This document shows positions 1-64,000 of a DNA stretch of 64,000 bases, piece after piece (positions within the stretch are counted from its first letter, which is position 1; each line of letters opens with the position of its first letter). The stretch comes from Gemmatimonadota bacterium (GTDB taxonomy: Bacteria; Gemmatimonadota; Gemmatimonadetes; Gemmatimonadales; Gemmatimonadaceae). A program made the position numbers and the translations under genes. Below the pieces are notes generated by a model, which was not told where the DNA came from, made no database searches, and saw nothing but the letters and a program-made list of their open reading frames with translations. The DNA lies in NCBI GenBank assembly GCA_028287235.1, contig JAQBQB010000028.1, positions 186,001-250,000 of the forward strand, written 5' to 3'.

Positions 1-555
1 GAGCAGCATGTGCAACGCCTGCTGCACCGTTGAGGGATTGAACATGCCGGCGATTGGATCGATGCCGGTGATCGTGCCTGCGTCGAGCACCACGCCGGCC
101 GGCGTGTTCATCCACGCGTTGACCATCACGACGAACACCGCCGAGGCCGCGCCGCTGGCCGCGACGATCAATCCCGCCGCGAGATGCGCCCGCGGCGAGA
201 TGCGATCCCACCCGTAGAGATAGACGCCGAGGAAGATGGCTTCGGTGAAGAACGCGAACCCCTCGAGCGAGAAGGGCAGACCGACAATGGCGCCGGCGAA
301 CTGCATGAACTTGGGCCAGAGAAGCCCGAGCTCGAACGACAGCACCGTACCCGAGACCGCGCCGACGGCGAAGAGGATCGCGCTTCCCTTCGCCCAGCGT
401 TTCGCGAGCTGGAGATACACCGCGTCGCCCGTCCGTCGCCACCGCCACTCGGCGATGACCATGAGGAGGGGCAGCGCGATTCCGATCTCGGCAAAGATGA
501 TGTGGAAGCCGAGCGACAGCGCCATCTGGGAGCGGGCTGCGAAGAGATCGGACAT
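1..555 (-). CDS. cydA: Cytochrome bd ubiquinol oxidase subunit I (3' part cut by window edge)
   Basis: Terminal oxidase subunit of the inner membrane that oxidises quinol and reduces oxygen to water. Only the first 185 codons are inside the window. The N-terminus reads MSDLFAARSQMALSLGFHII. The His at residue 18 sits where CydA proteins carry the haem ligand near position 19, and GTVLSFELGLLWP follows, the acidic proton-path segment typical of the family. Several hydrophobic helices are visible. The ATG at 553-555 is chosen because it begins exactly at the conserved N-terminus. The gene is divergent from the CPXCG gene across 29 bases containing a short dyad. The family assignment is firm; the quinol-binding loop and cydB lie outside the window. 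Confidence 0.9.
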   Translation of the reverse strand, partial: MSDLFAARSQMALSLGFHIIFAEIGIALPLLMVIAEWRWRRTGDAVYLQLAKRWAKGSAILFAVGAVSGTVLSFELGLLWPKFMQFAGAIVGLPFSLEGFAFFTEAIFLGVYLYGWDRISPRAHLAAGLIVAASGAASAVFVVMVNAWMNTPAGVVLDAGTITGIDPIAGMFNPSTVQQALHMLL

Positions 556-563
556 GCCCTAAT

Positions 564-576
564 TGTAAGTGTTACA
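564..576. promoter_or_regulatory. Short dyad TGTAA-N3-TTACA between cydA and the CPXCG gene
   Basis: The 29-base gap between the two divergent start codons contains the perfect 5+5 inverted repeat TGTAAGTGTTACA, AT-rich against the surrounding sequence. It has the form of an operator for a dimeric regulator and would overlap the promoters of both genes. No regulator gene is in view, so the binding protein is unknown. Confidence 0.35.
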
Positions 577-584
577 CTTCGGGT

Positions 585-860
585 ATGCGCTCAGTATTCG
601 ACGACTCAGACAGCTCCGACAACTCGCAGGACTTCGACCTCGACCGCGACTTCCCGCTCGGCGACGGCACGGCCGATACGAGCGGCGTCGTGAGCTGCCC
701 GTACTGCGGGGAGGAGAATACCGTCAGCCTCGATCCGGGGAGCGGAGAGGCGCAGGAGTACGTCGAGGACTGCCAGGTATGTTGCCAGCCATGGCGAGTT
801 ACGGTCGAGTACGATTCTGAGGGTGGGGCCGTGGTCAGTGCGACGGCGTTGGACGAGTAG
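585..860 (+). CDS. CPXCG-motif cysteine-rich small protein
   Basis: A 91-residue acidic protein. The N-terminal 35 residues are rich in Asp and Ser and look disordered. A small zinc-ribbon-like core follows with CPYCGEEN and, about 25 residues on, CQVCCQPW, then a short strand-rich tail. This matches the small CPXCG cysteine-rich family of unknown function. Two CxxC pairs suggest one bound zinc. The ATG at 585 is the only sensible start. It is transcribed away from cydA, and nothing in the sequence gives a substrate or partner. Confidence 0.8.
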   Translation: MRSVFDDSDSSDNSQDFDLDRDFPLGDGTADTSGVVSCPYCGEENTVSLDPGSGEAQEYVEDCQVCCQPWRVTVEYDSEGGAVVSATALDE

Positions 861-926
861 AATCCGGCGAGCGATGGAGTGGAGTCCATAGCGCATCGAG
901 ATCTCCCGGACGCCAACTCTCCCGTC

Positions 927-1223
927 TTAGAGCTTGATGTCTCCGCCCGGATCGTTGCCCTGCCGGGCGTGCTTGGCCACCTGCGCCGCCGAGTCGGCGA
1001 GCGCCTTCGCGGTTCCCGCTTCGTCGATCTCGATCGTCAGCACCGAGCGCTGACCCTTTGCCGGGCGTTCATGGCGCACCTTCAAGACCTGCCCTTCGCG
1101 CGCACCGCCCGGCAGCACCCATTGCGGCACGGTGATCATCTTGCCGCCATCGACCTCGATCGAGGCTACGAACTCCTCGATCGAGTCGATGATCCAGCGG
1201 TGCTCCTCGGCGGAATTGGTCAC
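927..1223 (-). CDS. DUF3006 domain protein
   Basis: A 98-residue protein with the DUF3006 pattern: WIIDSIEEFVASIEVDGG, then an IxVPxxxLPxGxxEGxVL segment, and a helical tail rich in Ala and Lys. Function is unknown; the family often sits beside ComEC-like MBL hydrolases, as here. The GTG at 1221-1223 overlaps the TGA stop of the upstream MBL gene (bases GTGA), which implies translational coupling and makes this start preferable. The product has no export signal although the partner looks like a lipoprotein, so the two may act in different compartments unless export is missed. Confidence 0.75.
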   Translation of the reverse strand: MTNSAEEHRWIIDSIEEFVASIEVDGGKMITVPQWVLPGGAREGQVLKVRHERPAKGQRSVLTIEIDEAGTAKALADSAAQVAKHARQGNDPGGDIKL

Positions 1224-2758
1224 GGAATCGGGTTGCACTGCGTTTGCGTCGACGTCGCGTCCGACGGGCCGGCCATGTTGGTCGTTCCCTTCACCACGTT
1301 CACGGTGTAGCCGCCACCCGCGGTTCCGGGGCTGCGGAATACGATAGTGCCGTTCTGGTCGGTGCGATACCAGGGCTTTGAATGGGCGCTGTAGAGCGTC
1401 TTCGCCTGGTTGTGCATGTGCCCGTAGCTGTTCTGCGCACCGACCGACGCCGTCACGTACTGCGGGTTCACGGCGTTGACGTAGGCGTTCGTCACGCCGT
1501 TGCAGCTGCCGTGGTGATCGGCCTTGAGCACATTCACATGGAGCCCGGGGCTCGTCGCGTAGCCCGACGCGCCGAGGAACCAGCCGATCTCCTCTTGCTC
1601 GGCGTCGCCGGCGAACCACATGGAGAAAGACGCGGAGTCGGGTCCGACCAATTTCACGGCGACAGATCGGTTGTTGGGCGTGGAACCCGCCGGGTTGGGG
1701 CGCAACACGTGCGCGTGCGCGCCACCCGCCATGGCGATGTCGCAGACGGCAGCGCCGTTCGCACACGGATCGTCGGTGTCGCGATAGATGAGCGCGCCGC
1801 GACCCACGCGGGCGTTGATCGAATCGCGCAGCTTCTGCAGCGACACGCTGGTGTAGACGTCCTTATTCTCGAAGAAGTACTTGATGGTGATGTGCCGCGA
1901 CGTGCGGAAGAGCTCCTGCAGCCCGCTCAGATGGTCGGCGTGCTGGTGGGAGAGGATCACCGCGTCGATCGTCGCATTGTTGAGCCCGAGCGAGTCGAGC
2001 AGCACGCCAAAGCGGGTCGTGTCCGGGCCGCCGTCGATGATGATCTTGCTCGTGCCGTTCGAGATGTAGTTCGCGTCGCCCTGCCCCACGTCGAGCACAC
2101 GCACGATCACCTCGGATGCGGTACCGCCGCCGCCACCGCCGCCTGCGACAAAGCCGTCATTCTGTTTGCGCGGCGTGCCGAGGTCGCCCGCGCCATACAC
2201 CGACGTCGCGAGCTGCCAGGCGGTGTTGCCGACCGTCGCGTGCGACGCGGACGCGTCCTTGAGACTCCACGACTTGCCCGCCGTGGTGGACGTCCACGCC
2301 ACGGAATCGACCGTCGTGCCGCTCGCGTTCCTGATCGCCAACCAGTCGCTGGCGTTGGCGAGCGTGACCGCGGTGCCGTAGGTGTAGTCGACCGTGACGC
2401 CGCCATTTGTGGCCGACGCCGCGACGCGCGCGAGCACGACGTACCCGCCCGCCGGTACGGAGAGCGCACTTGTGATGGTGAAGCCGGCGTCGTTCGCCGA
2501 CGCGACGGTGTAGTTCTGAACGTTGATCGCCGATGCGCCCGGGTTGTACAACTCGAACCACTCGCCATTCGCGTCGGTCACGGCGTTGGGATCGGCCATG
2601 AGCTCGTTGATCACGAGCGTGGATGTTCCCGCAGCGGCGATGACGCGGCTCGGGCCCGCCGGTGCGGTGACGCTTCGCTGGTCGACGGGTGCATCGCTGC
2701 ACCCAAAGGACAACGCGAGAAGGGCGACGAACGCGGTCGAGCGACTGGGACGAATCAT
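1220..2758 (-). CDS. ComEC-like MBL-fold hydrolase with N-terminal lamin-tail domain, lipoprotein
   Basis: A 512-residue protein. The first 20 residues form a lipoprotein signal ending in LALSFGC. Residues about 45-190 form a lamin-tail domain (begins LVINELMADPNAV, then GEWFELYNPG). After a Gly-rich linker comes an MBL fold of the ComEC C-terminal type: [11 protein letters not shown], the metal motif [17 protein letters not shown] and [11 protein letters not shown]. Likely a secreted phosphodiesterase or nuclease-like hydrolase; the substrate is unknown. The ATG at 2756-2758 is preferred over upstream starts because the signal peptide begins there. It is a clear paralogue of the protein at 3798-4823, which lacks the lamin-tail domain. 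It ends in a GTGA overlap with the DUF3006 gene. Confidence 0.85.
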   Translation of the reverse strand: MIRPSRSTAFVALLALSFGCSDAPVDQRSVTAPAGPSRVIAAAGTSTLVINELMADPNAVTDANGEWFELYNPGASAINVQNYTVASANDAGFTITSALSVPAGGYVVLARVAASATNGGVTVDYTYGTAVTLANASDWLAIRNASGTTVDSVAWTSTTAGKSWSLKDASASHATVGNTAWQLATSVYGAGDLGTPRKQNDGFVAGGGGGGGTASEVIVRVLDVGQGDANYISNGTSKIIIDGGPDTTRFGVLLDSLGLNNATIDAVILSHQHADHLSGLQELFRTSRHITIKYFFENKDVYTSVSLQKLRDSINARVGRGALIYRDTDDPCANGAAVCDIAMAGGAHAHVLRPNPAGSTPNNRSVAVKLVGPDSASFSMWFAGDAEQEEIGWFLGASGYATSPGLHVNVLKADHHGSCNGVTNAYVNAVNPQYVTASVGAQNSYGHMHNQAKTLYSAHSKPWYRTDQNGTIVFRSPGTAGGGYTVNVVKGTTNMAGPSDATSTQTQCNPIP

Positions 2759-2921
2759 GAAGGCGCCTCGGCGAACTGTGTGTGAACAGTGCTGGGGCGG
2801 CGTCGCCTCCAATCGCGCGGAAGTTACGCGCGCGCGCGCATCGCGCCACCGCTTGGGCGAACGATTACGCGTCCGATCCACCGCCGTTACCAAAGCGCGA
2901 TCTGGATGCTAACATTTCCGA

Positions 2922-3455
2922 ATGATGATCCACGAGAGGGAATTCGTATTCGTAGGTGGAATCGAGACGCCCCTCGGCACCGTGGTCGCCGCCGCAACGC
3001 GCGACGCGCTCGTGTTCCTCGAATTCGGCGACCGTCCGGAGTTGCCGACGCCGCTGGCCCACGCGGAAGCGCGCCTCAAACGCTCGTGCACGCTTGGCTC
3101 GTCGCCCGTGCTCGAGCAGCTCCGGTCGCAGCTCGATGAGTACTTCGCCGGAACGCGATCGACGTTCGACGTTCCGCTGCGGCCGAAGGGAACGCCTTTT
3201 CAGGAACAGGTCTGGAAAGAGCTGTTGACCATTCCAGCAGGCGTGACGCGCTCGTACGGCGACGTGGCAAAAGCGATCGGGCGGCCGACAGCCGTTCGCG
3301 CCGTGGCGGCGGCGAATGGAGATAATCCCATTTCGATACTAATTCCGTGCCATCGGGTGATTGGGGCGGATGGGACGCTCACCGGGTATGGTGGTGGGTT
3401 GTGGAGAAAACGGAAACTCCTGGACTTGGAGAGAGGGGCTTCGGAGTTGTTCTGA
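2922..3455 (+). CDS. ogt: Methylated-DNA--protein-cysteine methyltransferase
   Basis: A DNA-repair suicide enzyme that moves the alkyl group from O6-alkylguanine or O4-alkylthymine to its own cysteine. 177 residues, the normal Ogt length. The C-terminal domain shows FQEQVWKELLTIPAG, a helix-turn-helix region (YGDVAKAIGRPTAVRAV), the active-site motif PCHRV with Cys at residue 143, and the following GYGGGLWRK loop. The start may be ATG 2922 or the next ATG at 2925. It reads divergently from the first MBL gene and convergently with the second, between two MBL paralogues, which suggests it was inserted after their duplication. No ada-type N-terminal domain is present. Confidence 0.93.
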   Translation: MMIHEREFVFVGGIETPLGTVVAAATRDALVFLEFGDRPELPTPLAHAEARLKRSCTLGSSPVLEQLRSQLDEYFAGTRSTFDVPLRPKGTPFQEQVWKELLTIPAGVTRSYGDVAKAIGRPTAVRAVAAANGDNPISILIPCHRVIGADGTLTGYGGGLWRKRKLLDLERGASELF

Positions 3456-3797
3456 GAAGGGCCTCGGTCGGCATCTCTGACCTTGACTGGCCGATACGAC
3501 GGGAAGACTCCGTCATTTTCCACACGGATGACGCGGAAACAGCCGCGGAAAAGGCCGGATCGCTCCGTGAGGAGCGATAGGTCCGCTCGCAACGAGCCCG
3601 GACGAATTGTTCTTTGGAACTGACGCTCGGGACGCCTCATGTAGCTGCCCGAGCGGCGGTGTCAAAAAAAATGTTCGTCCGGGCTCGTTGCGCATGGAGT
3701 CTTCAATGCCCACGGAGCGATCCGACCTTTTCCGCATCATCCGCGTCATCCGTTGAAAATGACGGAATCGTCTCGACGGATGAGCCAGTCGAGGCAC
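3456..3797. repeat. Large imperfect inverted repeat filling a convergent gap
   Basis: This 342-base gap has no gene. Its arms run about 3481-3606 and 3674-3797 and are inverted copies of each other, with perfect blocks such as CGCAACGAGCCCGGACGAA (3588-3606 against 3674-3692), CGGATCGCTCCGTG, CCGTCATTTTC and GGATGACGCGGA, separated by short mismatches and indels. The 67-base spacer has its own 8-bp hairpin (CGCTCGGG with CCCGAGCG) and a run of eight A. The right arm ends immediately downstream of the stop codon of the MBL gene. It could be a MITE-like element, a bidirectional terminator or a structured RNA; no transposase or obvious target duplication is visible. Confidence 0.75.
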
Positions 3798-4823
3798 TTA
3801 CGGTACTGGATTACACGCTTCCTGCGTCGACCTCGCATCGGACGCACCGGAGAGATCAACCCCCGGCCGCTGTGCCTCGACCGTATATCCACTCCCACGA
3901 GATCCCAACGAACGAAACGTGATCGTCCCATTCCGATCGGTCCTGTACCATTTCACCCCGTGAGCCGAATAAAGAGTTTTGGCTTGGGTGTGCATGTGGT
4001 GATAGCTGTTCGTCTCGCCGACTGACGCCGTCACCCACGACGGCTTGGTCGCCTCGAGATAGGCGTTCGTCACGCCGTTGCAGCTGCCGTGATGATCGGC
4101 TTTGAGCACGTTCACCCGCATTCCCGGGTTCACGTCGTAGCGCGCGTCGCCGAGGAACCAGGCGATCTCCTCCTGTTCGGCGTCGCCGGCGAGCCACATC
4201 GAGAACGATGCCGAGTCCGGCCCGACCAGCTTCACGGCCACGGATCGGTCATTCGGATTTCTCGCGCCCGGCGGTGGCCGCATGATGTGCAGCTTGGCGC
4301 CGCCGTTCATCGTGATGGTGCAGATCGGCTGGCCGTTCGCGCACGGATCGTCGGTATCGCGGTACACGAGCTCGCCACGCTCGACACGCGCGTTGACGGA
4401 GTCGCGCAGGTGCCGGAGATTCGCCGCGGAGTACGGATCCTTGTTCTCGAAGAAGAAGCGGACCTTGATGTGGCGCGCCGTCTCGAACAGCGCACGCAAG
4501 CCGATGAGATGATCCGCGTGCTGATGGGTGAGGATGACGACGTCGATCGTGCTGTCGTTCAGTTGGAGCGAGTCGAGCAGCTCGCCGAACCGAGCGCTGT
4601 CGGGGCCTCCGTCGATCAGCACGCGGCTCGAGCCGTTCTCGATCAGTGTGGCGTCGCCCTGCCCCACGTCGAGCACGCGGACCACGAGCTCGGTGGGCGT
4701 GCGCGGCGCGTTGGTGCGCGACGCATTGGAGTGTTGCGCCAGCCGCCACGGCGCGCCCTCGGAAGTGTTACAACCCATCGCTCCGAGTGCCGCGGCGGCC
4801 AGCAATCCTGCAGCTTTGATCAC
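3798..4823 (-). CDS. ComEC-like MBL-fold hydrolase, lipoprotein
   Basis: A 341-residue MBL-fold protein closely matching the MBL part of the gene at 1220-2758, including a Cys-bearing loop (DTDDPCANG) and the same C-terminal ending CNPxP. Motifs are [11 protein letters not shown], the metal site [15 protein letters not shown] and [11 protein letters not shown]. The N-terminus is a hydrophobic stretch ending in AMGC, a plausible lipoprotein signal. The GTG at 4821-4823 is chosen: it overlaps the TGA of the M28 peptidase gene (GTGA), and the signal begins right there. It has no lamin-tail domain and no DUF3006 partner; the inverted-repeat element starts just after its stop. Likely exported; substrate unknown. 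Confidence 0.85.
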
Positions 4824-6535
4824 TTCGTGGTCATCATGGAATCGCGTTTGGCCTTGAACTCGGTCCCGGCCTTCCACTGCGGGAGCGCGTCCGCTTGTGC
4901 CACCGCGTAGCCGACGCGGAACAGCACCCGCGTGTCCTCGACCCCGCCGGAGAGATCCCAATCGGGCTTCACTTCGTCGGACGGCTTGTGGTAGTCGTTG
5001 GTAGTGTACTCGTCGCGCTTCCGGATGCCGTAACCATTCGGCTTCCCGATGTAGTCGATCCCCGCATCGATGTCGAGCGCCGGCACGCCTTGCTTGGCGA
5101 ACTCGAAGTGATCGGAGCGGTAATAGAACCCCTTCTCGGGCTCGGCGTCGGGGCGCACCGTGCGGTTGTCCGCCTTGAGCACCCCCGTGAGCACGTCGTC
5201 GAGGGTGGAGTTGCCGAGCCCGATCACCGTATAGTCGCTCGTCTTTCCCCACTGGTTCAGGCCGTCCATGTTGATGTTGGCGACCGTCTTGTTGAGCGGG
5301 TACAGCGGATGCGTCGCATAGTACTTCGAGCCGACGAGCCCCTTCTCCTCGGCGGTCACCGAGAGAAAGAGGATCGAGCGGCGCGGCGGCGTGCGCAGCT
5401 TCGTGTAGGCTTTCGCGATCTCTAACAGCGCGGCGCTTCCACTCGCGTTGTCCGCCGCGCCATTGTAAATTTGGTCGCCCTTGAGCGTCGTGTCCTTGCC
5501 GAGGTGGTCCCAGTGCGCCGTGTAGACGACGTACTCGTCCTTCTTGTCGGTGCCCTCGAGCTTCGCGACGATGTTGTGCGACTGGATCTGCCGCGACTCG
5601 ATCTTCACGTCGTAATTCGCCTTGGCGTTGAGCGCGACGGGCTTGAAGTCCTTGCGCGCGGCGGCCGCCTTGAGCGAGTCGAAGTTCTGTCCGGCGGCGG
5701 AGATGATCGCCTTCGCCTTGTCGAGCGTGAGCCAGCCCTCGACGCCGACACGCGTGTCCGCATCCGGTGACAACACGTCAAACTGCTCCTGCGAGTTGCT
5801 GCCGCTGACCACCCCAAAGGGATAGCCCGCGGGACCGGTTTCATGAATGATGATTGCGGCGGCCGCGCCCTTGGCCGACGCGATCTCGTACTTGTAGGTC
5901 CAACGGCCGTAGTAAGTCATCGCGCGGCCCTTGAACATCGCCGTGTCGAGCGCCGTGTCGCCGGCGGCGCGCACCGGCGGATCGTTCACCAGCATGAGGA
6001 TCGTCTTGCCCTTCACGTCCACGCCCTTGTAGTCGTCCCAGCCGTACTCGGGCGCGACGACACCGTAGCCGACGAACACGACGTCGGAGCTCTCGACCTT
6101 CGTCTCTGGGCGCTTGTGGCGCGAGTTCGCGACGAAGTCGTTTGGGTAGGAGAGTGAGATCGTCTTGCCGCCCGCCGTGTACGAGCCGGTGGGATGTGCC
6201 TTGTAGCCGATCAGATCGACGTTCTGCAGGTACGTGCCGTCGGGATTTCCGGGCTTCAGCCCGAGCGCCTTGAACTGCGACTGCATGTAGGCGACGGCCT
6301 TGTCTTCGCCGGGCGTTCCCGGAGCACGGCCTTCCATGGAGTCGGCGGACAGGTCCTTGATGTGTTGCAGCAGGCCGTCGGCGGTGATGGCCTGTCCCGC
6401 GGTATCGGCAGCGGCGGTCGACGGTGCACCGACCGCCTTGTCCGACAGCGCTTTCGAGCACGCGGCAATGGCCACGATCGTGAGCAGCAGCGGAGCGATG
6501 AATCTTCTCTCGCTGCGCCACCGGTCGATGTTCAT
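4820..6535 (-). CDS. M28-family zinc aminopeptidase with PA domain, lipoprotein
   Basis: A 571-residue exported metallopeptidase that probably removes N-terminal residues from peptides. A lipoprotein signal ends in VAIAAC. Next come a segment with [16 protein letters not shown], typical of secreted M28 enzymes, a PA-domain insert around residues 140-300, and the peptidase core. Zinc ligands are visible in order: [19 protein letters not shown] (the catalytic Glu pair), NINMDG and a late SDHFEF. The ATG at 6533-6535 is preferred to a TTG six bases upstream. It is translationally coupled to the downstream MBL gene by a GTGA overlap, so both products are probably made together and act outside the cytoplasm. 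Confidence 0.92.
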
Positions 6536-6565
6536 AGACAAGTGAGAGTCTCTCCGTGTGAGGAT

Positions 6566-7324
6566 TTATGGTTCGCGGTTCTGTTGCCAGGATCCGTACA
6601 TGGGATTCGGGAGAATGAAGTATCTCCTACCGAAGTCGGCAAGCGCGCCGGGATCGTTGCGCGCGGCCTGTGTCATACCCGGGAAATCCAGGATGTTGTC
6701 GCCGATCCACTCGACGACGGTCAGCGGCGGAAGTCCCGGCGCGGCTTCGCCATGCTGCACCCGTTGAAAACGTGGATTCTTGTCGCTCTCCCCGGCGGGT
6801 TGGCACAGGACGACGTCGGCGTCGATGTGCACTGCTCGGAGATTCGTGCGCGTCACATCGCACTGCGCCTGCGTGCGATTGGTCACGACCACCACCCGGC
6901 CGCCGAGTTGATGAACGCGAGCGGTGAACTCGGCCGCGCCCGGTACGGCCGGCGCGGCGCGCTCGTTCACCCAGGCTGCCCAGGTGGGTTCGGTGTAACC
7001 GCTGTCGACGACCGCGCGACGGCGCTGATATTCGGAGTTGTCGAGCACCGTCTCGTCGGCATCCAGAATCACGGCCCACGACTGCGCCGGGAGTCCCTGC
7101 GACAGCTCGGGGAGATGATCGCCCGCCCCGCGATACGCCTGCCGCGCCAGCGCCCGGTACTCGGCGGCCGTGCGAAACCACCGGACATCGTTCGGGAGCT
7201 GGCGCGCTGGCGTTGAAGCCTGCGCCTCCGGCGCCGCGGGCGGCGCAGGCCGGCGCGTGCCGGCCGATGAGCAGGCGGCGACGCACAGCAGCATCGCCGT
7301 GGAGAGAGCTTTGGACGTTGTCAT
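6566..7324 (-). CDS. Acid phosphatase / 5'-nucleotidase, lipoprotein e(P4) family
   Basis: A 252-residue HAD-superfamily phosphatase anchored in the membrane, which usually dephosphorylates extracellular nucleotides to allow nucleoside uptake. The signal peptide ends in CVAACSS. HAD motif I is ILDADETVLDN, motif II is VVVTNRT, and the acidic late motif is EWIGDNILDFPG. The C-terminus RRYFILPNPMYGSWQ is a family signature. It sits 30 bases upstream of the M28 peptidase on the same strand, forming a likely co-transcribed set of secreted scavenging enzymes. Confidence 0.92.
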   Translation of the reverse strand: MTTSKALSTAMLLCVAACSSAGTRRPAPPAAPEAQASTPARQLPNDVRWFRTAAEYRALARQAYRGAGDHLPELSQGLPAQSWAVILDADETVLDNSEYQRRRAVVDSGYTEPTWAAWVNERAAPAVPGAAEFTARVHQLGGRVVVVTNRTQAQCDVTRTNLRAVHIDADVVLCQPAGESDKNPRFQRVQHGEAAPGLPPLTVVEWIGDNILDFPGMTQAARNDPGALADFGRRYFILPNPMYGSWQQNREP

Positions 7325-7446
7325 GAAAGCTGGGTCCGAGCCGGGAGAGACACCTCGTAGAAGGTTAATCAGTGGCGCGCGGGGTCGGCATCGGAGCGCT
7401 TTGATCGCGAATTTTCGCGATCAGACGCCCTCCCAGCCGCCCATGC

Positions 7447-8331
7447 TCAGCGCGCCAACGCCACGAGCACCGTTCCGGCGATGATCAGCCCCGCCCCAAG
7501 CCGCTTCGGGAACCCGAACGGCTCGCCAAGCAGCCGCCAGCCGAGCAGAACGCCGAATGCGACACTCAGCTGCCGGAGCGCGATGACATAGCTCGACGTG
7601 CCCGCGCGCAGCGCGAAGAGCACGAGCAGGTACGTCACGGTATTGAAGAATCCTACTTGTACGATCGCCGAGCGATGGACGCGCCATTCGCCGCGCGCGG
7701 CGGACCAGCCGTATCGGCGGCCAATGTGCGCGGCGTAGGCAAGCGCGACAAAAACAGTGTACGTGTAGAAATAGGTGAACGGCGCCAGCAGGCCAACCGC
7801 GCGCTTGTCCCACACGGTGTATCCCGCGGCGGCCGCCGCGGCGAGCAGCGCGAACAGCGTGGCATTGCTGGACCCGAGCTGTCGTCCGAGGCCGCGAAAA
7901 GAGTCCCACGACACCGAACGAAGTTGGAGGATGACGATGCCAGCCACGACGAGGGCGACGGCCACTTTCCCCACTATGTCGAGGCGCTCGCCGAACACCA
8001 GATACCCGAGGACCGGCAGAAAGAGCAGGACCGCGCCGCGGGAAATGGGATAGACGGTCGACAGGTCGGCGCGGGCATACGCCATGGCCAGCATGACGTA
8101 GTTCGTGAGCGTCAGCGCGGCGCCGACGATGGCGAGTGGCCAGAGCACGCCCGCGTGGCGAGCGGCATCGGCGGCACTGATCACGAGGAACACGGGCGCG
8201 AACAACACCACCTCGGCGATCTTGGTCAGCCCCACGAACAGCTGACCGCCGCGACTCCGCTTGAGAAGAAAATTCCAGTACGCGTGCGTGAACGCCGAGA
8301 CGACGACGAGGAGATACGGAAGGGCGCTCAC
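7447..8331 (-). CDS. EamA/DMT-family transporter
   Basis: A 294-residue, ten-helix membrane protein of the drug/metabolite transporter superfamily, with two internally repeated halves. The first half carries VSAFTHAYWNFLLKRS and SRGAVLLFLPVLGYLVFGERL, the usual EamA signature; the second ends LSVAFGVLLGWRLLGEPFG. Substrate not predictable. The start is GTG at 8329-8331, six bases after the stop of the HipA-like gene, so the two are probably in one transcript with the permease upstream. Confidence 0.85.
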   Translation of the reverse strand: MSALPYLLVVVSAFTHAYWNFLLKRSRGGQLFVGLTKIAEVVLFAPVFLVISAADAARHAGVLWPLAIVGAALTLTNYVMLAMAYARADLSTVYPISRGAVLLFLPVLGYLVFGERLDIVGKVAVALVVAGIVILQLRSVSWDSFRGLGRQLGSSNATLFALLAAAAAAGYTVWDKRAVGLLAPFTYFYTYTVFVALAYAAHIGRRYGWSAARGEWRVHRSAIVQVGFFNTVTYLLVLFALRAGTSSYVIALRQLSVAFGVLLGWRLLGEPFGFPKRLGAGLIIAGTVLVALAR

Positions 8332-8337
8332 GACGAC

Positions 8338-9159
8338 TTACGGCCGCGCGAGCCGTGGCGGCCGGCCACGCCGCGCCGACGATGCGACTAGCGCCGGCAC
8401 GAGGAAGCCTCGCGGCGCCTCGAGTCGCTTCCAAAGAAACGCGACGTACGCGGCTCGCCGGTGCTCGGACGATTCGGGCGACTCTGAGCCGAGTAGCGGC
8501 TCGAGAAAGATGTCGGGGACCTCGGCGAGCGCGGACTCGAGCACCGCTCGCGTGACGCGGGCGCTGAAGATCTCATCCCATCCGAGCAGGTCCTCGGGTA
8601 ACACGCTCGACGCAAAGAGATGCGGGTCTAATTCAATGGGCGGCCGCGCGGGCGTGGACTCCGTCACGAGCGACCAGTCGTACTGAAAGCCGAGCGCGGC
8701 GCCGTGGTCGATGAGCCATGTGCGATCGCGCGACCGCATGAGATTCGGATTGCGCGCCGTGCGGTCGGGATTCATCACGAAGCGGTCGAGCCAGAGAATG
8801 GCGGCGCGGTCGTCGGCCGAGATGGAGTCGGTGTCGCGCCCGGCGAGATCGCGCGCCGGATCGAGATAGTCGAAGCCGAGGTTGATGCCGCCGCTACCGA
8901 CCATGACGTCGCGCAGCTCGTCGTCGCCCTCGGGCACGTACGCGTCGGCGTCGACGTCGACCAGGCAGCGCGCCGGAACCGCCAGCCCCAGCGACTCGGC
9001 GATCGCTCCCACGACGATCTCGGCGACGAGCGGACCGGTGCCTTGCGGCACGCCGCGGAGCTTCACGAGCCGCGGACCGGCGTTCGTCTCGACGAGAATC
9101 GGGCGCGAGCTTCCGCGCCGGGCGCCGCTCAGGACGCGAATGGTGCGCAATACCTCCAA
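8338..9159 (-). CDS. HipA-family kinase domain protein (stand-alone)
   Basis: A 273-residue protein resembling the short stand-alone HipA-like kinases. A nucleotide-loop-like N-terminal part (SGARRGSSRPILVE, then RLVKLRG) is followed by a catalytic-loop candidate LDRFVMNPDRTARNPNLM and a metal-binding IDHGAAL. A TTG start at 9157-9159 is favoured because GGGAGG lies four bases upstream. No HipB-type antitoxin gene is adjacent, so it is not a classical toxin-antitoxin pair. It lies 18 bases downstream of the permease gene and six bases before the EamA gene. Target of the kinase unknown. Confidence 0.75.
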   Translation of the reverse strand: MEVLRTIRVLSGARRGSSRPILVETNAGPRLVKLRGVPQGTGPLVAEIVVGAIAESLGLAVPARCLVDVDADAYVPEGDDELRDVMVGSGGINLGFDYLDPARDLAGRDTDSISADDRAAILWLDRFVMNPDRTARNPNLMRSRDRTWLIDHGAALGFQYDWSLVTESTPARPPIELDPHLFASSVLPEDLLGWDEIFSARVTRAVLESALAEVPDIFLEPLLGSESPESSEHRRAAYVAFLWKRLEAPRGFLVPALVASSARRGRPPRLARP

Positions 9160-9177
9160 TCGGCCTCCCGGCGGTGC

Positions 9178-11865
9178 CTACTCCTGACGCAACACCTGCA
9201 TCGGCGCGATTCGCAGCGCGCCGGTCGCCGGGATGATCGTTGCGATGCCGGCCACGAGCAAGAGGAAGATCGGCAGCGCGACGAATCCCGCCGGGCCAAG
9301 GGGCGTCAGCCCGACCATGAGGCTTCCGATCAGGCGTGCTACTCCGAACGCCAGGACGAGGCCAGACCCGAGCCCGATGACGACCAGCCGCAGCTCCCGC
9401 CTGAGCACGAGACGCAGGATGTCGCGCGGCGTCGCACCCATCGCCACGTGGACGGCAAGTTCGCGTCGACGCTGCGTCACGGCGAAGGCGACGATGCCGT
9501 ACAGACCGATGACCGCGAGCGCGAGACCGAGTCCGCCCACTCCGGCCGCGATCATCGCGGCGTACTTGAACGGCAGTAACTGTGACACGAACAGATCGGT
9601 CAGGCGATCGAGACGCAGGGGAGAGTTCGGATCCACGTGAAGCGCGACGTCGGCAAGCGCGCGCGAGAGGTCGGCCGCGCCGGATTCGCCTCGAATGAGC
9701 AGCGGCATGTCCTGCGTCGCGAAGTCGTTCGCCGACGCCTCGAGGAAGACGTAGCCCGCGGCATCCCAATCCCAGACCATGCCGCTACTCGCATCTGCGA
9801 CGACCCCGACGACGAGATAGTGCTCGTCGGGATTGTCGCGAAGTCCGGGGACGCGGAGCGACTGCCCGAGCGCGGACGAACCCGGCCAGAGAACGTGCGC
9901 AGCGATCGCCGTGACGATCACCACCTTCGCGCCCGCGGCGCTGTCGCCCGCGGTGAAGCTACGCCCCGCGACCATACGCTGCCCAACGACGTCGAAGTAC
10001 CGCGGCGTGATCACGTTGTAGGGCAGCGAGCGCGCGGGGCCGCGATCGCCCTCCGGCGAGACATGCAGCAGCGGCCAACTCGCCGCGAACGGCGCCTGTG
10101 CCGCACGCGCGGCCACCGCGACACCGGGCAGCACGGCGACCCGCGCGGCGTACGCGCCGCGGGAGGTTGCCAGCGCCGGCGACACGTGTTCGCGTCCCGC
10201 GAGCCCAAACCGGGCCACGGTAACCCGCCGCACATCGAGACCGGTGTCGGTCGTGGCGAACTTGATCAGGCTCGTCACCAGAGTTCCGGCGGCGACGAGC
10301 AGCACGACGCACGCGCCGACCTGCACGGACACGAGCGCGTCGCGAAAGTGCGAGCGGCGGATCCTGGTGCCGAAGGCGGAGTCTTCACCCTTGAGCGAGG
10401 ACGTGAGGTTTGGCGACGTCGCATACAATGCCGGAGCGAGCCCGAAGATCACCACGCTGAGGCAGACGAGGCCCACGGTGTACGCGACGACGCGCCAGCT
10501 CGGATGCAGCCGGAGGGCGACGGTGCCAAGCGCCGTCGGCATGGCGTCGAAGAATGACCGTGATATAGCGCTGACCGTCCAGTTCGCGAGCAACAAGCCC
10601 ACCGCGCCGCCGAGCAGCGCGATGAGCGCGCTTTCCGTGAGCAGTTGACGGAGCAGCCTCGCGCGCGACGCACCCAACGCGAGACGCACGGCGATCTCAC
10701 GCTGACGGATCAGGGCGCGTGACAGCAGCAGATTGGCGAGATTGGCGCAGGCGATCACGAGTACGAGCGCGACGAGAAAGAGCCCCGGCGCAGCCACCAT
10801 GAACGTCTCGCCGACGAGAGGAACCGGCGAAGCATTGGCCATCACGTTCACGCCGGCGATGCGACTGAGCGCCGCCTGCATTCCCGCGGGCGCACTCGGC
10901 TCGGCGAGCAGTCCCGAAAGCTCCGCCTGTGCCTGCGGAATGGTGACGCCGGGTCGGAGGCGAGCGCGCAGAGCGAAAAAGCGATTCAGTGGATCCAACA
11001 AGCGGCCGGGCGTGACTCCCACGCGCGCGGCGACCGTGAGCGACATCCACAGGTCGGGCACGAGCGGGTTGATGCCGACGAAGTCGGGCCGCACGACACC
11101 CACGATGGTGGCATGCGAGCCGTTCACGATCACGTCGCGTCCGACGACGTCCGGCGCACCGGCGAAGACACGATGCCAGAACGCATCGCTGATGACGACG
11201 GCGGGCGTCGCGCCGCTCTCGTCATCGCTCGAAGCGAGCGCGCGGCCCACGGTGGCCGATCCGCCGAGCGCCGTGAAATAATTCGCGGACACGAGACCGG
11301 CGCTCGCGGCGAGCGCGCCGGTTCCGTTCGCCGACGTCCGCAACGCCACCGGCTCGGCGTCGTAGGCAACGACGTCCTCGATCGTTCGCGAGTGCGTCGA
11401 AAGCGTCGTCAGATCGGTGAACGAGAAGCGGATGGCCGTCCAGCCGCGCGCGTCGACGGTCAGCAGCTTGACCATGCGCTCGGGATGCACCACCGGAATG
11501 GGTTGAAATACCAGCGCGTCGACGAGCGTGAAGAAGCCGGCGTTGATCCCGATGGCGAGCCCGATCGCGCCCACGGCGACGAGCGTGAAGGCAGGGCTCC
11601 GCCGCAGCATGCGCGCGCCGAAACGTATGTCCTGCAGCACGCCCTCGAGCGAGGGGAAGCCCCACCAGTCGGCGCTCCGCTCGCGCAGCGCGCGCGCGTT
11701 GCCGAACTTGCGCCGCGCGGCTCCGCGGGCCTCCTGCGCCGACAAGCCGTCGCGCTCGAGATCGCGGGCCAGCATGTCCTGATGAAAGCCCATCTCCTCC
11801 TCGAGCTGGCGATCGAGCGACGACCGCCGGAGGCGCGCCGAAAGGCGATACCAGAGCTCGCGCAT
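9178..11865 (-). CDS. FtsX/MacB-like ABC transporter permease (ADOP type)
   Basis: An 895-residue permease. The N-terminal 60 residues form the soluble prefix seen in this family (ELWYRLSARLRR, EEEMGFHQDML, ARRKFGNARAL). A first transmembrane helix follows (FTLVAVGAIGLAIGINAGFF), then a large periplasmic MacB-type domain, a bundle of three helices (IACANLANLLLSRALIRQRE), a second periplasmic domain and a final three-helix FtsX bundle. No ATPase gene is adjacent. The ATG at 11863-11865 lies one base after the PadR stop, so PadR and permease are co-transcribed. The substrate may be a lipoprotein, peptide or drug. Confidence 0.88.
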   Translation of the reverse strand: MRELWYRLSARLRRSSLDRQLEEEMGFHQDMLARDLERDGLSAQEARGAARRKFGNARALRERSADWWGFPSLEGVLQDIRFGARMLRRSPAFTLVAVGAIGLAIGINAGFFTLVDALVFQPIPVVHPERMVKLLTVDARGWTAIRFSFTDLTTLSTHSRTIEDVVAYDAEPVALRTSANGTGALAASAGLVSANYFTALGGSATVGRALASSDDESGATPAVVISDAFWHRVFAGAPDVVGRDVIVNGSHATIVGVVRPDFVGINPLVPDLWMSLTVAARVGVTPGRLLDPLNRFFALRARLRPGVTIPQAQAELSGLLAEPSAPAGMQAALSRIAGVNVMANASPVPLVGETFMVAAPGLFLVALVLVIACANLANLLLSRALIRQREIAVRLALGASRARLLRQLLTESALIALLGGAVGLLLANWTVSAISRSFFDAMPTALGTVALRLHPSWRVVAYTVGLVCLSVVIFGLAPALYATSPNLTSSLKGEDSAFGTRIRRSHFRDALVSVQVGACVVLLVAAGTLVTSLIKFATTDTGLDVRRVTVARFGLAGREHVSPALATSRGAYAARVAVLPGVAVAARAAQAPFAASWPLLHVSPEGDRGPARSLPYNVITPRYFDVVGQRMVAGRSFTAGDSAAGAKVVIVTAIAAHVLWPGSSALGQSLRVPGLRDNPDEHYLVVGVVADASSGMVWDWDAAGYVFLEASANDFATQDMPLLIRGESGAADLSRALADVALHVDPNSPLRLDRLTDLFVSQLLPFKYAAMIAAGVGGLGLALAVIGLYGIVAFAVTQRRRELAVHVAMGATPRDILRLVLRRELRLVVIGLGSGLVLAFGVARLIGSLMVGLTPLGPAGFVALPIFLLLVAGIATIIPATGALRIAPMQVLRQE

Positions 11866-11866
11866 G

Positions 11867-12205
11867 TCAGGCCTCCTTCGCGCGCATGACGCGGGCGATC
11901 GCCTGCACGGTGCGCGCGAAGCTCGACTCTTCGACGCCGAGCTGCTTGCGGCCCGCCGCCGTGAGCGTGTAGTAGCGGGCGCGCCGCTTCGTGGGCGTCT
12001 GTCGCCATTCGGAGACGACCCAGCGTTTGGCCTGCATGCGCTGGAGCGCCGGATAGAGTGAGCCCTCTTCGACGTGCAGCACGTCGTTCGACAACCGCTG
12101 AATCTGTTGCGCGATGCCGTAGCCGTGGAGCGCGCCAAGGCTCAAGGATTTGAGAAGGAGCATCTCCAGCGTGCCCGGCACGAGCTCGCTCTTGGGCGGA
12201 GTCAT
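11867..12205 (-). CDS. PadR-family transcriptional regulator
   Basis: A 112-residue winged-helix regulator with the PadR pattern: LVPGTLEMLLLKSLSLG, HGYGIAQQIQ, EEGSLYPALQRM and RRARYYTLTAAGRKQL. The ATG at 12203-12205 is supported by AGGTGA seven bases upstream. The AT-rich palindrome around the start and the directly following permease gene suggest that it represses its own operon until a ligand binds. A homologue of the same size precedes another permease at 61923. Confidence 0.92.
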   Translation of the reverse strand: MTPPKSELVPGTLEMLLLKSLSLGALHGYGIAQQIQRLSNDVLHVEEGSLYPALQRMQAKRWVVSEWRQTPTKRRARYYTLTAAGRKQLGVEESSFARTVQAIARVMRAKEA

Positions 12206-12262
12206 ATATAGATCACCTATGGGTATGGCGTCTATATATCTACGGAGCGAACCCGGCGTCAA
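12204..12262 (-). promoter_or_regulatory. PadR operon promoter with overlapping AT-rich palindrome
   Basis: On the minus strand TTGACG (12257-12262) and TATATA (12233-12238) are separated by 18 bases, a plausible sigma-70 promoter. The arms ATATATAGA (12204-12212) and TCTATATAT (12231-12239) form a perfect 9+9 inverted repeat with an 18-base centre. One arm covers the -10 box and the other covers the start codon. The AT content stands out in this GC-rich region. Autorepression by PadR is inferred from position and from known behaviour of the family. Confidence 0.65.
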
Positions 12263-12326
12263 GTCCCGCCCCGCTCGCGAGAGGCGACGATCCATGCGGG
12301 AATCGCCGGCTCTCGCGACGGCACGG

Positions 12327-12911
12327 TCAACGCGCCGGAGGAAACTTCTTGACGATCGCGTCGACCGCTCTGCGGAGCTCCTTGGCGTACTTGTTCGGAT
12401 CGGTCGAGACGGCCGCCTTGCCTTCGCCGCGCCACAACAACCTTCGCGTCGGCGGATCGATCACGTCGATGATCACCGTGCCCTGCTCGTACTGGAACAC
12501 GTCGACGTACTGCCGCGGGAAGCCGCGCCAATCATATCCGTAGTCGAAGGTGCGGACGTCGAGCACGGGCGCCGCCGTCGCGTAGTACGCCACGTCCATG
12601 TCGGCCGCCGTGGACGAGTAGTGATAGCCGCGCGACTCGAACGCGCGGCGCACTTCGTCGCGCAGCGCCGCGTACGTGATCGAGTTCTCGAGCATCGGGT
12701 CGTTGGACGCCAGCGGCGTTCCGCCGCTGTGCGCCGGCACGCGCAGGATGCGGAAGGTCAACCGGCCCGCGAAGTTCGCGTCGGGCGCGGCCACGGTGCG
12801 GACGTCGATGTGTGGGGCACAGGCGGCCGCCGCCATCGCGGCTGCCGCACAGGTGATGAGCGCGATCGTGCCGAGCGAGAATCGTCGGCCGCCGAGTATC
12901 GTCGATGCCAT
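12327..12911 (-). CDS. DUF4136 lipoprotein
   Basis: A 194-residue predicted lipoprotein (signal ending AAAACAP) of the DUF4136 family. The body contains a strand-helix pattern with SITYAALRDEVRRAFESRGY, a Tyr-rich loop (YDWRGFPRQYVDVFQYEQG), and the family-typical late segment TVIIDVIDPPTRRLLWRG. Function unknown; such proteins lie in the envelope. The start is the ATG at 12909-12911. The longer upstream reading frame is rejected because it runs into a decayed kinase fragment. Nothing adjacent is obviously in the same pathway. Confidence 0.85.
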   Translation of the reverse strand: MASTILGGRRFSLGTIALITCAAAAMAAAACAPHIDVRTVAAPDANFAGRLTFRILRVPAHSGGTPLASNDPMLENSITYAALRDEVRRAFESRGYHYSSTAADMDVAYYATAAPVLDVRTFDYGYDWRGFPRQYVDVFQYEQGTVIIDVIDPPTRRLLWRGEGKAAVSTDPNKYAKELRRAVDAIVKKFPPAR

Positions 12912-13089
12912 GTTTGCCTCCAAAGCGTGACCGGAGACCGCCACGGTGGCGGCTGCCGTTCGAGCAGTGGAGTCGTCCGCAGCTTCCAAGCCCCCTCCTG
13001 TCGGGAAATGGCAACTTTCCCGTCGGGACACCGCGACAAACCGAAAAAAACTGCGGTCGCCTAAAGATGCGCTCGAGCTCATCGGCGCG

Positions 13090-13203
13090 GCGATCGATCC
13101 CTCGGCCGGTGTGAACTCGAGCGCGTTGGCGAGCAAGTTGAGCAGGATCTGTCGCGTCGTGTCTTCATCCGCGACGACGCGCAGCTCGCGCGGTACCGTC
13201 GTG
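13090..13203 (-). pseudogene. Histidine-kinase remnant (ATP-binding domain fragment)
   Basis: In the 292-base gap between DUF4136 and the GNAT gene, the minus strand encodes about 35 residues with the kinase N-box pattern: VADEDTTRQILLNLLANALE followed by FTPAEGSI. This is the standard beginning of a HATPase domain. Dimerisation domain, G-boxes and start codon are missing, and the frame runs into the GNAT coding sequence. It therefore looks like a deletion remnant. The rest of the gap shows only a small GGGAAA/TTTCCC hairpin near 13010. Confidence 0.6.
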
Positions 13204-13752
13204 TCAGTCGCCCTCTCCAACTACGATCGCGCGCGTCATTCGAACGATGGGAAGAACGACACCATCCGGCAGGTGCGCGTCGGCGCGCTCGCGCGCGACG
13301 AAACCCAACGACGCGTACAGCGGCTCACCAGGGAGCGTGGCGCCGAGCTCGAATGAGCGAAAGCCGCTCTCCGCGGCGGCGGCGAGGCACGCCTCGAAGA
13401 GCATACGTCCCAGTCCGCGCCGCGCGAAGTCGGGGTGCACGAAGAACGCGCGGATGCGCGCCGCATCGGTGCGCGGATCGAGCGGTGGGTCCGCGGCGGA
13501 CTTGTGCTGGTCGCCGCCGTAGAGCGTCTGTCGCTTGCTCCATCCACCCGCGGCGGCGAGCCGGCCGGCGGATTCGACGATGTGGTACGTCCCGTCGGCG
13601 ATGAGCTGCGTGTCGGGCCCGAAGACGTAGTGCAATCCGCTTTCGATCTGCTCCGGCGTGTAGTGAGCCGCGCTCAGCCCACGCACCGACTCGTCGATGA
13701 GCCGGCGGAGCGCGGGAAGATCGCCGAGGGTGGCGAGGCGAAGCGCGAACAT
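13204..13752 (-). CDS. GNAT-family N-acetyltransferase
   Basis: A 182-residue acyltransferase with the GNAT fold. The acetyl-CoA motif reads IRAFFVHPDFARRGLGRML, with the expected strand before it and the late FELGATLPGEPLYASLGF segment. An early helix (LPALRRLIDESVRGL) and VFGPDTQLIADG form the acceptor side, as in YafP-like proteins. The substrate cannot be read from sequence. It follows the unknown gene at 13756 by three bases, so the two are probably co-transcribed. Confidence 0.88.
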   Translation of the reverse strand: MFALRLATLGDLPALRRLIDESVRGLSAAHYTPEQIESGLHYVFGPDTQLIADGTYHIVESAGRLAAAGGWSKRQTLYGGDQHKSAADPPLDPRTDAARIRAFFVHPDFARRGLGRMLFEACLAAAAESGFRSFELGATLPGEPLYASLGFVARERADAHLPDGVVLPIVRMTRAIVVGEGD

Positions 13753-13755
13753 GAC

Positions 13756-14112
13756 TCAGTCCGGCCGCGTCAGCTCGCGTGCGATGGCGAGGAATGCGTC
13801 GGCAGCGGTGGCGATGGGCTCCCAGCCGGCGGGGGTCGAGGCGATCCACCGGAAAGCCGACTGCGTCATACCAGAGGTGAAGGAGATCTCGTACCCGACC
13901 GGATCGCCGACTGGCCGGTGTTCGGCGACCGGCGACAGCGTGACATCGCGCAGCGGCGACACGACAGCGTCGATGCGCGCTCGCGGCACCGTGCGCGTCG
14001 ACCGCGTGCCGTCGACGGTGATCTCGAGCGTGGCGTCGACCGGGCCGATCGTGGCCACGACGCGCGTGTCACTTCCCTGCTGGTCCCGCCGGCGGCACTC
14101 GATCGTGTCCAA
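13756..14112 (-). CDS. Small protein of unknown function, possibly emfourin-like
   Basis: A 118-residue protein predicted to be mostly beta-strand with a C-terminal helix (ADAFLAIAREL). It starts TTG at 14110-14112 with GGGGAG six bases upstream, which is why the longer ATG-initiated frame is not chosen. The pattern of strands, a central Tyr-Glu-Ile-Ser strand and a closing helix resembles small protease inhibitors of the emfourin type, but this is only a guess. It lies three bases upstream of the GNAT gene. Confidence 0.5.
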   Translation of the reverse strand: MDTIECRRRDQQGSDTRVVATIGPVDATLEITVDGTRSTRTVPRARIDAVVSPLRDVTLSPVAEHRPVGDPVGYEISFTSGMTQSAFRWIASTPAGWEPIATAADAFLAIARELTRPD

Positions 14113-14207
14113 GAGGGCTCCCCGTGTTGTGAGCGGGAAAATTAATCGCGACGACAGTGCGTTACTTGCGCGCCGCCGCATACACGGGAGAAATCCGGCG
14201 CGCGCCC

Positions 14208-14372
14208 CTACCGCCCGCGCTGTCCCGACTTCGCCGACTTGGACTGCGGCTTTCCACGAACGGGTGCCGGTGGCGCGGCCTTCGCCTTGGCGTCCGTTGC
14301 GGCCGGGACACCCGGCGCGGGCGCACGCTTCTTCGAGAAATCCGGAATGTCTCGATTGCCTTTTCGCTTCAT
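14208..14372 (-). CDS. Small basic protein of unknown function
   Basis: A 54-residue Lys/Arg/Pro/Ala-rich peptide beginning MKRKGNRDIPDFSKKRAPAP and ending KSAKSGQRGR, with no hydrophobic core. GGAGG lies five bases upstream of the ATG at 14370-14372, supporting real translation. Its composition is that of a disordered nucleic-acid-binding peptide. A similar lysine-rich small protein is encoded at 39341-39499. Confidence 0.55.
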   Translation of the reverse strand: MKRKGNRDIPDFSKKRAPAPGVPAATDAKAKAAPPAPVRGKPQSKSAKSGQRGR

Positions 14373-14424
14373 GTGGCCTCCGCGATGACCGTTGAAAACG
14401 GAATCTAAACGCTCCGCGCCCGAA

Positions 14425-14865
14425 TCACTTGCCGACCGCGGCGATGCATTCGATCTCGACTTTCGCGGCGGCACTCACCAGTGCGGCAACGACCACCGTG
14501 GAGCGGGCTGGCGGCTCCTTCGGGAAGTACGTCGAGTACACAGAGTTCATGCCGCCGAAGTCCTTGACGTCGACGAGGAATACCGTGCACTTGAGCACGT
14601 TCGCCATCGTGCTGCCGCCCGCTTCCACGACGGCTTTGACGTTGTCGAGCGCTTTCTTCGTCTGCGTCTGGATGGTGCTGTCCGGCGCGTCGCGCGAGGT
14701 GCCGAGCTGGCCGGAGGTGTAGATCACGTCGCCGTGGCGCGTGCCGGGCGTGAGCGTCGCCGACGCGGCCATTCCCGCGGGCACCACGGGTTGTTTTTGC
14801 GCGGCGGCCAGTGACGGCGCAAGGAGAGCGGCGAGGACGAGGATGGGGCGGAAGAGCTGCGACAT
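14425..14865 (-). CDS. RidA/YjgF-family protein with signal peptide
   Basis: A 146-residue protein. The first 22 residues are a signal peptide ending SLAAAQ. The rest is a RidA trimeric fold: VIYTSGQLG, TQTKKALDNVKAVVEAGG, VFLVDVKDFGGMNSVYSTYF, PARSTVVVAAL and VEIECIAAV. Cytosolic RidA hydrolyses reactive enamines or imines; the Arg in PARS is the usual substrate-binding residue. Export to the periplasm is unusual for the textbook member but common among secreted RidA-like proteins in this group, so the substrate may differ. Confidence 0.9.
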   Translation of the reverse strand: MSQLFRPILVLAALLAPSLAAAQKQPVVPAGMAASATLTPGTRHGDVIYTSGQLGTSRDAPDSTIQTQTKKALDNVKAVVEAGGSTMANVLKCTVFLVDVKDFGGMNSVYSTYFPKEPPARSTVVVAALVSAAAKVEIECIAAVGK

Positions 14866-14937
14866 CGGAGGCCTCTCGGGAGATGGTCTGAGTGAGCCTC
14901 CAATGTCGGACGTACGGGGCGGGAGCGGAAGGTGACG

Positions 14938-15483
14938 CTACCGTGCGACCCGTGACCGGGCGACCGCGGCGATCGCCTGCTCGAGCGTGCCCTTCGACGA
15001 GCACCGGCTGTATTCACCGGCCATCGTCACCGGACGGCCGCGTCCATCGATCGTCGTGGTCACCGTCGTCGCACCGCCGGCGGCCGGCGTGAGCTGCGTG
15101 ATCACGGAGAACTGAATCTCGTACGTGTCGGCACTGGGCGGCCCCTGAGTGCTGCCGCAGTCGAGGTACTTGCTCAACGGCACCTTGCCAAGCTGCCGGC
15201 GGATCTTCATGCCCGTATTGCCGATGACGTGCGCGGCGGGATCCACGGTGTTGGTGAGGATTCCAAGCGAGTCGAACGCCAGCGGCATGGCGCGCCACAC
15301 GGCGTCGATCGGCGCTGCGACGGTCGCCACGTTGGGCGCCGCGTTCGGCGTCGTGCTCATTTGCATGGTGCCCGTTCCCCCGCCGCTGATGCGCACCGTT
15401 TCGGGAGCATCGATATGCGGAGGCGTGTTCGCGGACGCACAGGCCGACAGTGCGACGACCATCATCGCGAGCAGAGGACGCAT
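14938..15483 (-). CDS. Lipoprotein of unknown function, paralogue of 30384-30941
   Basis: A 181-residue predicted lipoprotein starting MRPLLAMMVV with a lipobox at ALSAC. The mature part has an early VAAPIDAVWRAMPLAFDSLG segment, a central VIGNTGMKIRRQLG, and a closing KGTLEQAIAAV. The same order of blocks recurs in the exported protein encoded at 30384-30941 (PAKVYDAALRAFAALDIP, then IIGSDRF, then TGTLEQKLFERI), so the two are distant paralogues. Each has a conserved Cys before this last block. No function is known. Confidence 0.65.
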   Translation of the reverse strand: MRPLLAMMVVALSACASANTPPHIDAPETVRISGGGTGTMQMSTTPNAAPNVATVAAPIDAVWRAMPLAFDSLGILTNTVDPAAHVIGNTGMKIRRQLGKVPLSKYLDCGSTQGPPSADTYEIQFSVITQLTPAAGGATTVTTTIDGRGRPVTMAGEYSRCSSKGTLEQAIAAVARSRVAR

Positions 15484-15528
15484 GGAACCTCCCGAGTGGA
15501 TAGTCATCATGCGGAAGCGGAGCGCCAG

Positions 15529-15578
15529 AAGGATCTTTCCGATTGTCGGAGAGATCCTTCGCTTCGCTCAGGATGACA
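15529..15578. repeat. Dispersed repeat copy: hairpin plus 27-base core
   Basis: AAGGATCT (15529-15536) pairs with AGATCCTT (15552-15559) across a 15-base loop, and the right arm leads into the core ATCCTTCGCTTCGCTCAGG then ATGACA. Other copies lie at 18339, 18378, 52026 and 52078, with a related reversed copy at 50464. The stop codon of the CPBP protease gene (15568-15570) lies inside this copy. Confidence 0.8.
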
Positions 15579-16563
15579 AGGGTGGGACGGATGACGACGT
15601 TGGTACGGATGACAACGTTGGTGATGACAATGTTGGTACAGACGATACCGGTGCAAAGTCGGCCTGTCCAGCGACGACGTCCGGCGCGTGCGCCGCAGAC
15701 ACCTCGGCGCGCCGACGCCAGACGAGATACGCGACGACGAGCGCGCTGATCGCCAGCGCGCACCCGAACTCGTCGATGAAGTATTTCGTTCTGCCGGTGT
15801 CGAGCGTGAGCGGCGTGAGAATTCCTTGAATGACGAGGTTGTGGCTCGCGTGCAGGAACGCGCCGGTCAACAGGCTGCCCGACCGCAGGCGCATCCAGGC
15901 GAACAGGAAGCTGATCGACATCACGAGCACGGCGAAGCAGGTCAGCCCGTACCAGACCGGCGTACCGTTGTTGTAGTCGGCGAACACGAGGATGGGGACA
16001 TGCCACATCGTCCAGATTGCGCCGCTGATCAGCGCCGTCTTCGTGAACGTCGTCACCTTCGCGAGCTCGGGCACCAGCAGTCCGCGCCAACCGATCTCCT
16101 CCCCGAGTGCGCTCATGATCGACGTGATCATTCCGAGCGTTCCGGTCGACACCACGAAGACGACGAGCAGCGCGGGGCGAGACAGGCCGGAAAGCGCTCC
16201 GTTCTTTGCCAGTGCGTCGACGACCTTCCAATTCGGCACGCCGCCGAGGCCCGTGACCCAGACGACGAGGTATGCCGCGAGCGCGTAGCCGATCGGGATC
16301 AGATAGCTGATCCACTGGTACCGCCAGCTCCATTTCCAGCCGAGCGACGAGACGGGCTTGCCGCGAATCGCGCAGGTGAGGAACGCGGCAACGCCGGGAC
16401 ACCACATGAGGCCGAGCACATAGAGCCCGTGCGCCGCCGCGAGATGTCCGTCGCGGATGATCAGGAAATAGAAAATCGAGCTGAGGCCGAAGGTGCAGAC
16501 GAGGTACGTCCAGATGGTTGCGCGCACGGCGCGCGATCGGTCGTCCGGCGGGTCAGTCGGCAT
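15568..16563 (-). CDS. CPBP-family intramembrane glutamic protease
   Basis: A 331-residue multi-pass membrane protein with about eight helices and the CPBP/Rce1-like motifs: EExxxR at residues 155-160 (EEIGWR), the second motif WTMWHVPIL, and the third SLLTGAFLHASHNL. Such proteins cleave or process membrane-associated peptides. The ATG at 16561-16563 is chosen since helix 1 follows shortly. The last ~20 residues are a low-complexity Ser/Pro/Thr/Val tail (SSVPTLSSPTLSS) read from imperfect DNA repeats, and the stop falls in the dispersed repeat. The original C-terminus may therefore have been replaced. It lies 23 bases after the M23 peptidase gene. Confidence 0.87.
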   Translation of the reverse strand: MPTDPPDDRSRAVRATIWTYLVCTFGLSSIFYFLIIRDGHLAAAHGLYVLGLMWCPGVAAFLTCAIRGKPVSSLGWKWSWRYQWISYLIPIGYALAAYLVVWVTGLGGVPNWKVVDALAKNGALSGLSRPALLVVFVVSTGTLGMITSIMSALGEEIGWRGLLVPELAKVTTFTKTALISGAIWTMWHVPILVFADYNNGTPVWYGLTCFAVLVMSISFLFAWMRLRSGSLLTGAFLHASHNLVIQGILTPLTLDTGRTKYFIDEFGCALAISALVVAYLVWRRRAEVSAAHAPDVVAGQADFAPVSSVPTLSSPTLSSVPTSSSVPPLSS

Positions 16564-16586
16564 TCGATCTCCGAGAGGAGTGACGT

Positions 16587-17243
16587 TCAGCGCGGCGTGG
16601 CCGCGAGCAGAGGATACGGGTTGACCGGCGTCCCGCGCCACCACGCGACGCTGGGCCGCCCGCGCGCGAGCGCGAAGTGCAGGTGTGGCGTCGCGATGGG
16701 CGCGTTGCCGGTCGTGCCCACGTAGCCGATGATCTGGCCCTGCACGAGTGGCATGCCGGCCGTGAGGCCGTCGGCGTACCGATCGAGATGCCCGTACATG
16801 AGAATGAAGCGATCGGTCGCGTCGGCCGCGTACACCATCTTTCCGCCCGGCACGCTCTGGTGGAGCTTGAGCAGGCGACCGGCCGCGGCCGACAACACCG
16901 GCGTGCCGCGCGGCGCTCGGATGTCGAGAGCCTCGTGCACGTGCCCGGAACGCGCCTCTGTGTACGTATCATGAATCTCGCTCGCCAGGATTCCCTGCAC
17001 GGGAATGATGAGCGCGGCACGCAGCTCGTCGAGCTCGGACGTCGAGGCGGTGACGGACGACGTGTCGCCGCTGCTGGACGACGTGCGCGCCGCGAGCCGG
17101 GCCGGCACCGGCGCGGAATCTGGTGCTAGCCCGACAAGGGTGTCGACGCTCGTGTGGTCGGCCGGCGGAGGAGCGCTGCTGGTGCAGCCGGCGACGGCGA
17201 GCGTCACCGCGGCCCACAGGAGCCGCAACGCTGAGTGTGGCAA
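16587..17243 (-). CDS. M23-family metallopeptidase, lipoprotein
   Basis: A 218-residue envelope peptidase of the LytM type, which cuts peptide cross-links of peptidoglycan or, if inactive, activates amidases. A lipoprotein signal ends in VAGCTSS, then a Ser/Thr-rich linker. The domain has HEALDIRAPRGTPVLSAAAG, MYGHLDR, and the zinc motif PHLHFAL, with VGTTGNAPIATPHLHF as in active enzymes. The TTG start at 17241-17243 is supported by AAGGA four bases upstream. The gene is divergent from the deacylase gene at 17327 and precedes the CPBP protease gene. Confidence 0.88.
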   Translation of the reverse strand: MPHSALRLLWAAVTLAVAGCTSSAPPPADHTSVDTLVGLAPDSAPVPARLAARTSSSSGDTSSVTASTSELDELRAALIIPVQGILASEIHDTYTEARSGHVHEALDIRAPRGTPVLSAAAGRLLKLHQSVPGGKMVYAADATDRFILMYGHLDRYADGLTAGMPLVQGQIIGYVGTTGNAPIATPHLHFALARGRPSVAWWRGTPVNPYPLLAATPR

Positions 17244-17326
17244 GAATTCCTTGGATGCTGCTGAACGCCCTCGTATATCTTACCATTCGGACGCGCGCTT
17301 CGTCGAGCCAATCGCCCATATTCGCC

Positions 17327-18313
17327 ATGACATTGCTCACCGTCGGCTCTGTGGTCGCACGCCCGGGCGAGAAAATCTCGGGCTACATCGAGGTGCCGGA
17401 GGGCGTCGATCCGGCGACGCGCATTCCCGTCACCATCGCGACCGGTACCAAACCTGGGCCGGTGCTCGCGCTGATCGCGGGCATTCACGGGTCGGAGCCG
17501 TCGCCGATCCTGGCGCTGCAGCGCGTGCGGCGCGAGCTCGACGTGTCGCAGCTGGCGGGCACGGTGATCATCGTGCACATCGCCAACCTGCCGTCGTTCA
17601 CGCAACGCACGATCTACCGCGGGCCGTGGGATCAGAAAAATCTGAACCGGATGTTTCCCGGCTCGCCCTACGGCACGGTCTCGGAGCGGATCGCCTTCGC
17701 CATCACGACGCAGGTGATCGACCAGTGCGACTGTTTGATCGACATGCACTCGGGCGACGGCAACGAGTCGCTCCGCCCCTACGCCTACTGGAACCAGCTC
17801 GGCGTCGACGAATCGGTGGACGCGCGGGCGCGCGATCTCGCCCTCGCATTCGGGCTCGATCACATCGTCATCGACCGGAACCGGCCGCGCGACTCCGCGG
17901 CCACGGTCTTCTGCTCGAACACGGCGCACGTGCACGGCAAGCCCGCGGTGACGACGGAAGCCGGCGGTGTGGGCGTTCCGACGGAGGACATGGTCGAGCT
18001 CAACGTGCGGGGGGCATTTCGCGTCATGAGACATCTCGAAATGCTTCCCGGGCCGCGCGAGCTGGTGGAACATCCCGTGTGGATCGAACCGTCGGAGGTG
18101 CTCTCGAGCCCCGACACGGGAACGTGGCATCCGTTGGTGCAGCTCGACCAGCATGTCGAGCAGGGCGCGCTGCTCGGCTATCTCACGGACTATTTCGGCG
18201 AGCGGATCGCCGACGTGCGGGCGCCGATTGCCGGGATCGTGATGTATGTCGTCGTGTCGCCGGCCATGGGCCGAGGCGAGCCCGTGGCGATGGTGGGAGT
18301 GCCCTCGGCGTAG
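17327..18313 (+). CDS. Succinylglutamate desuccinylase/aspartoacylase family deacylase
   Basis: A 328-residue zinc hydrolase of the M14-like AstE/AspA group. Zinc ligands are seen in AGIHGSEPSP (His and Glu) and DMHSGDGNE (His). RGPWDQKNLNRMFPG carries the conserved NxNRxFPG substrate motif, and the catalytic Glu is probably in VTTEAGG. The C-terminal beta-domain (residues ~250-328) is present. The ATG at 17327 is chosen over upstream starts, which would add unconserved sequence. It is divergent from the M23 gene. The substrate could be an N-acyl amino acid. Confidence 0.85.
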   Translation: MTLLTVGSVVARPGEKISGYIEVPEGVDPATRIPVTIATGTKPGPVLALIAGIHGSEPSPILALQRVRRELDVSQLAGTVIIVHIANLPSFTQRTIYRGPWDQKNLNRMFPGSPYGTVSERIAFAITTQVIDQCDCLIDMHSGDGNESLRPYAYWNQLGVDESVDARARDLALAFGLDHIVIDRNRPRDSAATVFCSNTAHVHGKPAVTTEAGGVGVPTEDMVELNVRGAFRVMRHLEMLPGPRELVEHPVWIEPSEVLSSPDTGTWHPLVQLDQHVEQGALLGYLTDYFGERIADVRAPIAGIVMYVVVSPAMGRGEPVAMVGVPSA

Positions 18314-18338
18314 GTAGTCGTCCCGAGCGTGGTACGGG

Positions 18339-18403
18339 AGATCCTTCGCTGCGCTCAGGATGACATTGCGAGCGAGCGATCCTTCGCTGCGCTCAGGATG
18401 ACA
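18339..18403. repeat. Two copies of the dispersed 27-base repeat core
   Basis: Copies at 18339-18365 and 18378-18403 share the core ATCCTTCGCTGCGCTCAGG followed by ATGACA. They fill the 105-base gap between two converging genes (deacylase and S9 peptidase), a placement that suggests a role in 3' ends. The palindromic arms seen in other copies are weaker here. Confidence 0.75.
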
Positions 18404-18418
18404 GTACGATGACAAACG

Positions 18419-21073
18419 TCACGGCGTCACGCCCTTCGGCTGCGGGTTCTTCACGTACACGTCGAACCACGCCAGCCACCGCGCCCAGAGATCGAGATCG
18501 CTGGCGTAGGTCGCGTCGCTGTGATCCTCGTACGGATACATGTACAGCGCGGCCGGCTTGCCGAGTCCCTGAAGCGCGTGGAACATGCGCACGGAACTGA
18601 TCGGTGCGGTTCCCACGTTCTGATCCTCGAGCGCGTGATACATCAGGAGCGCGCCGGAAATCTTGTCCGCCCGATAGAAGGGCGACATGTCCAGATACGT
18701 GCTCTGCGCCTGGAAGAAGTCGCGCCGCTCGCTCTGGAAGCCGAACGGTGTGAGCGAGCGGTTGTACATGCCGTCGCCGGCGATGCCCGCCTTGAAGTAG
18801 GGCGTGAGCGTCAGCGCGTTCACCGTGCTGAACGCGCCGTAGCTGTGACCGCCGATGCCCATCTTGTTGCGATCGACGAACCCCGCGTCGACGGCCGCGT
18901 CGACCACGGCGTCGAGATTCTCCTTCAGGTCGCGCGTGTAGTTGTCGTTCATCTTGCCCGAGTCGCCGAAGATCGGGATGTCAGGCTCGATCACCGCGTA
19001 GCCCTGCGACACCCAGAGGCGCGTCGACGACGCCGGGCGAGCCGGCGGAATGTCGGGGAACTTGTTGATGTTCGTCGTATAGCGCGAGCGGTCGTAATCG
19101 GCCTGCGACGTGTACTCGCGCGGATAGAACCAGATGATGCCCGGCAACCGCGTGCCCGAGCGCCAGTCGCGCGGCAGCGTCACGTCCACCCAGAACTTGA
19201 GACCGTCGCGCGGGCGCGTGACCTGGAAGCGCTTGTGCTGCGCCATCGTCACTTCCGGCGCGACGTCCTTGTTGTGCGTGATCTGCGTGTTCGTGCCGGC
19301 CTTCACGTCGCGCAGATACGCGTCGGCGATGACGGTCGGCGACTCGTGCGTGTAGATGTACTGCGAGTAGTCGTCGTCGAGCGGCGTGACCAGCTCGTCG
19401 AACGCATTGGCCGGGCTCTCGAAGATACGCGACCGCTGGCCGGTTTCGACGTCGAGCTTGTCGGTCCACGGCCGCGGGGCCTGCGTATCCCACTTGGCGC
19501 CCGGTGCGCGCGTGCCCGACACGTACACGGTTTTGCTATCGCTGCCCACGACGACGACTTGGTCGCCATTCGCCGCGCGCTTCATCGCGAGCACGCCGGC
19601 CGTCGAATCGGCGGCCCCTGCTCCGCCGCGCCCACCGCCGCCGCCGAAGCCACCGCCGCCGCTCGGAATCGTGACGCCGCGGCCGAGGTTGAACTTCTTC
19701 GATGGATCGGCAGTGTGGATGGCGTACACAGCGCCGCTGTCTGCCGCGAACATCGTGCGTCCGTCGGCGGAGTAGACCACGTTGGTCAGCCGTCCGCTGC
19801 CTTCGTAGATCAGCTTCGTGTCGCTCGCGCCGAAGGGCGGGAGCCAGCTCATGAAGCGCACGCTCGTCGGTTGCGGACGAGCCGGCGCGGCGCCACGACC
19901 CGCACCGCGTGCACCACGGCCGGCGTTCTCCGTAACCGGCGCGAACACCGACTGCATGTAGACCAGCCCTGGTCCGACCGGGTTCCACTGGATGTTGCGC
20001 TTGCCGGTGTCGGACGGCGACTGCTGCGCTCCGCCACGGCCACCCGCGGGCGCCGGCGTGTCGCCGTCGGCGCGCTCGCCTTCACGAAGCGGCGTCTTGT
20101 TCAACGTCGCGACGACCTTGCCGTTCGCGTCCCACAGCTCCTCGACCGAGCCGAAGCTCGAGACGGGCACGAGATACGAGAAGGGCTCCGTCATCTTCGT
20201 CACGCGAAAGTACTGGCCGTCGGGCGACGCGTCGACCGAGCGAATCATTCCCGGCGCGCCGATCTTGCGGGCGCTCCTGGCCTTCACGTCGATGAGCGCG
20301 AGCTGGCCGGTGGTGTAGTACTTGAGCAGCGCCTTGTCGTGGGGATCCTCGAGCAGGCTCGGATGGATCACCTGCGGAATGACGCGCGACTCGGTGAGCC
20401 GAACCTGCGGGCCATCCTCCACGCCGTTCTTGCCGTGCGTCGGCACGGCGCCGCGCACGTCGGGCACGATCACCGTGACGATGCTCTTGCCGTCGGCAGT
20501 CCAGTCGACGCCCGTGACGAGTGTCGCGAGGAGCGGCGTCTTCGAGACCTGCACCGATTTGCCCGTGACGACGTCGGCGACGTAGATCTGCGACGCGTCG
20601 TCGAAGTTGGCGATGTACGCGACCTGCGTGCCGTTCGGCGACCACGTCTGCGCCGAGATGCTCGCGCCCTTCGGCGTCTCGATCGTCTTTGTCGCGCCGG
20701 TGCGCGGATCGACGAGCGTCAACCCGTGATGCGTGCTGGTCGTGAGCGACCGCGCGCGATTCGCCTTCGTATCGACCTGCACGCCGCCGAGGTACACGTG
20801 CGGCTTGCCGTATTCCTCGATGTCACCGCGATCGAACCCGGGCGCCCGCAGGAACCACTTCCGATCCGGGCTCGGCGTCGTGAACGAGATGTCCGTGCGC
20901 GGCGCCATGATGATGCGCTCGACGTCGGCCGGGGGACGGACGTACGTCTCCGTTCGCAAGATCTGCTGTGGGTTCCAGCCCTGCTGCGAAACGGTGGTCT
21001 GCGCGCCGAGGGGCAGCGCGACGACGGTGGCCGCGAGCGCAATGGCGCGTGCGGTGCGATGCGTACCGATCAT
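18419..21073 (-). CDS. S9-family prolyl oligopeptidase-like peptidase, secreted
   Basis: An 884-residue exported serine peptidase. The signal peptide ends PLGAQ. Residues ~60-620 form a WD40-like propeller with a Gly/Arg-rich insert (GGGGFGGGGGRGGAG). The C-terminal alpha/beta-hydrolase domain has the nucleophile in GIGGHSYGAFS (Ser744), an Asp candidate in ALEDQNV and the His in YPYEDHSDATYA. The ATG at 21071-21073 has GGAG five bases upstream. It likely degrades short peptides outside the cytoplasm. Its stop lies next to the dispersed repeats. Confidence 0.9.
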   Translation of the reverse strand: MIGTHRTARAIALAATVVALPLGAQTTVSQQGWNPQQILRTETYVRPPADVERIIMAPRTDISFTTPSPDRKWFLRAPGFDRGDIEEYGKPHVYLGGVQVDTKANRARSLTTSTHHGLTLVDPRTGATKTIETPKGASISAQTWSPNGTQVAYIANFDDASQIYVADVVTGKSVQVSKTPLLATLVTGVDWTADGKSIVTVIVPDVRGAVPTHGKNGVEDGPQVRLTESRVIPQVIHPSLLEDPHDKALLKYYTTGQLALIDVKARSARKIGAPGMIRSVDASPDGQYFRVTKMTEPFSYLVPVSSFGSVEELWDANGKVVATLNKTPLREGERADGDTPAPAGGRGGAQQSPSDTGKRNIQWNPVGPGLVYMQSVFAPVTENAGRGARGAGRGAAPARPQPTSVRFMSWLPPFGASDTKLIYEGSGRLTNVVYSADGRTMFAADSGAVYAIHTADPSKKFNLGRGVTIPSGGGGFGGGGGRGGAGAADSTAGVLAMKRAANGDQVVVVGSDSKTVYVSGTRAPGAKWDTQAPRPWTDKLDVETGQRSRIFESPANAFDELVTPLDDDYSQYIYTHESPTVIADAYLRDVKAGTNTQITHNKDVAPEVTMAQHKRFQVTRPRDGLKFWVDVTLPRDWRSGTRLPGIIWFYPREYTSQADYDRSRYTTNINKFPDIPPARPASSTRLWVSQGYAVIEPDIPIFGDSGKMNDNYTRDLKENLDAVVDAAVDAGFVDRNKMGIGGHSYGAFSTVNALTLTPYFKAGIAGDGMYNRSLTPFGFQSERRDFFQAQSTYLDMSPFYRADKISGALLMYHALEDQNVGTAPISSVRMFHALQGLGKPAALYMYPYEDHSDATYASDLDLWARWLAWFDVYVKNPQPKGVTP

Positions 21074-21130
21074 TGGTGCTCCGAAAGTGGGTGCCGTGGC
21101 GATAAAGCTGCGGCGGAGCACCGGAAACCG

Positions 21131-21310
21131 CTACTCGCCTCGGCCTTTCGTCGCCTCGACCTTCTCCCGGAAGCTCAGGATTGCCCCGCACTGCGTGCAC
21201 ACATAGTTGCCGGTCCGCTCGCCAAGATCGTACTCCTTGGCGAACGCGGGATGTGGGCACGGCTTGGCGCCCCAGGCTTGCTGGAGCTCGGTCGCTTTTT
21301 TCTTTTGCAT
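21131..21310 (-). CDS. Small zinc-ribbon-like protein
   Basis: A 59-residue protein, starting MQKKKATELQQAWGAKPCPH. It has a Cys-Pro-His pair (CPH) and, about 25 residues on, CTQCGAIL, so one zinc site with C-x-H and CxxC is likely. A strand between them (NYVCTQCG) is typical of small zinc ribbons. The C-terminus is Lys/Glu-rich. Function unknown. It lies between the S9 peptidase and DUF488 genes on the same strand, 33 bases from the latter. Confidence 0.6.
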   Translation of the reverse strand: MQKKKATELQQAWGAKPCPHPAFAKEYDLGERTGNYVCTQCGAILSFREKVEATKGRGE

Positions 21311-21343
21311 ACCGAAAGATACTCGCCGCTCGACCGGCGGCGG

Positions 21344-21814
21344 CTACTCCGCGAACGGATCGAGGGCCATGAGGTTCGTTACCTGGAGCGGAAACTGGGC
21401 CGCCAGCGCGTCGGCCACGAGGCTGCGGTGACAGTGCGCGGCATCCGCCTCGAAGCACATCAACGCGATGCGCCGGCCGGCGTGCACCAACTCGGCCACG
21501 GCGTGCAACTGTTCCCGCGCCACCTGCGTGGCCAGGTGCGCGCGAAAGATGCGCTTCATCTCGTCGTGCTTGCCGGAGCGCGCCGCGGCGCGGCCGTCGG
21601 CCGGCGTGCCCAGGCCGCGGTAATGCAGATAGGCGATCCCGGCGCCCTCGAGGTTGGCCGAGAGCGCCGTCTTCGCGAAGCCGGGACGGCGCGAGCTCGC
21701 GACAGCGCGAATGTCGACGAGCAGCTCGACGCCGTGCGCCGTGAGCGCCTCGAGGAAGTCCGCGACGGTCGCGCCTTCGTAGCCGATAGTGGCAATGGTG
21801 GCGATCGATTCCAT
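21344..21814 (-). CDS. DUF488 family protein
   Basis: A 156-residue cytosolic protein with the DUF488 signature: ATIGYEGATVADFLEALTAHG, LLVDIRAVASSRRPGFAK, LGTP and the Cys/His motif ALMCFEADAAHCHRSLVADAL. Function is not established for the family; the conserved Cys-His motif suggests metal or nucleic-acid binding. It is upstream of the small zinc-ribbon gene and probably co-transcribed with it. Confidence 0.88.
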   Translation of the reverse strand: MESIATIATIGYEGATVADFLEALTAHGVELLVDIRAVASSRRPGFAKTALSANLEGAGIAYLHYRGLGTPADGRAAARSGKHDEMKRIFRAHLATQVAREQLHAVAELVHAGRRIALMCFEADAAHCHRSLVADALAAQFPLQVTNLMALDPFAE

Positions 21815-21850
21815 CGCGGAAAGATATGGGCGGTGCGACGGCCCGGACTA

Positions 21851-22360
21851 TTAGGGTTGTATGTCGATTTCGCCGGCGGCGATCGGAGTCGCGGAGCCGT
21901 TGGGCGACACGAGAATGCTCACGAAATAGTGGCCTCCCGCCAGTCCGCTCGCGACGATCGCCGCAACGTCGATGTAGCCGACGAGGTCGATCGATTGGCC
22001 CGACGGGAGCGTCAGCCGCATTTCGGACGAGGTGCAGCCGGAGCCTCCGAGCCCGCTGTCGTAGCTCGGCGTCCCCGATCGAGCGGGCGTTGGAAACAAC
22101 CGGATCGACGCCCAGCACCCACCGTAGGCGATCTGCTCGTCGGTGGCGCTCCCATTCGTCACGGTCACCGCATACCGAACGCGCGGCTGCGGGTCGCGAA
22201 CCGCGGCCGTGCTCGCCGAAATGCCGTACGCGCTGCTGATCGTGAACGACGGGCTCGGCGGTGGCGGCGATGTCACCAGGCTCTCCTTCGACGAGCACGC
22301 AGCCGCGGCGGCGAACGCGGCCGTGGCGATTAGAGAACGCCGGAGACTGACGTCAGGCAT
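21851..22360 (-). CDS. Lipoprotein of unknown function
   Basis: A 169-residue predicted lipoprotein with signal LIATAAFAAAAACSS. The mature part is beta-rich, with a conserved-looking Cys pair (YGGCWAS and GSGCTSS) that may be disulfide-bonded, and an Ig-like pattern RVRYAVTVTNGSATDEQ. It resembles small secreted inhibitor-like or adhesive domains but no family is claimed. The start at 22358-22360 is the best fit to the signal peptide; the upstream ATG at 22390 is an alternative. Confidence 0.5.
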   Translation of the reverse strand: MPDVSLRRSLIATAAFAAAAACSSKESLVTSPPPPSPSFTISSAYGISASTAAVRDPQPRVRYAVTVTNGSATDEQIAYGGCWASIRLFPTPARSGTPSYDSGLGGSGCTSSEMRLTLPSGQSIDLVGYIDVAAIVASGLAGGHYFVSILVSPNGSATPIAAGEIDIQP

Positions 22361-22428
22361 GATGCGCGAAGTGCCAGAGAACATGATCATGAGTGAACGC
22401 TCAATTCTGTCGCAATACTTCCGCCGAG

Positions 22429-24327
<1,899 letters not shown>

Positions 24328-24394
24328 GATGCGCTCGTCTTGGTGTGTGTTGTCACTCCAAGACTAACGCTGGAACGGCTCTTTTACCGCATAG

Positions 24395-24416
24395 GGACGC
24401 AAAGACCTGTGCGTCC
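24395..24416. terminator. Hairpin downstream of the S9 peptidase gene
   Basis: GGACGCA (24395-24401) and TGCGTCC (24410-24416) form a perfect 7-bp stem with an 8-base loop, just past the stop at 24425 of the minus-strand S9 gene. No T-run follows, so this is a weak terminator candidate or an mRNA-end hairpin. Confidence 0.35.
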
Positions 24417-24424
24417 TCCGCGGT

Positions 24425-26596
24425 TCAATTCTGTTTTTTCTGCTTCGCCGCGCCCACCGCTGCCGACGTGCCGCCAAACTTCCGCTCGAAGTACGCCGCC
24501 GTCGCCGAATCCACCGTGATCCAGTTCGCGTGCCGCAGGAAGTGGTGCGTGTCGTCGGGAATGATCAGCTCCTCGAAATCGACCTTCTGCTTGGCGAGCC
24601 GGCGCGCCAGGTCCACGGTCTGATGAAACTGCACGTTGCGGTCGTCGTCGCCGTGGATGAGCAGCACCGGCGACTTCCATCCCGACACCGCCGAGATGGG
24701 CGACGACTTCCAGGCCACGTCGAGCGCGCGCTGGGTGTCGGGTGCCTTCTCGTAGCGCGGCGCGAGGAGGCCGGCGGCGCGCTCGCTCGTCCAATCGTGT
24801 ACGCCGTGAATGTCCACGCCGGCGGCGAAGAGGTCGGAGTTGTGCGACAGCGCCATGGCCGTGAGGAATCCGCCGTACGAGCCGCCGTAGATCCCGATGC
24901 GCGACGCGTCGACGTTTGGCAGTGAGCGCAGATACTTCGCCGCGGCCTGCACGTCGAGATACTCCGACGCACCCTGCGCGCCGCCATGCGCCGGATGCTG
25001 GAAGTCGCGGCCGTAGCCGATGCCCAACCGGTAGTTCACCGACAATACAATGAATCCGCGGCTCGCCAGGTACTGATTCGACGCGTAGGCGTTCGAGTAG
25101 TAGTCGGAGTAATTCCAGCCGAGAAGCATCTGCCGCGGCGGACCGCCGTGCACGAAGATGACCGCCGGCTTTTTGCCGCCGCGCACAAAGCTCGCGCTGC
25201 TCACGGCGTCGAAGAGCTGGCCGTGTACCTCGAGTCCGTCGGGCGCCTTGAAGATCACCTTCCTTGGCGTGACGAGCTGCGACGCCGGATAGTCGGCCGC
25301 GATTCGTTCGGCGCCGATCCATTGCACCGCGCCGCCGCGCGCCGGCATGATGCCCGGCAGCGGCGGACGCTGCGCCGTGGCGCCGATGAGCGCGATCGAG
25401 TTGCCGTCGCCGGTGAACGCCGGCGTCCACTCGAGTCCCGTGCCAGGCGTCATCACCTCGGGCGCGGCGCGATCGACCGGCACTCGCACCACGTGCCGGC
25501 GGTCGATGTCGTCCGCGTCGCTGCCCATGTTGCCGGCGAACGCGAGCCACTTGCCGTCCGGGCTCAGCGCGACGTACTCGGCCATGTACTCGCCCGGCGT
25601 CAGCAGCGTCGGCTGGCCGCCGCTCTCGGAGATCGAGTAGAGGTGTGGCCAGCCGTCCATCTCCGACAGAAAGACGATGCGCCCGCCGGCGGCATACAGA
25701 AGATTTGTGCCACCTTCTGTACCCGGTATGGAGCCGCGCAACGTTTCGGGACTCTTCCAGATCTGACGCGCCGTGCCTGCCCGCGCATCGGCGTTCCAGA
25801 TCGCCCAGGGAGTCGGCCGGGGAATGAGCACGGAGTCGGGTGCACCGCCCGCGCCGGGCATGCGGACGAACGCGAGGTGCGCACCGTCGGGCGACCAGCG
25901 CGGCGACACGTCGCGCGACGTCGACGGGGCGATCCAGCGAATGCGCGTCGAGTCGTCGGTGAAGATGCCGATCATCGAGTGATCGCCGCGCGCCGAGACG
26001 AACGCGAGCTGCGAGCCGTTCGGCGACCACTGCGGATCGTTTGCCGCACCATTCGCCGTGAAGAGGCGCTTCGCGGCGGACGAGCCGTCGATCGGCACCG
26101 TCCAGATGGCGCGGTCGCGCACGAACGCGACGACGTCGCCGCGCGGCGAGATGGCGGGATCGTCGCCGTCGGCGAGGCGCTTCGGTGTCCCGCCGTCGAA
26201 GGGCACGGACCAGATCTGCACGACGGGCGCAGTGGGCAGCGACAGCGGATTCGGCGGCGTGCCTTCCCAGTTCGCGCTGTGCTCGCCGCCGCGCACGTAG
26301 ATCACGTACTTGCCGTCGGGCGAGACGGCGAGGCTGGTGAGCTCCTGTCCGTCGTCGAGCGCGTAGCTCGTGAGCTGCCGCGCGTTGTACTGCGGTGCGT
26401 CGGCGACCCAGACGTTGCGCCGCCCTTGCTCGTTCAGCGCATACGCGATGCGGCCGCCGTGCGGCGCGGCGACGAGGCCGTTCGGAAAGGGATTGCTTCT
26501 GACCTGATTGATCGAGAACGACGGCGCCTGTGCCGCGAGCGTCGTGGCAGTGACGGCGCCGATGAACGCGGCGCGAACGAGAGAGCGGATTGACAT
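24425..26596 (-). CDS. S9-family peptidase (DPP-IV/acylaminoacyl-like), secreted
   Basis: A 723-residue exported serine peptidase. The signal peptide ends TTLAAQ, and residues ~40-440 are a beta-propeller with PD40-type repeats (SPDGKYVIYV, SPNGSQLAFVSARG, SPDGKWLAFAG). The hydrolase domain has GIYGGSYGGFL with Ser573, Asp in LIHGDDDRNV and His in PDDTHHF. It probably removes dipeptides or single residues from oligopeptides. It is a different subgroup from the S9 enzyme at 18419-21073. It is divergent from the PAP2 gene at 26709. Confidence 0.92.
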   Translation of the reverse strand: MSIRSLVRAAFIGAVTATTLAAQAPSFSINQVRSNPFPNGLVAAPHGGRIAYALNEQGRRNVWVADAPQYNARQLTSYALDDGQELTSLAVSPDGKYVIYVRGGEHSANWEGTPPNPLSLPTAPVVQIWSVPFDGGTPKRLADGDDPAISPRGDVVAFVRDRAIWTVPIDGSSAAKRLFTANGAANDPQWSPNGSQLAFVSARGDHSMIGIFTDDSTRIRWIAPSTSRDVSPRWSPDGAHLAFVRMPGAGGAPDSVLIPRPTPWAIWNADARAGTARQIWKSPETLRGSIPGTEGGTNLLYAAGGRIVFLSEMDGWPHLYSISESGGQPTLLTPGEYMAEYVALSPDGKWLAFAGNMGSDADDIDRRHVVRVPVDRAAPEVMTPGTGLEWTPAFTGDGNSIALIGATAQRPPLPGIMPARGGAVQWIGAERIAADYPASQLVTPRKVIFKAPDGLEVHGQLFDAVSSASFVRGGKKPAVIFVHGGPPRQMLLGWNYSDYYSNAYASNQYLASRGFIVLSVNYRLGIGYGRDFQHPAHGGAQGASEYLDVQAAAKYLRSLPNVDASRIGIYGGSYGGFLTAMALSHNSDLFAAGVDIHGVHDWTSERAAGLLAPRYEKAPDTQRALDVAWKSSPISAVSGWKSPVLLIHGDDDRNVQFHQTVDLARRLAKQKVDFEELIIPDDTHHFLRHANWITVDSATAAYFERKFGGTSAAVGAAKQKKQN

Positions 26597-26708
26597 GATC
26601 GCGAGTCGGAGAAGGAGTCGCGGCTGACTCCGCCGCGCACGTCTATTAAAGCTCCCGGCGCGTTCGTCGTCAAACGACCTGGGCGCGGGACGTGCATTTC
26701 CGGCGGGC

Positions 26709-27377
26709 ATGTTTCCGCGCTCAGTCCGGCATAGACGGCCGCAGCTCGACGAGGCAGCGTCGCGCCGCCATCGACTGGCGCTCGCCGCCGCGGCGGGTGG
26801 CGGCGTGGCACTCATCTCGGCGATGGTCGCGCGTCTCGGCGTCGACGAGCATTGGCCGATCGACCTCCGCGTGCGCGCGGTGGTGGCGACGCATCGCAAG
26901 CCGAAGACGCGGGCGATGCTGCGCATGGCCGGTACGGCGGGAGCAGTCGGCGTCTACGTGCCGGCAACGGTGCTGGCCGTGCTGCTCGTATCGAGCCGGC
27001 GCGACACACTGCGAGCGATGCCGATCGCCGGCGCGGTCACGAGCGCGGCGATCGCGAGCTGGCTCCTCAAGCACGCGGTGAAACGGCCGCGGCCTCGCGG
27101 CAAGCATGGACCCGTGAATTCGCATCCGAGCTTTCCGAGCGGCCATGCAACGCGGGCCAGCGCAACCGCGCTCACGATCGCCTACGTGCTCCTGCGGGAG
27201 CGCATGGCTCCGCACCATGTCGCCCTGCCGATCGCCGCCGGGATCTCCGCCGCCGCGGGGGTGAGCCGCGCCTACGCCGATGCACATTGGACCACCGACG
27301 TGATCGGCGGCTGGGCGCTCGGCGCCGCCACTGCCGCGGCCGCGGGACTCTGGTATGAGCACGTCCGCGACGACTGA
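26709..27377 (+). CDS. PAP2-family phosphatase
   Basis: A 222-residue integral membrane phosphatase. Three active-site motifs of the PAP2 family are intact: KHAVKRPRP (motif 1), FPSGHATRA (motif 2) and SRAYADAHWTTDVIGGW (motif 3). Typical substrates are phosphatidate or undecaprenyl pyrophosphate. Several hydrophobic helices are spaced as expected. It overlaps the next PAP2 gene by 23 bases, so both are co-transcribed and translationally coupled. Confidence 0.92.
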   Translation: MFPRSVRHRRPQLDEAASRRHRLALAAAAGGGVALISAMVARLGVDEHWPIDLRVRAVVATHRKPKTRAMLRMAGTAGAVGVYVPATVLAVLLVSSRRDTLRAMPIAGAVTSAAIASWLLKHAVKRPRPRGKHGPVNSHPSFPSGHATRASATALTIAYVLLRERMAPHHVALPIAAGISAAAGVSRAYADAHWTTDVIGGWALGAATAAAAGLWYEHVRDD

Positions 27378-28041
27378 CCGCGGCGCTGGCGACGACGGCG
27401 CGGCGTCACGCGCCGCGGCTGCCCTGCTGGTTGTCGGCGCGGCGGGACTGTTCGCGTTCATCGCGCGCGGCGTGGCGACGAGACGATCGCAGCGGCTCGA
27501 CGAGCGTGCGCGCGCGTGGACGCAGGCACGCCGCACCGCGGGCGTCGACGTCGCGGTGAAGCCGGTGACGTTGCTGAGCCTGCCGCTGCTGGTGATGTCG
27601 GCGACGGCGGCGCTGGTGTGGTGGCTGCATCGCGACGGACGCGAGGCGGCGGCGCGCACGATCGCGTTGACACCGCTCGTTGCCGGCGTCGCGGGGCAGA
27701 GCTTCACGACGTTTCTCGCGCAGCGCAATCCGCCCGACGTCGGCGAATCGCCGACCGGTGAAGTCACCGAAGCGAGTTTCCCGAGCGGACACACCACCGG
27801 TGTGACGGCGGAGGCGTTGGCGATCGCGTACGTCCTGCAGCAGGAAGGGCTGAGCACGACGCCGGTTGCCGCCGCGTTGATTGCCTGGCCGCTCCTCGTC
27901 GGCGTGACGCGCGTGTACCGCGACCGCCACTGGCTCAGCGACATCCTGGCCGGATGGACGGCCGGGATCGGCGTCGCGGCCGCGGCGGCCCTCCTCTACC
28001 GGCTCACGGCGACTCGCACGCTAGAGCGTACGCTGCCCTGA
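27355..28041 (+). CDS. PAP2-family protein with degenerate motif 1
   Basis: A 228-residue membrane protein homologous to the preceding one. Motif 2 (FPSGHTTG) and motif 3 (TRVYRDRHWLSDILAGW) are intact, but motif 1 reads FLAQRNPP: the lysine seven residues before the arginine is replaced by hydrophobic sequence, and RP has become RN. Catalysis may therefore be weak or altered. Its start is inside the end of the upstream gene. The pair may work as two subunits or act on different lipid phosphates. Confidence 0.88.
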   Translation: MSTSATTDRGAGDDGAASRAAAALLVVGAAGLFAFIARGVATRRSQRLDERARAWTQARRTAGVDVAVKPVTLLSLPLLVMSATAALVWWLHRDGREAAARTIALTPLVAGVAGQSFTTFLAQRNPPDVGESPTGEVTEASFPSGHTTGVTAEALAIAYVLQQEGLSTTPVAAALIAWPLLVGVTRVYRDRHWLSDILAGWTAGIGVAAAAALLYRLTATRTLERTLP

Positions 28042-28107
28042 AACAACGCCATGCCGCCGGCGTAGGACGAATGGCATCCTGACAGCTTTCACCGCAGAGG
28101 CGCTCAC

Positions 28108-28404
28108 ATGTCCCACTACTTTCGTGATCTTCTTCCCCTCGTGGTCATCGGCGGCAGCTTCACGCTCACGGGAGCGGTGTTGTACGGGGCGTGGCTCCTG
28201 GGCCGCTATCGCGGGCGAGAAGACGAGCTACCGATGGATCTCGCGGAGATGCAGGCGCGCCTGCAACGGCTCGAGTACGTGATTGCACAGAACACGAACG
28301 CGTTGGAGCGACTGGAGGCGGCGCATCGCCACACGGCGCGGCTGATCACCGATGGACCGTCGACCCTGCCGCGGCTACCCGGCCAGCAGGTGACGCCGCA
28401 TTGA
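28108..28404 (+). CDS. Small membrane-anchored coiled-coil protein
   Basis: A 98-residue protein with one transmembrane segment (PLVVIGGSFTLTGAVLYGAW) near the N-terminus, then a charged helix with heptad-like repeats (LAEMQARLQRLEYVIAQ). The shape is that of small PspB-like or LapA-like membrane anchors, but no family is claimed. It follows the PAP2 pair by 66 bases and is convergent with the unknown gene at 28425. Confidence 0.6.
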   Translation: MSHYFRDLLPLVVIGGSFTLTGAVLYGAWLLGRYRGREDELPMDLAEMQARLQRLEYVIAQNTNALERLEAAHRHTARLITDGPSTLPRLPGQQVTPH

Positions 28405-28424
28405 GCGCGTCATGCGGGCTCGCG

Positions 28425-28961
28425 TCACCGCTCGCCCGCCTCGAGCACCGCCTTCCAGTACGCGCCCAACTGCCCGCGTCCGACGAACTGCCCCGCCTCG
28501 CCCCGATGGTCGTAGGCGTCGTTCGCGGACAGCCCGCCGATGAACCCCTCGAGGCGGCGCACCGGGCCGAAATGCTCGAAGACGTACCCGAACTGGTCGG
28601 CGTACCAGGCGAGCATCCATTGGAGCTCGCCGTCGGTGCGCCCGCCGGCGATCGCGCGGTCGAGGGCGTCCATCAGGTCGCGCACGGCCGACTCCGGAAG
28701 CTCGGCGATTCCGGAGTCGAATGAGGGTTCTTTAAACGAGTACCAGGCGAGGAAGACCGCGCGCTTGAGCGCCTCGAGCACGGCGGCGGGGTCGTCGCCG
28801 AGGGTTACGAGCTCGAGATAGGTGTTGAAGATCGCCGGATACTCGGCGTACATCCCGGAGCGCGTGATCTGCGCGTCTCGTTCCTCCGGCGTGCCGGTGG
28901 CCCCACGGATGCTCGCCAACACCGCGGCTTCCCAGTTGGCCAATGCGGCAAGGCTCAACAC
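28425..28961 (-). CDS. Conserved-looking protein of unknown function
   Basis: A 178-residue helical, soluble protein with no signal peptide. Features are many aromatic residues (YPAIFNTYLELV, FLAWYSFKEPSFD, WMLAWYADQFGYVFEHFG). The start is GTG at 28959-28961. The orderly helix pattern and codon use suggest a real gene, but I do not recognise the family. It is divergent from the App1-type gene at 29093. Confidence 0.55.
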   Translation of the reverse strand: MLSLAALANWEAAVLASIRGATGTPEERDAQITRSGMYAEYPAIFNTYLELVTLGDDPAAVLEALKRAVFLAWYSFKEPSFDSGIAELPESAVRDLMDALDRAIAGGRTDGELQWMLAWYADQFGYVFEHFGPVRRLEGFIGGLSANDAYDHRGEAGQFVGRGQLGAYWKAVLEAGER

Positions 28962-29092
28962 GCTCGGCCTACTCGATGATGGATTGGTTCTCTATCGTGA
29001 GCCCCAGGTGTTGGCGGCGGCATGAAACGTGTCTCGTGGAGAGGGTTGCGACGGCGAGGAAATGTGACTGAAGAGCATCGGATGGGCAACGC

Positions 29093-30295
29093 GTGAGCGC
29101 GCCACGTTGGAAGGATCGATTGCAGCAGATCGCCGGCGAGCTGCGCGACGATCTCCGCCGTGCCGGCGAGGCCGCGGGGATCATCGACGGACCGGGGCCG
29201 TACCAGATCGCGGCGTATCGCGGGTACGGCAACGGCTCGCGCGTGCTCGTGCACGGCCGCGCGCTCGAGGAAGCGAACATTCCGGCGGCCACGGCCGCCG
29301 ATTCAATTTGGCGAAATCTGTTGAGCACCTACAGGCGCATCGACAGCGATGCACTCGCGCATGCGCGCGTACAGGTGAGCATCGGCGGGCTCGAGCGCGA
29401 GATCGTCGCCGACGACGAGGGATTCTTTCGCGAATGGATCGACCTCCCGTCGCCGCTGCGCTCCGACGAGCCGTGGCGGCGCGCGCAGCTTCGGCTGCTC
29501 TCGCCGCTGCGCCCCGACCAACCCGACGTTCGCGCGACGGCGCTCATTCGCGTGCCCGATGCGTCGGCGACGTTCGGCGTGATCAGCGACCTCGATGACA
29601 CGGTAATTCAGTCGCGCATCGCGAACTTTCTACAAGCGGTGCGCACCGTGATGCTGGGAAACGCGCGCACGCGGCTTCCCTTTCCCGGCGTCGCCGCCTT
29701 CTACCAGGCGTTGGAGCGCGGCGGCGACGGGGCTCGAAAAAATCCGATCTTCTACGTATCGAGCAGCCCGTGGAACATCCATGACCTGATCGCCGAGTTC
29801 ATGGAGCTGCAGCGCATTCCGGCAGGTCCGATCAGTCTCCGCGACTGGGACATCGATCTGTCGGCGCTCGCCTCGCACCGCCACAAGGGCCACAAGGAGC
29901 CGATCATTCGCGAGATCCTCGATCTCTATCCGGACATGCCCTTCATCCTGATTGGCGACAGCAGCCAGCAGGATCCGGAGATCTATCGCGCGATCATCGA
30001 CGCGTATCCGGGGCGGATTCCGGCGATCTACATCCGGAACGTGAATCCCGACCCGGAACGGCTGGATTCGATCCGGAGGCTGGAGCGGGAGGTGCTCGCC
30101 GCCGGATCCTCGCTCCTCTTGGCCGACGACACCTACGCGGCGGCGGTGCACGCCGCCGACCATGGGTGGATCACGAAGGAATCGCTGCCGGAGATCCGCG
30201 AGGAGAAAAAGGCGGACACCGGCGAATCCGGCGCCAAGCCGGAGACACCCGGCGCGCCGGACGATCCACCCACGCCGACGATCGTCGTCGAATGA
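29093..30295 (+). CDS. App1-type phosphatase (DUF2183 domain)
   Basis: A 400-residue protein with the DUF2183 / App1 phosphatidate-phosphatase domain. An N-terminal beta region (residues ~40-160) is followed by the HAD-like active site VISDLDDTVIQSRI (Asp166 and Asp168), then FYVSSSPWNIHDLI, KEPIIREIL and FILIGDSSQQDPEIYR, which carries the acidic late motif. Known App1 proteins dephosphorylate phosphatidate. The last 40 residues are a Lys/Glu/Pro-rich tail. The start is GTG at 29093-29095. Together with the PAP2 pair it gives three possible lipid-phosphate phosphatases within 4 kb. Confidence 0.85.
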   Translation: MSAPRWKDRLQQIAGELRDDLRRAGEAAGIIDGPGPYQIAAYRGYGNGSRVLVHGRALEEANIPAATAADSIWRNLLSTYRRIDSDALAHARVQVSIGGLEREIVADDEGFFREWIDLPSPLRSDEPWRRAQLRLLSPLRPDQPDVRATALIRVPDASATFGVISDLDDTVIQSRIANFLQAVRTVMLGNARTRLPFPGVAAFYQALERGGDGARKNPIFYVSSSPWNIHDLIAEFMELQRIPAGPISLRDWDIDLSALASHRHKGHKEPIIREILDLYPDMPFILIGDSSQQDPEIYRAIIDAYPGRIPAIYIRNVNPDPERLDSIRRLEREVLAAGSSLLLADDTYAAAVHAADHGWITKESLPEIREEKKADTGESGAKPETPGAPDDPPTPTIVVE

Positions 30296-30383
30296 CCGGA
30301 TGATCGGCCTTGCTCTTTCTCGACCTCCGCCGGAGCTTCTCACGCACGCGGATCGGAATCGAGAAACCTCTCATCATTCGACC

Positions 30384-30941
30384 ATGCTCATCGCGCGGCG
30401 GCACCCGGTCATCCGGCTCGTGGCGACACTCGCCGTCATCGCGACAGTCGCTCCCGCACTGCAGACGCTGCACGCTTTGCAGGCGCAGGGCGTGCGCGCC
30501 CGCCTCGGCGCCTGGATCGAGCCCGTGCTGCTCGACACGCTCCGCCAGGATTTCCAGGTGGCGGCGCCTCCGGCCAAGGTGTACGACGCCGCCCTCCGGG
30601 CGTTCGCGGCGCTCGACATTCCCACCGGCACGACCGACGGCAAGGCGGGGATCATCGGCAGCGACCGATTCGAGCGGTCGCACGTGCTCGTGGGGTCGCC
30701 GATGTCGCGGTCGTTCAGCTGCGGCGAGGGAGCGACGGGGGAGTATGCCAATTCGTTTCGAGTCGACATCGTCGTCGTCGTATGGGTAGCACCGCAGGGC
30801 GACGGCACGAAGCTGGGCGTCGCCACGGCGGCGAGCGCGCGGGACATGTCGGGGGAAGCGAGATCCTCGAAACGGTGCGCGTCCACCGGAACGCTCGAGC
30901 AGAAGCTCTTCGAGCGGATCACGAAGCTCGTGACGCCGTAA
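30384..30941 (+). CDS. Exported protein of unknown function, paralogue of 14938-15483
   Basis: A 185-residue protein with an N-terminal signal (VIRLVATLAVIATVAPALQ) and a mature domain in the same block order as the lipoprotein at 14938: PAKVYDAALRAFAALDIP, GIIGSDRFERSHVLVG, a Cys-bearing loop (SFSCGEG), strand VDIVVVVWVAPQG, then CASTGTLEQKLFERI. A signal-peptide form rather than a lipobox is apparent. Function unknown. It is followed by a T-rich terminator candidate at 31008. Confidence 0.6.
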   Translation: MLIARRHPVIRLVATLAVIATVAPALQTLHALQAQGVRARLGAWIEPVLLDTLRQDFQVAAPPAKVYDAALRAFAALDIPTGTTDGKAGIIGSDRFERSHVLVGSPMSRSFSCGEGATGEYANSFRVDIVVVVWVAPQGDGTKLGVATAASARDMSGEARSSKRCASTGTLEQKLFERITKLVTP

Positions 30942-31007
30942 CATTCGCGAAAGATTCGTGTCCATTGGTTGCTGTTTCGCCCCTAGCAGGCGATCATAAG
31001 AAGGTTG

Positions 31008-31026
31008 AACCGCACGTGGTTTTTTT
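31008..31026 (+). terminator. Possible intrinsic terminator
   Basis: AACC (31008-31011) and GGTT (31018-31021) flank the 6-base loop GCACGT and are followed by a T-run to 31026. The stem is short, so this is a weak terminator candidate for the gene ending at 30941. Confidence 0.35.
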
Positions 31027-31089
31027 CTTCCCTCCTCCGCGGCTCTTTCCGCTGGCCAGCTCTTCCCCGCCCGCGCCACAGTCGAAGCG

Positions 31090-33177
31090 ATGATGCGACG
31101 TCTGCTGCTCCCTCCGCGCGAACCCATCGCGCGCTTCCGCGCGCTCCTGCTCGGGTTCACGCTGGTCATGGCGGTCAGCAACGCCGTCGTGATCGCGGTG
31201 GCCTCGGACATCCCGCAACCGTTCCGCGTCGCGGGCAGTCTCGCGGCCCTGACGCTCGCCGGTTGGTGGTACTGGGGCTACCGCCGCCAGCGGTTTCCGG
31301 CCTTCGGCTGGCTGATCGAAGGCGTGCTGCTGTTCGCCGTCGCCAGTACGTCGAATCTGCCGCTGCGCGCCCTTGGCGTGTTCTACGTCGCGATTCAGTT
31401 CCGGTCGCTGGACGTCTCGCGCCGCCAGCTCCCGTGGCTCCTCGCCGCCTATTCGGTGGCGCGCGTCGCGTCGCTCGTCTACGCGCCGATACCGAACCCG
31501 TATCCGCCGCTGTCGGTACCGGTCGCGATCCAGATCATGGTGCTCGTCATCATCGCGATCATCTCGCACCTGCTCGCCACGGCGACGGCGCAGCATTCGG
31601 TGATCGAGAACTCGCTCCGCCGCAGCGAAGAACGGTATCGGCTGCTCGCCGCCGTGACGCGCGACGTGGTGTACGATTGGGACCTGGCGACGAACGAGGT
31701 GGAGTGGAGCGAATCGCTGCGCACGGTCTTCGGACATCCGCAGCCGTCGGGCGGCAGCGGCGGCCAGTGGTGGGTCGACCTGATCCACGCCGAAGATCGC
31801 ACGAGCTTCGAGCAGAACATCCGCGGCTTCCTCGCGAACCCCTCGGACAACATGGAGGGCATCCGGTACCGCGTGCGCCGCGCCGACGGCAGCTACGCCA
31901 CGGTCTCGGCAACGATGCTCGTGCAGCGATCGGCCGACGGGAAGTCGTCGCGCGTGATCGGGTCGATTCGGGACATCAGCACCGAGGAGGCGCTCCAGGA
32001 GCAGCTCCGGGAGTCGCGAAAGATGGAGGCCGTAGGACAGCTCGCCGGCGGCGTGGCGCACGACTTCAACAACCTGCTCACCGTCATCGGCGGGCACGTG
32101 TACATGTTGCAGCAGGACGTGCCCGCATCGGCGCCCCTCGAGCGGCACCTCGACGGCATCACGGCGGCGTCGCAGCGAGCCGCGTCGCTCACGCGCCAGC
32201 TCCTCGCGTTCAGCCGGAAGCAGATCCTCAAGCCGGAAGTGTTGGATCTCAACGCGGTGATCGACGACGTTGGGCGCCTCATCACGCCGCTGCTGGGCGA
32301 GAACATTCGCTTCGTCACGATGCTCGCACCGGAGCTCGAGCCGGTGCTCGCCGACTCCGGGCAGATTGGACAGGTGTTGATCAACCTCGCGTTGAACGCG
32401 CGCGACGCGATGCCGAGCGGCGGAACGCTGATCTTCGAGACGGCCTCCCTGCACCTCACGCGCGAGAGCGAGGAGTCCGGGCGCACGAAGCTGCCGCGCG
32501 GGGAATACGTACGGCTCACGGCTCGCGACAGCGGTGCCGGCATGGACACGGCGACCATCGCGCGCGCCTTCGAGCCGTTCTTCACCACGAAGCCTCACGG
32601 CAAGGGCACCGGGCTTGGCCTCGCCACGGCGTATGGCATCGTCCGCCAGTCGGCCGGCGACATCTGGGTCGATAGCTTGCCGGGTCGCGGCTCGACGTTC
32701 ACGATTCTGCTTCCCGTCACCGCGGCCGGCGCCGTCCCGAAGCGCGCCGAGCAGCCGCGCGCCAAGGTCGTCCCACCGGCGGCGGGCGACGGCGCGCGCG
32801 TCCTGCTCGTCGAGGACGACGAGGGCGTCCGCGCCTTCACGCAGCAGATGCTGACCGACAGCGGGTTCCATGTGCTCGCCGCACGCGACGGGCTCGATGG
32901 CCTGGCCGTCGCCCAGCGCAACGACTACGCGATCGACTTCGTCGTCACCGACGTCATCATGCCGGAGATGGGTGGACCGGTGATGATCGAGCATCTGCGG
33001 CGCCGAACCCCCGACTTGCGCGTGCTCTACATGAGCGGGTACACCGACGACACCGACATCTCGTCGGACCTCCGCGCGAGCGCGGAAGCGCTGATCGAAA
33101 AGCCGTTCACATCCGCCTCCTTCCTGGCGGCGGTGGAACGCGTTCGGACGCGCGACCATGTCACCGTGAAGGCGTAG
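31090..33177 (+). CDS. Hybrid sensor histidine kinase with receiver domain
   Basis: A 695-residue membrane sensor. Residues ~15-165 form about six transmembrane helices; a PAS domain follows (VVYDWDLATNEVEWSESL, ending RDIS at ~300). The phospho-acceptor His324 sits in GGVAHDFNNLL, the HisKA form common to hybrid kinases. The ATPase domain has DSGQIGQVLINLALNARDAM, TARDSGAGMD and GKGTGLGLATAYG. A C-terminal receiver domain has Asp621 in VVTDVIMPEM and the Lys in EKPFTSASF. No separate response regulator gene is adjacent, so the receiver may act as a phosphate relay or sink. The input signal is unknown. It is convergent with the flavoprotein gene, 3 bases away. Confidence 0.92.
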   Translation: MMRRLLLPPREPIARFRALLLGFTLVMAVSNAVVIAVASDIPQPFRVAGSLAALTLAGWWYWGYRRQRFPAFGWLIEGVLLFAVASTSNLPLRALGVFYVAIQFRSLDVSRRQLPWLLAAYSVARVASLVYAPIPNPYPPLSVPVAIQIMVLVIIAIISHLLATATAQHSVIENSLRRSEERYRLLAAVTRDVVYDWDLATNEVEWSESLRTVFGHPQPSGGSGGQWWVDLIHAEDRTSFEQNIRGFLANPSDNMEGIRYRVRRADGSYATVSATMLVQRSADGKSSRVIGSIRDISTEEALQEQLRESRKMEAVGQLAGGVAHDFNNLLTVIGGHVYMLQQDVPASAPLERHLDGITAASQRAASLTRQLLAFSRKQILKPEVLDLNAVIDDVGRLITPLLGENIRFVTMLAPELEPVLADSGQIGQVLINLALNARDAMPSGGTLIFETASLHLTRESEESGRTKLPRGEYVRLTARDSGAGMDTATIARAFEPFFTTKPHGKGTGLGLATAYGIVRQSAGDIWVDSLPGRGSTFTILLPVTAAGAVPKRAEQPRAKVVPPAAGDGARVLLVEDDEGVRAFTQQMLTDSGFHVLAARDGLDGLAVAQRNDYAIDFVVTDVIMPEMGGPVMIEHLRRRTPDLRVLYMSGYTDDTDISSDLRASAEALIEKPFTSASFLAAVERVRTRDHVTVKA

Positions 33178-33180
33178 CCG

Positions 33181-34425
33181 CTATTCGCGGCTGACCGCAC
33201 TGGGCGCCGGCATCGCGGAACCCAATCCCGCCGCGCGGCCCGTCGCCCACGCCCACAGGAAGTTGTATCCGCCGATCGGACCGAAGGCGTCGAGCACCTC
33301 GCCGCAGATGAACAACCCGCGATGGCGCCGGCTCTCCATCGTTCGCGGATCAACCTCGGCGAGACTCACGCCGCCGCCCGTCACTTCGGCCTTTCGATAA
33401 CCCTCATCGCCCGACCACGGCAGCGCGCCGCGGACGAGCGTCTCGATCAAGCGAAGCCGCTCGTCGCGGCGCAGGTCGGAGAGCGTACGCGCGGGGTCGA
33501 CGTTCGCCAGCTCGAGCAGCGCAGTCGCGAGACGGTCGGGCAGCTCGGCGCGCAGTGCACCGAGGACCGTGCGCGCGCCCTGCGGCTTGAGCGCCGCTTC
33601 CCACTCTGCGTCGCCGAGCGCCGTCCACCGCACGCTGATGCGCGCCGACGGATCCGCCTCGGCGCGCGCCCGCACGACGACGTGCGACACGTTCAACACC
33701 GACGGTCCGCTATAGCCGTGGTGCGTGAAGAGAAACCCGCCGCTCGCCTGCGCGTCGCGCGCGCTCGACCGCGCGGTGAGGGTGACCGGCAGCGACACGC
33801 CGCTCAGCGCGGCGAGCCGCGGCTCGTCGGCGGTGACCGGCGTGAGCGCGGCGTACGTCGGATGCATGGCGTGGCCCAGCCGCTCCAGCACCCGCAGGCC
33901 GAGCCCGTTGCTTCCGGTGGTCGGCACGGACAGCCCGCCCGTGGCGACGATGAGCGCGTCCGCCTGCAGCGGCGCGCCGCTCTCGCGCTCGACGCGCCAT
34001 CCGCCGTCACGGGGCGAGAAGTCGGTGACGATGGTGTTCGCGAGGAGCTTCACGCCTTTGCGCGCGCCATAGGCAAGCAGGCCATCGCGAACGTCGCGGG
34101 CGCGCTGCGACATGGGAAAGAGCTTGAGCGATTCCGGCTCTTCGACGAGCGCGATGCGGAGCTCGTTCTCGAAGAAGGCGATCTGCTCGGCGAGCGGCCA
34201 CGAGCGGAGCATCTTCCGCAGCACGTTGGGCGACGAGTCGGTGACGAAGCGCGATTCGTCGACACGCATGGGCAGCACGTTGCACCGGCCGCCGCCGCTG
34301 ACGAGAATTTTGCGTCCGCCGTCTCTCGTTCCCTCCACGAGCAGCGTTTCGGCGCCCGACGCCGCGGCGAAGATGGCCGCCATGGACCCGGCGGCCCCTG
34401 CCCCGATCACGACGACGCGCGTCAT
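33181..34425 (-). CDS. BaiN/HI0933-like NAD(P)/FAD-dependent oxidoreductase
   Basis: A 414-residue flavoprotein. The N-terminal dinucleotide fold is VVVIGAGAAGSMAAIFAA, followed by the family mark GGRKILVSGGGRCNV. A second motif ADALIVATGGLSVPTTG and the C-terminal FICGEVLDAFGPIGGYNF complete the FAD site. Substrate not established for most members. The ATG at 34423-34425 overlaps the DUF4403 stop in an ATGA, indicating translational coupling downstream of that gene. Confidence 0.9.
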   Translation of the reverse strand: MTRVVVIGAGAAGSMAAIFAAASGAETLLVEGTRDGGRKILVSGGGRCNVLPMRVDESRFVTDSSPNVLRKMLRSWPLAEQIAFFENELRIALVEEPESLKLFPMSQRARDVRDGLLAYGARKGVKLLANTIVTDFSPRDGGWRVERESGAPLQADALIVATGGLSVPTTGSNGLGLRVLERLGHAMHPTYAALTPVTADEPRLAALSGVSLPVTLTARSSARDAQASGGFLFTHHGYSGPSVLNVSHVVVRARAEADPSARISVRWTALGDAEWEAALKPQGARTVLGALRAELPDRLATALLELANVDPARTLSDLRRDERLRLIETLVRGALPWSGDEGYRKAEVTGGGVSLAEVDPRTMESRRHRGLFICGEVLDAFGPIGGYNFLWAWATGRAAGLGSAMPAPSAVSRE

Positions 34426-35846
34426 CGCTTCTGGCGAACGGTCACTCGCGCGCGTCCCCAAGCCCCCGCGTTTACGAGCAGCCCCGGCTTCGTGACGCGA
34501 AGCCCGACGACGGAGACCGAATCGACCTTGGCCGACAGCGTCATGACACCGCCGATCGTGCGATTGAGGCCGTTGACGAGCAGCGATTTACCGCGATCGA
34601 GCACCGGCGCGACCGGCACCGCCGCTCTCTCGCGCAGCAGTTTGAGCAGCGCGTCGGAGCGCAGCCAGGCGTAGGCGTTGATCAAATCGTTGTTGGTCTT
34701 GAGGTCGTAGTTGAGATCCGGTACGACGATCATGCCGGCCTGCCGCAGGTATTTGGGTGTGCCGACGAGGCGCAGCGTACCTTTGGCGTCGCCGGTGAAA
34801 GATACCGCGAGCGTGAGCCGGCCGGCCGTGTCGGGCATCGCGAGCACCGACTGCACCGTGACCGAGCGCCCCGCCTGCGTCACCGTCTTGCCGCGCAGCG
34901 CTTCGGTGAGCGCGTGCGACGCGGTGATGTAGTCGACGGTGCCCTCGAGCAGGATACGAAAGCCGGAGCCTGGCGTCGCCTTGGCGAGTGGCGGAAGCGG
35001 CGGGGCGGCGGGATGCGGCTCGGCGCCCGTGACGATGGCCGGAAAAGCGTCGAGTCCGGCGCGGACCGTGAGGGTGTGCCGGTCGCCGGTGACGTCGCCG
35101 AGGCGAATCTGCTGCGGGTGCAGGACGAGCCACACGCCGTCGGTGAGGCGAATCGGCTGGTTGAGCGATTTCCACCAGCCCGCCGCGCGCGCGCTGAGGT
35201 CGACGGCGGCAATCTTCTTGTCGATGTCGGCGAGGTGGTCGGTCAGGGCCTTGCGCGCGGCCTCGACTACCCGGTCGGTGACGTCGTATGAGAGAATGCT
35301 CACACTGCAACGGTCCTTCGCGCTGTCCGTCGCCGGTGCGAGGCGCTCGAGGTCGGCGGCGGAGCGCAGGTGCCAGTTGGGGCTCAGCGTGAGCGGCGTC
35401 ACGAGCTCGAGGACGATCTGTGGCTGTACCGTCTCGTTTCCGCATCCGGCGCTCAGCGTGGGACCCACGAGCGGTTTGTAGAATCCACGCGCCTGGTAGG
35501 ATAGTGTGGTCCGCAGGTGCACCTCGGCGCCCTTGGCAAAGGTGGTGAAACTGTCGCGCGTCGCGACGAAGGCGTAGTGCTTGCGCTGATCGGTGCCGGC
35601 GGTGCGCACGCTGTCGAGCGACCCGAACGTGCGCGGAACGACGCGCTCGACGATGCCCATGACCGGCGTGAAATCGTAGTCCAGCGGCACGTCGAAGCGA
35701 GAGACCGGCGGCGGGGGCACCGGAGCCGCGGCCGGTGCCGTCGCAGAGTCGGCGGCGTGCGCGGTGTCAGCGGGTGGCCGCTCGCCATTGCACCCGGCGA
35801 TCGCCAAAGCGACCAGGCCGAGCGCCGCCGCCCGGCGCCGGCTCAC
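34422..35846 (-). CDS. DUF4403 family lipoprotein
   Basis: A 474-residue predicted lipoprotein (GTG start, [19 protein letters not shown]). The mature protein matches DUF4403: an early [10 protein letters not shown] segment, a long beta-rich body with repeated units, and [20 protein letters not shown] in the middle. Members are outer-membrane-associated and of unknown function, with a fold reminiscent of lipid-binding tubes. The GTG at 35844-35846 overlaps the stop of the VF530 gene. The downstream flavoprotein gene overlaps its own stop. Confidence 0.82.
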
Positions 35847-36061
35847 GTGCGCGAGCGAAGGAACAGCGCCTCGACCTTGGCGCGAGCCCACGGCGTTTTC
35901 CGCAAGAACTTGAGCGACGACTTGATGCTCGGGTCGTGCGTGAAGCAACGGATGGGAATGAAATCACCCAGCGCGGGCCAGCCATAGCGGGCCACGAGCT
36001 GCTCCAGCATCATCTCGAGCGTGATGCCGTGAAGCGGGTTGTTCGGGTGCGCATCGGTCAT
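35843..36061 (-). CDS. VF530-family DNA-binding protein
   Basis: A 72-residue protein with the whole VF530 pattern: [37 protein letters not shown] and [16 protein letters not shown]. The family is described as DNA-binding, of unknown role. The ATG at 36059-36061 is chosen since it leaves a normal N-terminus. The stop overlaps the GTG of DUF4403, and it is divergent from the pseudouridine synthase gene at 36106. Confidence 0.9.
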
Positions 36062-36105
36062 CGCAGAAAGGTGCCGGAGGTCGTGGAGCGCCGCTAGCAT
36101 TCGGG

Positions 36106-36912
36106 ATGACCGCGCCGAAGAAAAAATCCGACCCGACCAGCGCGCGTCCAGCGACGATTGGAACCGTGAGCATTCCCCGCGGGCTGTCGAAGCTCGGCGT
36201 CTGCTCGCGCTCGGAGGGGGAGCGTCTCGTCGAGGCTGGCCGGGTTCGAATCAATGGGCGCGTGGTGCGCGACATCTCCGTTCGCATCGTACCGGAGACG
36301 GATGCGATCGAGGTCGACGGTGCGCGCGTCGGCAAAGTTGGGCACGTCTATCTGGCGCTCAACAAGCCGCGCGGGCTCGTGACGACACGCGACGACCCGC
36401 AGGGACGCGCGACGATCTACGACTGTCTCACGGATCCGTCGCTGCCGTTCGTGGGGCCGGTTGGCCGGCTCGACAAGGCGAGCGAGGGTCTGTTGCTGCT
36501 GACGAACGACTCGCGCTGGTCCGCGCGGCTGCTCGAGCCGTCGTCGCACGTCGACAAAATCTATCACGTGCAGGTGCGAGGCACCGAGCACGAGGCTACC
36601 ATCGCGCGCGTCACGGCCGGCGTCGCCGACCGCGAGACCGGCGAGCTGCTCACGGTGAAGCGCATCTCGCTGCTGCGCACGGGCTCGCGCAGCAGCGCGT
36701 GGTTCGAGGTCGTGCTCGACGAGGGGAAGAACCGGCACATTCGCAGGGTGCTCACGGCTCTCGGCGTGGACGTGCTACGGCTTGTGCGCGTCGGCATCGG
36801 CTCGCTCGCGCTCGGCACGCTCGGCAAAGGCGAGTGGCGCATGTTGACCGAGGATGAAGTGCGCTCGCTGTCGGGCGAAGGAACCAAACCGGTGAGACCC
36901 GCGCGTGAGTGA
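36106..36912 (+). CDS. Pseudouridine synthase, RluB/RsuA family
   Basis: A 268-residue RNA-modifying enzyme. An S4 RNA-binding domain ([21 protein letters not shown]) is followed by the catalytic core with [17 protein letters not shown], where the Asp after the leucine is the catalytic aspartate, and a late [12 protein letters not shown]. The target is probably one uridine of 23S rRNA (RluB or RluF type) but cannot be fixed by sequence. It overlaps the methyltransferase gene by 8 bases. Confidence 0.92.
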
Positions 36913-38107
36913 TCGACCCCGAAAATCGGAGTCCGGCGAGGACTACCGCACGTGGCAGCGAGTCTCGGTGACGGTGTCCGGAACTCCGTATTCCGTCGCG
37001 ACGAAGCCCGGCGTGTTCGCGCACGGCCGGACCGACCCGGCCGCGGTGATGCTGGCCGAGCAGATCGACGTGCCGGCGCGGGCAACCGTGGTTCACATGA
37101 ACGCGGGAAATGGGCTGTTCGGCAGCGCGGCGAGCCCTCGGGCGGAGCGCGTGCTCCTCACCGATCGCAACGTCCTCTCGGTCGACGCGGCGCGGCGCAC
37201 GCTCGCCGCAAACAACGCGACCAATGCCGAGGTGCTGCTTGGCCACGGTGCCTTTGGCTTGCCTGCGGACCTTGCCGCCGACCTGGTCGCGATCCGCACA
37301 CCGCACGAAAAGCTGGCGCTGCTGCAACTACTCTCGGACGCGTTCCGCATTCTGAAGGTCGGCGGGCGGTGCTACATCGCCGGGGCGAACAACGAAGGGA
37401 TCAAGACCGCCGCGCGAACGCTCGAGAAGCTGTACGGCAATGCGGGCGTGGTCACGTACGACAGCGGCCACCGCATCATCGCCGCGGTCAAGCGGACGGA
37501 CGCACCGGCCAGCGCCGAGGATCTCGAGAACCCGTTTCTGCGCAGCGAGACGTTCAATGAGCTCGATGCAACGCTCCGCGGTCGGCAGCTCGCGCTGTTT
37601 ACCCGTCCCGGCGTGTTCTCGTGGGACCACGTCGACGAGGCGACGCAGATTCTTGCCGACGCCATGCAGATCGAGCCTGGCGAGTCGGTCCTCGACCTCG
37701 GCTGCGGCTCCGGCGCGCTCGGCGTCATCGCGGCGATGCTCTCGCAGACCGGACGAGTCACGATGGTGGACGCCGACGTCGAAGCGGTGCGGTCGTCGGT
37801 TCGGACGGCCGACGCGGCCGGCATCGCCGGGTATCGCGCGTTGACGAGCGACGTAGCCGCGGCAGTGCGCGACGAGCAATTCGACGTCGTGGTGACCAAC
37901 CCGCCGTTCCACGTTGGCAAGGCGACGGATCTCAACGTCCCGCTTCAGTTCATCGAGGAGGCGTGGGAGGTGCTCGCACCGCGGGGCCGGCTGTTTCTCG
38001 TGGCGAACCGGACGTTGCCGTACGAGCGTGTGATCTATCAGCGTTTTGGAAACATCGGCACGCTGGTCGACGGTCGCCGCTTCAAGGTGCTGATGGCGAC
38101 GAGGTAG
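36905..38107 (+). CDS. RsmC/RlmG-like class I SAM methyltransferase
   Basis: A 400-residue protein with two related Rossmann-type halves, as in RsmC and RlmG, which methylate the N2 of a guanine in 16S or 23S rRNA. The C-terminal half has the SAM motif VLDLGCGSGALGVIA and the catalytic NPPF (VVTNPPFHVG); the N-terminal half has lost these motifs, which fits the family. A GTG start at 36905 gives an 8-base overlap with the upstream synthase gene, so the two rRNA enzymes are likely made together. The last 26 bases overlap the convergent pseudouridine synthase gene. Confidence 0.88.
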   Translation: MSDRPRKSESGEDYRTWQRVSVTVSGTPYSVATKPGVFAHGRTDPAAVMLAEQIDVPARATVVHMNAGNGLFGSAASPRAERVLLTDRNVLSVDAARRTLAANNATNAEVLLGHGAFGLPADLAADLVAIRTPHEKLALLQLLSDAFRILKVGGRCYIAGANNEGIKTAARTLEKLYGNAGVVTYDSGHRIIAAVKRTDAPASAEDLENPFLRSETFNELDATLRGRQLALFTRPGVFSWDHVDEATQILADAMQIEPGESVLDLGCGSGALGVIAAMLSQTGRVTMVDADVEAVRSSVRTADAAGIAGYRALTSDVAAAVRDEQFDVVVTNPPFHVGKATDLNVPLQFIEEAWEVLAPRGRLFLVANRTLPYERVIYQRFGNIGTLVDGRRFKVLMATR

Positions 38108-38801
38108 CCTGCAGGCGCGCGACGTCTGCCGCGTCCAGCAGGCGCCACATGCCGGAGGGCAGATCGCCGAGCTCGAGTCCGCCCACGCGCACGCGATGCA
38201 GCGACTCCACATGGTTGCCGGTCGCGGCGAACATCCGCCGGGCCTGATGGTACCGGCCTTCAGTGAGCGTGAGCCGAACGTGCCGCGCGTCGAGGATCTC
38301 GAGCGCGGCGGGCGCTAACGGGTCGGGTTCGGACTCGAGCATCATCGTTCCGCTGGCGAACAGCTCCCGTTCGTCGCCGCGCAAATCGTTCGCGAGCTGC
38401 ACCACGTACACCTTGGGCAAATGGGTGCGCGGCGACGTGAGCCGGTGATTGAGCTGGCCGTCGTCGGTGAGGAGCAGCAGGCCCGAGGTATCGCGATCGA
38501 GCCGGCCGACCGGCGCAACGATCGGCGACCGTTCGCGATAGCGCGGCGGCAGCAACTCATATACGAGACGATCGGCGTCCTTCGTCGTACAGACGTAGCC
38601 GATCGGCTTGTGCAGCATCACGACGGCGCCCGGGGGCGGGTCGAGCGGCTCGCCGTCGACGAGGATGTCGTCGTGCGCGCATGCATCGCCTTCCGCGAGC
38701 ACGATGCCGTCACGGCGCGTGACGCGCTCATCGTCGAGCATGCGGCCGACGTCGCGCCGGCTACCATAGCCAAGGTTGGCGAGGTACTTCGTGAGCTTCA
38801 C
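38082..38801 (-). CDS. Pseudouridine synthase, RsuA-like
   Basis: A 239-residue enzyme with an S4 domain (MKLTKYLANLGYGSRRDVGR), VMLHKPIGYVCTT, the catalytic VGRLDRDTSGLLLLTDDG and the late EGRYHQARRMFAATGNHV. The last motif with YHQARRM is typical of the RsuA group that modifies 16S U516. It starts with GTG at 38799-38801. It is convergent with the RsmC-like gene, overlapping its 3' end by 26 bases. Confidence 0.92.
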   Translation of the reverse strand: MKLTKYLANLGYGSRRDVGRMLDDERVTRRDGIVLAEGDACAHDDILVDGEPLDPPPGAVVMLHKPIGYVCTTKDADRLVYELLPPRYRERSPIVAPVGRLDRDTSGLLLLTDDGQLNHRLTSPRTHLPKVYVVQLANDLRGDERELFASGTMMLESEPDPLAPAALEILDARHVRLTLTEGRYHQARRMFAATGNHVESLHRVRVGGLELGDLPSGMWRLLDAADVARLQATSSPSAP

Positions 38802-38855
38802 GTGAGAAAACTATCGCCGATCCGTTCGATCCGATGGATTCAACGAACGGCCGCG

Positions 38856-39245
38856 TCACTCATCGACAGCGAACGCGAGTAGCTGACCAAGAGGAAAGCG
38901 CCATTCTGACACCGACTGGCTTCCATCGCTTTCTGTCGGCGCGTCGAGGTCATCGACGACCACCGGGCCGCGAATGACGACGGTCGATCCCTCGCGGCGC
39001 ATCGGCCAGATCTCGTGGGCACCCTGGTCCGGACCATGGTACGACGTCACCAACGCGCTCGCGCCTGGCTCGCCCGCAAGTCGCAGCACCGCGTCGCGCC
39101 AGCGCGACTCGTAGTCGCCCGTCGACCAATGCGTCGCGTCGGTCTCGAAACGCTGCGAGTCGTCGCCGAGGGTGATCTCGCCGGTCGCCCGCTTCCGTCC
39201 GCCGGCATCCGGTTTCGCGGAGGAAGTAAATCCAATGTAGAACAT
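38856..39245 (-). CDS. CdiI-like contact-dependent inhibition immunity protein (orphan)
   Basis: A 129-residue protein starting MFYIGFTSSA, with GEITLGDDSQRFETDATHWS, DYESRWRDAVLRLAGE, ALVTSYHGPD and WPMRREGSTVVIRG. This order matches CdiI-family immunity proteins, which bind and block a CdiA toxin tip. No CdiA, no CdiB and no toxin domain lies in the window, so it is either an orphan defence gene or has another role. Confidence rests on pattern memory and should be checked by profile search. Confidence 0.65.
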   Translation of the reverse strand: MFYIGFTSSAKPDAGGRKRATGEITLGDDSQRFETDATHWSTGDYESRWRDAVLRLAGEPGASALVTSYHGPDQGAHEIWPMRREGSTVVIRGPVVVDDLDAPTESDGSQSVSEWRFPLGQLLAFAVDE

Positions 39246-39340
39246 TGTTAGAACTTCTACGGCGCGTGGCGGTGAGGGAAGTGGTTGACCGCGCCGGCAC
39301 GAGCAGGGGCGATCTGCCATAGCGGGGCCCGAGCGATTCG

Positions 39341-39499
39341 CTACTCGGGCTCCGCGACCGGGGCGTCCAGCTCGTCGCCGATCTCCGGCAGCCCGTCGCG
39401 CTTGCGCTGGAGGCGTTCCTCGCGCTTGGCGTCCTTTTTCTTCTTGCGGTCCTGCTCCTTCTTTCGCTTCTCGAAATCGTAGTTTGGCTTCTTTGGCAA
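39341..39499 (-). CDS. Small lysine-rich protein
   Basis: A 52-residue protein, PKKPNYDFEKRKKEQDRKKK in the first part and an acidic tail (DELDAPVAEPE). A TTG start at 39497-39499 has GGAGG seven bases upstream. Composition suggests a helical, charged, perhaps nucleic-acid-binding peptide. Similar short proteins are common in bacteria without known function. Confidence 0.6.
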   Translation of the reverse strand: MPKKPNYDFEKRKKEQDRKKKKDAKREERLQRKRDGLPEIGDELDAPVAEPE

Positions 39500-39608
39500 G
39501 CTGAGTCCTCCGAATGAGTGCCGAGTGCGCGGCGGCCGTGACGGCCACACCTGTGCCGCGCCTCGATCCATGTAATGTAGTGAAACCTCCCGAGCGGCGA
39601 TCCGCCAG

Positions 39609-40226
39609 CTACGAGTCGAATTCTTTGATTGCGGCCTCGCCGCGCGTCGCGTCCGCCAGGGCGGCACGGAAGGCGGGCAAGCGCGGACGCGGCACGCGGA
39701 GCCGGTAGCACACGCCCACGTCGTACTCTTGCGACACCACCTCGGCCTCGAGTCCCGAAAGCAGCTGCTGGATGACGGTGATGCTCGGGTAGCCGAAGGT
39801 AACCGTGAGCTCCACGTAGTCCACGTGCTCGCCTCGCGGCAGGGTCTCGAGGGTGAGCTGGACGACACCCCCGTAGGCCTTCACGAGGCCACCCGTGCCG
39901 AGCTTGGTCCCGCCATAGTAGCGCGTGACTACGGCGGCGATCTCTCCGACCCCGCTGTGCAGCAGCACGGTGAGCATCGGACGGCCGGCGGTTCCGTGCG
40001 GCTCGCCGTCGTCGCTCATGCCGACGCGATTCGTATCGCCCGGCGGGCCGGCGACGTACGCCCAGCAGTTGTGGGTGGCGTCGGGAAACTCGGCGTTCAG
40101 CTCGCGAATGAACGCTTGGGCATCTTCCGAGGTTGCGACGTGCTGGAGGGTGCAGATGAAACGGCTGCGGTCGATCGTCTGTTCGACGCGGTGGCGTTGG
40201 CCGGGAATCGGGTAGCGGGCGGACAT
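39609..40226 (-). CDS. yigZ: YigZ/IMPACT family protein
   Basis: A 205-residue protein. The N-terminal UPF0029-like domain shows SRFICTLQHVATSEDAQAFI, PDATHNCWAYVAG, the family signature SDDGEPHGTAGRPML and VVTRYYGGTKLGTGGLVKAY. The C-terminal DUF1949-like domain is present. The eukaryotic IMPACT relatives bind translation factors. The bacterial role is unsettled. The ATG at 40224-40226 is preferred to the ATG five codons upstream. Confidence 0.92.
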   Translation of the reverse strand: MSARYPIPGQRHRVEQTIDRSRFICTLQHVATSEDAQAFIRELNAEFPDATHNCWAYVAGPPGDTNRVGMSDDGEPHGTAGRPMLTVLLHSGVGEIAAVVTRYYGGTKLGTGGLVKAYGGVVQLTLETLPRGEHVDYVELTVTFGYPSITVIQQLLSGLEAEVVSQEYDVGVCYRLRVPRPRLPAFRAALADATRGEAAIKEFDS

Positions 40227-40245
40227 TGGGGAATCGTACACCGGC

Positions 40246-40269
40246 GGCTATCGCCACGGCTATCGCCAC
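40246..40269. repeat. Tandem duplication of a 12-base unit
   Basis: GGCTATCGCCAC occurs twice without a gap (40246-40257 and 40258-40269) in the short gap upstream of the MBL gene at 40299. It may be a slipped-strand duplication or a pair of binding sites; nothing else supports a role. Confidence 0.5.
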
Positions 40270-40298
40270 GAGCATCGGTGGCGGCGTATGTTGGATCC

Positions 40299-41207
40299 AT
40301 GCGCCTCGCCTCCCTTTTCGCCACTCCGCTTCTTTTGCTCGCCACCACGGCGAGAGCCCAAGCCCCGCAGCCAGACGGCGCGGGGTTGGAGCGCGGCGTC
40401 CTTCCCGCGACGTGGGCCGAGTCGGGCGACGCGTGCGCGACGCAGCCGCATTTTCGGCTGCACGAGTACAACGCCGACTTCTACATCCTTCGCCAGTCGG
40501 GCTGCACGAATTACGAGAAGCCATTTCTCTACCTGATCTTCGGCGACGGGCAGGCGCTCCTGCTCGACAGCGGCGCAAAGAACGCGCAGGTCGCCGACGC
40601 CGTGCGCGACGCGCTGAAACGGTGGGCCGACCATCACGGCGGACGCACACCGAAGCTCGTCGTCGCCCACTCGCACGGCCATGGCGATCACGTCGCCGGC
40701 GACGCCCAGCTCGGCGCGCTCCCCGACGTCACGGTCGTTGGCACGGCACCGGATGCCGTGCAACAGTTCTTCGGCCTGCACAACTGGCCCGACGAAGCGA
40801 CAACGTTCAATCTCGGCGGCCGAATGCTCGACGTCGTGCCGATTCCCGGGCACGAGCGAGCCTCGATCGCCGTCTACGACCGCCGCACGGGCATTCTACT
40901 CACCGGCGACACGATGTACCCCGGCCGTCTCTACGTCGCCGACGCGCCGGCGTTCACCAAAAGCGTCCGCCGCCTCGTCGACTTCACGCGCGGCAAGCCG
41001 ATCGCGCACGTGCTCGGCGCGCACATCGAGGAAGCGCGGACACCGTTCCTCGACTATCCCGTGGGAACGAAGTTCCAGCCCGACGAACACGCGCTCGAGC
41101 TGTCGCGCGGGCACCTGCTCGAGCTGAGCGATGCACTCGAACAGATGGGCGGCACCGTGGTGCGGCGCGCGATGCGTGATTTCACCGTTTGGCCAGTGAG
41201 TCGCTGA
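40299..41207 (+). CDS. Secreted MBL-fold hydrolase
   Basis: A 302-residue exported metallo-hydrolase. The signal peptide ends TTARAQ. The metal motif is HSHGHGDH, followed by IPGHERASIAVYD and LLTGDTMYPGRLY, which supply the other zinc ligands, and a late VLGAHIE. It belongs to the broad class-B-like MBL group; the substrate is unknown and the typical penicillinase loops were not recognised. It is convergent with the MaoC gene. Confidence 0.85.
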   Translation: MRLASLFATPLLLLATTARAQAPQPDGAGLERGVLPATWAESGDACATQPHFRLHEYNADFYILRQSGCTNYEKPFLYLIFGDGQALLLDSGAKNAQVADAVRDALKRWADHHGGRTPKLVVAHSHGHGDHVAGDAQLGALPDVTVVGTAPDAVQQFFGLHNWPDEATTFNLGGRMLDVVPIPGHERASIAVYDRRTGILLTGDTMYPGRLYVADAPAFTKSVRRLVDFTRGKPIAHVLGAHIEEARTPFLDYPVGTKFQPDEHALELSRGHLLELSDALEQMGGTVVRRAMRDFTVWPVSR

Positions 41208-41225
41208 GGCGTCGCACGTCCGACA

Positions 41226-41732
41226 TCACCCGTCGATGTTCGCCACGGGCATGGGACGCGCAGGGGCATGCCCGCGCTTGTAGACGAGAATCGTACGACG
41301 GAACTCCATCACCACCGTGCCGTCCTGCTTGAACCCCGTGGTCTTGATCTTGACGATGCCCATGGTGGGACGGGAGCCCGACTCGCGCACGCTCAGCACT
41401 TCCGTCTGCGCGTAGATCGTGTCGCCCTCGAACACCGGCGCCGGAAGCGTGACCTCCTCCCAGCCGAGGTTCACCGCGTACTGTGAGACGTCGGCGACGG
41501 AGAGCCCGGTGACGAGCGCCAACGTGAACGTCGAGTTCATGAGCGGTTGGCCGAACTCGGTCTGCGCGGCGTAGTGGCGGTCGAAGTGGATCGGGTTCGG
41601 GTTGCAGGTGAGCAGCGTGAACCAGGTATTGTCGGTCGCCGTCACGGTGCGTCCGATCGGATGGCGGAGCACGTCGCCCACCGTGAAGTCTTCGTAGAAT
41701 CGTCCGCCCTGCTGGCGCGGTGCGTCGTTCAT
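41226..41732 (-). CDS. MaoC-family dehydratase (candidate itaconyl/mesaconyl-CoA hydratase)
   Basis: A 168-residue hot-dog-fold hydratase starting after GGRFYEDFTVGD. The segment TCNPNPIHFDRHYA carries the catalytic Asp and His of R-specific enoyl-CoA hydratases, and FGQPLMNSTFTLAL follows. The length and motif fit hydratases acting on mesaconyl- or itaconyl-CoA type substrates. It is the last gene of a five-gene operon; its ATG overlaps the lyase stop (ATGA) and GGAAGGA precedes it. Confidence 0.88.
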   Translation of the reverse strand: MNDAPRQQGGRFYEDFTVGDVLRHPIGRTVTATDNTWFTLLTCNPNPIHFDRHYAAQTEFGQPLMNSTFTLALVTGLSVADVSQYAVNLGWEEVTLPAPVFEGDTIYAQTEVLSVRESGSRPTMGIVKIKTTGFKQDGTVVMEFRRTILVYKRGHAPARPMPVANIDG

Positions 41733-42631
41733 CGTTCCTTCCCTCCACGAGATTGGTCGAGCACCACGCGCGCCATGCGCGCGCTGGCTTCGTCGATCAT
41801 GGCGCCGTCGAGGCGCGCCGCGCCCTTCCCTTCGGCCGCGGCGCGCTCGCATGCGTCGACCACACGTTGCGCGTGCGCGATCTCCTCGGCCGTGGGACTG
41901 AACACCATGTGCACGGTGGAGATCTGCGACGGGTGAATGCACTGCTTGCCGTCGAAGCCCATCGCGCGCGCGATGCGGCAGGAGCGCGCGAAGCCCGCGG
42001 TATCGGTGTACGCGGCGTACGGGCCGTCCATGGCGCGCAGGCCGTTGGCGCGCGCCGCGGCAACGACGCCGTGCATCACGGCGTGCCACCGGTGCCCGGG
42101 GTAGTCCTCGTCGTTCGCGTCGTGTGCGCCGATGCCAGACGACGGCATGCGCATCGACGCCGCGTAGTCGCCGGGGCCGAAGATCAGCGACTCGAGGCGC
42201 GGCGACGCCTGCGCAATCTCGCGCAGCCAGACGAACCCCGCCGCCGTCTCGATCTGCGCCTCGATGCCGATGCGGCGGGTCAGGCCGCGGTCCATCTCGA
42301 TCTGCGTGAGCAGCCGGTCGACGAAGCGCACGTCGTGTGGCGAGCCGACCTTCGGAATCATCACGAGGTCCAGGTGGTCGCCCGCGGCCTCGACGACGTC
42401 GACGAGGTCGCGATAGGTGTACGACGTGTCGAGCCCGTTGACGCGGAAGATGCGGCGCTTCCCGCCGAAGTCGAGCGTCGTGAGCGCATTGACGACGTTC
42501 GGGCGCGACGCGGCTTTCTGCTCCGTGGGCACGGAGTCCTCGAGGTCGATGCACACCGCGTCGGCCGCGCTCGCCGCCGCTTTGGCGATGACCGCCGGAT
42601 TTCCCGCGGGGACGAACAGCATGCTCCGCAT
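41729..42631 (-). CDS. CitE/HpcH-type CoA ester lyase (candidate citramalyl- or malyl-CoA lyase)
   Basis: A 300-residue TIM-barrel lyase of the CitE-like family that cleaves hydroxyacyl-CoA to acetyl-CoA or propionyl-CoA and a 2-oxoacid. Metal and acid residues are visible: VCIDLEDSVP, IPKVGSPHD, IEAQIETAAG (catalytic Glu region), FGPGDYAASM (metal Asp) and GKQCIHPSQI. It follows the CoA-transferase gene with no space (TAG then ATG) and overlaps the hydratase gene by 4 bases. The exact substrate is not set by sequence. Confidence 0.88.
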   Translation of the reverse strand: MRSMLFVPAGNPAVIAKAAASAADAVCIDLEDSVPTEQKAASRPNVVNALTTLDFGGKRRIFRVNGLDTSYTYRDLVDVVEAAGDHLDLVMIPKVGSPHDVRFVDRLLTQIEMDRGLTRRIGIEAQIETAAGFVWLREIAQASPRLESLIFGPGDYAASMRMPSSGIGAHDANDEDYPGHRWHAVMHGVVAAARANGLRAMDGPYAAYTDTAGFARSCRIARAMGFDGKQCIHPSQISTVHMVFSPTAEEIAHAQRVVDACERAAAEGKGAARLDGAMIDEASARMARVVLDQSRGGKER

Positions 42632-43786
42632 CTATTCTCTCGCTCCGAGCTCGAGAGCGAGCTCCGTCAGCACTTCGTTCGTGTGTTCGCCCAGGGCGGG
42701 CACCGCGCCCATGCGCGGCGGCGCGCCGCGAAGGTTGTGCGGCGGGAGCAGCGCCGGAATGTCGCCGCTCGGCGACGCCACCGTCGTCCACCGGCCGCGC
42801 GCGGCGAGCTGTGGATGCGCGGCGACCGCCGGCACGTCGTTCACGCTACCCGTGGGAATGTCCGCCGCCTCGAGCCAGCCGAGGACGACTGACTTGGCGT
42901 GCTCGCGGAAGCGATGCTCGATCAGCGCCTCGAGCGCCTCGCGGTGCTGCAAGCGCAGTGCGTTGCTGACGAAGCGCGCGTCGTCGGCGAGCGCGGGCTG
43001 GGCCATCACACCGCCGCAGAAGCGGCGCCACTCGCGGTCGTTCTGGATCGCGAACATCACGGCGCCGTCGGCACAGGGGTACGCGCCGTACGGGACGATC
43101 ATGTTGTGCCGCACGCCGGCTCGGGCGGGCACCTTGCCCGTACCCTGCCACACCGAGAGCGGAGGCGACATCCATTCGGTGAGGCACTCGAGCATCGCAA
43201 TGTCGATGCGGTCGCCGCGGCCGGTGATGCCGCGCTGGATGAGCGCCGTGAGGATCGACGAGTAGGCGTACAGCCCCGACGAGATGTCGGCCATCGAGAC
43301 GCCGACCTTCGCGGGCGCGTCGGGCGTGCCGGTCATGGCGATCACCCCCGACTCCGCCTGCACGAGCATGTCGTACGCCTTGGAGTCGCGGCGCGGACCG
43401 TCGGGGCCGTAGCCCGAGATGCCGCACCAGATGAGCCGATGATGATGCGCCGTCAACGTGTCGTAGCCGAAGCCGAGCCGCTCGACGGCGCCCGGCGCGA
43501 GGTTGTGGACGAATACGTCCGCTCGCTCCAGCAGCCGCTCGCACGCGTCATGATCGTTCTTTAATGACAAATCCAGCATGACGCTGCGCTTGCCGCGGTT
43601 GAGCCAGGCGAAATACGCCGACTCGCCGTGCAGCGCGCTGTCGTATGCCCGCGACGGATCGCCGGCGCCGGGGCGCTCGATCTTGACGACGTCCGCGCCC
43701 ATGTCCGCGAGCTGGCGCGAGCAGAACGGCGCCGCCACCGCCTGCTCCAGCGCGACGACCCGCAACCCGCTGAGGGGACCGTTCAA
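42632..43786 (-). CDS. CaiB/BaiF-family CoA-transferase
   Basis: A 384-residue class III CoA-transferase. The N-terminus reads LSGLRVVALEQAVAAPFCSR, followed by LADMGADVVKIERPGAGDPS, GKRSVMLDL and the region YDMLVQAESGVIAMTGTPD, whose first Asp is the usual catalytic aspartate. The TTG start at 43784-43786 overlaps the stop of the dehydrogenase gene (TTGA) and has GAGG five bases upstream. It probably activates the dicarboxylic acid used by the operon with succinyl-CoA or another donor. Confidence 0.87.
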   Translation of the reverse strand: MNGPLSGLRVVALEQAVAAPFCSRQLADMGADVVKIERPGAGDPSRAYDSALHGESAYFAWLNRGKRSVMLDLSLKNDHDACERLLERADVFVHNLAPGAVERLGFGYDTLTAHHHRLIWCGISGYGPDGPRRDSKAYDMLVQAESGVIAMTGTPDAPAKVGVSMADISSGLYAYSSILTALIQRGITGRGDRIDIAMLECLTEWMSPPLSVWQGTGKVPARAGVRHNMIVPYGAYPCADGAVMFAIQNDREWRRFCGGVMAQPALADDARFVSNALRLQHREALEALIEHRFREHAKSVVLGWLEAADIPTGSVNDVPAVAAHPQLAARGRWTTVASPSGDIPALLPPHNLRGAPPRMGAVPALGEHTNEVLTELALELGARE

Positions 43787-44952
43787 AAGGACCTCGGCAT
43801 CTCCAACACGTGCTCCCCAAGGTACGAGAGAATGAGATTCGTCGACACCGGTGCGACTTGATAGAGCCGCGTCTCGCGAAACTTGCGCTCCACGTCGAAT
43901 TCCGCGGCGAACCCCAGCCCGCCGTGCGTCTGGAGACACACGTTGGCCGCCTCCCACGAGGAATCCGCCGCGAGCAGCTTGGCCATGTTCGCCTCGGCGC
44001 CGCACGGCAGACCGGCGTCGTAGAGTCGCGCCGCTTCGTAGCGCATGAGGTCCGCGGCGCGCACGTTCGCGTACGAGCGCGCGATGGGAAACTGCACGCC
44101 TTGGTTCTGGCCGATCGGCCGGTCGAAGACGGTCCGCTCCCGCGCGTACTTCCGCGCCCGGTCGACGAACCAATACCCGTCGCCGATGCACTCGGCGGCG
44201 ATGAGGATCCGCTCGGCGTTCATCCCGTCGAGGATGTACCGAAACCCTCTGCCTTCCTCGCCGATCAGATTCTCCGCGGGAATCTCGAAGTCGTCGAAGA
44301 AGACTTCGTTCGTCTCGTGGTTGACCATGTTGCGAATGGGCCGCACCGCGAGACCGCGCGACTCGGCGTCGCGCAAGTCTATGAGAAAAACCGAAAGCCC
44401 TTCGGCCTTTCGAGTCACGTCGGCCAGCGGCGTCGTGCGTGCGAGCAGCAGCATCAGATCGGAATGCTGCACGCGCGAGATCCACATCTTCTGCCCATTC
44501 ACGACGTAGCGATCGCCCCGCCGCTCGGCGAAGGTCTTGATCTTCGTCGTGTCGGTGCCCGCCGACGGCTCGGTGACGGCGAACGACTGCAGGCGTAGCT
44601 CGCCCCGCGCGATCGCCGGCAGGTAGCGCTGCTTCTGCTCGGCCGATCCGTGGCGCAGCAGCGTGCCCATGATGTACATCTGCGCGTGGCAGGCGCCGGA
44701 GTTCGCGCCCGAGCGATTGACCTCCTCGAGAATCACCGACGCTTCGGTGACACCGAGCCCTCCACCGCCGTACTCGGTGGGAATGAGCGCCGCGAGCCAG
44801 CCGGCGTCGGTGAGCGCCTGGACAAATTTCTCCGGGTATTCGGCGCGGGAGTCCACGTCCTGCCAATAGTCGCTACCGAAGCGGCTGCACAGATCGCGAA
44901 TGGCCTGACGATACTCGGCGTGATCGGCGGCGCGCGGGTTGATCTCCTTCAT
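43783..44952 (-). CDS. Acyl-CoA dehydrogenase
   Basis: A 389-residue FAD enzyme. Visible family marks are IPTEYGGGGLG, FAVTEPSAGTDTTKIKT (FAD contact), WISRVQHSDL, ERILIAAECIGDGYWFVD, FDRPIGQNQG and the C-terminal LQTHGGLGFAAEFDVERKFR, with the expected end-loop. It is the second gene of the C5-dicarboxylate operon, in ATGA overlap with the MmgE/PrpD gene upstream and TTGA with the CoA-transferase gene. A saturated methyl-branched acyl-CoA such as methylsuccinyl-CoA is a possible substrate. Confidence 0.9.
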   Translation of the reverse strand: MKEINPRAADHAEYRQAIRDLCSRFGSDYWQDVDSRAEYPEKFVQALTDAGWLAALIPTEYGGGGLGVTEASVILEEVNRSGANSGACHAQMYIMGTLLRHGSAEQKQRYLPAIARGELRLQSFAVTEPSAGTDTTKIKTFAERRGDRYVVNGQKMWISRVQHSDLMLLLARTTPLADVTRKAEGLSVFLIDLRDAESRGLAVRPIRNMVNHETNEVFFDDFEIPAENLIGEEGRGFRYILDGMNAERILIAAECIGDGYWFVDRARKYARERTVFDRPIGQNQGVQFPIARSYANVRAADLMRYEAARLYDAGLPCGAEANMAKLLAADSSWEAANVCLQTHGGLGFAAEFDVERKFRETRLYQVAPVSTNLILSYLGEHVLEMPRSF

Positions 44953-46349
44953 GCGACGTGCGCTTCGGCGGGAAGCAGATCGCGAAAGTGCGTGGACATG
45001 TCGCGGCAGGAGGCGATGGAGTGAACGAGCTCGATCGCGCGCTGCGCAACGTCGGGGCCGAAGCGCGGCGCTACGAGCGCCGTGAGCTTCGCCTCGAGCT
45101 CGTGGGTGGTGACCGGGTTCTCGGGATTGCCGCGCGGGAAATCGGCCGCTCCGCGCAGCACCGTACCGTCGGTGAGCTCGATCTCGATGCGCGTTGGCCA
45201 TGCGGCGGGATACTTCGCGGTGAGGTCCTGCGCGACGGTCACGGTCGTCTTGCCGAGGAGCGACGCAATGGCTGGGTCGCGCACGCCGGCGGAGCCGAAT
45301 CGCTCGGCGGTGAACTGCTCGAGGCCCACGCGACCCTCAGCGAGCGCGGCGGCCACGACGTACGCGATGCTGAACTGGCCGCGGTACGGAGAGCTCGGGT
45401 TCGGTTCCTTCACGATCTCGTAGCCGGAGCCGTAGGTCGCGATGCGGATGCTCGCGATTTTGTCGATCGGCGCTTGGGCGCGAAGGTCGAGCGCGACGTC
45501 GATCGCCGAATGGGTGTGGCCGCAGCACGAATGCATCTTGTAGCAGTTCTCGCCGATCTTCCACCGGCTTCCGAGCCCCTCGGTGATGCGCGTCGCGTCG
45601 GCGGAGCGCGTGGTGGCGCGGAAGAAGCCTCGTTCGCCCTCGAGGATGCGCGTCGCGCCGGTGAAGCCGGCGGCGGCGAGGTCGGCGGCGAGCACGCCGT
45701 TCATCGCGGCCTTGCCGGGATGTAAGTGTTTGCTCATGGCGCCGTCGGCGTTGAACTCCCACAGGCCGGCCGCCTGCGTGCCAGCGGTGCCGAGCGCATC
45801 GGACATCTGGCGGGCATCGAGCCCGAGCAGGCTTCCCGCGGCCGCGGCTGCGCCGAACGTTGCCGCCGTGCCGGTCGGATGGAAGAAGCGATAGTGATCG
45901 GGATTCACCGCCTCGCCAACGCGGAGCGCGGCCTCGTAGCCCAGCGCCACGGCCAGCAGAAACGCCTCGCCGCTCGCGTGCTCGCGCTCCGCCACGGCGA
46001 GCGCCGCGGGAATGACCGGCGCGGCGGCGTGGAGCGTGGAGCCCTTGTGCACGTCGTCGAGCTCGAGGATGTGTGACGCGACGCCATTGGCGAGCGCGGC
46101 GGCCGCCGCCGACGCGCGCGGCGCGCTGAACACGGTCGCGTCGGCGGAGACGCCGAAGCCGGCAACGACTCGCTGCGCCATGCGGGCCGGCTGCTCGATC
46201 GAGCCGGCCAGAGCGGATCCGAGCCAGTCGAGAATGGCGCGGCTGGTGTCGGCGAGCACGTCGAGCGGGAGATCGGTGTAGCGCGCGGCGGACATCGCGT
46301 TTGCCAGGGCGGCGCTGACGCCTTCGCTTGAATTCGGTGAGGATTGCAT
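44949..46349 (-). CDS. MmgE/PrpD family protein
   Basis: A 466-residue protein of the family that includes 2-methylcitrate dehydratase and cis-aconitate decarboxylase. It has the usual signatures: AILDWLGSALAGSI near the N-terminus, NGVASHILELDDVHKGSTLH, GTAATFGAAAAAG, KHLHPGKAAMNG and SCCGHTHSAIDVAL. These positions are the catalytic region of the family. It starts the five-gene operon, divergent from the nucleotidyltransferase gene at 46499. The ATG at 46347-46349 is used; an ATG seven codons upstream is possible. Its reaction is not determined. Confidence 0.87.
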   Translation of the reverse strand: MQSSPNSSEGVSAALANAMSAARYTDLPLDVLADTSRAILDWLGSALAGSIEQPARMAQRVVAGFGVSADATVFSAPRASAAAAALANGVASHILELDDVHKGSTLHAAAPVIPAALAVAEREHASGEAFLLAVALGYEAALRVGEAVNPDHYRFFHPTGTAATFGAAAAAGSLLGLDARQMSDALGTAGTQAAGLWEFNADGAMSKHLHPGKAAMNGVLAADLAAAGFTGATRILEGERGFFRATTRSADATRITEGLGSRWKIGENCYKMHSCCGHTHSAIDVALDLRAQAPIDKIASIRIATYGSGYEIVKEPNPSSPYRGQFSIAYVVAAALAEGRVGLEQFTAERFGSAGVRDPAIASLLGKTTVTVAQDLTAKYPAAWPTRIEIELTDGTVLRGAADFPRGNPENPVTTHELEAKLTALVAPRFGPDVAQRAIELVHSIASCRDMSTHFRDLLPAEAHVA

Positions 46350-46498
46350 CGCCGCTAATATGCGGGCCAACGCCTCGTGTGCAGAAGTGGCCGGCCCATT
46401 TTCCGCGCCACCACTGCATATCGGCGCGCAAAGCGCCCCGATCTCGATACGACACGCAGTATGTTTCTGGTCGCACCCATGGAAGAGAGCCCAATCGC

Positions 46499-47230
46499 AT
46501 GGATCGTGTTATCGCGGCAGCGACGAGCATCGTGAATGAGCGGTATCCCGATGCGATGGCGTCGTTCGCCGCCGGCTCTCTCATTCGAGGTGATGGCACG
46601 GCGTATTCGGATCTCGATCTCGTGGTCGTCTATCGTCGACTGCCGAACGCGTACCGGGAATCATTCCGATTCGAGCAGCTGCCGGTCGAGGCATTCGTCC
46701 ACGACGTCGAGACGTTGAATTTCTTCTTCTACCACGTTGATCGGCCGTCGGGCGTGCCCGCGCTGCCGCAGATGGTGCTCGAGGGGATCGAGATTCCGGA
46801 ACCGACCAGCGACTCGCAGGCGTTGAAGCGCCTCGCGGCGTCGGTGATCGCGATGGGACCGCCGGCACTCACCGACGACGACCGGCGCCGGATGCGCTAC
46901 GAGATCACCGACACGCTCGACGACCTTCGCGCGCCGCGCTCGTACGACGAGCTCGTGGCAACCGGCTCCGTCCTGTTCAAGTCGCTGGCGAACTTCTATT
47001 TCCGCACGAACGGACTCTGGTCCGCGAACGGCAAGTCCATCCCCCGGAAGCTGGCCCTCGCGAACGCGGAGCTCGCGAATCGGTACAGCCTCGCCTTCGA
47101 CGCGCTCGTCAGGCGCGGCGAGCCGGAGGCCGCCATCGCGCTCGCCGAGGAATTCCTCGCCAGCGCGGGGGGCCCGCTCTTCGAAGGCTACAGACTCGAC
47201 GCGCCGGCGAGCTGGCGAACGCCGGCCTGA
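46499..47230 (+). CDS. Nucleotidyltransferase-fold protein
   Basis: A 243-residue protein. The nucleotidyltransferase motif is visible as FAAGSLIRGDGTAYSDLDLV, with the two active Asp in DLD. The rest is helical, with RMRYEITDTLDDL and LFKSLANFYFRTNG. Proteins of this kind modify small molecules such as aminoglycosides, or act as RNA or protein nucleotidyltransferases; a resistance or toxin-like role cannot be chosen. The start is the ATG at 46499-46501. A 149-base divergent spacer separates it from the C5 operon. Confidence 0.75.
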   Translation: MDRVIAAATSIVNERYPDAMASFAAGSLIRGDGTAYSDLDLVVVYRRLPNAYRESFRFEQLPVEAFVHDVETLNFFFYHVDRPSGVPALPQMVLEGIEIPEPTSDSQALKRLAASVIAMGPPALTDDDRRRMRYEITDTLDDLRAPRSYDELVATGSVLFKSLANFYFRTNGLWSANGKSIPRKLALANAELANRYSLAFDALVRRGEPEAAIALAEEFLASAGGPLFEGYRLDAPASWRTPA

Positions 47231-47280
47231 CGCCAAAGCACTCCTTGGCGAATTGCAGCATCGCGTGGAGGGAGACGTTC

Positions 47281-47412
47281 ATGCCGTGGGCCTTCGATTG
47301 GTTGCCGCGCCCTAGTCCATCCCCCGTACAACCGGTATTCTTGGTGATCGACGAACTCGCCTCATCCTCCTTCCGCGCCCCTCACACGCGTTGGGCGGAG
47401 TCCCTTCAATGA
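47281..47412 (+). CDS. Possible 43-residue leader peptide coupled to the M14 gene
   Basis: An open reading frame of 43 codons starting MPWAFDWLPRPSPSPVQPVF, with GGAGG seven bases upstream. Its TGA stop overlaps the ATG of the M14 peptidase gene (ATGA at 47409-47412), the same kind of overlap seen in the operons of this window. It has no known domain and may regulate translation of the next gene or be a decayed gene end. It is unproven. Confidence 0.35.
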   Translation: MPWAFDWLPRPSPSPVQPVFLVIDELASSSFRAPHTRWAESLQ

Positions 47413-50411
47413 GTGTCAGACGCATGAGCCCTCGCCTTTCCTGGACGTCCGTGCTCGGCTCGGTCGCCCTTCCCCTCCTGCTGTCGGCCGCGGCGTTGTC
47501 GGCGCAGCAGGCGGTCAACGAGACGCGCGATCCGAATCAGAAGCAGGACCCGGACTTCGCCAAGGCCTACGCGCAGTGGACGACCGCGCCGAACTACGGC
47601 AGCCCGCTCGTCGACCATCTGCCGCGCGTGGCGGGAATTCCCACGCCGAAGGACGTGCTCGGGTATTACATCGGCGCGCCGGCGACGCTCACGTACTACG
47701 CGGACATCCTGAAGTACTACCGCGCGCTGGCCAAGGCCTCGCCGCGCGTGCGGATCGAGACGCTGCCCGGAAAGTCGGACGAGGGCCGTGAGCTCGTCGT
47801 CGTGTGGGTGTCGTCGGAGGAGAACCTCAAGAACCTCCAGCACAATCGCGACAATCTTGCCAAGATCGCCGACCCGCGCGGCATGAGCGAAGCGCAGGTG
47901 CGGCAGCTCATCGCGACGACGAAGCCCCATTACCATCTCATGGGAGGCCTGCACAGCGGCGAGACCGGCCCGTCGGAGATGTTGATGGAGCTCGTGTATC
48001 GCCTGGCGACGGAGACGTCGCCGCTGGTCACGCAGATCCGAAACAACGTCATCGTGTCGATCACTCCGGCCGCGGAGCCCGATGGGCGCGACCGCAACGT
48101 CGACTGGTTTTACCGTAGCCTCACCTTCCAGACGCCGGCCGTGACCGCGACGACGGACAGCGCGACGCGCGCGCCCGGTGCTCCGGGCGCACCTGGCGCT
48201 CCCGCTGGAGCGCCAGTCGCCGGCGCAGCGAACGGCGCGCCGTTCGGCGCCACGCCCGGCGGACAGCTGCCCTACTGGGGCAAGTACGTCTACCACGACA
48301 ACAATCGCGACATCAACCTCTCGCAGTTGTCGATGCGCGCGATCACCGACTGGTACTTCACGGCGCACCCGCCGATCATACACGACCTGCACGAAGCGCA
48401 GCCGCTGCTCTACACCTACAGCGGCGGTCCGCCGCAGAACCCGAACCTCGACCCGATCCTCTTCGGCGAGCTGCCGTTCTTCGCGAACTGGGAGCTGTCG
48501 CAGATGACCAAGTGGGGCATGCCGGGCGTCTACACGCACGCCTTCATGGACGGATGGTCGCCGGGCTACCTCGGCTCCGTTGCGTACAACCACAACGGCA
48601 TGATGCGCATGTACGAGACGCAGTCGGGTCGCGAGATGACCGCGGCCGACAGCGCCACGGTTCGTGCCGGCACGACCCCGGCTGCGGGTCGGGGCGGCGC
48701 GGGTGGCGCGGGCGGCGGCGGTCGCGGCGGCCCACCGCCAATTCCCACCGGCAAGGGCGGCGGACAGCCGCGCGAATGGTACCGCGGCATTCCGATTCCG
48801 CCAAACGGCACCACGACGTTCACGCGCCGGAACAACACGAACTACATGGAGACGGGCGTGTTGTCCGCGCTCCAGCTCACGTCGATGTTCCCGCAGCTCG
48901 TGCTCGAGAACTTCTACATCAAGACGAAGCACTCGCTCGAGGCCACGGCCACCGCGGCCCCCTACGGCTACGTGATCCCGGTGCAGCGCGACATGACCCG
49001 CGCGGCGACGCTCGTGAACGTTCTGCGCGCGCAGGGCATCGAGGTCGGCACGCTGAACGCCGAGACGACGATCGGCACCGACAAATTCGCCGCCGGCTCG
49101 TACGTGATGAAGCTCGACCAGCCCTACGGACGGCTGGTGAAGAACCTCCTCGAGCGCCAGGACTATCCCGACGCCGCGCTGACGACGTACGACGACAGCG
49201 GCTGGTCGATGGGCTACGCGTTCAACGTCGACGTGAAGACGGTCAACGACAAGGCGATCCTCACCGCGCCGACCACGCTCGTCAACAAGGCCGAGGTGAA
49301 GGGCAAGGTCGTGGGCAGCGGCACGGCCGGCCTCGCGGTGGCGCACCTGGGATCGAACAACATGATCTCCTTCCGCTATCGCCTGAAGAACGTCCCGATG
49401 AAGATCGCCGAGGCGTCGTTCACGTCGGACGGCGTGACGTTCCCCGCCGGCTCGTTCATCATCGCCGGCGCGCCGGCCGATCTCGCGGCGGCACGCACGG
49501 CGATCGAGTCGCTCGGCCTCACGGCGGCGGCGCTGTCGTCGATCCCCACCGTCGCGACGCACGACGGTGACGTTCCGCGCATCGCGATCTACTCGCAGTG
49601 GAGCGGCACGCAGGAGCTGGGCTGGTACCGGCACGCGTTCGACCAGTTCGGCATTCCCTTCGATCTCATCTACAAGGAACGGGTCGCGAAGGGCGACTTG
49701 AAGAAGGACTACGACGTGATCATCATGGCGGCGCAGAACGTGAACCGCGCCGCGATCCTCGCGCCGAAGGCCGCGAAGCCGCAGCCGTACGTGAAGAGCG
49801 ACAAGTTCAAGTTCCTCGGCATGTACGGCGAGTCGCCGGACATCAGCGGCGGCTTCGGCCAGCCGGGCGTGGAAGCGATCGAGAAGTTCCTCGATGGCGG
49901 CGGCACGCTCATCACCACGCTGCAGTCGGTGCGCTACCCGATCGAGTTCGGCCTCGCGCGCTCGTTCGACACGGAAGCGCCGGTGGGCGTGAACGCGCAG
50001 AAGCCGCTGATCCAGGCGGAGATCGTGAAGACCAACAGCCCGGTGTTCTACGGCTACGAGAACAAGATCTTCCCGATCAAGTTCGGGCAGGGCTCGCAGC
50101 TCATCCGCGTCGGCATCGCCGACCAGGGGAACGTGCTCGCGCAGTACGTGGGCGGCGACGCGTCGGTGCTGAGCGGCTTGATGACTGGTGCCGACAACAT
50201 CAAGGGCCGCGCGTTCGCCGTGGACGTGCCGCAGGCGCACAACGGCAATGGCCGCGTGCTGATGTTCGCGAACAATCCGATCTATCGGTGGCAGAACCAC
50301 GGCGAGTTCAACATGATCTTCAACTCGATCATGAACTGGAACGACGTGCCGGCCGCGGCGCCGTTGACGGCGCCGGTTGGCGCCGGACGCGGAGGACGTG
50401 CGACGCCGTAA
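47409..50411 (+). CDS. M14-family zinc carboxypeptidase, large secreted form
   Basis: A 1000-residue exported metallopeptidase. The signal peptide ends in LSAAALSAQQ. The M14 domain lies at residues ~70-480 with the zinc motif HSGE (His182, Glu185), TPAAEPDGRDRN and HDLHEAQPLLY. A Gly/Arg-rich insert (GRGGAGGAGGGGRGG) interrupts it. The C-terminal half, from ~residue 600, holds an additional domain with RIAIYSQWSGTQELGWYRHA, resembling a class I glutamine-amidotransferase-like fold without a clear active Cys. The ATG at 47409 has GGAG about nine bases upstream. Probable role: trimming C-termini of extracellular peptides. Confidence 0.85.
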   Translation: MSVRRMSPRLSWTSVLGSVALPLLLSAAALSAQQAVNETRDPNQKQDPDFAKAYAQWTTAPNYGSPLVDHLPRVAGIPTPKDVLGYYIGAPATLTYYADILKYYRALAKASPRVRIETLPGKSDEGRELVVVWVSSEENLKNLQHNRDNLAKIADPRGMSEAQVRQLIATTKPHYHLMGGLHSGETGPSEMLMELVYRLATETSPLVTQIRNNVIVSITPAAEPDGRDRNVDWFYRSLTFQTPAVTATTDSATRAPGAPGAPGAPAGAPVAGAANGAPFGATPGGQLPYWGKYVYHDNNRDINLSQLSMRAITDWYFTAHPPIIHDLHEAQPLLYTYSGGPPQNPNLDPILFGELPFFANWELSQMTKWGMPGVYTHAFMDGWSPGYLGSVAYNHNGMMRMYETQSGREMTAADSATVRAGTTPAAGRGGAGGAGGGGRGGPPPIPTGKGGGQPREWYRGIPIPPNGTTTFTRRNNTNYMETGVLSALQLTSMFPQLVLENFYIKTKHSLEATATAAPYGYVIPVQRDMTRAATLVNVLRAQGIEVGTLNAETTIGTDKFAAGSYVMKLDQPYGRLVKNLLERQDYPDAALTTYDDSGWSMGYAFNVDVKTVNDKAILTAPTTLVNKAEVKGKVVGSGTAGLAVAHLGSNNMISFRYRLKNVPMKIAEASFTSDGVTFPAGSFIIAGAPADLAAARTAIESLGLTAAALSSIPTVATHDGDVPRIAIYSQWSGTQELGWYRHAFDQFGIPFDLIYKERVAKGDLKKDYDVIIMAAQNVNRAAILAPKAAKPQPYVKSDKFKFLGMYGESPDISGGFGQPGVEAIEKFLDGGGTLITTLQSVRYPIEFGLARSFDTEAPVGVNAQKPLIQAEIVKTNSPVFYGYENKIFPIKFGQGSQLIRVGIADQGNVLAQYVGGDASVLSGLMTGADNIKGRAFAVDVPQAHNGNGRVLMFANNPIYRWQNHGEFNMIFNSIMNWNDVPAAAPLTAPVGAGRGGRATP

Positions 50412-50764
50412 GGCTCCGCACGGGGCGCCGTACGGCTCCGCACGGGAGCCGGCAGGCGCCGCTGTCATCCCGAGCAACGCGAGGGATCTACTCGACCGCA
50501 AGTGTGGCTTGCGGGCGGGTAGATCCCTCGTCGGTTTTGGGGCCGGGCCGGCTACTGTACGCGCTGTGAGTTCACGGGCTTGGGTCGTGCGCTGTGAGTG
50601 ACTGATGGACCCCGACAGCTCCCTGCGCGCCTCTGCTGCGCGGGACGGACTGTCGTGGTCAAGTCCGTTACTCGAGACGGATGGCTCACAACCGTAAACT
50701 CACGGCGCCTTGAGTTCTGTCCTCGCGGTGCGCCGCCTCGCGCCCCGTGCGAGATTTCGCCTAC
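50412..50764. other. 353-base gap between M14 and Tgt genes
   Basis: No gene is seen. It holds a reversed copy of the dispersed repeat with a double hairpin (next entry), two direct repeats of CGCTGTGAGT near 50562 and 50590, and an imperfect inverted repeat (GCGCTGTGAGTTCAC against GTAAACTCACGGCGC near 50694). A promoter for tgt must lie here but no clear -35/-10 pair was found. Confidence 0.6.
50464..50530. repeat. Reversed, variant copy of the dispersed repeat with double hairpin
   Basis: GTCATCCCGAGCAACGCGAG followed by GGATCT matches the reversed 27-base core of other copies with some changes. A perfect 12-bp stem follows (CGAGGGATCTAC at 50480-50491 with GTAGATCCCTCG at 50519-50530), enclosing a second 7-bp stem (CCGCAAG with CTTGCGG). 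It is 50 bases past the M14 stop and could act as its terminator or mRNA end. Confidence 0.7.
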
Positions 50765-51988
50765 ATGCCCGCTTTCTCCTTCCGCACCGCCCACGCTCAC
50801 GGCTCCGCCCGCGCCGGCTGGTTCACCACCCCGCACGGCGTCGTGGAGACTCCCGCCTTCATGCCGGTGGCGACCCATGGCGTCGTCCGCGGCCTCTCGA
50901 TGGACGAAGTCGCCGCGTGCGGCGGCCAGATGGTGCTGTCGAACGCCTACCATCTCTACCTCCGCCCCGGCGACATGATGGTCCGCGCCCTCGGCGGGCT
51001 GCACGCCTTCACGCGGTGGAACGGCCCGATGCTCACCGACTCGGGCGGCTTTCAAGTATTCTCATTGGCCAAGCTGCGCACGGTCAGCGAGGACGGCGTC
51101 GCCTTTCGCAGCCACCTCGACGGCTCGATGCACGCCTACACGCCGGAGCACGTGATGCGCATCGAGCGCAACATTGGCGCCGACGTCATCATGCAGCTCG
51201 ACGAGCTGATCGCCGGCCAGGCCGAGCTCGGCGACTCGCGCGCCGCGATGGAGCGGAGCCTCCGCTGGCTCGCGCGCTGCCGGTCGGAGTTCGACCGCAT
51301 CTCGCGCGACGGACGCGACGTGCCGACCGATTTCACCGTGCCGGCCGATGCTCCGCCGCTCGCGACGCACGACCCGGCGAGCGACGTCGCGCCTCCGCCA
51401 CAGACGCTCTTTCCCATCGTGCAGGGCGGCATCCACGCCGAGCTGCGGCGCGCGTCGGCGCGCGGTATTCTCGGCAGCGGCGAGTGGCACGGCGTCGCGA
51501 TCGGCGGACTTTCGGTGGGCGAAGCGAAGTCCGACCTCCACGCGATGCTCGAGGTGTGCGACGCCGAGCTGTCGCGCGACGTGCCGCGCTATCTCATGGG
51601 CGTCGGCTTCCCAGACGATCTCATTGAAGGCGTGCGCCGCGGAATCGACCTCTTCGACTGCGTGGCGCCAACGCGAATGGGGCGCGACGGCACGGCATTC
51701 ACGCCCGACGGCAAGGTCCAGGTGCGCAAGAGCAGCCACCGTACCGACCGGCGTCCGCTCGTGGAAGGATGCGGCTGTCCTTGCTGCACGCAGTACGACC
51801 GCGCCTACCTGCGACACCTCTTCGTGAGCGACGAGATGCTCGGCCTACGGCTCCTCGCGCTGCACAACGTGTCCTTTCTCGTCGGCATCATGCGCGATGC
51901 ACGTGCCGCCCTCGCGGGCGGCACGTTCGAGACCTGGAGCGACGACTGGCTGGCACGGTACCGCTCGGCCCTGCCGCTGGCATCCTGA
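50765..51988 (+). CDS. tgt: tRNA-guanine(34) transglycosylase
   Basis: A 407-residue enzyme that exchanges guanine at tRNA position 34 for the queuosine precursor. The TIM-barrel marks are GWFTTPHGVVETPAFMPVA, the catalytic region with TDSGGFQVFS (Asp92), VIMQLDE, LFPIVQGG, VGGL-like AIGGLSVGE, DLFDCVAPTR and the zinc site CGCPCC with a late His. An insert of about 35 residues (RDGRDVPTDFTVPADAPPLA) lies before the LFPIVQGG strand and is absent in common homologues. The ATG at 50765 fits the canonical N-terminus; GTG at 50747 is possible. queA is not in the window. Confidence 0.95.
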   Translation: MPAFSFRTAHAHGSARAGWFTTPHGVVETPAFMPVATHGVVRGLSMDEVAACGGQMVLSNAYHLYLRPGDMMVRALGGLHAFTRWNGPMLTDSGGFQVFSLAKLRTVSEDGVAFRSHLDGSMHAYTPEHVMRIERNIGADVIMQLDELIAGQAELGDSRAAMERSLRWLARCRSEFDRISRDGRDVPTDFTVPADAPPLATHDPASDVAPPPQTLFPIVQGGIHAELRRASARGILGSGEWHGVAIGGLSVGEAKSDLHAMLEVCDAELSRDVPRYLMGVGFPDDLIEGVRRGIDLFDCVAPTRMGRDGTAFTPDGKVQVRKSSHRTDRRPLVEGCGCPCCTQYDRAYLRHLFVSDEMLGLRLLALHNVSFLVGIMRDARAALAGGTFETWSDDWLARYRSALPLAS

Positions 51989-52003
51989 AGGGCGAAAACG
52001 AGG

Positions 52004-52104
52004 AAGGATCTCTCGGCGGGCTGAGAGATCCTTCGCTGCGCTCAGGATGACATCGCGACGATGACATCGCGAGCAAGCGATCCTTCGCTGCGCTCAGGAT
52101 GACA
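52004..52104. repeat. Terminator-like hairpin with two dispersed-repeat copies
   Basis: AAGGATCTCTC (52004-52014) and GAGAGATCCTT (52023-52033) form a perfect 11-bp stem with an 8-base loop, 16 bases past the tgt stop. The right arm runs into the core ATCCTTCGCTGCGCTCAGG (52028-52046); a second core follows at 52078-52104. Between and after them are imperfect tandem units of GATGACATCGCGA. The block lies between the converging tgt and ankyrin genes and probably ends transcription from both sides. Confidence 0.75.
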
Positions 52105-52149
52105 TTGCGAGGATGACATCGCGACGATGACGTCGCGAGGATCACGTCG

Positions 52150-53994
52150 CTAGCAGGACTTACACTTGTGGCTGTTCTTGGCTCCAAGCTTTTCGAGCAG
52201 CGTCACCGTCTCCGGGAAGGGCGGAATGCGCTGCACCGGGCCATTGGCCATGTCCACGGTCGTCTCGCCCTTCCGGCTCACCGCATTGATGTCGGCGCCC
52301 TTCGAGACGAGGTACTCGATCAGCTGGTTGTCGCCGCGTGCGGCAGCGTGGTGCACGGCGTTGTAGCCGTTGAAGTCGCGCGCGTTCACGTCCATGTGCA
52401 GCTCTTCGACGAGATACTTCACCGACGGCAGCCAGCCGTCTGGCGCATGCTGGTGTGAGTTGGCGGCGAAGCCCTCGCCGTAGCCCACGCCCGATGCCGC
52501 GTGAATCGCGAACACTCCCGGCCCGCCCGCCAACACGGGCGGCAGCCCCGACGGATCGGCCTTCACCGCGGCCGAGTCGTCGCCCGCCGCCTGACCGTCG
52601 GCGTTCAGCTGCCGGCCGGCGGGCTTGAGCGTGGGGATTTTCGGATCGGCGCCGTGCGCGATGAGCAGCTTCATCGCGGGCACGTCCGTGCCGTACGCGG
52701 CGCGCCAGAAGGGCGTTGCGCCCGTCGTGTTCACGCCGAGGAGATCGAAGTTGTACGACATGTACCAGAGATGCTTCGAGAGCCGCGCGTTGGGATCGGC
52801 ACCGGCCTTGAGCATCTGCTCCATGAGCTGGAGGTAGGTCGTCTGCTGCTTGAGCTGTGCCGTGGGCTGCGGATAGAGCGACTTCGCGGCCCACTGGATG
52901 TTGATCACCGCGTAGAGCGGCGTGGCGCCCGCATCGCTCGCCAGCTTCACGTTCGCGCCCTTCTCGAGCAGCGCCTTGGCGAGATCGAAATGGCCGTTGA
53001 TCGACGCGAGCAACAACGGGCTCGTGTGATCGCCCGCCGTCACTTGGTTGACGTCGGCGCCGGCCTTGAGCAGCGCCATCACGGCGTCGACGTTGCCTTC
53101 GCGCACGGCGAAGTGCAGCGCGGTGAGGCCGCCCTTGTTGCCGACGAGATCACCGTACGTGAGCGCGCGCTCCGCCGGCGCGGCGTTCGCCGCGTTCGCC
53201 GGATTCGCCGCCGCGCGACGCGCGCGTCCGGCGCTATCGAGCGGCGTCGGCGCCGCGGTGAGCTGCTTCGCCGCCGAGTCCTTCGCCATTGCCGCGGGTG
53301 TCTTCGCGGCACCGCCCGGAGGTACCGGCGGTTGCTCCGCCGCCTTGAGCGCGGCGATCCGCCGGGCACGCAGCGCCAGCGCGGCGCGATCGGACTTCTC
53401 GCGCGCCGCCATGTCCTCGACCTTCGACGTCAGCTTGAGATCGGCGCCGCGCTTGATCAACATCTCGATCGCCGCGACGCGATTCGCCGCCGCCGCCCAC
53501 ATGAGCGGCGTCTGTCCCCATGCGGAATCGCGGACGTTCACCGGCGCCTTCTTGTCGAGCAGCGCGGCGATCGCCTCGGCATTCCCGTTGCCCGCGGCGA
53601 AGTGCAGCGGCGTTGCGCCGCCAGTGTTCGTCATCGCGTTCGGACTGGCCCCGGCCTCCAACAGCGCCTTGACCACCGCCGCCTTTCCCTCGCGGCTGGC
53701 GAGATGCAGCGGCGTATAGTTGCCGTTGCGCGTCGTCGCCTCGACTCGTGCACCCGCGTAGACGAGCATCTGCGCCTGCGACAGGTCGCCGCGCGCCGCG
53801 GCCCAGTGCAACGCCGTCATGCCGTCGCCCTGCGCGGCGTTGACGTCGGCGCCCTGTTTGATCAATTGGCGAACGGCCATGCTGTCGCCGCGCATCTCCG
53901 CGTCGGCCAGCGGTGCGTCGGCCGACACGAACGGCGCGGCGGCGATGAGCGCGACCGCCGCGCCGCCGAGAGCCAACAGTTTCGTGCTACGCAT
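52150..53994 (-). CDS. Exported ankyrin-repeat protein
   Basis: A 614-residue secreted protein. The signal peptide ends AAAPFVSAD. About eight ankyrin repeats follow, for example DGMTALHWAAARGDLSQAQ, GNYTPLHLASREGKAAVVKA and GGATPLHFAAGNGNAEAIAA, with a Lys/Ala-rich linker around residues 200-290. It ends with HKCKSC, two cysteines in an unusual C-terminal position. The ATG at 53992-53994 overlaps the DUF1552 stop by eight bases, so it is translated with it. It likely acts as a protein-binding partner of the DUF1552 or DUF1592 protein. Confidence 0.88.
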   Translation of the reverse strand: MRSTKLLALGGAAVALIAAAPFVSADAPLADAEMRGDSMAVRQLIKQGADVNAAQGDGMTALHWAAARGDLSQAQMLVYAGARVEATTRNGNYTPLHLASREGKAAVVKALLEAGASPNAMTNTGGATPLHFAAGNGNAEAIAALLDKKAPVNVRDSAWGQTPLMWAAAANRVAAIEMLIKRGADLKLTSKVEDMAAREKSDRAALALRARRIAALKAAEQPPVPPGGAAKTPAAMAKDSAAKQLTAAPTPLDSAGRARRAAANPANAANAAPAERALTYGDLVGNKGGLTALHFAVREGNVDAVMALLKAGADVNQVTAGDHTSPLLLASINGHFDLAKALLEKGANVKLASDAGATPLYAVINIQWAAKSLYPQPTAQLKQQTTYLQLMEQMLKAGADPNARLSKHLWYMSYNFDLLGVNTTGATPFWRAAYGTDVPAMKLLIAHGADPKIPTLKPAGRQLNADGQAAGDDSAAVKADPSGLPPVLAGGPGVFAIHAASGVGYGEGFAANSHQHAPDGWLPSVKYLVEELHMDVNARDFNGYNAVHHAAARGDNQLIEYLVSKGADINAVSRKGETTVDMANGPVQRIPPFPETVTLLEKLGAKNSHKCKSC

Positions 53995-55387
53995 GGGCGC
54001 TGAGGTTGAGCGCACTCGTGCTGTCACCGAGGCGCGGCATGTCGTTCAATCCGAGCGTGTGCGCGACCGCCAACATCGCGTTGGCCATCGGCGTGGCGTC
54101 GGGCGCCTTGATGTGCACGTTGCCGGCGAGACTGCCGTTGGCGTGGCCGAGCAGGATGAGCGGGCAGCGCCTGTGGTTGTGCAAGTTCGAGTCGCCCATC
54201 GGCGAGCCGTACATGATCAGCGTCTTGTCGAGCATGTTGCCGTCGCCTTCCTGAATGGCCTTCAACTTGTCGAGGAAGTACGGCAGCATGCTGACGTGAT
54301 ACTTGTTGATCAGGTTGAACTCCTTCACGCCCTTCTCCGTGCCGCCATGGTGCGACGCGGGATGGAACGGCTTGTCCGAGCCGCTCTCGGCGTACACGCG
54401 GCTCGAGCCGTCGCGGCCCATCTTGAAGGAGAACACGCGCGTGACGTCGGCCGCGAAGGCGAGCGCCTGCAGGTCGAACATCACCTTCACATGCTCTTCG
54501 AACGAGTCGGGAACGCCCGCGGGGGCGCCGGCCAGCTCGCGCTGCTCGCTGCCGCCGGTGGACGCGTTGCGCGCTTCGATGCGCTGAATGCGGCGCTCCA
54601 CCTCGCGAATGTCCTCGAGGTAGCTGTCCATGCGGTGGCGATCCTCGGGTCCGAGCGACGTCTTGAGCGACGTCATCTCGCCGGCCACGAAGTCGAGAAT
54701 GCTGCGGCGGCTGCGGCGGCGCTCGGCGCGCTCTTCCGACGAGCCGCCGACACCGAACAGCTTCTCGAAGGCGACGCGCGGATCGCGAATCACCGGAAGC
54801 GGCTCGGTCGGCGATGCCCAGCTGATGGAGTCGGTGTACACGCACGCGTAGCCGTACGCGCAACCGCCCGCCTGGTCGACGTTCTCGATGCAGAGCTGCA
54901 TCGACGGGATTGGCGTGTCCTGTCCGTACTTCTGCGCGTACATCTGGTCGAGCGACGTGCCGACGTGGATGTCCGAGCCTTCCGTCTGCTTCGGATGCAT
55001 CTGCGTGAGGTACACCGCGCTCGAGCGGAAATGGTCGCCGCCGATTTCCTTCGGCGACGTCGGCTCCGCTTCGCGCACGTCGGTGTTGCTGATGATCGTC
55101 AGGTAGTCGCGGTAGGCGTCGAGCGACTTGAGCGCCGTGGGCGCGAGATCGAACTGACGCCCCGCGGCCGCGGGCGACCAGAGGTTCAGCTTGGAGCCGA
55201 TCTCGTTGCAGCCCGCGGCGCCGTGCACCATCTCGATTGCCACGAAGCGCGTGCGATCGAGCGGCGCCTTGCGCCACGCGCCGAGCCCCACGGGAAGCAT
55301 CGCGTCGAGAAACGGCAGCGCGACCGTCGCACCCATCCCGCGCACGAACGTACGACGGGGAAGCGGCTTTTCGCTCAGAAACTTCAT
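53987..55387 (-). CDS. DUF1552 family Tat-exported protein
   Basis: A 466-residue protein of the DUF1552 family, known from planctomycetes and related bacteria. It begins with a Tat-type signal (LPRRTFVRGMGATVALPFLD), then RFVAIEMVHGAAGCNE, GGDHFRSSAVYLT, LGPEDRHRMDSYLEDIREVE and HHGGTEKGVKEFN, and near the end NHRRCPLILLGHANG. The fold is sulfatase/alkaline-phosphatase-like; the substrate is unknown. It is 28 bases after the DUF1592 gene and followed by the ankyrin gene. Confidence 0.9.
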   Translation of the reverse strand: MKFLSEKPLPRRTFVRGMGATVALPFLDAMLPVGLGAWRKAPLDRTRFVAIEMVHGAAGCNEIGSKLNLWSPAAAGRQFDLAPTALKSLDAYRDYLTIISNTDVREAEPTSPKEIGGDHFRSSAVYLTQMHPKQTEGSDIHVGTSLDQMYAQKYGQDTPIPSMQLCIENVDQAGGCAYGYACVYTDSISWASPTEPLPVIRDPRVAFEKLFGVGGSSEERAERRRSRRSILDFVAGEMTSLKTSLGPEDRHRMDSYLEDIREVERRIQRIEARNASTGGSEQRELAGAPAGVPDSFEEHVKVMFDLQALAFAADVTRVFSFKMGRDGSSRVYAESGSDKPFHPASHHGGTEKGVKEFNLINKYHVSMLPYFLDKLKAIQEGDGNMLDKTLIMYGSPMGDSNLHNHRRCPLILLGHANGSLAGNVHIKAPDATPMANAMLAVAHTLGLNDMPRLGDSTSALNLSAHA

Positions 55388-55415
55388 GATTTCTGGTTCT
55401 CCGTAATGGGATGCA

Positions 55416-57890
55416 TTAGTGCTTGGTCTGGTCCGCGCTCGCCGCGGGCACGCGGCTCATGCGGAATGCGTCGCTCTTTACCACGCCGACGATGAAGTCC
55501 GACATGCGATAGCCGCCGGCCGCCGCGTCGCTCGTGATGCGCCGCACGGTGGGACCGTCGTAGTACTCCACGCGGCGGCCGATTGCGTACGCCATGAGAT
55601 TCTGCGTGAACGTGCGAATGAGCGGCGTGGGACGCTTGAGCAGCGCGCGCTGCAGCTCGACGAGATTGGTCACGGGCGTTCCGTCGTACAGCTCACCGCG
55701 AGTGTCGAGCGGCGCGCCGTTCTCGCGAATGCGCCACTGCCCCGTCACGTCGAAGTTGTCGAGCGCGAGGCCGATGGGATCCATGTAGAGGTGACACGAC
55801 TTGCACTGCGGATTGGACCGGTGCTGCTCCATCCGTTCGCGCGTCGTCAACATGCGTCCTTCCTTCGCCTCGCCGGTCTTCTCGAGATCGGGCACGCCCG
55901 GCGGCGGCGGCGGCGGCGGCGAGCCGAGCAGCACTTCCATCACCCACTTGCCGCGCAGCACCGGCGACGTGCGATTGGCGTGCGACGTGAGCGTGAGAAT
56001 GCTCGCCTGTCCGAGCAGTCCGCGGCGCCGTGCGTCGGGATACGTCACGCGGCGGAACTGCGTGCCGGTGACGCCGGGCATGCCGTAATGCTTGGCCAGC
56101 GCTTCGTTCACGTACGTGTAATCCGCGCTGAACAGATCGAGCACGCTCTTGTTCTCGTGCACGATGCTGTTGAAGAACAGTTCCGTCTCCCGCCGCATGT
56201 CGTCCGCCAGCTGTTGCCGGAAATCGGGATACATGTTCTCGTCGGGATGCACCTTCTCGATGTCCTGGAGGCGCAGCCACTGCGCGGCGAAGCGCGTGCC
56301 GAGCGCGTCGGACCGCGGATCGGCGAGCATGCGCTGCGCTTGCGCCTGGAGCACCTTGGGGTCGGAGAGCTTGCCCTGCGCGGCGAGCGCCTGAAGCGTC
56401 TCGTCGGGCGGCATGTCCCAGAGGAAGAACGAGAGCCGCGACGCGAGATCGTTGTCGCTGATCGCGTACTTCTCGCCGGCCTTCGCGCTCTTTGGCCGCT
56501 CTTCCACGCGGAAGATGAAGTGCGGGCTGGCGAGAATCGCCTCGAGCGCCGAGCGCACGCCGTTCTCGAAGCCGCCTTCCTTCGCGGCGCGATCGTAGAA
56601 CGCCATGATCGCTTTCTTGTCGCTCTCGGTGAGCGGACGACGATACGCTTCGTCCCCCAAGTCGGCGACGATCTTCTCGGCGCACGGACGCGCCTCGGCG
56701 GCCGACGTGGGACGGCAGCTGAAGATGCGCTTGCGGCTCGCCGTCTCCGACACGCCCGTGGGATTGTACGGCCCGCGGACAATGAAATCCTGCAAATGCG
56801 CCATGATCGTCACGCCGGCCTGCGACCCGATCTGGGTGTCGGCGATGCTGTGGCCGAGCGGCGCCATGTTGTCGTTCACCGGGCCGTCGAACGTGCGGAC
56901 GAAGGCGGCGGTGATGCGCTGCGCACCTGCCTTGACCGGCACCGGCGGCGTCTTGAGCTCCATCCCGTTCGGATCGGCCTGCGACATGCCGCGGTCGACG
57001 TCGATGAGCGCGACGCGCTCGCCGTTGATCGAGACTTCGATCTTTTCATCGAACGGAGCCGCGGAGCCGAACAGCTGCCCGGTGGGAATCGCGTGCAGCG
57101 CGATGGCGAAGACGTACTCGCCGTTCGCGGGGAAAGTATGCACCACCGAGATGCCGCCGCGGGTGCCTTCCGGTGCGCCCTCGGTCTTGTCCCACTGTGA
57201 AGCGAGACGCGGGAGCTTGTACGTCGTGGCGGTCGGCCGCGCGTGCGGATCGCCGACGGCGAGCCGGCTGATCGCGCTCGCGGCGTCCATGTACGCGTCG
57301 AGCAGCGTCGCGGACGGCGTCTGCACGTCGGCGATGTTGTCGAAGTTCGCGCTCTTGGTGTCGAGCGGCAGCCAATCACCGGCATTCACGCTCAGCGTGA
57401 GCAGATCGCGAATGGACCGCTCGTACTCGGCGCGGTTGAGGCGCTGGAAGGTGCGCGCGCCCGGCTCGGGGTTGGCGACGGCCGCGCGATCGAGAATTTC
57501 CTCGAGCGTGGTGGCGAGAGTGGCGAGGGTGTCGCCGCCCGGACGGCCGCGGCCTGGCGGCGGCATCATGCCGGCGCGCAGCTTCGAGATCATCCGCTCG
57601 GCGATCGCCGGCGAATTCGCGGCCTCGGCGACGCTGAACGTCTCGAGCGACATCTCGCCGGCCATGTCGGTCGTGTTGTGACAGGCGGCGCATGTCCGCT
57701 GCACGACGGCGGTGAGCGAGTCGGTCGAGATGGTGGAGGATCGCCGGTGCGTCGCGGCGATTCTCGTGAGATCCGCGCGGCTGAGGTCCGGCAGTCGAGC
57801 CGCTTGGAGTTGGGATGGACCGCTGTACACGGCAAATCCCGCGAGCGACAACAGGGCAACTGATGTCGTTGCGGTGAGAAAAGACTTCAT
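55416..57890 (-). CDS. DUF1592-type cytochrome c domain protein (PSD family)
   Basis: An 824-residue exported protein. A signal peptide is followed by a cytochrome c-like haem motif CAACH at 67-71. In order come DUF1587 (FQRLNRAEYERSIRDLL), a carbohydrate-binding-like beta domain (~residues 200-330), DUF1595 (YRRPLTESDKKAIMAFYD), DUF1592 (SFFLWDMPPDETLQALAAQG), DUF1588 (GLLGQASILTLTSHANRTSP), a second haem-type motif CKSCH, and DUF1585 (FTQNLMAYAIGRRVEYY). Such proteins are found with DUF1552 and are thought to act in oxidative handling of polymers or sugars; the reaction is unproven. The ATG at 57888-57890 is preferred. Confidence 0.9.
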   Translation of the reverse strand: MKSFLTATTSVALLSLAGFAVYSGPSQLQAARLPDLSRADLTRIAATHRRSSTISTDSLTAVVQRTCAACHNTTDMAGEMSLETFSVAEAANSPAIAERMISKLRAGMMPPPGRGRPGGDTLATLATTLEEILDRAAVANPEPGARTFQRLNRAEYERSIRDLLTLSVNAGDWLPLDTKSANFDNIADVQTPSATLLDAYMDAASAISRLAVGDPHARPTATTYKLPRLASQWDKTEGAPEGTRGGISVVHTFPANGEYVFAIALHAIPTGQLFGSAAPFDEKIEVSINGERVALIDVDRGMSQADPNGMELKTPPVPVKAGAQRITAAFVRTFDGPVNDNMAPLGHSIADTQIGSQAGVTIMAHLQDFIVRGPYNPTGVSETASRKRIFSCRPTSAAEARPCAEKIVADLGDEAYRRPLTESDKKAIMAFYDRAAKEGGFENGVRSALEAILASPHFIFRVEERPKSAKAGEKYAISDNDLASRLSFFLWDMPPDETLQALAAQGKLSDPKVLQAQAQRMLADPRSDALGTRFAAQWLRLQDIEKVHPDENMYPDFRQQLADDMRRETELFFNSIVHENKSVLDLFSADYTYVNEALAKHYGMPGVTGTQFRRVTYPDARRRGLLGQASILTLTSHANRTSPVLRGKWVMEVLLGSPPPPPPPGVPDLEKTGEAKEGRMLTTRERMEQHRSNPQCKSCHLYMDPIGLALDNFDVTGQWRIRENGAPLDTRGELYDGTPVTNLVELQRALLKRPTPLIRTFTQNLMAYAIGRRVEYYDGPTVRRITSDAAAGGYRMSDFIVGVVKSDAFRMSRVPAASADQTKH

Positions 57891-58019
57891 CCCGCGTTGT
57901 CTCCGGTAGGGGGCGAGGCGGGTGGCCGCGCCGTACCAAGTGGTGGCTCCTATATAGTCGCCAGTTAGGGACCGAGCGGCAAGGATCAGGGCTCGCGAAA
58001 GCCGAATTTCCGTGTACCG

Positions 58020-58034
58020 TTTGGGCATCCCAAA
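58020..58034. promoter_or_regulatory. Palindrome TTTGGG-CAT-CCCAAA before the aldolase gene
   Basis: A perfect 6+6 inverted repeat lies 35 bases before the aldolase start, in the 179-base gap that divides it from the DUF1592 operon. It has the form of an operator for a dimeric regulator. A TATATAG stretch lies about 65 bases to the left. Binding protein unknown. Confidence 0.4.
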
Positions 58035-58069
58035 TAGTTCACCACACTACGATTACGCCCGGAGGTCAG

Positions 58070-59074
58070 TTGCGTGCACCACTGATGTTGACGATGGCCG
58101 GCGCTGCGATGCTCGGCAGCCTCGGATTTGCCAAGATTCAGAGCGCCCACCGACTGAATCCGGTCGTCGAGCTGCTCTCGCAGAACAAGCCGGTGTTTGG
58201 CCTCTACGCGCCGAGCAATCGCCGCGGTGGCCGCGGCGCGCCTGCCCCGGCCGACGCTCCGCCGCCGAAGTCCCCGGCCGAGCTCGCGAAAGAGGCCGTC
58301 GACTACAAGCTGGCCGACTTCGTCTTCGACGGCAGCATGGAGGGCGATTTCGATCGCGCCTTCCCCCCGTTCACGCAGCTCATGAAGGGAATGGCCGAGG
58401 CCGGCGTGGTCCAGAAGGCGCCGTTCATGCGCATCCATCATCCGGTGTTCGTCAAGACGCACCTGATCGCCGAGAATCCCGCGCTGGCGACCGAGCGCAT
58501 CGGACGCCAGCTCAACACAGGCGTGAGCGGCATCATGTTCGTCGGCGTCGAGAGCGCCGATGAAGTGAAGACGGGCCTCGCGGCGATGCGCTTCAAGTCG
58601 CAGGGCGGCACGCGCCCCGAAGACGTCGGCGGCGCGCCGGCGTTCTGGGGCATGAGCGAAAAAGAGTACAAGCAGAAGGCCGACGTGTGGCCGCTCAACC
58701 CCCGAGGCGAGCTCGCGAACTGGACGGTGGTCGAGAGCAAGGAAGGCTTGAAGCACGTGCGCGAGATCGCGGCCGTGAAGGGGATCGGGGTGCTCTTCCC
58801 CGGCGCCGGTACGCTGCGCGGCGTGTTCACCGACAGCATCGACGGCAAGCGCGTGTTCAACGCCGAGGGTTGGGAAACCGCCATTCAGCAAGTACTCGCC
58901 GCGTGCAAGGAATTCCACGTTGCATGCGGCTACCCCGCGAACGCGAGCGACGTGGAGATGCGCATGAAGCAGGGCTTCAGCGTTTTCGTAGTCAACTGGG
59001 GCGACGCCGGCTTCAAGACGGTCGAGATCGGCCGCGCCGCCGGCGGCCGGACGGCCGGCGACACGGAGCGCTAG
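58070..59074 (+). CDS. Exported HpcH/HpaI-like aldolase
   Basis: A 334-residue protein with a signal-like N-terminus (LMLTMAGAAMLGSLGFA). An Arg/Gly/Pro-rich stretch (RRGGRGAPAPADAPPP) precedes a barrel like HpcH/HpaI aldolases: PVFGLYAPS, FVFDGSMEGDFDRAFP, FMRIHHPVF, GIMFVGVESADE and GVLFPGAGTLRGVF. Cytosolic family members cleave 2-oxo-3-deoxy acids to pyruvate; here export is unusual. The TTG at 58070-58072 with GGAGG four bases upstream is preferred to the ATG at 58085. It is followed after three bases by the DUF1028 gene. Confidence 0.78.
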   Translation: MRAPLMLTMAGAAMLGSLGFAKIQSAHRLNPVVELLSQNKPVFGLYAPSNRRGGRGAPAPADAPPPKSPAELAKEAVDYKLADFVFDGSMEGDFDRAFPPFTQLMKGMAEAGVVQKAPFMRIHHPVFVKTHLIAENPALATERIGRQLNTGVSGIMFVGVESADEVKTGLAAMRFKSQGGTRPEDVGGAPAFWGMSEKEYKQKADVWPLNPRGELANWTVVESKEGLKHVREIAAVKGIGVLFPGAGTLRGVFTDSIDGKRVFNAEGWETAIQQVLAACKEFHVACGYPANASDVEMRMKQGFSVFVVNWGDAGFKTVEIGRAAGGRTAGDTER

Positions 59075-59077
59075 CGC

Positions 59078-60130
59078 GTGCGCGCAATTGGATGGATCGG
59101 CTTCACCTTCGTCGTCGCGGCGCGAGCCGCGGCAGCGCAGGTGCCCGTGGAATGGCGCGACTCGCTCGTCTTCCACACCTTCTCGATCGCGGCGATCGAC
59201 CCGCGCACCGGCGAAGTCGGCGCCGCGGTGACCACGCGCGTGCCTTGCGTCGGCAACGGCGTCCCGTGGGTGCGCGTCGGCGTCGGCGCTGTCGCGACCC
59301 AGGCGAACACGCGCACCGAATACGGCAACGAGCTGCTCGACGCATTGGCGAAAGGCGAGGCGCCGACCGACGCGCTCAAGCGATTGCTCGCGGCCGACTC
59401 GGGCGCCGCGTCGCGGCAGATCGGCGTGATCGACATGAAAGGACGCTCGGCGCAGTACACCGGCACGGGTCCGCAGGACTGGAAAGGAAATCGCGCGGGA
59501 AAGAACTACGTCACGCAGGGCAACGTGCTCGTGGGACCACAGGTGCTCGAGGCGGTGGCAAAGTCGTTCGAGGCGAGCGAGGGACAGCCGCGGCATCTCG
59601 CCGACCGGCTCATCGACGCGATCGCCGCCGGCCACGCGCAGGGCGGCGACCAACGGCATGGGCTGCGGCAATCCGCCGCCGTGATCGTGGCCGATCCGCG
59701 GCCCGGCCGCTCGCGCCGCACCGACGGCGTGACGGCGAACATCTCGGTATGTGAGAATCCTGAACCCGTCGCCGAAATGCGCCGCATCTACGACGCGATC
59801 TCGCAGACGCTCGGCTACAGGACGCTGCAGCAGTTCAGCGGCGGCGACGTGTGGCAGCTCAAGGTGATGCTCCAGGCGCTGGGCTTCTATCACGCGAACG
59901 AGCCGGCGCTCGACTCGCGCGCAGCGGGGGCGAACGTCTTCTCGCCCGACGTGGGCACGGCCGTCGATGCGTTCCGCGCGTCGGAAAAGCTCGGCGGGCC
60001 TGCCGTTGGATCTCCGTCGGGGCTCGTCGATCCGGAGACGGTCGCGCATCTCTGGTCCGCGCTCGAGCGCGCGGGCAAAGCGCGCGCCGTGCGCGAGCAA
60101 CTCCTCGACGCGACGGCCGTGCGGCGGTAG
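59078..60130 (+). CDS. DUF1028 family protein with C-terminal peptidoglycan-binding-like domain
   Basis: A 350-residue exported protein. The DUF1028 domain is marked by VFHTFSIAAIDPRTGEVGAA, VTTRVPCVGNGVPW, GVGAVATQANTRTEYG, IGVIDMKG and NVLVGPQVLEAV. From about residue 245 a peptidoglycan-binding-type domain follows (WQLKVMLQALGFYHANEP). DUF1028 has an N-terminal-nucleophile-like fold; the reaction is not known. The GTG at 59078 lies three bases after the aldolase stop. Confidence 0.88.
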   Translation: MRAIGWIGFTFVVAARAAAAQVPVEWRDSLVFHTFSIAAIDPRTGEVGAAVTTRVPCVGNGVPWVRVGVGAVATQANTRTEYGNELLDALAKGEAPTDALKRLLAADSGAASRQIGVIDMKGRSAQYTGTGPQDWKGNRAGKNYVTQGNVLVGPQVLEAVAKSFEASEGQPRHLADRLIDAIAAGHAQGGDQRHGLRQSAAVIVADPRPGRSRRTDGVTANISVCENPEPVAEMRRIYDAISQTLGYRTLQQFSGGDVWQLKVMLQALGFYHANEPALDSRAAGANVFSPDVGTAVDAFRASEKLGGPAVGSPSGLVDPETVAHLWSALERAGKARAVREQLLDATAVRR

Positions 60131-60175
60131 GAGCAGTTCAAGAACCTTCAGAATCGGCCGGACCAGCCGATAGAA

Positions 60176-60230
60176 CCTATAGGGGCTTCCACTTCGCAGA
60201 GTTGATCCGCGAGCGCGGCGCCCCTATGGG
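60176..60230 (+). promoter_or_regulatory. Hairpin in the leader of the S8 peptidase gene
   Basis: CCTATAGGGGC (60176-60186) pairs with GCCCCTATGGG (60220-60230) with one mismatch over a 33-base loop. The right arm lies eight bases before the ATG at 60239 and could hide the ribosome binding region. Function unproven. Confidence 0.35.
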
Positions 60231-60238
60231 GGTTGGTC

Positions 60239-61309
60239 ATGGACCGCCGAGCGCGTTGGGTTCTGGCACCACTGCTGGTCGCGTCGACCGCATGCGCACC
60301 GCTGCGCGCAGCGCTACGCGCACCGGCCGCCGTGACGACTGCGACGTCGCGCGTTGCCTCGATGGACGGCGAGCCCGTGTTCGCGTTGGTGACGCAAGCG
60401 AGCACGCAGTCGCGAGCCCTCGACCGCGTCACGAAGCGCGGCCCGGCGCTCGACGGAATCGTGCGCCGTGTCGGCACCGGGCGCGGCGTCACGATCTACG
60501 TGTTCGACGGCGGCATCGCCGACAACCATGAGGAGCTCGCGGGCCGGCTGCGCATCGGCTTCGACGCGTTCCCCACCAGCCCGCGCATCTGCAACGCCCA
60601 CGGCACCGCGGTCGCCGGAGCGGCCGCAGGTGCGACGCTCGGCGTGGCGCCCGCCGCGGAGATCGTCGACGTCAAGATCATCAACTGCGAGCGGATGCGC
60701 GGCTCGGTGCGCGCCATCGTCGCCGCCGCGCAGTGGACGGCGGCCGATCACGCGAAGCATCCGGGCCAGGCGGCCATCGCGAACTGGTCGTTCGTCGTCG
60801 ACACGGTGGGCGACGTGCCGGCGATCGACAGCGCGGTGGTGATTCTGCACGATGCAGGAATGCTCGTTGTCGCGTCGGCGGGCAACTTCGACGTGGACGC
60901 CTGCCGCGTGTCGCCGGGCAACGCGCCGGGAACGTTCGTCGTGGGCGCGAGCGCGCTGGTGCGCACCGCTGGCGGCGTGCTCTGGCGCGACGTTCGCGTG
61001 CCGAATACCGCGTGGGGGCCGTGCGTCGACCTCTACGCCCCGGGCGACGAAGTACTGCTGCCGAGCGTGGAGCACGGACATCCGACGTCGACGTCGTGGA
61101 GCGGAACGTCGATGGCCGCCGGCTTCGCGAGCGGCGCCGCGGCGCTGCTGCTCGAGCGGATGCCGTCGACCGTGCCCGAACAGCTCGCGGAACTGCTCAA
61201 GCGGCGCGCCACGCGAAACGTGCTCGATGAGCAAATCGTCGTGGCGAGCGCCGTACCCGCGTCCGTGCGAACGACGCTGCTCTACGCGGGCCCGACCAGC
61301 CGCCCCTAG
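60239..61309 (+). CDS. S8-family subtilisin-like protease
   Basis: A 356-residue secreted serine protease. A lipoprotein-like signal (LLVASTACAP) is followed by a pro-region (~35-75) and the catalytic domain with Asp90 (YVFDGGI), His121 (CNAHGTAVAG) and Ser291 (SGTSMAAGFASG). VVASAGNFDVDAC contains the oxyanion Asn. It degrades proteins outside the cell. The ATG at 60239 is chosen; a GTG at 60233 is close. A hairpin lies directly upstream. Confidence 0.93.
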   Translation: MDRRARWVLAPLLVASTACAPLRAALRAPAAVTTATSRVASMDGEPVFALVTQASTQSRALDRVTKRGPALDGIVRRVGTGRGVTIYVFDGGIADNHEELAGRLRIGFDAFPTSPRICNAHGTAVAGAAAGATLGVAPAAEIVDVKIINCERMRGSVRAIVAAAQWTAADHAKHPGQAAIANWSFVVDTVGDVPAIDSAVVILHDAGMLVVASAGNFDVDACRVSPGNAPGTFVVGASALVRTAGGVLWRDVRVPNTAWGPCVDLYAPGDEVLLPSVEHGHPTSTSWSGTSMAAGFASGAAALLLERMPSTVPEQLAELLKRRATRNVLDEQIVVASAVPASVRTTLLYAGPTSRP

Positions 61310-61381
61310 CGAACGGTTTGCCACGCGGTAACGTCTCAGTAGCCGGGAGTGTGAACGATCTCGTCATCCTGGGAGCCGACG

Positions 61382-61828
61382 ATGGACGCTCAGCGCCACT
61401 CGATCACCCGCGCCGCCTTTCTCCGGCGAGCGAGCAGCCTGCTCGCCGTCGCAGTCTTCGACCGCGGCCGCCTGCCCTCCGGGATTCAAAGGCGCATGCA
61501 CATGCCGCTGGTGCATCCCGACCCGCGGCCGGGCATCACGAGCGAGCACGTGCTCACCGCCGAGGCGGTCGGCAAGGAGTATGCGGGAAAGGTTGGGCAG
61601 GCGTACGACGCGGCGCGGTCGTATCCGGAGATTTTCGACGGGATCGCCTGCGCGTGCGGCTGCTCCCCATCGAGCGGAACGCACCGTTCCTTGCTCGTCT
61701 GCTACGAGACGATGCAGCCCACGGGCTGCCATTCGTGCCAGACGGAAGGCTTGCTCGTGGGCCGCCTCGCCAAGCGAGGCGACGCGCTCGAAGCGATTCG
61801 CAAAGCCGTGGACAAGAGCGATAGCTGA
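61382..61828 (+). CDS. PCYCGC-motif exported protein
   Basis: A 148-residue protein with a twin-arginine-like N-terminus ([19 protein letters not shown]). The mature part has IFDGIACACGCSPSSGTHRS and then CYETMQPTGCHSC, four or more cysteines in the order of the PCYCGC domain, which may bind a metal. GGAG lies six bases before the ATG at 61382. Function of the family unknown. Confidence 0.75.
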   Translation: MDAQRHSITRAAFLRRASSLLAVAVFDRGRLPSGIQRRMHMPLVHPDPRPGITSEHVLTAEAVGKEYAGKVGQAYDAARSYPEIFDGIACACGCSPSSGTHRSLLVCYETMQPTGCHSCQTEGLLVGRLAKRGDALEAIRKAVDKSDS

Positions 61829-61869
61829 GCGCCGCCCGGGCATCGCGTGATCCCTGGTACGCCAACACC

Positions 61870-61898
61870 TTGCAAGACTATGCCTAGCCCCGTATACT
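61870..61898 (+). promoter_or_regulatory. Sigma-70-like promoter of the second PadR-permease operon
   Basis: TTGCAA (61870-61875) and TATACT (61893-61898) are separated by exactly 17 bases, with the ATG at 61923. ATGCC and GGCAT (near 61880 and 61902) flank the -10 box as a weak dyad that might be a PadR site. Confidence 0.6.
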
Positions 61899-61922
61899 CT
61901 CGGCATCTTCACCGGACGACTC

Positions 61923-62267
61923 ATGGCGCGCGACAAAGGGGACCTGCTGCAGGGCACGCTCGGCATGCTCATTCTCAAGTCACTCGCCGCGCAGGAACTG
62001 CACGGCTACGGCATCGCGCGGTGGATCGAGGACGTCACGAAAAAATCGCTGACGATCGAAGAGGGGTCGCTCTACCCCGCGCTGCGCCGGCTCGAAGATC
62101 GCGGCTGGGTCTCGTCGAGCTGGGCCGTCTCGGAGACGAATCGCCGCGTGCGCGTGTACACGCTTACGCGCCAGGGCCGCGCCCATCTCCGGAAGGAGGC
62201 CACGAGCTGGATGGAGCACGCCCGCGCCATCAGCATCGTGCTGCGCGCCGAGCCGTCCTATGTCTGA
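61923..62267 (+). CDS. PadR-family transcriptional regulator
   Basis: A 114-residue winged-helix repressor with LLQGTLGMLILKSLAAQ, HGYGIARWIED, IEEGSLYPALRRLEDRG and RRVRVYTLTRQGRAHL. It shares the pattern of the regulator at 11867-12205. The stop overlaps the permease start by eight bases, so both proteins are made from one mRNA. Autoregulation is likely. Confidence 0.93.
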   Translation: MARDKGDLLQGTLGMLILKSLAAQELHGYGIARWIEDVTKKSLTIEEGSLYPALRRLEDRGWVSSSWAVSETNRRVRVYTLTRQGRAHLRKEATSWMEHARAISIVLRAEPSYV

Positions 62268-64000
62268 CCGGCGCGAAGGACTGCTGCGCTATGTCCGGTT
62301 CTGGGGACCGAACGTCGATGCGGACGTCGACGACGAGCTGCGCTATCACGTCGAGATGCGCACGCGCGATTTCATCGCCCAGGGGTTGTCGCCCGAAGGG
62401 GCGCGCGAGGAAGCGCTGCGGCTGTTCGGCGATCCGGCCGCCGTCGCGCGCGAGCTGCGGGCGCACGACGCGGCCAAGCTGCGAACCGCGAGGCGAGCCG
62501 ACATGCTCCAGGATGTCGGGCAGGACCTTCGCTACGGTGCGCGCAAGCTCGTGCAGGCGCCGGGATTCACGGCGGCAGTGGTGCTCGTGCTGGCGCTGGG
62601 CATCGGCGCGAACACGGCCGTCTTCAGCGCGGTGGACGCGGCGCTCTTCCGGCCGCTGCCCTTTTTCCAGCCCGAGCGCCTCGTGGCGCTGCAGGGGATG
62701 GACGTTCCCTTCTTCGTCGGCCCGAAAGATCGAGTCTTTCCGAAATACTCGCCGAACTTCGAGGACGTGCGAGCACAACGCGATCTGTTCAGTCAGGTCG
62801 CGGCCTACGCCACGGGAGGTCTCAACCTCACCGGCGGCGCTGAGCCGATCCGCGCGACGGTCACCTACACCACCGCGGACTTCTTTTCGCTGCTCGGCGT
62901 AATGCCCGTGGTCGGGAGGCCGTTCTCCGCCGGTGAGACGACACGCGGCGGAGCCAACGCCGTCGTAATCTCGTACGCGCTATGGCAGCGCCAGTTCGGC
63001 GGCGACCCGCACGTCACGGACCGGCGCGTCGAGCTCAACGCCATTTCCTATGCGATCGTCGGCGTGATGCCGTCCGACTTCTCGTTCCCAAAGCAAACGG
63101 ACGTCTGGATCGCGTGGCCGCTGCCGGCCGAGCGCGCCATGTTCGCCGCGTTTCGGAATTACATCCCGACGGTCTTCGCGGCGCGGCTCGCACCCGGTGT
63201 TGCGCGCGCGGCGGCGATCGAACGGATGGAGACGTTCCGTCGGCGCGTCAATCCCAAGGTTCACGACGGCGAGATGCCCGCCGCGGACCTCGTGAAGCCG
63301 CTTCAGGACGAGCTCGTTGGAGACCGCCGAACGCCACTGTTGATTCTCATGGGCAGCGCGGCGCTGTTGTTGCTCATCGCCTGCGCGAACGTGACGAATC
63401 TCCTACTCGCCCGCGCAACGACTCGCCAGCGGGAGATCGCGCTGCGTATCGCGCTCGGCGCAACGCGGCTGCGTGTCATCCGGCAGCTCGCGGTGGAGAG
63501 CGCACTGCTCGCAGTGGTCGGCGGGGCGTTGGCACTCGGCGTGGCGTGGGTCAGCCTCGGGCTGCTGACCACCGCGCTGCCCGCTTCTCTCGCGACCGTC
63601 TCGCCACCGCGCATCGACGCGAGAGTGCTCGCCTTCACCGTGCTCGTCGCGTTGACGACGAGCCTCGTCTTCGGCGTGTGGCCGGCGATCGGGTCGTCCA
63701 AGGTGGACCTGAACGACGCGATGAAGTCGCGAGGCGCCGGGTTGACACATCGCGGCGCCCGCGGCGTGCGCGGCACGCTCGTCGTCGCCGAGCTGTCGCT
63801 GGCGCTGATGCTGCTCGTGGGCGCCGGCCTCCTGATCGACAGCCTGCACCGGCTGCTCACCGTCGACAGCGGCATTCGCACCGAGAACCTGGTCACGGCG
63901 CGCCTGACGCTTCCGCCCGCGAAGTTCCAGACTCCGCTCGCGCGATCGGCGTTCGTCGCCGCCGTCGTTGCACGCATGCAGACCATTCCGGGTGTGGCGT
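62260..64000 (+). CDS. FtsX/MacB-like ABC transporter permease (ADOP type, 3' end cut)
   Basis: The first 580 residues of a permease of the same design as that at 9178-11865. The N-terminal prefix (DDELRYHVEMRTRDFIAQG, EEALRLFGDPAAV) precedes a transmembrane helix (FTAAVVLVLALGIGANTAVF), the MacB-type periplasmic domain, and the helices around LLLIACANVTNLLLARATT. The right end lies beyond the window. The ATG at 62260 overlaps the PadR stop. Confidence 0.88.
   Translation, partial: MSDRREGLLRYVRFWGPNVDADVDDELRYHVEMRTRDFIAQGLSPEGAREEALRLFGDPAAVARELRAHDAAKLRTARRADMLQDVGQDLRYGARKLVQAPGFTAAVVLVLALGIGANTAVFSAVDAALFRPLPFFQPERLVALQGMDVPFFVGPKDRVFPKYSPNFEDVRAQRDLFSQVAAYATGGLNLTGGAEPIRATVTYTTADFFSLLGVMPVVGRPFSAGETTRGGANAVVISYALWQRQFGGDPHVTDRRVELNAISYAIVGVMPSDFSFPKQTDVWIAWPLPAERAMFAAFRNYIPTVFAARLAPGVARAAAIERMETFRRRVNPKVHDGEMPAADLVKPLQDELVGDRRTPLLILMGSAALLLLIACANVTNLLLARATTRQREIALRIALGATRLRVIRQLAVESALLAVVGGALALGVAWVSLGLLTTALPASLATVSPPRIDARVLAFTVLVALTTSLVFGVWPAIGSSKVDLNDAMKSRGAGLTHRGARGVRGTLVVAELSLALMLLVGAGLLIDSLHRLLTVDSGIRTENLVTARLTLPPAKFQTPLARSAFVAAVVARMQTIPGVA

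Follow-up and report, generated by a model that had tools for sequence, protein, structure and literature searches.

Which compound is degraded by five co-directional genes of a Gemmatimonadota bacterium whose products belong to enzyme families of C5 branched-dicarboxylate breakdown? The genes lie on the minus strand at positions 41226-46349 of the window, the whole stretch of 64,000 nucleotides that was analysed. An earlier note on this DNA had proposed that they handle itaconate, mesaconate or methylsuccinate. This inference holds on the basis of the relatedness of the dehydrogenase, the transferase and the MmgE protein to the P. aeruginosa cluster. As judged from sequence comparison, the operon very probably serves to break down methylsuccinate, a branched C5 acid akin to itaconate, yielding acetyl-CoA and pyruvate; itaconate is probably degraded to the same products. 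The pathway type is already known, having been published in 2023-2025 for Pseudomonas and Cupriavidus, almost entirely within Pseudomonadota. The operon is a variant of the known cluster in which the hydratase and the lyase are of other lineages, and it occurs in a phylum not highlighted before.

Organization of the operon

All five proteins were assigned to their family far over the Pfam cut-off, and the coordinates and families agreed with the earlier description. Comparison of the sequences with those of solved structures likewise placed every family. The operon starts with an MmgE/PrpD protein (44949..46349; PF03972/PF19305), a probable (S)-(R)-methylsuccinate isomerase (Msi-like). It is followed by an acyl-CoA dehydrogenase (43783..44952), probably a (RS)-methylsuccinyl-C4-CoA dehydrogenase (Mcd), and by a CaiB/BaiF class III CoA-transferase with a TTG start (42632..43786; PF02515, 375 bits), a probable succinyl-CoA:methylsuccinate/itaconate CoA-transferase (Ict-like). 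The fourth gene encodes a HpcH/HpaI (CitE-like) lyase related to malyl-CoA lyases (41729..42631), a probable (S)-citramalyl-CoA lyase, and the last one a MaoC-type, RipB/Ich-related hydratase (41226..41732), a probable mesaconyl-C4-CoA hydratase. The four junctions were read in the sequence as ATGA (44952-44949), TTGA (43786-43783), TAG-ATG (42634-42629) and ATGA (41732-41729), as previously described. Both neighbour genes point opposite to the operon. Among the flanking genes in the window no transporter or regulator was found to adjoin it, in agreement with the earlier note, and a promoter and terminator scan gave no signal over chance. The grouping is not a chance one, since relatives have most or all of these genes side by side, in a partly different order.

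Relation to the P. aeruginosa cluster

The protein functions of the P. aeruginosa cluster have been assayed (PMC12290011, PMC9875883). The reference set was taken from locus L030 on NZ_CP131792, a PLSDB plasmid from P. aeruginosa; the locus contains genes for a MaoC protein, a dehydrogenase, a VOC protein, an MmgE protein, a transferase, a lyase and a TRAP transporter. This locus was taken as PA0878-PA0886 because its lyase is identical to PDB chains 8khl/9nzb in 274 of 275 residues and on the basis of the gene order given in PMC9875883. The five-enzyme logic of the window operon is common to the itaconate-methylsuccinate clusters of P. aeruginosa (PA0878-PA0883) and C. necator (E6A55_22580-22600). 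In the BLAST comparison the dehydrogenase was orthologous, with 70% identity over 386 residues, full-length, to the PA0879-type Mcd. The transferase showed 52% identity over 376 residues to the PA0882-type Ict, the MmgE protein 40% to the PA0881-type Msi with the same catalytic residues, and the lyase 33% to the PA0883 Ccl. The MaoC protein, in contrast, gave no BLAST match to the PA0878-type Ich at E 1e-3. The window operon also differs from these clusters in having no VOC lactonase, TRAP transporter or LysR gene.

The MmgE/PrpD protein resembles methylsuccinate isomerase

The window MmgE protein keeps every residue that has been suggested for Msi (His88, Glu91, His102, Tyr148, His152, Lys202 and Lys266). 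In the alignment its H107, Y153, H157, K207 and K271 correspond to H102, Y148, H152, K202 and K266 of Msi, and its E96 aligns with E91. Cis-aconitate decarboxylase, IDS epimerase and PrpD share the family and the His, Lys and Lys residues with the window protein. Cis-aconitate decarboxylase (PDB 12vw), however, has no Tyr at the Msi Tyr148 position, and in both this enzyme and IDS epimerase Glu91 is replaced by Asp. The tree united 13 rows of window-type MmgE proteins, from Gemmatimonadota, Acidobacteriota and Deinococcus, in a distinct clade (100/100). This clade, joined by a distant Gemmatimonadota row and a pair of relatives from Bacillota, was positioned as sister to the Msi clade (100/98), outside the clade of assayed isomerases. 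IDS epimerase and cis-aconitate decarboxylase fell outside this grouping, in an outgroup order that is unsure because of long branches. On the basis of residues, Tyr153 and Glu96 among them, and of scores, roles as cis-aconitate decarboxylase and as 2-methylcitrate dehydratase (PrpD) were rejected; the PrpD models scored 37-59 bits against cut-offs of 458-950. The family assignment of the earlier note thus stands, while its link to cis-aconitate decarboxylase gives way to an isomerase-like protein as judged by residues. As the identity to the assayed Msi is only 40% and the clade is a separate one, the exact substrate could differ. The Msi pocket could accept larger C3-substituted substrates (PMC12290011).

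The hydratase and the lyase belong to other lineages

The top NCBIfam model for the hydratase was RipB_Ich, representing the Y. pestis ripABC itaconate cluster, with 195 bits against a cut-off of 340; because of this score the protein was not filed as RipB. The next model was the haloarchaeal 2-methylfumaryl-CoA hydratase with 73 bits. In Pfam the hydratase matched the mesaconyl-CoA hydratase family PF19315 with 74 bits, and its top PDB match was the beta-methylmalyl-CoA dehydratase 8hgn. It is composed of a single domain, and N44, H49 and D51 are invariant in an alignment of 14 sequences. On this evidence the protein would be a C5-dicarboxyl-CoA hydratase, of the Y. pestis-like lineage and not of the P. 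aeruginosa lineage. With the RipC_Ccl model the lyase scored 185 bits, where the cut-off is 375, so neither protein reaches the curated RipB/RipC cut-offs. The window operon further differs from ripABC in the additional dehydrogenase and MmgE genes and in its Ict-like (CaiB/BaiF) transferase.

In the lyase tree, 15 window-type lyases formed a well-supported clade (98/99), sister to the malyl-CoA lyases with a joint support of 100/99 and apart from both PA0883 Ccl and Y. pestis RipC. The families named by the earlier note, which had cited Ccl and Ich of the P. aeruginosa itaconate route, were correct, but the lyase and the hydratase are not orthologues of these P. aeruginosa enzymes, the lyase being sister to malyl-CoA lyases and the hydratase RipB/Ich-related. 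Grouping of the two proteins with citrate-lyase beta subunits or fatty-acyl enzymes, named in that note as the contrary outcome, was not seen in the placement. The top NCBIfam match of the lyase was TIGR01588, at half its cut-off. Despite this match, an ordinary citrate-lyase beta role is disfavoured by the tree.

The window-type lyases have all catalytic residues in common with the malyl-CoA and beta-methylmalyl-CoA lyases (R. sphaeroides Mcl1, 4l9y; Methylobacterium, 5ugr; Chloroflexus, 4l7z), as Arg76, Glu141, Asp168 and Asp299 of Mcl1 are kept in 15 of 15. They differ in the pocket and in the operon context, which is one of C5 dicarboxylates. Zarzycki and Kerfeld described a Pro and a Trp near the pyruvate methyl group, conserved in malyl-CoA lyases (PMC3832036). 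The Pro is kept in the window-type lyases, whereas the Trp of the three malyl-CoA lyases is replaced in all 15 by Gln (Gln230 in the window protein). The alignment column is fixed by the Pro-Trp spacing of 26, found both in HaloMS numbering and in the Mcl1 sequence. At this position PA0883 has Leu, RipC has Ala and human CLYBL has Gln. Human CLYBL is a citramalyl-CoA lyase. We infer that the exchange of Trp for Gln may open the lyase pocket for citramalyl-CoA; Mcl1 is already able to make some citramalyl-CoA (PMC3832036).

Predicted pathway and alternative substrates

In the predicted pathway, the MmgE/PrpD protein would interconvert (S)- and (R)-methylsuccinate, and the CaiB/BaiF transferase would transfer the CoA of succinyl-CoA to C4 of (R)-methylsuccinate. 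The FAD dehydrogenase would then form mesaconyl-C4-CoA, which the MaoC protein would hydrate to (S)-citramalyl-CoA and the lyase would split into acetyl-CoA and pyruvate. Itaconate might be fed in at the transferase, provided that the hydratase can isomerise itaconyl-CoA as well. The first three steps follow from the similarity in sequence to enzymes whose activity was assayed in P. aeruginosa and C. necator. The last two were deduced from family, residues and pathway context, as both proteins differ in lineage from Ich and Ccl, the enzymes assayed in P. aeruginosa. The operon is most likely meant for methylsuccinate because of the 70% identity of the dehydrogenase and the Msi catalytic residues of the MmgE protein. 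Methylsuccinate is the best single reading because, unlike itaconate, it needs the dehydrogenase and isomerase genes (PMC12290011, PMC9875883). In deletion studies the use of itaconate did not depend on these genes, whereas that of methylsuccinate, or of one enantiomer of it, did (PMC9875883). Counted against methylsuccinate degradation were the hydratase score under the RipB_Ich cut-off, the malyl-CoA/beta-methylmalyl-CoA lyases as the nearest solved relatives of the lyase, and the lack of a linked uptake system.

The sister position of the lyase clade to malyl-CoA/beta-methylmalyl-CoA lyases, together with the matches of the hydratase to PF19315 and 8hgn, would also fit a C1-ester route like that of the ethylmalonyl-CoA pathway, in which mesaconyl-C1-CoA is converted to beta-methylmalyl-CoA and this into propionyl-CoA plus glyoxylate. 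This route is improbable, as the dehydrogenase is closely similar to a C4-specific enzyme (PMC12290011), the malyl-CoA-lyase pocket Trp is Gln throughout the clade, and the single-domain hydratase scores far higher with RipB_Ich than with the haloarchaeal 2-methylfumaryl-CoA hydratase model. Slightly less probable still is a larger or differently substituted succinate, such as 2,3-dimethylsuccinate or another C3-substituted acid, giving pyruvate and propionyl-CoA or another acyl-CoA. The separate MmgE clade, the C3 modifications that the Msi pocket may take (PMC12290011) and the malyl-CoA-lyase ancestry, which would permit propionyl-CoA, speak for such a substrate, but the dehydrogenase and the transferase remain close to methylsuccinate-active enzymes. 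Detoxification or degradation of itaconate as the main role, with the dehydrogenase and MmgE genes as passengers, is very unlikely. It would account for the Ict-like transferase and the RipB/Ich-related hydratase; however, the two supposed passengers lead the operon and are kept in orthologous operons although not needed for growth on itaconate (PMC9875883).

Distribution of the core genes

A close MmgE homologue (at least 64% identity) was found in 8 of the 298 sampled Gemmatimonadota genomes, including the window's own, in a patchy pattern. In the 7 others most or all core genes occur together, in one case split over two contigs. Grouped core genes also occur on two plasmids of Deinococcus and among MAGs of Acidobacteriota. 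The operon would thus extend the methylsuccinate pathway to Gemmatimonadota, Acidobacteriota and Deinococcota, with hydratase and lyase exchanged for enzymes of different descent, the lyase being a relative of malyl-CoA lyases marked by a single-residue signature (Trp to Gln). The hydratase (E 1e-20 or better) showed a similarly patchy presence in 14 of the 298 genomes; within the window's own genus, two of the sampled members lacked it. When 84,980 species were scanned with the hydratase alignment, 80 named loci from many phyla were obtained. A dehydrogenase with at least 57% identity to the reference set was present in 49 loci, counted over the scan loci and loci fetched otherwise, a few of which are the same place.

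Additional genes in related operons and a possible origin of methylsuccinate

Several related operons, from Gemmatimonadota, Deinococcus and Actinomycetota, contain other genes along with the core. The linkage given here is descriptive, since the loci were picked for holding core genes. Locus L033 (genome G152) has ten genes in one direction, mostly overlapping or abutting, which encode MmgE, dehydrogenase, lyase, MaoC, an SSADH-like dehydrogenase (569 bits, cut-off 646), a two-subunit thiamine-diphosphate decarboxylase, a DAO-family oxidase, transferase and a Rid hydrolase. The decarboxylase pair is sulfopyruvate-decarboxylase-like and under the cut-off, and the Rid hydrolase is over it. The same gene set was found in L036 and L064, where no Rid gene was seen, and in L034 without the SSADH-like gene. 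A decarboxylase pair also lies beside the core in a Pseudonocardiaceae locus (L122). The two Deinococcus plasmids add PxpA, another ALDH and an SDR, and one of them also a PxpB-PxpC fusion. In a Nanopelagicales locus (L126), PxpA, PxpBC, an acetolactate-synthase-like enzyme, a transferase, an ALDH, an SDR (54% identical to the Deinococcus SDR) and a DAO adjoin the lyase and MaoC genes; its acyl-CoA dehydrogenase, with only 32% identity, is not an Mcd orthologue. In genome G127 the genes of MmgE and of an acetolactate-synthase-like enzyme share an overlap of 4 bases, and the PxpA gene beside the dehydrogenase is a weak case, being the sole PxpA of that genome. Genome G183 contains a second acetolactate-synthase-like enzyme with a Deinococcus-type SDR and a caprolactamase-like A/B pair. 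Homologues of the acetolactate-synthase-like enzyme with at least 50% identity were found in 4 of the 298 genomes, and all four bear core genes; the hypergeometric estimate of 4e-6 overstates this linkage, since the query came from one of the 4 genomes and another is of the same genus.

It is still an open question how methylsuccinate arises naturally in soil (PMC12290011), and the decarboxylase, aldehyde dehydrogenase, oxidase and lactamase genes of the sister operons offer a concrete proposal for its origin. Judged by their gene content, methylsuccinate may be formed within the cell, with a compound resembling methylglutamate or methylpyroglutamate as its precursor. Ring opening of the lactam would fall to an ATP-dependent lactamase, either PxpABC or a caprolactamase-like pair, and deamination of the methylglutamate-like compound to the DAO-family oxidase with the Rid hydrolase. 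The thiamine-diphosphate enzyme would then decarboxylate the product, and the succinate-semialdehyde-type dehydrogenase would oxidise it to methylsuccinate. Each compound is named from its enzyme only: methylpyroglutamate from the lactamases, methylglutamate from the amino-acid oxidase with Rid, methyl-2-oxoglutarate from the decarboxylase and methylsuccinic semialdehyde from the SSADH-type enzyme. It is conceivable, though doubtful, that the window operon forms the lower half of such an undescribed catabolic route, leading from methyl-branched glutamate or its methylpyroglutamate-like lactam by opening, deamination, decarboxylation and oxidation to methylsuccinate. A search of the open literature on methylsuccinic semialdehyde or methylglutamate degradation found no such route, which is weak evidence. 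The upstream module, which is the more novel part, is put forward as a proposal; if it is true, soil bacteria would themselves generate methylsuccinate within the cell.

The decarboxylase, aldehyde dehydrogenase and oxidase genes of the sister operons indirectly support the earlier suggestion that the substrate may be produced in the cell, but neither linked decarboxylase type was detected in the window's own genome. In searches of this genome a 60-residue query of the decarboxylase alpha subunit remained without a match, as did the acetolactate-synthase-like decarboxylase and the shared SDR, and the window would for this reason hold the lower half alone. PxpA and SSADH-like genes are present elsewhere in the same genome, unlinked to the operon.

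Organization of related loci in other genomes and plasmids

In a locus of the Gemmatimonadota genus g70 (L159, genome G075; 7878-9091 with 5679-7984), the genes of a two-subunit decarboxylase are divergent from genes for a methylsuccinyl-C4-CoA dehydrogenase (Mcd)-type enzyme (63% identity) and a P. aeruginosa-type itaconyl-CoA hydratase (Ich; 42% identity). The alpha subunit gene was also present in 12 further g70 genomes, the neighbourhood being read for G075.

In Anoxybacillus sediminis (L107, 9992-20336), a window-like MmgE gene (53% identity) comes after putative succinyl-CoA synthetase genes, which were assigned by direct reading of the sequence. A MaoC gene and a TRAP transporter are situated close by, and succinate-dehydrogenase-like genes are found downstream of MmgE. 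A synthetase may act here in place of the CoA-transferase.

Several related loci were found on plasmids. The gene gaps of two Deinococcus plasmids (L027 and L028) are complementary: the PxpB-PxpC fusion is missing from one, and in the other no lyase gene separates the transferase and MaoC genes. The P. aeruginosa plasmid NZ_CP131792 (847 kb, typed as conjugative) contains a complete PA0878-PA0886-like cluster including the TRAP transporter (L030, 707371-724585). A window-type MaoC gene is also situated on a MAG contig (L128, 3487-3996) titled Klebsiella pneumoniae, which may be a mislabel.
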